Positions 1 to 9,077 of a stretch of DNA of 9,077 nt are shown here, piece after piece. A program made the translations under genes and the position numbers. The notes beneath the pieces were generated by a model. It made no database searches and was not told where the DNA came from. It worked only from the letters and a program-made list of their open reading frames with translations. Position 1 is the stretch's first letter; each line of letters begins with the position of its first letter. Source of the DNA: Anaerolineae bacterium (GTDB taxonomy: Bacteria > Chloroflexota > Anaerolineae > Aggregatilineales > Phototrophicaceae); contig JANQRM010000041.1 in NCBI GenBank assembly GCA_028284565.1, forward strand, positions 1-9,077, given 5' to 3'.

Positions 1-3000
1 AACATCGTTCACATCAAAGGCACGCACACGCCAGTAATAGGTTCCCAAAGCTAAGTCATCCGTTGGCGTATAGGTCAGGGCGTTGGCATCAAACACCGTT
101 GTCGAAGGCGGACCCAGAATATCAAGTTGCATCTCATAGCGAATCGCTGTGGGTACAGCTAACCAGTCGAAGGTCGGTGTAAAATCAAAGGTCTGGCTCA
201 TATCCGCTGGATTCTGTAAGGTTGGTGCAACCAATTGACTGTTAATTGCTAGGTTGCGCACTTCACTCCACGGACCATCACCAAAGTCATTACTCGCACG
301 GACTCGCCAGTAGTGAACGCCATCTGCCATTGTTACAAGTTCTTCTGTGTCCCCTTCTGTCATGTCCGTCTCTGGGCTAGAGAAGTCATTGTTGTCATCA
401 ATTTGAATCTGATAGTTAGTTCCTCCAGCAACGAAATCCCAATCGAAGTTGACATCGGACATCGTACTCTTGTAATCATCAGCTGGCGAAACCAAGACAG
501 GCGCGTCAAAGGGCGGGGATGTCGAAAAGATATTGAGGAATAAATCGCCTGTAATATTACTACCAAATCCATCATAACCAATTAAGAAATGGTAAGTGGT
601 ATTGCCTGTCATGGCGAATTCGACTCGTGAGGTTAAATCTGAGGGGAAGTTGATGTCATTATTACAGGCTACCTCGGTTAAACTCCCCGGTGAACCTGTC
701 CACACCGACAAGAGCGTATCATAATGCGATCCGACGGTCTCGGCGCGAATGGTTCCTCCACTTGGAGGTGCGGTATAGCTATACCAAACTGTGCGTATCG
801 GGAAGATTTCAAACTGACAAGCGGAGTTGGGGTCATTGGCTTCCGTTGTTGCATATTGCGTATAATTGAAGTCATTATAGGGTAATGAACCGATGATTTG
901 TCGTTGTGCGAAGTTATCTCCCTTTACGGCATTCCTGAAATTCAATTGCACATAACCACTATCACCATTGATACCCCCCACAGCAATGTAATACGTCGTT
1001 CCAGCAGAGACTCCAAAGGCAAATCCAAAAGTACTCGAATCACAGCCGATCTCGGTCAAACTTGAGCCGTTATCACGGTAGGCAGCAACCACTACCCCGA
1101 AATATGTGCCTAACGCATTCACTTCAATGGTCTCATTCTGAGTAGGTGTGTATTGATACCAAAGAGTCCGTCCGGTTGTTTCACAAGAAGGAAGTTGTTC
1201 TCCAGCTTCAATGGTTGCGAAGAAATTGGAATGGACAATATTGCTCATCGTATCCGGAATCACCATAGCATTGGCAATATCATCATTGAAGGGGCGCACC
1301 GGTTGATTTTCAAAGGTGATGGTGTCTGGTTGGATTTGGAAATCTTCCCAGCGGTCATGATCGTCACGACTTTCATCTCGTCCTAGGGTATTCCCAAGAG
1401 TTGGTGATGGTGAATTACCATCATCCCGCCAATTGCTTCCGGGTGTCGGTTTAATGGTCGAACTGCCCCAGCGAACAAAATCAATGCCCACATCCCCGTT
1501 GTGTAAATCCACTGTACCCGTTGCTCCAGCTGTCCATGTGCTGGTGAAGCTCCCCATGTACAGTGTCGTTGCCGTATCAGTTCCAGTACCTTGATATACA
1601 ACTATTCGCCCACCCACTGGAATCGTGATTCCGTTAGGGAACGAATAATCCATTTCAAGCGTGTTGCTATTACCATACAAGAGCAGATGCCAACCTGTAA
1701 GTACGGCGGGTGATGCATCAAGGTTACGAATTTCGATGGCTTTTGTGCCATTCACCTGAACTTCATTGATAATGACATCATATACTTGTCCGACTCCGCC
1801 CAGTAGTGTTGTGACAGCAGTGTCTACTTGAATACGGGGTTTTGTGATGTTGTTGTCATTGTCTGTCGTCGGTACACCAGAGAGAACTAAAGCATCCAAT
1901 ATCTCTTGAATGGTTGCACCGTTGTCTTCTCCACGTAGAACAGCGAATGCCCCTGCCACATGAGGAGCCGCCATCGATGTACCGTTCGCCGTAAACGTGA
2001 GGGTGTCGGGAAATGATGAGGTAATGTTTGAACCCGGTGCAAGTAAATCCACCAAACCCGAACTATTAGAAAAAGATGATACCGTGTCGCTGGTATCGAG
2101 AGTAGAACCCACAGTAATCGCTGATGAGATACAAGCGGGTCGCCCAATAGAATCATCGAAACCATCATTCCCTGATGAAACAACTGGCGCAATGCCAAAG
2201 GATATCAGATTATCGAAAATGTCTTTGAAATGAGGTGCGTCGGCATCACAATATCCTTCATACCGTCCACCTCCCAAGCTCATATTGGCAGAGACAATAG
2301 GAATTGCAGAGTTGTTCTTGAGGTCAATGACATGCTCTAAGCCTTCGATAATATTGAAATCAAATGCTCGCACATCGCTACCGCCTTGGATATGGAAGAC
2401 CTGAATACTGGCAATTTGAGCATCGGGTGCGACTCCATTGTAAGCTACTCCACCTGATGTGCCATTTCCAGCGGCGATGCCCGCTACATGTGTTCCATGA
2501 AAACAATCGAAAAGGCTACAATCTTCACCAGAACCGGGACCCAATTGGAAGTCTTGTCCATTAGGGCAAGTGGATTGAATGCCTAACGGACTAAAGTTAA
2601 TCGAGAAGCAGGCTTCTTCAATGACTTTGCCACCCAAGAAAGGATGGGCGGCATGAATACCAGTATCGAGAACCGCAACCACTTGTCCTGAGCCACGATA
2701 GCCCGATACATGGGCATTGGTTGCACCGATCTGAACCGTACTTTGTCCTAAGTGCGCTTCATTGAGATTGTCGTGAAAAATTCCAGTGACGACAGGTGAA
2801 TCAACGAGCGTCCATAGGGCTTGTTCATCAACATAGAGTGCCACGTAAGGAATATAGCGGAAGGTCGCATTAGTGAGGGCATTAGTATCAGCTAGTTCAT
2901 TTAATAATTGGGTTTGTGCCTGTTGAATAGAAACCCGTTGAGCCGTAATGGCTTGTGAATTCGGCAAATAGCCTTCTGGTGAGAAGGTTGCATTCACACG

Positions 3001-4383
3001 CACGATTACTTGGACTCCACCTTCCGTGCGGACTTTATCGAAGAAGTCGAGATATTCGGGTGGTACTGTGCGTGGTGTCTCCGTTGGTGGGATTGCGGGT
3101 TCATCGACACGAACCAGATTACCTTCATCGATGAAATTTTGTCCCGTGGCAATCTCTAAGATGGCTAATCCGGCAACATAGGGTGAGGCAAAGGAGGTTC
3201 CGTTGTGCATCGAATAGGATTGATTCAATCCGGTCGATAAGACATCCCGACCCGGTGCATAGACATTCACGCCATCACCATAATTGCTGAACGAACTGAC
3301 TTGTCCATTGGCATCCACCGCTCCCACTGCGAGTACCCCCTCATACGCCGCTGGATAGAGTGTCTGATTCGCCCCATTATTCCCAGCCGCCGCAATGATC
3401 CGCACATTCCGTTCACGAGCATAATTGATGACACTTTCGAGAATGGATGAGGGATAAGCTCCGCCGAGACTGAGGTTAATCAACTGTGCGCCATGGTCTG
3501 TTGCGTAGAGAATCGCTTCGGCAACATCCGCATAAGTTCCGATGCCACTGGCATCAAGGACACGCAGGGGCATCACATGAACATTGGGGGCGACACCGAC
3601 GATGCCAATTCCATTGCTCGATTGTGCGCCAATAATTCCAGCAACTGCACAACCATGACCCAGTTCATCTTGCGGGGAGGAATCATGCTCAACAAAATCC
3701 CAGCCCGCTATCAAGTTTGATTGTAAATCAGCGTGAGCAAGGCAAACACCACTGTCGATGACTGCCACCTTAACAGTCGGCAGTGATTCAGGCAAACCGA
3801 GCCACATATCGGGCAAGCCCAAGGCTGGGAATGCCCACTGTTGATCATACAACGGGTCGTTGGTCGGGAAGGAAAGTAAAGCCGACACATAATAATTCGG
3901 TTCGCTCAATTGGACGGATGGTGAAGCCATAATTTGTTGCGCCACTTGTTCGTCAGGAACAAGAAGCACCACCGCATCAATGCCATCGAGTGTCTGAGTC
4001 ACTTGGGCATTGAAGGACTGAATAATCTCACGACGTTCAGTATCGGATATCGTTGGATCAAAGCGGACGATCACTTCATTACGCACCGCTGGTTCGATAG
4101 GTTGGGCAATCTCGCTGTCTTGACGGCGGTTGGAATCGCTGAGATTATTCAACTGATTCTGGAGCGTTTCGTCCCCGCGACGATTGGTCAAAGACTCAGC
4201 AACTGGCGAAGGCACAAGGGTTGGGGCAATAGTAGGCGAGTCTGCAACTGTTGGTGATGGTTCCAATGTTGGGAGAACCGCCAGTGTAGGGAGTGGCGGA
4301 TCACTTTGCCCAGCACATCCACTCACAATGAGAAGTAGAAACACTGACAGAAGAAGATTTCGCCCAAGTTGGTTCACTTGCAT
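1..4383 (-). CDS. Tandem double-subtilase surface lipoprotein (S8 family), C-terminus beyond the window
   Basis: The frame is open from an ATG at 4383 to the left edge (1461 codons, no stop), so the C-terminus is missing. The N-terminus is a lipoprotein signal with lipobox VSGC (Cys23), then a Thr/Pro linker. A propeptide-like region (about 65-185) precedes protease module 1, whose triad is Asp210 (VIDSG), His243 (GHGCAVAG) and Ser397 (NGTSFASP), with oxyanion Asn335. A second propeptide-like stretch (about 440-555) precedes module 2: Asp573 (VLDTG), His629 (HGTHVAG), Ser803 (NGTSMAAP), Asn739 (SSGND). Next come a lamin-tail-like domain (about 864-1010), two pre-peptidase C-terminal-like domains (about 1034-1148 and 1160-1280) and fibronectin III-like repeats with YWRVRA motifs (from about 1288; the second is cut). 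It should be a lipid-anchored extracellular endoprotease. It is the last visible gene of the operon, 85 bases after the cohesin gene. Family and catalytic assignment are strong; the substrate is unknown. Confidence 0.94.
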   Translation of the reverse strand, partial: MQVNQLGRNLLLSVFLLLIVSGCAGQSDPPLPTLAVLPTLEPSPTVADSPTIAPTLVPSPVAESLTNRRGDETLQNQLNNLSDSNRRQDSEIAQPIEPAVRNEVIVRFDPTISDTERREIIQSFNAQVTQTLDGIDAVVLLVPDEQVAQQIMASPSVQLSEPNYYVSALLSFPTNDPLYDQQWAFPALGLPDMWLGLPESLPTVKVAVIDSGVCLAHADLQSNLIAGWDFVEHDSSPQDELGHGCAVAGIIGAQSSNGIGIVGVAPNVHVMPLRVLDASGIGTYADVAEAILYATDHGAQLINLSLGGAYPSSILESVINYARERNVRIIAAAGNNGANQTLYPAAYEGVLAVGAVDANGQVSSFSNYGDGVNVYAPGRDVLSTGLNQSYSMHNGTSFASPYVAGLAILEIATGQNFIDEGNLVRVDEPAIPPTETPRTVPPEYLDFFDKVRTEGGVQVIVRVNATFSPEGYLPNSQAITAQRVSIQQAQTQLLNELADTNALTNATFRYIPYVALYVDEQALWTLVDSPVVTGIFHDNLNEAHLGQSTVQIGATNAHVSGYRGSGQVVAVLDTGIHAAHPFLGGKVIEEACFSINFSPLGIQSTCPNGQDFQLGPGSGEDCSLFDCFHGTHVAGIAAGNGTSGGVAYNGVAPDAQIASIQVFHIQGGSDVRAFDFNIIEGLEHVIDLKNNSAIPIVSANMSLGGGRYEGYCDADAPHFKDIFDNLISFGIAPVVSSGNDGFDDSIGRPACISSAITVGSTLDTSDTVSSFSNSSGLVDLLAPGSNITSSFPDTLTFTANGTSMAAPHVAGAFAVLRGEDNGATIQEILDALVLSGVPTTDNDNNITKPRIQVDTAVTTLLGGVGQVYDVIINEVQVNGTKAIEIRNLDASPAVLTGWHLLLYGNSNTLEMDYSFPNGITIPVGGRIVVYQGTGTDTATTLYMGSFTSTWTAGATGTVDLHNGDVGIDFVRWGSSTIKPTPGSNWRDDGNSPSPTLGNTLGRDESRDDHDRWEDFQIQPDTITFENQPVRPFNDDIANAMVIPDTMSNIVHSNFFATIEAGEQLPSCETTGRTLWYQYTPTQNETIEVNALGTYFGVVVAAYRDNGSSLTEIGCDSSTFGFAFGVSAGTTYYIAVGGINGDSGYVQLNFRNAVKGDNFAQRQIIGSLPYNDFNYTQYATTEANDPNSACQFEIFPIRTVWYSYTAPPSGGTIRAETVGSHYDTLLSVWTGSPGSLTEVACNNDINFPSDLTSRVEFAMTGNTTYHFLIGYDGFGSNITGDLFLNIFSTSPPFDAPVLVSPADDYKSTMSDVNFDWDFVAGGTNYQIQIDDNNDFSSPETDMTEGDTEELVTMADGVHYWRVRASNDFGDGPWSEVRNLAINSQLVAPTLQNPADMSQTFDFTPTFDWLAVPTAIRYEMQLDILGPPSTTVFDANALTYTPTDDLALGTYYWRVRAFDVNDV

Positions 4384-4392
4384 TCTCAATTA

Positions 4393-4398
4393 CCCTTT
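4393..4398 (-). promoter_or_regulatory. Ribosome binding site of the double-subtilase gene
   Basis: On the minus strand the bases read AAAGGG, nine bases ahead of the ATG at 4383. This supports that ATG, which also gives a well-formed lipoprotein signal peptide. Confidence 0.6.
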
Positions 4399-4468
4399 AC
4401 CCAGCTTCACAATCATGATTATTTCATTCTATAACAGAAACGACTTACCTAATAAATGCATCATCAGA

Positions 4469-5326
4469 CTACTTTCGTCGTTGCCAGATAAACAACCCCA
4501 GCAAACCAATTACTGCAATTACTATCAATAGAATCGGAATCACAACGAGTCCATTACTATTGTCCTCTGCGACATCATTTGGTAGAGGAATCGTTGTAAG
4601 CGGTTCAGGCGTGGCTGTCGTAAGTGGTGGTGCAGTTACATTCACCAAGGTTGGCTCTTCTGTCGCAAACTCTCCCCGATTGACCTCAGCAATAGTGGGA
4701 GTCATTGTAGGTGTGGCACTGACTTCTGGTGGCGGAGACGCTGGGTCGCCCTGTAGGGTTAAATTGACTAGAATGGGCGTGAACGGAATAGCTTCGCCTC
4801 CTTCAGCGATGCGTTGTCCATCTTGTTCGACAAAGTTGGCTTTGGCAAATTGGGCTTGCTGGAAGAAGAGTTGAGTCTCCCCCGCTTGCAATGGCACAAT
4901 CTCGAATGTACCTAAGACCCCACTGCCATCGACAGGCTCTGCTGGATTCACGAGTGACTGGAGATAGTGGAGAGTGTTCCCATCGATTTGATTGCTCAAA
5001 ACAATCGACTCTTGGTTAGTCAATAACTCACCGGGTTCAACAGGTGTACCCGATTCTGTGCCGATGATATAAAGCTGGTTCGGGTCATATTGCAGAGTCA
5101 AACTCACCAACCACAGTTCACTGACATTCTCGACTGAGATGGTAACAGAATAAGTTTGCCCGGTTGCTAAAGCTGTCTCAGCAAGGTCAAGGCGCAAGCG
5201 GGTCTCATCTTGTGCGAGTAATGTGGAACTCAGCACAATGAGTAGCAATATACAAAACCCGCGTAAGAGACGACTCACCCAAAGCCCTTTCTTTGCTCGG
5301 TATCGACGAAGGGGAAGTAATATCAC
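4469..5326 (-). CDS. Membrane-anchored cohesin-domain protein
   Basis: A signal peptide (hydrophobic core about residues 23-36, likely cleavage near LLAQ at 39) is followed by a beta-sandwich at about 43-192. Its layout matches cohesins: an opening LRLDLAE strand, ATGQTYSVTISVENV, SLTLQYDPNQL, then GSGVLGTFEIVPLQAGET, where cohesins carry a similar late strand. A Thr/Pro linker (193-258) leads to one hydrophobic helix (259-280) and a basic WQRRK tail. The domain should sit outside the cell, held in the membrane. There is no LPXTG motif, so this is not sortase anchoring. Known cohesins bind dockerins, and the two genes just upstream encode dockerins, so this is the likely receptor. The start is uncertain: the GTG used here overlaps a strong Shine-Dalgarno sequence, while an in-frame GTG at 5278 gives a more compact signal peptide (MSRLLRGF) behind AAAGGG. 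The family call is by pattern, without an alignment search. Confidence 0.85.
   Translation of the reverse strand: MILLPLRRYRAKKGLWVSRLLRGFCILLLIVLSSTLLAQDETRLRLDLAETALATGQTYSVTISVENVSELWLVSLTLQYDPNQLYIIGTESGTPVEPGELLTNQESIVLSNQIDGNTLHYLQSLVNPAEPVDGSGVLGTFEIVPLQAGETQLFFQQAQFAKANFVEQDGQRIAEGGEAIPFTPILVNLTLQGDPASPPPEVSATPTMTPTIAEVNRGEFATEEPTLVNVTAPPLTTATPEPLTTIPLPNDVAEDNSNGLVVIPILLIVIAVIGLLGLFIWQRRK
4751..5200 (-). other. Cohesin-like module (domain within the membrane-anchored protein)
   Basis: About 150 residues of alternating beta-strands have cohesin landmarks: an early ATGQTYSVTISVENVS segment, a LQYDPNQL strand turn and a late GVLGTFEIVPLQAGETQL segment. It is the only cohesin-like module in the protein, so the protein is a single-site receptor rather than a multi-cohesin scaffoldin. 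Confidence 0.75.
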
Positions 5327-5331
5327 CTCCC
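5322..5331 (-). promoter_or_regulatory. Strong Shine-Dalgarno sequence at the cohesin gene start
   Basis: The minus strand reads GGGAGGTGAT, nearly the full complement of the 16S rRNA 3' end. It overlaps the GTG at 5326, so it cannot serve that codon with normal spacing, and no standard in-frame start lies 5-9 bases after it. It lies in the 28-base gap after the upstream stop codon and may load ribosomes for the cohesin gene. Confidence 0.5.
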
Positions 5332-5354
5332 TCTTGCATTGGCTACACGGAAAT

Positions 5355-7424
5355 TTACGGAATCCAGTCTATTGTCGCTCGATGCGCATGGAGTTCTGTT
5401 GGTTGATTCAAATCACCGTTCCAGATTGCACCAAAGCCGCCAATCACCGTAATGGGTGAACCTGCATAGCTATCCACATAATGCAGAATAGGTGCATTCC
5501 AAGCTAGACCGCCTGTATTGAGCATGGTTTGGAAGTCGTCATCACCGAATTCATAGAACATGACATCCAACAAGTGTGATACATCATAGTAATCCACGCC
5601 TGTTGTGTTGGAGATTGTGACATGGGATGCACCAAGCGCACCAGTTACACTACCAGACCACACAGCTGTCACACGATTGTACATGACATCACCAGCGCGC
5701 AGATCATAGGTATCCCCACTGTCATCATAGAAACGATAGAATAGATACGTCGTTCCACCATAATGATTGATTACACTGGGCATATCTGCTACATCATCCC
5801 CAGTCACTTCGGTTTGTGATATCACTCCATGCGGAGTCGTTCCAGCAAAGTCATAGAAACAGAGTTGGTCAGGACACAATGTATGGTTCGATAAACCTGC
5901 ATAGATTAGCGTATTATCGTCATACCATGTAGGTGGGAAGATTTTGGCTTCGGTTTGCATTTGTCCAGAAGGGATAATCACGGTTAAGGAATTTCCAGTT
6001 GTATCATCCCGATTCATTACGCAGATATTGCCCTCGTTGTACTCATAACCCGAAACAGCATCTTGCCATGAACAGATGAAAGCAATTCGTTCACCATTGG
6101 GTGACCATGACGGTGCAAGTGATTCCCAATCAAAATCGCGTCGTGGGGTAAATTGACGAGCAGAACCACGTTCTGTATCTGCAATATAGAGATGATGTTG
6201 TCCAGTGCGACTATCAATCGAGGTTTGCACTACTTCGGTACCATCCGGTGACATCATCCCCCAGAAGTCACGGGTGCGACTGCGACTATCTAAGGCAGTT
6301 GTGGGTCCAGCCAAAATATCGCCCCACCAAACCTTGCTGTTGGGGAATGGACTTTGATAATCACGCGCCAAACTGTATAAAATATGATCAGCGGGAGTTG
6401 TAGCAGACCAATCCACATTGGCAGAGACAATCGCTAGGTCGGCTTCATCCACATCGCCATCGCCATTCGCATCACCCAATGTAAAATCTGGCACTGAACT
6501 TCCCCAATTGCCTGTGACTGTCACGACATCATTTACTAGGTCAATGATATCATCTGAGACAAAATCACCCGCACGAAGAGTCACAGGGAGTAGGAAATAA
6601 TTTGGTGTATCCAAATTAAGGAACAAGGTTGAAGACAGGAATGTCGCAAAGGGACTATCGAATTCACATTCATACAAGCCCTGATCGCGCAAGGCAGTTG
6701 CCTTATCCTTTGCACCGCCGAATGTGTATTCACCACGCCTATCTGTAAGAGTATTATAGGCTGTCGCTGACCCACTAGGATCATGGGTACATGTCACAGT
6801 GATATTTTCATGATCCCGCGACCCTTGATGAAGCACGCTACCTTCAATTGTATAGCCGATGAGCAATTCTAAACGATCTGAGCGAGAGAGTCGTCCGCGT
6901 TGGACGGTTTCCCCATTTCGATTAAGGAAATCGAGTGTACGACATCGGACTGATACAGAGGTATCACGGTCAAGGTCATTCACTTCAAAGGTTAAAGTCA
7001 AGAGTAATTGGACATAATTTTGCCCATTAACGCCCAAGGGTGCATTATCTGCGCCCAGCCGTGTTGCTGTGGCTTCAAATGTCGCGGTTGCCTCATCAAA
7101 GAAGTTGGCTGTTGGGAAGCTGGTAAAGTCTGTTCCATCAACACCCCAATCGGGACCCCAAGTCAGAGTAGCATTGCTGAGTTCACTTCGCCCAATAGTA
7201 CAATTGATATTAGCCGCCCAAAATTGAACATTCCCTTGCACATAAAGTTGTAAATCTACCGTGCGCGTATCGGATAAATCGGGGCGACTCGTCAATTGTT
7301 CGATAGGTGTCCACAGAGCAATGACATTTAATTCTGGTCGCTGGGCGGATGTCGGCAATATCAGCCAGACAGTCAATAGCATCAGTAAAAATATCATTCG
7401 TTTGGGGATATAACTTCGAATCAT
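5355..7424 (-). CDS. Secreted dockerin protein with TolB/PD40-like beta-propeller
   Basis: Numbering is from the ATG at 7424 (689 residues). A TTG two codons earlier (7430) is possible but too close to the GAAGGAG ribosome site. A signal peptide ends near TSA-Q (27/28). Residues about 32-188 form a beta-rich domain, possibly a divergent cohesin-like or Ig-like sandwich. Residues about 190-285 resemble a carboxypeptidase-regulatory/SdrD-B-like sandwich (YTIEGSVL ... RRGEYTFGG). Residues about 286-340 are dockerin-like: the second calcium loop is canonical (Asp318, Asn320, Asp322, Asp324, Asp329 in GDANGDGDVDEAD), while the first (GDFVSDDIIDLVN) lacks several ligands. From about 385 to the end there are propeller blades of the PD40/TolB type (MMSPDGTEVV, APSWSPNGERIAF, NICVMNRDD). 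No catalytic motif is visible. The protein is probably exported and held at the surface through its dockerin, with the propeller as a binding platform. It is the second gene of the operon. Confidence 0.88.
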   Translation of the reverse strand: MIRSYIPKRMIFLLMLLTVWLILPTSAQRPELNVIALWTPIEQLTSRPDLSDTRTVDLQLYVQGNVQFWAANINCTIGRSELSNATLTWGPDWGVDGTDFTSFPTANFFDEATATFEATATRLGADNAPLGVNGQNYVQLLLTLTFEVNDLDRDTSVSVRCRTLDFLNRNGETVQRGRLSRSDRLELLIGYTIEGSVLHQGSRDHENITVTCTHDPSGSATAYNTLTDRRGEYTFGGAKDKATALRDQGLYECEFDSPFATFLSSTLFLNLDTPNYFLLPVTLRAGDFVSDDIIDLVNDVVTVTGNWGSSVPDFTLGDANGDGDVDEADLAIVSANVDWSATTPADHILYSLARDYQSPFPNSKVWWGDILAGPTTALDSRSRTRDFWGMMSPDGTEVVQTSIDSRTGQHHLYIADTERGSARQFTPRRDFDWESLAPSWSPNGERIAFICSWQDAVSGYEYNEGNICVMNRDDTTGNSLTVIIPSGQMQTEAKIFPPTWYDDNTLIYAGLSNHTLCPDQLCFYDFAGTTPHGVISQTEVTGDDVADMPSVINHYGGTTYLFYRFYDDSGDTYDLRAGDVMYNRVTAVWSGSVTGALGASHVTISNTTGVDYYDVSHLLDVMFYEFGDDDFQTMLNTGGLAWNAPILHYVDSYAGSPITVIGGFGAIWNGDLNQPTELHAHRATIDWIP
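6405..6569 (-). other. Asymmetric dockerin-like module (domain within the propeller protein)
   Basis: The second calcium loop is a textbook DxNxDxD...D loop. The first half keeps the spacing and the GDxxSDD start and ends in VTGNWG, a common end of dockerin halves, but has Val and Ile at liganding positions. It is either a one-calcium dockerin or a dockerin-derived stabilising element. Confidence 0.65.
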
Positions 7425-7433
7425 GAGCAAATA

Positions 7434-7440
7434 CTCCTTC
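7434..7440 (-). promoter_or_regulatory. Ribosome binding site that fixes the start of the propeller-dockerin gene
   Basis: The minus strand reads GAAGGAG, nine bases before the ATG at 7424 and only three before the competing TTG at 7430. This spacing favours the ATG. Confidence 0.8.
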
Positions 7441-7472
7441 TGATAAACCCTTCATAAACGTTGCAGACCATG

Positions 7473-8471
7473 TTAACTCTCCTCCGTTGGTGTTGGAGTG
7501 TTGCTTGGTGTTGGTGTAGTGGTGACAGTCGGTGACTGAGTTGCGGTTGTGGTATTCAGTGGCGTTGCCGATGCAGTTGGCAACAATGTTTCTGAGACAC
7601 TGATGGTTGATGTTATTTCTGGTAAATCGGTTGAAGAGACTGTTGGAATGAGTGTCACTTCTTCCGTGATTTCAATATCGAGTGTTAATGTTGGCACAGT
7701 TGTTTGGGTAGGTGAAATGGGTGTTGGTGTTAAAGATATGGGTTGTGTTGGCGATATCGCAGTCAGTGGTGTAGCGATTGGAGTATGGACTTCTTCAATT
7801 GGCGGTGCTGTTTGTGTTGCAATTACTATTGGCATGGGCGTTGCAGTTGCCAAGACAGGTATACAATTTGCATCATAATTGCCAGCGAGAAGTGCCAATT
7901 CAGCCGAATTTACTTTTCCATCGCCTGTCATATCATATTGAGGATTGGCGGATTGAAGATCAACATGCAAGAGTTCCATATCTTGTTGATTGATACATCC
8001 ATCGCTGTTTAAATCACCAGCAGGTAAGATAACTAGGGGTAGTGGATTACCTACGTCAATCACCACATGAATGGATTGATGATAAGGTGCATTAAAGCGG
8101 AGTTCATATTGCTCTATAACTGGTACATTGAGGACATATTTGCCTTGAGAATCCGTTTGTGATTCTCCCACGACTTGTCCGACATGATTGATGACTTTCA
8201 CGAGGATACCTCGCTGATCTTCATCATTTTGGTGGCGCACAATACCCATCAATTGAACGTTGGGTGTGATGGATGTTGCTGATGAAGAGATCGCCTGTGG
8301 TCGTGTGGGTAATACATTGACCCCTGTTGAGGTAATTTCTGGGGTTGTTTCTGGTGATAGAACAACTTCAGGAGTTGCTTCTTGGGCAGAGACCACTTGC
8401 CAAAAGCCTAACCACCCTAATAAGCAAATACCTGTTCCAGTTACCAGACGCGACAACCAATAGACTTTCAA
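7473..8471 (-). CDS. Secreted dockerin adaptor protein with Thr/Pro-rich tail
   Basis: The start is a TTG at 8471, six bases after an AGGGG ribosome site, and no ATG competes. The signal peptide ends at VSA-Q (29/30). A Thr/Pro linker (30-70) leads to a small carboxypeptidase-regulatory-like beta-sandwich (71-150: GIVRH ... DSQGKYVLNVP ... YELRF). A canonical two-loop dockerin follows at about 151-203. Loop 1 has Asp153, Asn155, Asp157, Asn161 and Asp164; loop 2 has Asp180, Thr182, Asp184, Asn188 and Glu191. The remaining 130 residues (positions about 7476-7862) are low-complexity Thr/Pro/Ser with no membrane helix, so the protein is secreted and unanchored on its own. No enzyme domain is present, which suggests an adaptor or structural subunit docking on the cohesin protein encoded two genes downstream. 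It is the first gene of the minus-strand operon. Confidence 0.88.
   Translation of the reverse strand: MKVYWLSRLVTGTGICLLGWLGFWQVVSAQEATPEVVLSPETTPEITSTGVNVLPTRPQAISSSATSITPNVQLMGIVRHQNDEDQRGILVKVINHVGQVVGESQTDSQGKYVLNVPVIEQYELRFNAPYHQSIHVVIDVGNPLPLVILPAGDLNSDGCINQQDMELLHVDLQSANPQYDMTGDGKVNSAELALLAGNYDANCIPVLATATPMPIVIATQTAPPIEEVHTPIATPLTAISPTQPISLTPTPISPTQTTVPTLTLDIEITEEVTLIPTVSSTDLPEITSTISVSETLLPTASATPLNTTTATQSPTVTTTPTPSNTPTPTEES
7863..8021 (-). other. Canonical dockerin module (domain within the secreted adaptor)
   Basis: This is the part of the gene coding for the two F-hand-like calcium loops, of the type DxNxDGxxNxxD, about 27 residues apart. Dockerins with this pattern bind cohesins in a calcium-dependent way. 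Positions 10 and 11 of the loops, which govern partner choice in known dockerins, are Gln-Gln and Ser-Ala. The two halves therefore differ, and the dual binding mode seen in symmetric dockerins is less likely. Confidence 0.82.
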
Positions 8472-8477
8472 AAAATA

Positions 8478-8482
8478 CCCCT
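8478..8482 (-). promoter_or_regulatory. Ribosome binding site supporting the TTG start of the first operon gene
   Basis: The minus strand reads AGGGG, six bases before the TTG at 8471. The TTG yields a complete signal peptide with a charged start (MKVYWLSR), so this site decides the start. Confidence 0.65.
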
Positions 8483-8650
8483 GCTATCAATTGACTCACC
8501 ACATCCAACCACATCTATGTTAACACATTAGAAGATTAAAGAACATTATGAGAATCAAACTTAGATATACTTCTGTCATTTAGTCAATAACTCGTTAACA
8601 AGAACAAATTTAGATGCTCAGTCTTTGTCGATGAATCAAATTAGTAGAAC

Positions 8651-8814
8651 TGCATGAAAAGTTTGAAAACGTTGTAAAATGGTTTGTTGAGTTTGGGATA
8701 AATTGAACTGTTAAAGAATGAGCTTATCCCAAAACACCCTTTGTAACCTCTTAAAATCCCAAGTTATCACAGGTTGGGATAAGGATTTTCATGCAAATTT
8801 GAGTTGTATGAAAA
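8651..8814. repeat. Repeated TGCATGAAAA motif, including a hairpin at 8786-8814
   Basis: TGCATGAAAA at 8651-8660 recurs as its exact complement TTTTCATGCA at 8786-8795, and near-identically as TGTATGAAAA at 8805-8814. The last two form an 11-pair inverted repeat (8786-8796 with 8804-8814, one G-T pair) around a 7-base centre. It could be an operator; the repeat lies just upstream of the rightward promoter. Confidence 0.55.
8692..8783. repeat. Three copies of TTGGGATAA in alternating orientation
   Basis: TTTGGGATAA (8692-8701) is exactly complementary to TTATCCCAAA (8724-8733), and CTTATCCCAA (8723-8732) is exactly complementary to TTGGGATAAG (8774-8783). A partial fourth copy, ATCCCAA, lies at 8756-8762. 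The middle copy could pair with either neighbour. The group lies 80-170 bases upstream of the rightward promoter, as expected of binding sites for a regulator. Confidence 0.65.
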
Positions 8815-8837
8815 GTGTAAAGTTTGAATCTGCGGTC

Positions 8838-8866
8838 TTGGAATCTGACTCAAGGGAGAGTATAAT
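8838..8866 (+). promoter_or_regulatory. Sigma-70-type promoter pointing right
   Basis: TTGGAA (8838-8843) and a perfect TATAAT (8861-8866) are separated by 17 bases, the ideal spacing. Transcription would start near 8873, giving an untranslated leader of about 87 bases for the gene at 8960. Confidence 0.75.
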
Positions 8867-8886
8867 GATTGGCGATTAACAACAAG

Positions 8887-8914
8887 AACCCGACTTTGGC
8901 AGAGTCGGGTTTTT
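8887..8914 (+). terminator. Terminator-like hairpin in the leader of the rightward gene
   Basis: AACCCGACT (8887-8895) pairs without mismatch with AGTCGGGTT (8903-8911) around a 7-base loop. The T-run, counted from the stem, is TTTTT at 8910-8914. The form is that of an intrinsic terminator. It begins only about 14 bases after the predicted transcription start, so it would end a transcript of about 40 bases, or act as an attenuator or 5' stabilising hairpin. Confidence 0.65.
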
Positions 8915-8915
8915 A

Positions 8916-8934
8916 AGTGATAGAGACTATCACT
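8916..8934 (+). repeat. Perfect 8-base inverted repeat between the terminator-like hairpin and the gene
   Basis: AGTGATAG (8916-8923) and CTATCACT (8927-8934) are exact complements around AGA. It could be an operator palindrome or a second leader hairpin. It ends 13 bases before the ribosome site. Confidence 0.65.
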
Positions 8935-8947
8935 AAGTCTTAATAAC

Positions 8948-8952
8948 AAGGA
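8948..8952 (+). promoter_or_regulatory. Ribosome binding site of the rightward gene
   Basis: AAGGA lies seven bases before the ATG at 8960, which is good spacing and supports that start. Confidence 0.75.
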
Positions 8953-8959
8953 TTATAGC

Positions 8960-9077
8960 ATGTCTACGCCAACCGTCCAATTACGGCAATTGACGGATTC
9001 CGAGCGTTTGGATGCACAGGACACCGCAAAGGCGATTATTCGACGACGCATCGGCGAGAAGCCTACGTATGAGCAAT
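8960..9077 (+). CDS. Start of a protein of unknown function, cut by the right edge
   Basis: Only the first 39 codons are present. The start MSTPTVQLRQLTDSER is hydrophilic, with a charged, probably helical stretch (DAQDTAKAIIRRRIGEKP) and no signal peptide or membrane segment, so a cytoplasmic protein is likely. A good ribosome site and an upstream promoter with a structured leader support it as a real gene. It is transcribed away from the surface-protein operon and shares its control region. I do not recognise the family from this fragment. Confidence 0.75.
   Translation, partial: MSTPTVQLRQLTDSERLDAQDTAKAIIRRRIGEKPTYEQ

What the first reader, a model, noticed from the sequence alone, without database searches (positions are those of the whole stretch)
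4469..8471. Compact cohesin-dockerin surface system outside any cellulosome
One apparent operon encodes a single-cohesin membrane-anchored protein and two different secreted dockerin proteins, with no carbohydrate-active enzyme in view. Seen: the dockerin calcium loops, the cohesin-like sandwich, the membrane helix and the short gaps. Known: cohesins bind dockerins tightly, and such modules occur outside cellulosomes. Inferred: the two dockerin proteins assemble on the anchored cohesin as a small surface complex, perhaps holding the propeller and adaptor close to the co-expressed protease.
Basis: partly seen in the sequence, partly recalled or inferred. Interest (0 to 1): 0.82.

Follow-up and report, generated by a model that had tools for sequence, protein, structure and literature searches.

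The report
Three-gene cohesin–dockerin surface complex
This stretch of a probable uncultured Anaerolineae bacterium encodes three co-oriented surface proteins that carry both halves of the cohesin–dockerin protein clip best known from cellulose-degrading machines, but with no digestive enzyme in view, so it looks like a small dedicated surface assembly whose job is still unknown.

Summary
Genes 8471→7473, 7430→5355 and 5326→4469 encode a dockerin protein, a dockerin–β-propeller protein and a single-pass membrane cohesin (Pfam Cohesin 31.7 bits, cut-off 24.1). Gene order is conserved in distant Anaerolineae MAGs: the membrane cohesin lies beside the propeller gene in 5 of 5 readable loci, the X-Doc gene in 4 of 4. 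In relatives G001, G003 and G005 each dockerin found by profile belongs to the cassette; G003 has one more weak cohesin. The S8 protease is adjacent only in the window, so the protease idea is not supported. Best model: membrane cohesin, Coh–X–Doc–propeller adaptor and X-Doc protein form a calcium-dependent surface complex. Binding and pairing are untested; structure prediction was off. Non-cellulosomal cohesin/dockerin systems and Doc+Coh adaptors are in print: new variant of a known kind.

The parts
7473..8471 (-). Gene 1: X-Doc protein, 332 aa: signal-like N-terminus (by eye), X-like domain, dockerin, P/T/S-rich tail (126 aa, 55% P/T/S)
   Evidence: ORF; Pfam; composition; no 19-residue window over hydropathy 1.6
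8028..8258 (-). X-like module (CarboxypepD_reg-like) before the dockerin of gene 1
   Evidence: PF13620 26.7 bits, below its cut-off 32.3; X alone vs gene-2 X 52.5%, E 2.1e-5; X-Doc as a whole 99.3-99.6%
7854..8024 (-). Dockerin of gene 1, two Ca-binding loops
   Evidence: PF00404 27.7 bits, over the cut-off; loop residues conserved in 11 of 11
5355..7430 (-). Gene 2: Coh-X-Doc-propeller protein, 691 aa by the longest ORF, 689 aa from 7424
6855..7265 (-). Divergent cohesin-like domain of gene 2 with two cysteines invariant in the 32 rows of A2 and the 14 rows of A5
   Evidence: hhalign 93.7% E 1.9e-7 against 12 order-level cohesins; weak or negative:
6579..6854 (-). X-like module of gene 2
   Evidence: PF13620 19.6 bits, below its cut-off; X-Doc hhalign 99.3% to gene 1
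6387..6578 (-). Dockerin of gene 2; loop 1 degenerate, loop 2 canonical
   Evidence: PF00404 13.9 bits, under the cut-off; 23 of 32 family members match at E<=1
5358..6386 (-). PD40/TolB-like beta-propeller region of gene 2
   Evidence: PD40 in 32 of 32 family members at E<=1, the window's at 0.061; TolB propeller weak
4469..5326 (-). Gene 3: membrane-anchored single-cohesin protein, 285 aa by the longest ORF (or 269 aa from 5278)
4784..5209 (-). Cohesin domain of gene 3
   Evidence: PF00963 31.7 bits; PDB cohesins
4484..4552 (-). C-terminal transmembrane helix, then QRRK
   Evidence: sequence; hydropathy
1..4389 (-). Neighbouring double-S8 protease with lipobox-like start and LTD, cut by the window end; not a conserved part of the cassette
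   Evidence: Pfam; no S8 in the ORFs of the cassette loci L001-L006, L116 within held flanks

Best explanation
The cassette encodes a small calcium-dependent complex on the outside of the cytoplasmic membrane of a probable Anaerolineae bacterium. Gene 3 is the anchor: one cohesin on a P/T-rich stalk held by one helix. Gene 2 is an adaptor with a cargo: its X-Doc dyad is a plug, its N-terminal cohesin-like domain is a socket, and its beta-propeller is the displayed binding surface. Gene 1 is an X-Doc plug with a long P/T/S-rich tail. Most likely gene 2 docks on the membrane cohesin and gene 1 docks on gene 2 (or both compete for the anchor), giving a chain that places the propeller and the tail at or beyond the wall. 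Shown by computation: modules, Ca loops, conserved gene order, and no dockerin outside the cassette found in G001, G003 and G005. Inferred: binding, who binds whom, calcium dependence, export of gene 1, and a display, adhesion or ligand-capture role for the propeller.
For: Cohesin and gene-1 dockerin over the Pfam cut-offs; the gene-3 profile's PDB hits are mostly anchoring and ScaB-adaptor cohesins. X-Doc dyads of genes 1 and 2 are homologous (99.3%), and the X-Doc arrangement weakly recalls X-Doc chains 2b59_B and 3kcp_A (E 0.14 and 0.55). The N-terminal domain of gene 2 is cohesin-related, and the two sister big proteins scanned have a Pfam cohesin over the cut-off in front of X (32.6 and 27.5 bits). 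Gene order: of 6 family loci fetched by gene 2 alone, gene 3 was next to it in 5 of 5 with sequence on that side (L001-L005) and gene 1 in 4 of 4 (L001, L003, L005, L006); L116, fetched through gene 3, has all three; G004 has gene 1 on a second contig beside the start of gene 2. Repertoire: exactly 2 X-Doc matches in each of G001, G003, G005, both cassette genes; PF00404 at E<=0.01 finds none elsewhere there; the session's cohesin profile finds one cohesin each, gene 3.
Against: Dockerin 2 is under the Pfam cut-off and its first loop is degenerate. Only 1 of 32 gene-2 family members shows Pfam Cohesin at E<=1 (0.015); a 10-sequence profile finds no PDB cohesin; comparison with the gene-3 family alone gave 4.8% and with membrane cohesins of both cassettes 7.5-18.0%. 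The 93.7% came only with a broader reference set chosen later. The closed repertoire is not general: G002 has three further cohesin matches and a dockerin piece, and G004 and G481 carry a second system. In G003 Pfam Cohesin scores an S8-M10 protein higher (23.7 bits, 24.1 with neighbours) than gene 3 itself (22.2), although hmmscan gives it 17.4. G487 has a divergent ORF where gene 1 was expected. The propeller's ligand is unknown and MAG completeness was not told.
Confidence: 0.6

Rival explanations
1. Self-polymerising fibre. Because gene 2 carries both a cohesin-like domain and a dockerin, copies can link head to tail into a fibre, started on the membrane cohesin (no dockerin) and capped by gene 1 (no cohesin). 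It would serve as an adhesive or matrix thread.
For: Coh-X-Doc in one chain in gene 2 and in sister proteins; the layout recurs in the order: 20 of 35 X-Doc matches in six sister-cassette genomes lie in an ORF that also has a cohesin match (tables compared by hand).
Against: Needs the domain to bind its own family's dockerin; no pairing data. Monovalent adaptors of cellulosomes are thought to switch between different cohesin-dockerin types (PMC11557425, passages).
Confidence: 0.15
2. One reading: two dockerin proteins compete for or share one anchored cohesin, and this holds the propeller and adaptor near the co-expressed S8 protease.
For: The protease gene follows 79 bp downstream on the same strand with no terminator-like site between. 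A protease with a weakly scored cohesin exists in G003. A peptidase system of this kind (planctosome) has been proposed in Planctomycetes (PMC6461901, passages).
Against: No S8 domain beside the cassette in the held flanks of L001-L006 and L116; the visible 1463 aa and the relative L136 show no cohesin or dockerin by Pfam. The window protease is cut, so its far C-terminus is unseen.
Confidence: 0.1
3. The modules are vestigial or purely structural: X-Doc acts as a calcium-stiffened spacer inside each chain and the cohesin is an ordinary beta-sandwich stalk; no docking takes place.
For: Degenerate first Ca loop in gene 2 and strong divergence of its cohesin-like domain.
Against: Cohesin and dockerin genes stay side by side across relatives whose gene 2 is 27-46% identical to the window's, and loop-1 residues are kept in 11 of 11 gene-1 sequences.
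Confidence: 0.12

Closest known systems
Monovalent adaptor and non-SLH anchoring scaffoldins of cellulosomes (classes of PMC11557425, passages seen)
   Same: Doc + single cohesin in one chain (gene 2); single cohesin with a C-terminal TM helix as anchor (gene 3).
   Different: Here the adaptor carries a beta-propeller, a separate X-Doc protein is encoded in the same cassette, and no multi-cohesin protein or dockerin enzyme was found in G001, G003, G005.
Paenibacillus guangzhouensis Doc-Coh proteins, many with a GH head (PMC11557425, passage seen)
   Same: Functional head plus one Doc-Coh pair in one protein, thought to dock on cell-surface anchors; called architecturally distinct from conventional cellulosomes.
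   Different: There 28 such proteins and SLH anchors; here one non-enzymatic head and a TM anchor. The sister-cassette genomes' other proteins (GH10, GSDH and other heads) are nearer to that case.
Planctosome of freshwater Planctomycetes (PMC6461901, passages seen; hypothetical there)
   Same: Non-cellulosomal anchor + Doc/Coh adaptor model.
   Different: It recruits dockerin-bearing peptidases and has an LTD anchor; the window's protease has LTD but no dockerin in the visible part.
ANME archaeal dockerin/cohesin proteins (PMC9012536, section 32 read)
   Same: Cohesin/dockerin used outside cellulose degradation, surface attachment suspected.
   Different: Scaffoldin-like proteins with up to 5 cohesins and dockerin-bearing solute-binding proteins; no X-Doc/propeller cassette in that section.
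Type II cohesin / X-Doc pair of Clostridium thermocellum (PDB 2b59, 3kcp; type and organism recalled)
   Same: X-like beta-sandwich directly before dockerin; cell-surface cohesin.
   Different: The match is weak (E 0.14, 0.55); the specificity type here is not determined.

Membership tests
Cohesin (PF00963), gene 3 | Score over the Pfam gathering cut-off | tested here: met
   31.7 vs 24.1 bits
Cohesin (PF00963), gene 2 N-terminus | Score over the Pfam gathering cut-off | tested here: not met
   No hit for the window protein at E<=1; 1 of 32 family members at E 0.015
Cohesin superfamily, gene 2 N-terminus | Profile homology along the domain | tested here: met
   93.7%, E 1.9e-7, 114 columns, 10 of 32 gene-2 rows against 12 chosen cohesins; 93.3-93.7% with 32 rows against 44 cohesins. 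Controls: 100 column shuffles max 5.9% where the true value was 18.1%; 60 shuffles max 13.7% where it was 85.0%. Against: 4.8% vs the gene-3 family alone, 7.5-18.0% vs membrane cohesins
Dockerin (PF00404), gene 1 | Cut-off and duplicated Ca loop | tested here: met
   27.7 vs 22.9 bits; loops conserved
Dockerin (PF00404), gene 2 | Cut-off and duplicated Ca loop | tested here: inconclusive
   13.9 vs 22.9 bits; one canonical and one degenerate loop; dockerin alone 98.3% vs dockerin 1
Cohesin-dockerin system | High-affinity Ca-dependent binding | not testable with these tools
   Structure prediction switched off; needs the bench
Cellulosome | Scaffoldin with several cohesins | tested here: not met
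   None among the four window proteins; one cohesin match each in G001, G003, G005, in G003 a second weak one by PF00963 in another protein. The window's own genome is not held
Cellulosome | Dockerin-bearing carbohydrate-active enzyme | tested here: not met
   Only cassette X-Docs in G001, G003, G005. In G004, which has both cassettes, a GH10 protein with X-Doc exists, and the session profile adds a cohesin
Cellulosome | Carbohydrate-binding module on the scaffold | not tested
   Pfam scans of single proteins only; none listed in window proteins
Monovalent adaptor scaffoldin | One dockerin and one cohesin in one protein | tested here: inconclusive
   Depends on the divergent cohesin-like domain
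Planctosome-like peptidase complex | Peptidase with dockerin or cohesin in the system | tested here: not met
   The visible protease and the relative L136 show neither by Pfam; G003 has an unlinked S8-M10 protein with a weak cohesin

The most novel reading that the evidence does not exclude
A closed, enzyme-free cohesin-dockerin assembly in Chloroflexota, with all its plugs and sockets in one conserved cassette: a membrane cohesin, a Coh-X-Doc adaptor that displays a beta-propeller, and an X-Doc terminator. It would be the smallest self-sufficient cohesin-dockerin architecture known to me, possibly able to chain into fibres, and used for display or adhesion rather than digestion. (Lowered from 0.35 to 0.32 on rechecking: in G003 the cohesin side is not cleanly closed.)
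Probability: 0.32. Interest if true: 0.7.

Novelty: new variant of a known kind. Interest (0 to 1): 0.5.

Why it matters
What cohesin–dockerin pairs do outside cellulosomes is an old open question (stated, for example, in PMC9012536). Here genomes with one cassette and no other dockerin found (G001, G003, G005) leave two plugs and, in G001 and G005, two sockets, so each pairing can be tested in a handful of binding assays. It also adds to a published remark that no cohesin or dockerin could be identified in five curated Anaerolineae genomes and UNI-1 (PMC4877987, passage; other genomes than these): in an even draw, 126 of 396 genomes of the class had a match to the gene-3 profile at E<=1e-3. 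Many of those matches are weak, at most 6 candidates a genome were scored, and the profile includes a P/T-rich stalk and a membrane helix, so the number is not a count of cohesins.

Tried and rejected
Rejected or weakened: (1) protease as a conserved partner. (2) 'Single cohesin' for the whole cassette. (3) A plasmid home for gene 3: no tblastn match in 'plasmids'. (4) PDB identification of the gene-2 N-terminus by sequence: none; best hits AcrF8 E 0.43 and an amidohydrolase E 1.5. (5) NCBIfam names for the four window proteins: none at its cut-off. (6) Promoter/terminator scan near chance overall (20 vs mean 16.2; 9 vs mean 7.1), so no operon claim rests on it. (7) Literature. Searches run. 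Cohesin+dockerin with Anaerolineae, Chloroflexi, Chloroflexota gave 3, 12 and 2 papers, cohesin with Aggregatilineales 0; these I judged by listing and opened none. Opened, passages only: PMC6461901, PMC4877987, PMC12484212, PMC11557425 (12 of 17 places shown), PMC4959524, PMC4217186; PMC9012536 passages and one section. Peer et al. 2009 is not held; I know it from citations and recall only.

Dropped before counts: of 56 loci (L007-L056) have only the propeller-type match and were not treated as cassette loci. Of L116-L135, 16 (L117-L132) are sister loci; L122 lacks the big protein; in L124 my gene picking hid the anchor behind a longer overlapping ORF, although the profile match exists; L133-L135 are not sister cassettes. 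Scored candidates were capped at 6, 16 and 7 a genome. Of the X-Doc proteins outside the cassettes, 10 were scanned with Pfam.
Full report
What was checked. The window has four large ORFs on the minus strand, in transcription order 8471-7473, 7430-5355, 5326-4469 and 4389-1 (the last cut by the window end). Pfam on these four: cohesin over the cut-off in the third (31.7 vs 24.1 bits); Dockerin_1 over the cut-off in the first (27.7 vs 22.9); sub-threshold Dockerin_1 (13.9), CarboxypepD_reg (19.6) and PD40 (13.7) in the second; two Peptidase_S8 stretches, LTD and other domains in the fourth. NCBIfam named none of them at its cut-off.

Relatives. Protein searches gave 7, 35 and 11 hits for genes 3, 2 and 1, the window's own included. 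For gene 2, 31 relatives are 27-46% identical over 57-100% of the query; three more match only 8-13% of it. Loci were fetched from genome contigs with the gene-2 alignment: 56 loci, of which 6 (L001-L006, titled Anaerolineae or Aggregatilineales MAGs) are family members and 50 have only the propeller-type match. In these 6, profiles of genes 3 and 1 hit the neighbouring ORFs: gene 3 downstream in 5 of 5 loci with sequence there (L006 ends inside gene 2) and gene 1 upstream in 4 of 4 (L002 and L004 begin inside gene 2). L116 (G481), fetched through gene 3, has all three. In G004 a second contig (L147) holds gene 1 followed by the start of gene 2, and its end matches the start of L004. Exceptions: L004 also has a second gene-2 copy beyond gene 3, with no gene 3 after it, and G487 has gene 2 on a 3,011-bp contig with a divergent T/P-rich ORF upstream, cut by the contig end, so its partners are not shown. 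Across the order, gene 2 was found in 8 of 154 genomes at E<=1e-40, and gene 3 at over 300 bits in 6 of 151.

The missed cohesin. In 14 further genomes, and as a second copy in G004 and G481, gene 3 has more distant relatives (75-94 bits). They belong to a sister cassette, 16 loci L117-L132: a big protein (692-834 aa), a membrane cohesin and an X-Doc protein whose N-terminus looks membrane-like by eye; 15 of 16 have the big protein and 16 of 16 the X-Doc protein. The two sister big proteins scanned (L125, L117) have Pfam Cohesin over the cut-off (32.6 and 27.5 bits), then CarboxypepD_reg over its cut-off and, for L125, Dockerin_1 over its cut-off: Coh-X-Doc. The N-terminal domain of the window's gene 2 sits in the same place before its own X-Doc and aligns with it; two cysteines are invariant in the 14 rows that I chose (10 of 32 gene-2, 4 of 15 sister) and in all 32 gene-2 rows. 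hhalign of this domain with the sister cohesins gave 18.1% in one direction (100 column shuffles at most 5.9%, reversed 0.2%) and 73.6% in the other. With hmmsearch against 32 family members plus six decoys each, the 11 hits ahead of the first decoy (E 1.5) in the Coh-X-Doc set were family members at residues 49-207, best E 3.8e-5; with the full set the 14 hits shown were family members, best E 1.1e-4. Results on the other side: the membrane-cohesin set alone gave nothing better than E 0.27, a decoy at rank 4, and 7.5-18.0% by hhalign; the gene-3 family alone gave 4.8%; only 1 of 32 family members reaches Pfam Cohesin at E<=1 (0.015); the profile finds no cohesin in the PDB. I put the domain's cohesin kinship at about 0.85; whether it still binds a dockerin is open.

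X-Doc. The dyads of genes 1 and 2 and of both sister proteins are mutually homologous (99.3-100%); between genes 1 and 2 the dockerin alone gives 98.3% and the X module alone only 52.5% (E 2.1e-5). Gene-1 dockerin keeps D1, N3, D5, D12 in loop 1 in 11 of 11 and D1, D5 in loop 2 in 11 of 11. Gene-2 dockerin keeps D1 32/32, D5 31/32, D12 32/32 in loop 2, while loop 1 is irregular. The gene-1 profile finds solved dockerins (best 2y3n_B E 2.6e-4) and, weakly, X-Doc chains 5k39_B, 2b59_B (E 0.14) and 3kcp_A (E 0.55). That likeness to type II X-Doc is a lead, not a result.

Repertoire. The window's own genome is not held, so this concerns relatives. With an X-Doc profile 11 genomes gave 45 matches at E<=1e-6. 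G001, G003 and G005 have two each, both in the cassette; PF00404 at E<=0.01 gives no dockerin outside the cassette in them; the session's cohesin profile at E<=1e-4 gives one each, gene 3. G006 has two matches in its one gene 1; its contig ends in gene 2. Exceptions: G002 has a 75-aa dockerin piece and three more cohesin matches; G004 and G481 also hold the sister cassette. In G003 PF00963 also finds an S8-M10 protein (23.7 bits, 24.1 with neighbours), higher than gene 3 (22.2) in the same search; hmmscan gives it 17.4 bits, under the cut-off, and the session's profile does not report it. So the dockerin side is closed in three genomes, the cohesin side in G001 and G005, as far as held; MAG completeness is not told. 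In six genomes with the sister cassette, 20 of 35 X-Doc matches share an ORF with a cohesin match (tables compared by hand). Of 10 X-Doc proteins outside the cassettes scanned with Pfam, heads include GH10, glucose/sorbosone dehydrogenase, PQQ propeller, beta-helix and DUF5060, in one case with a sub-threshold cellulase match; two (L180, L187) showed no head. So the sister system reaches into carbohydrate processing, while the window-type cassette in G001, G003 and G005 shows no such partner.

The protease. The S8 protease follows at 79 bp (longest ORFs) and no terminator-like site was found between on the minus strand, so co-transcription in the window is possible. But a phmmer search with its two S8 pieces found no S8 in the ORFs of L001-L006 and L116 within the held flanks, the best relative is elsewhere in G001 (C37; cassette on C80), and that relative, L136, 1801 aa, has S8, LTD and fn3 but neither cohesin nor dockerin at E<=0.01. 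It is best seen as a neighbour, with the caveat that the window's copy is cut.

How it may work. The modules are of the kind that bind with calcium, the anchor has a membrane helix after a P/T-rich stalk, gene 1 has a 126-residue tail with 55% P/T/S, gene 2 has a propeller. A linear complex (anchor cohesin with gene-2 X-Doc; gene-2 cohesin-like domain with gene-1 X-Doc) uses each module once and explains why the three genes stay together. In the sister cassette, where the X-Doc protein seems to have its own membrane segment, the same wiring would tie the big protein to the membrane at both ends. This wiring is inference. The alternatives are a chain of gene-2 copies, two plugs sharing the anchor, or no docking at all.

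Comparison. [quoted passage not shown] From PMC6461901 (passages): the planctosome hypothesis. From PMC9012536 (section 32): dockerin/cohesin proteins in ANME archaea and the remark that such domains occur outside cellulose degradation. From PMC4877987 (passage): no cohesin or dockerin identified in five curated Anaerolineae genomes and UNI-1. None of the passages I saw describes this cassette, and the listings showed no title that does; most subscription journals are not in that library. Hence: new variant of a known kind. The type I/II labels, the organism of 2b59/3kcp and any statement on the cell envelope of Anaerolineae are recalled, not tested here.

Score. A specialist would find the conserved cassette and the extra cohesin worth a look, and the pairing problem is unusually tractable; yet non-cellulosomal cohesin-dockerin systems have been known for years and no function is shown. 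Interest 0.5. On rechecking I lowered only the probability of the most novel reading (0.35 to 0.32) because of G003.

Noticed in passing
L117-L132 (16 loci): Sister cassette (big Coh-X-Doc protein, membrane cohesin, X-Doc protein with a membrane-like N-terminus) sits beside genes for EF-G, a SHMT-GcvT fusion and FtsH in many of these loci by look-alike N-termini; one example of each gene was named by NCBIfam.
   Followed up: partly
L125:396-2492, L118:1560-3932, L130:6535-9039, residues about 1-380: The sister big protein has a Cys/His-rich N-terminal half (CHYDHQHNDDP-like motif in several rows) with no Pfam match there in L125 and L117 and no NCBIfam match there in L125, L130, L118.
   Followed up: partly
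L134:5018-10066 (G003): S8 protease + matrixin (M10) + weak cohesin in one 1682-aa protein.
   Followed up: no
L146:1484-3580 (G004): GH10 enzyme ending in X-Doc, with a cohesin match before it by the session's profile.
   Followed up: partly
L004:2-5257: Two gene-2 paralogues flank gene 3 in G004, a local duplication.
   Followed up: no
window 1-4389: Double subtilase with lipobox-like start, LTD and GBD_T9SS_assoc domains, cut by the window end; relatives of its parts occur in 7 of 7 genomes searched.
   Followed up: partly
window 8887-8911: Hairpin upstream of gene 1, terminator-like on the minus strand, between the cassette and a divergent reading frame that starts at about 8960.
   Followed up: no
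L194 (G487): Gene 2 next to a divergently oriented, signal- and T/P-rich ORF, cut by the contig end.
   Followed up: no
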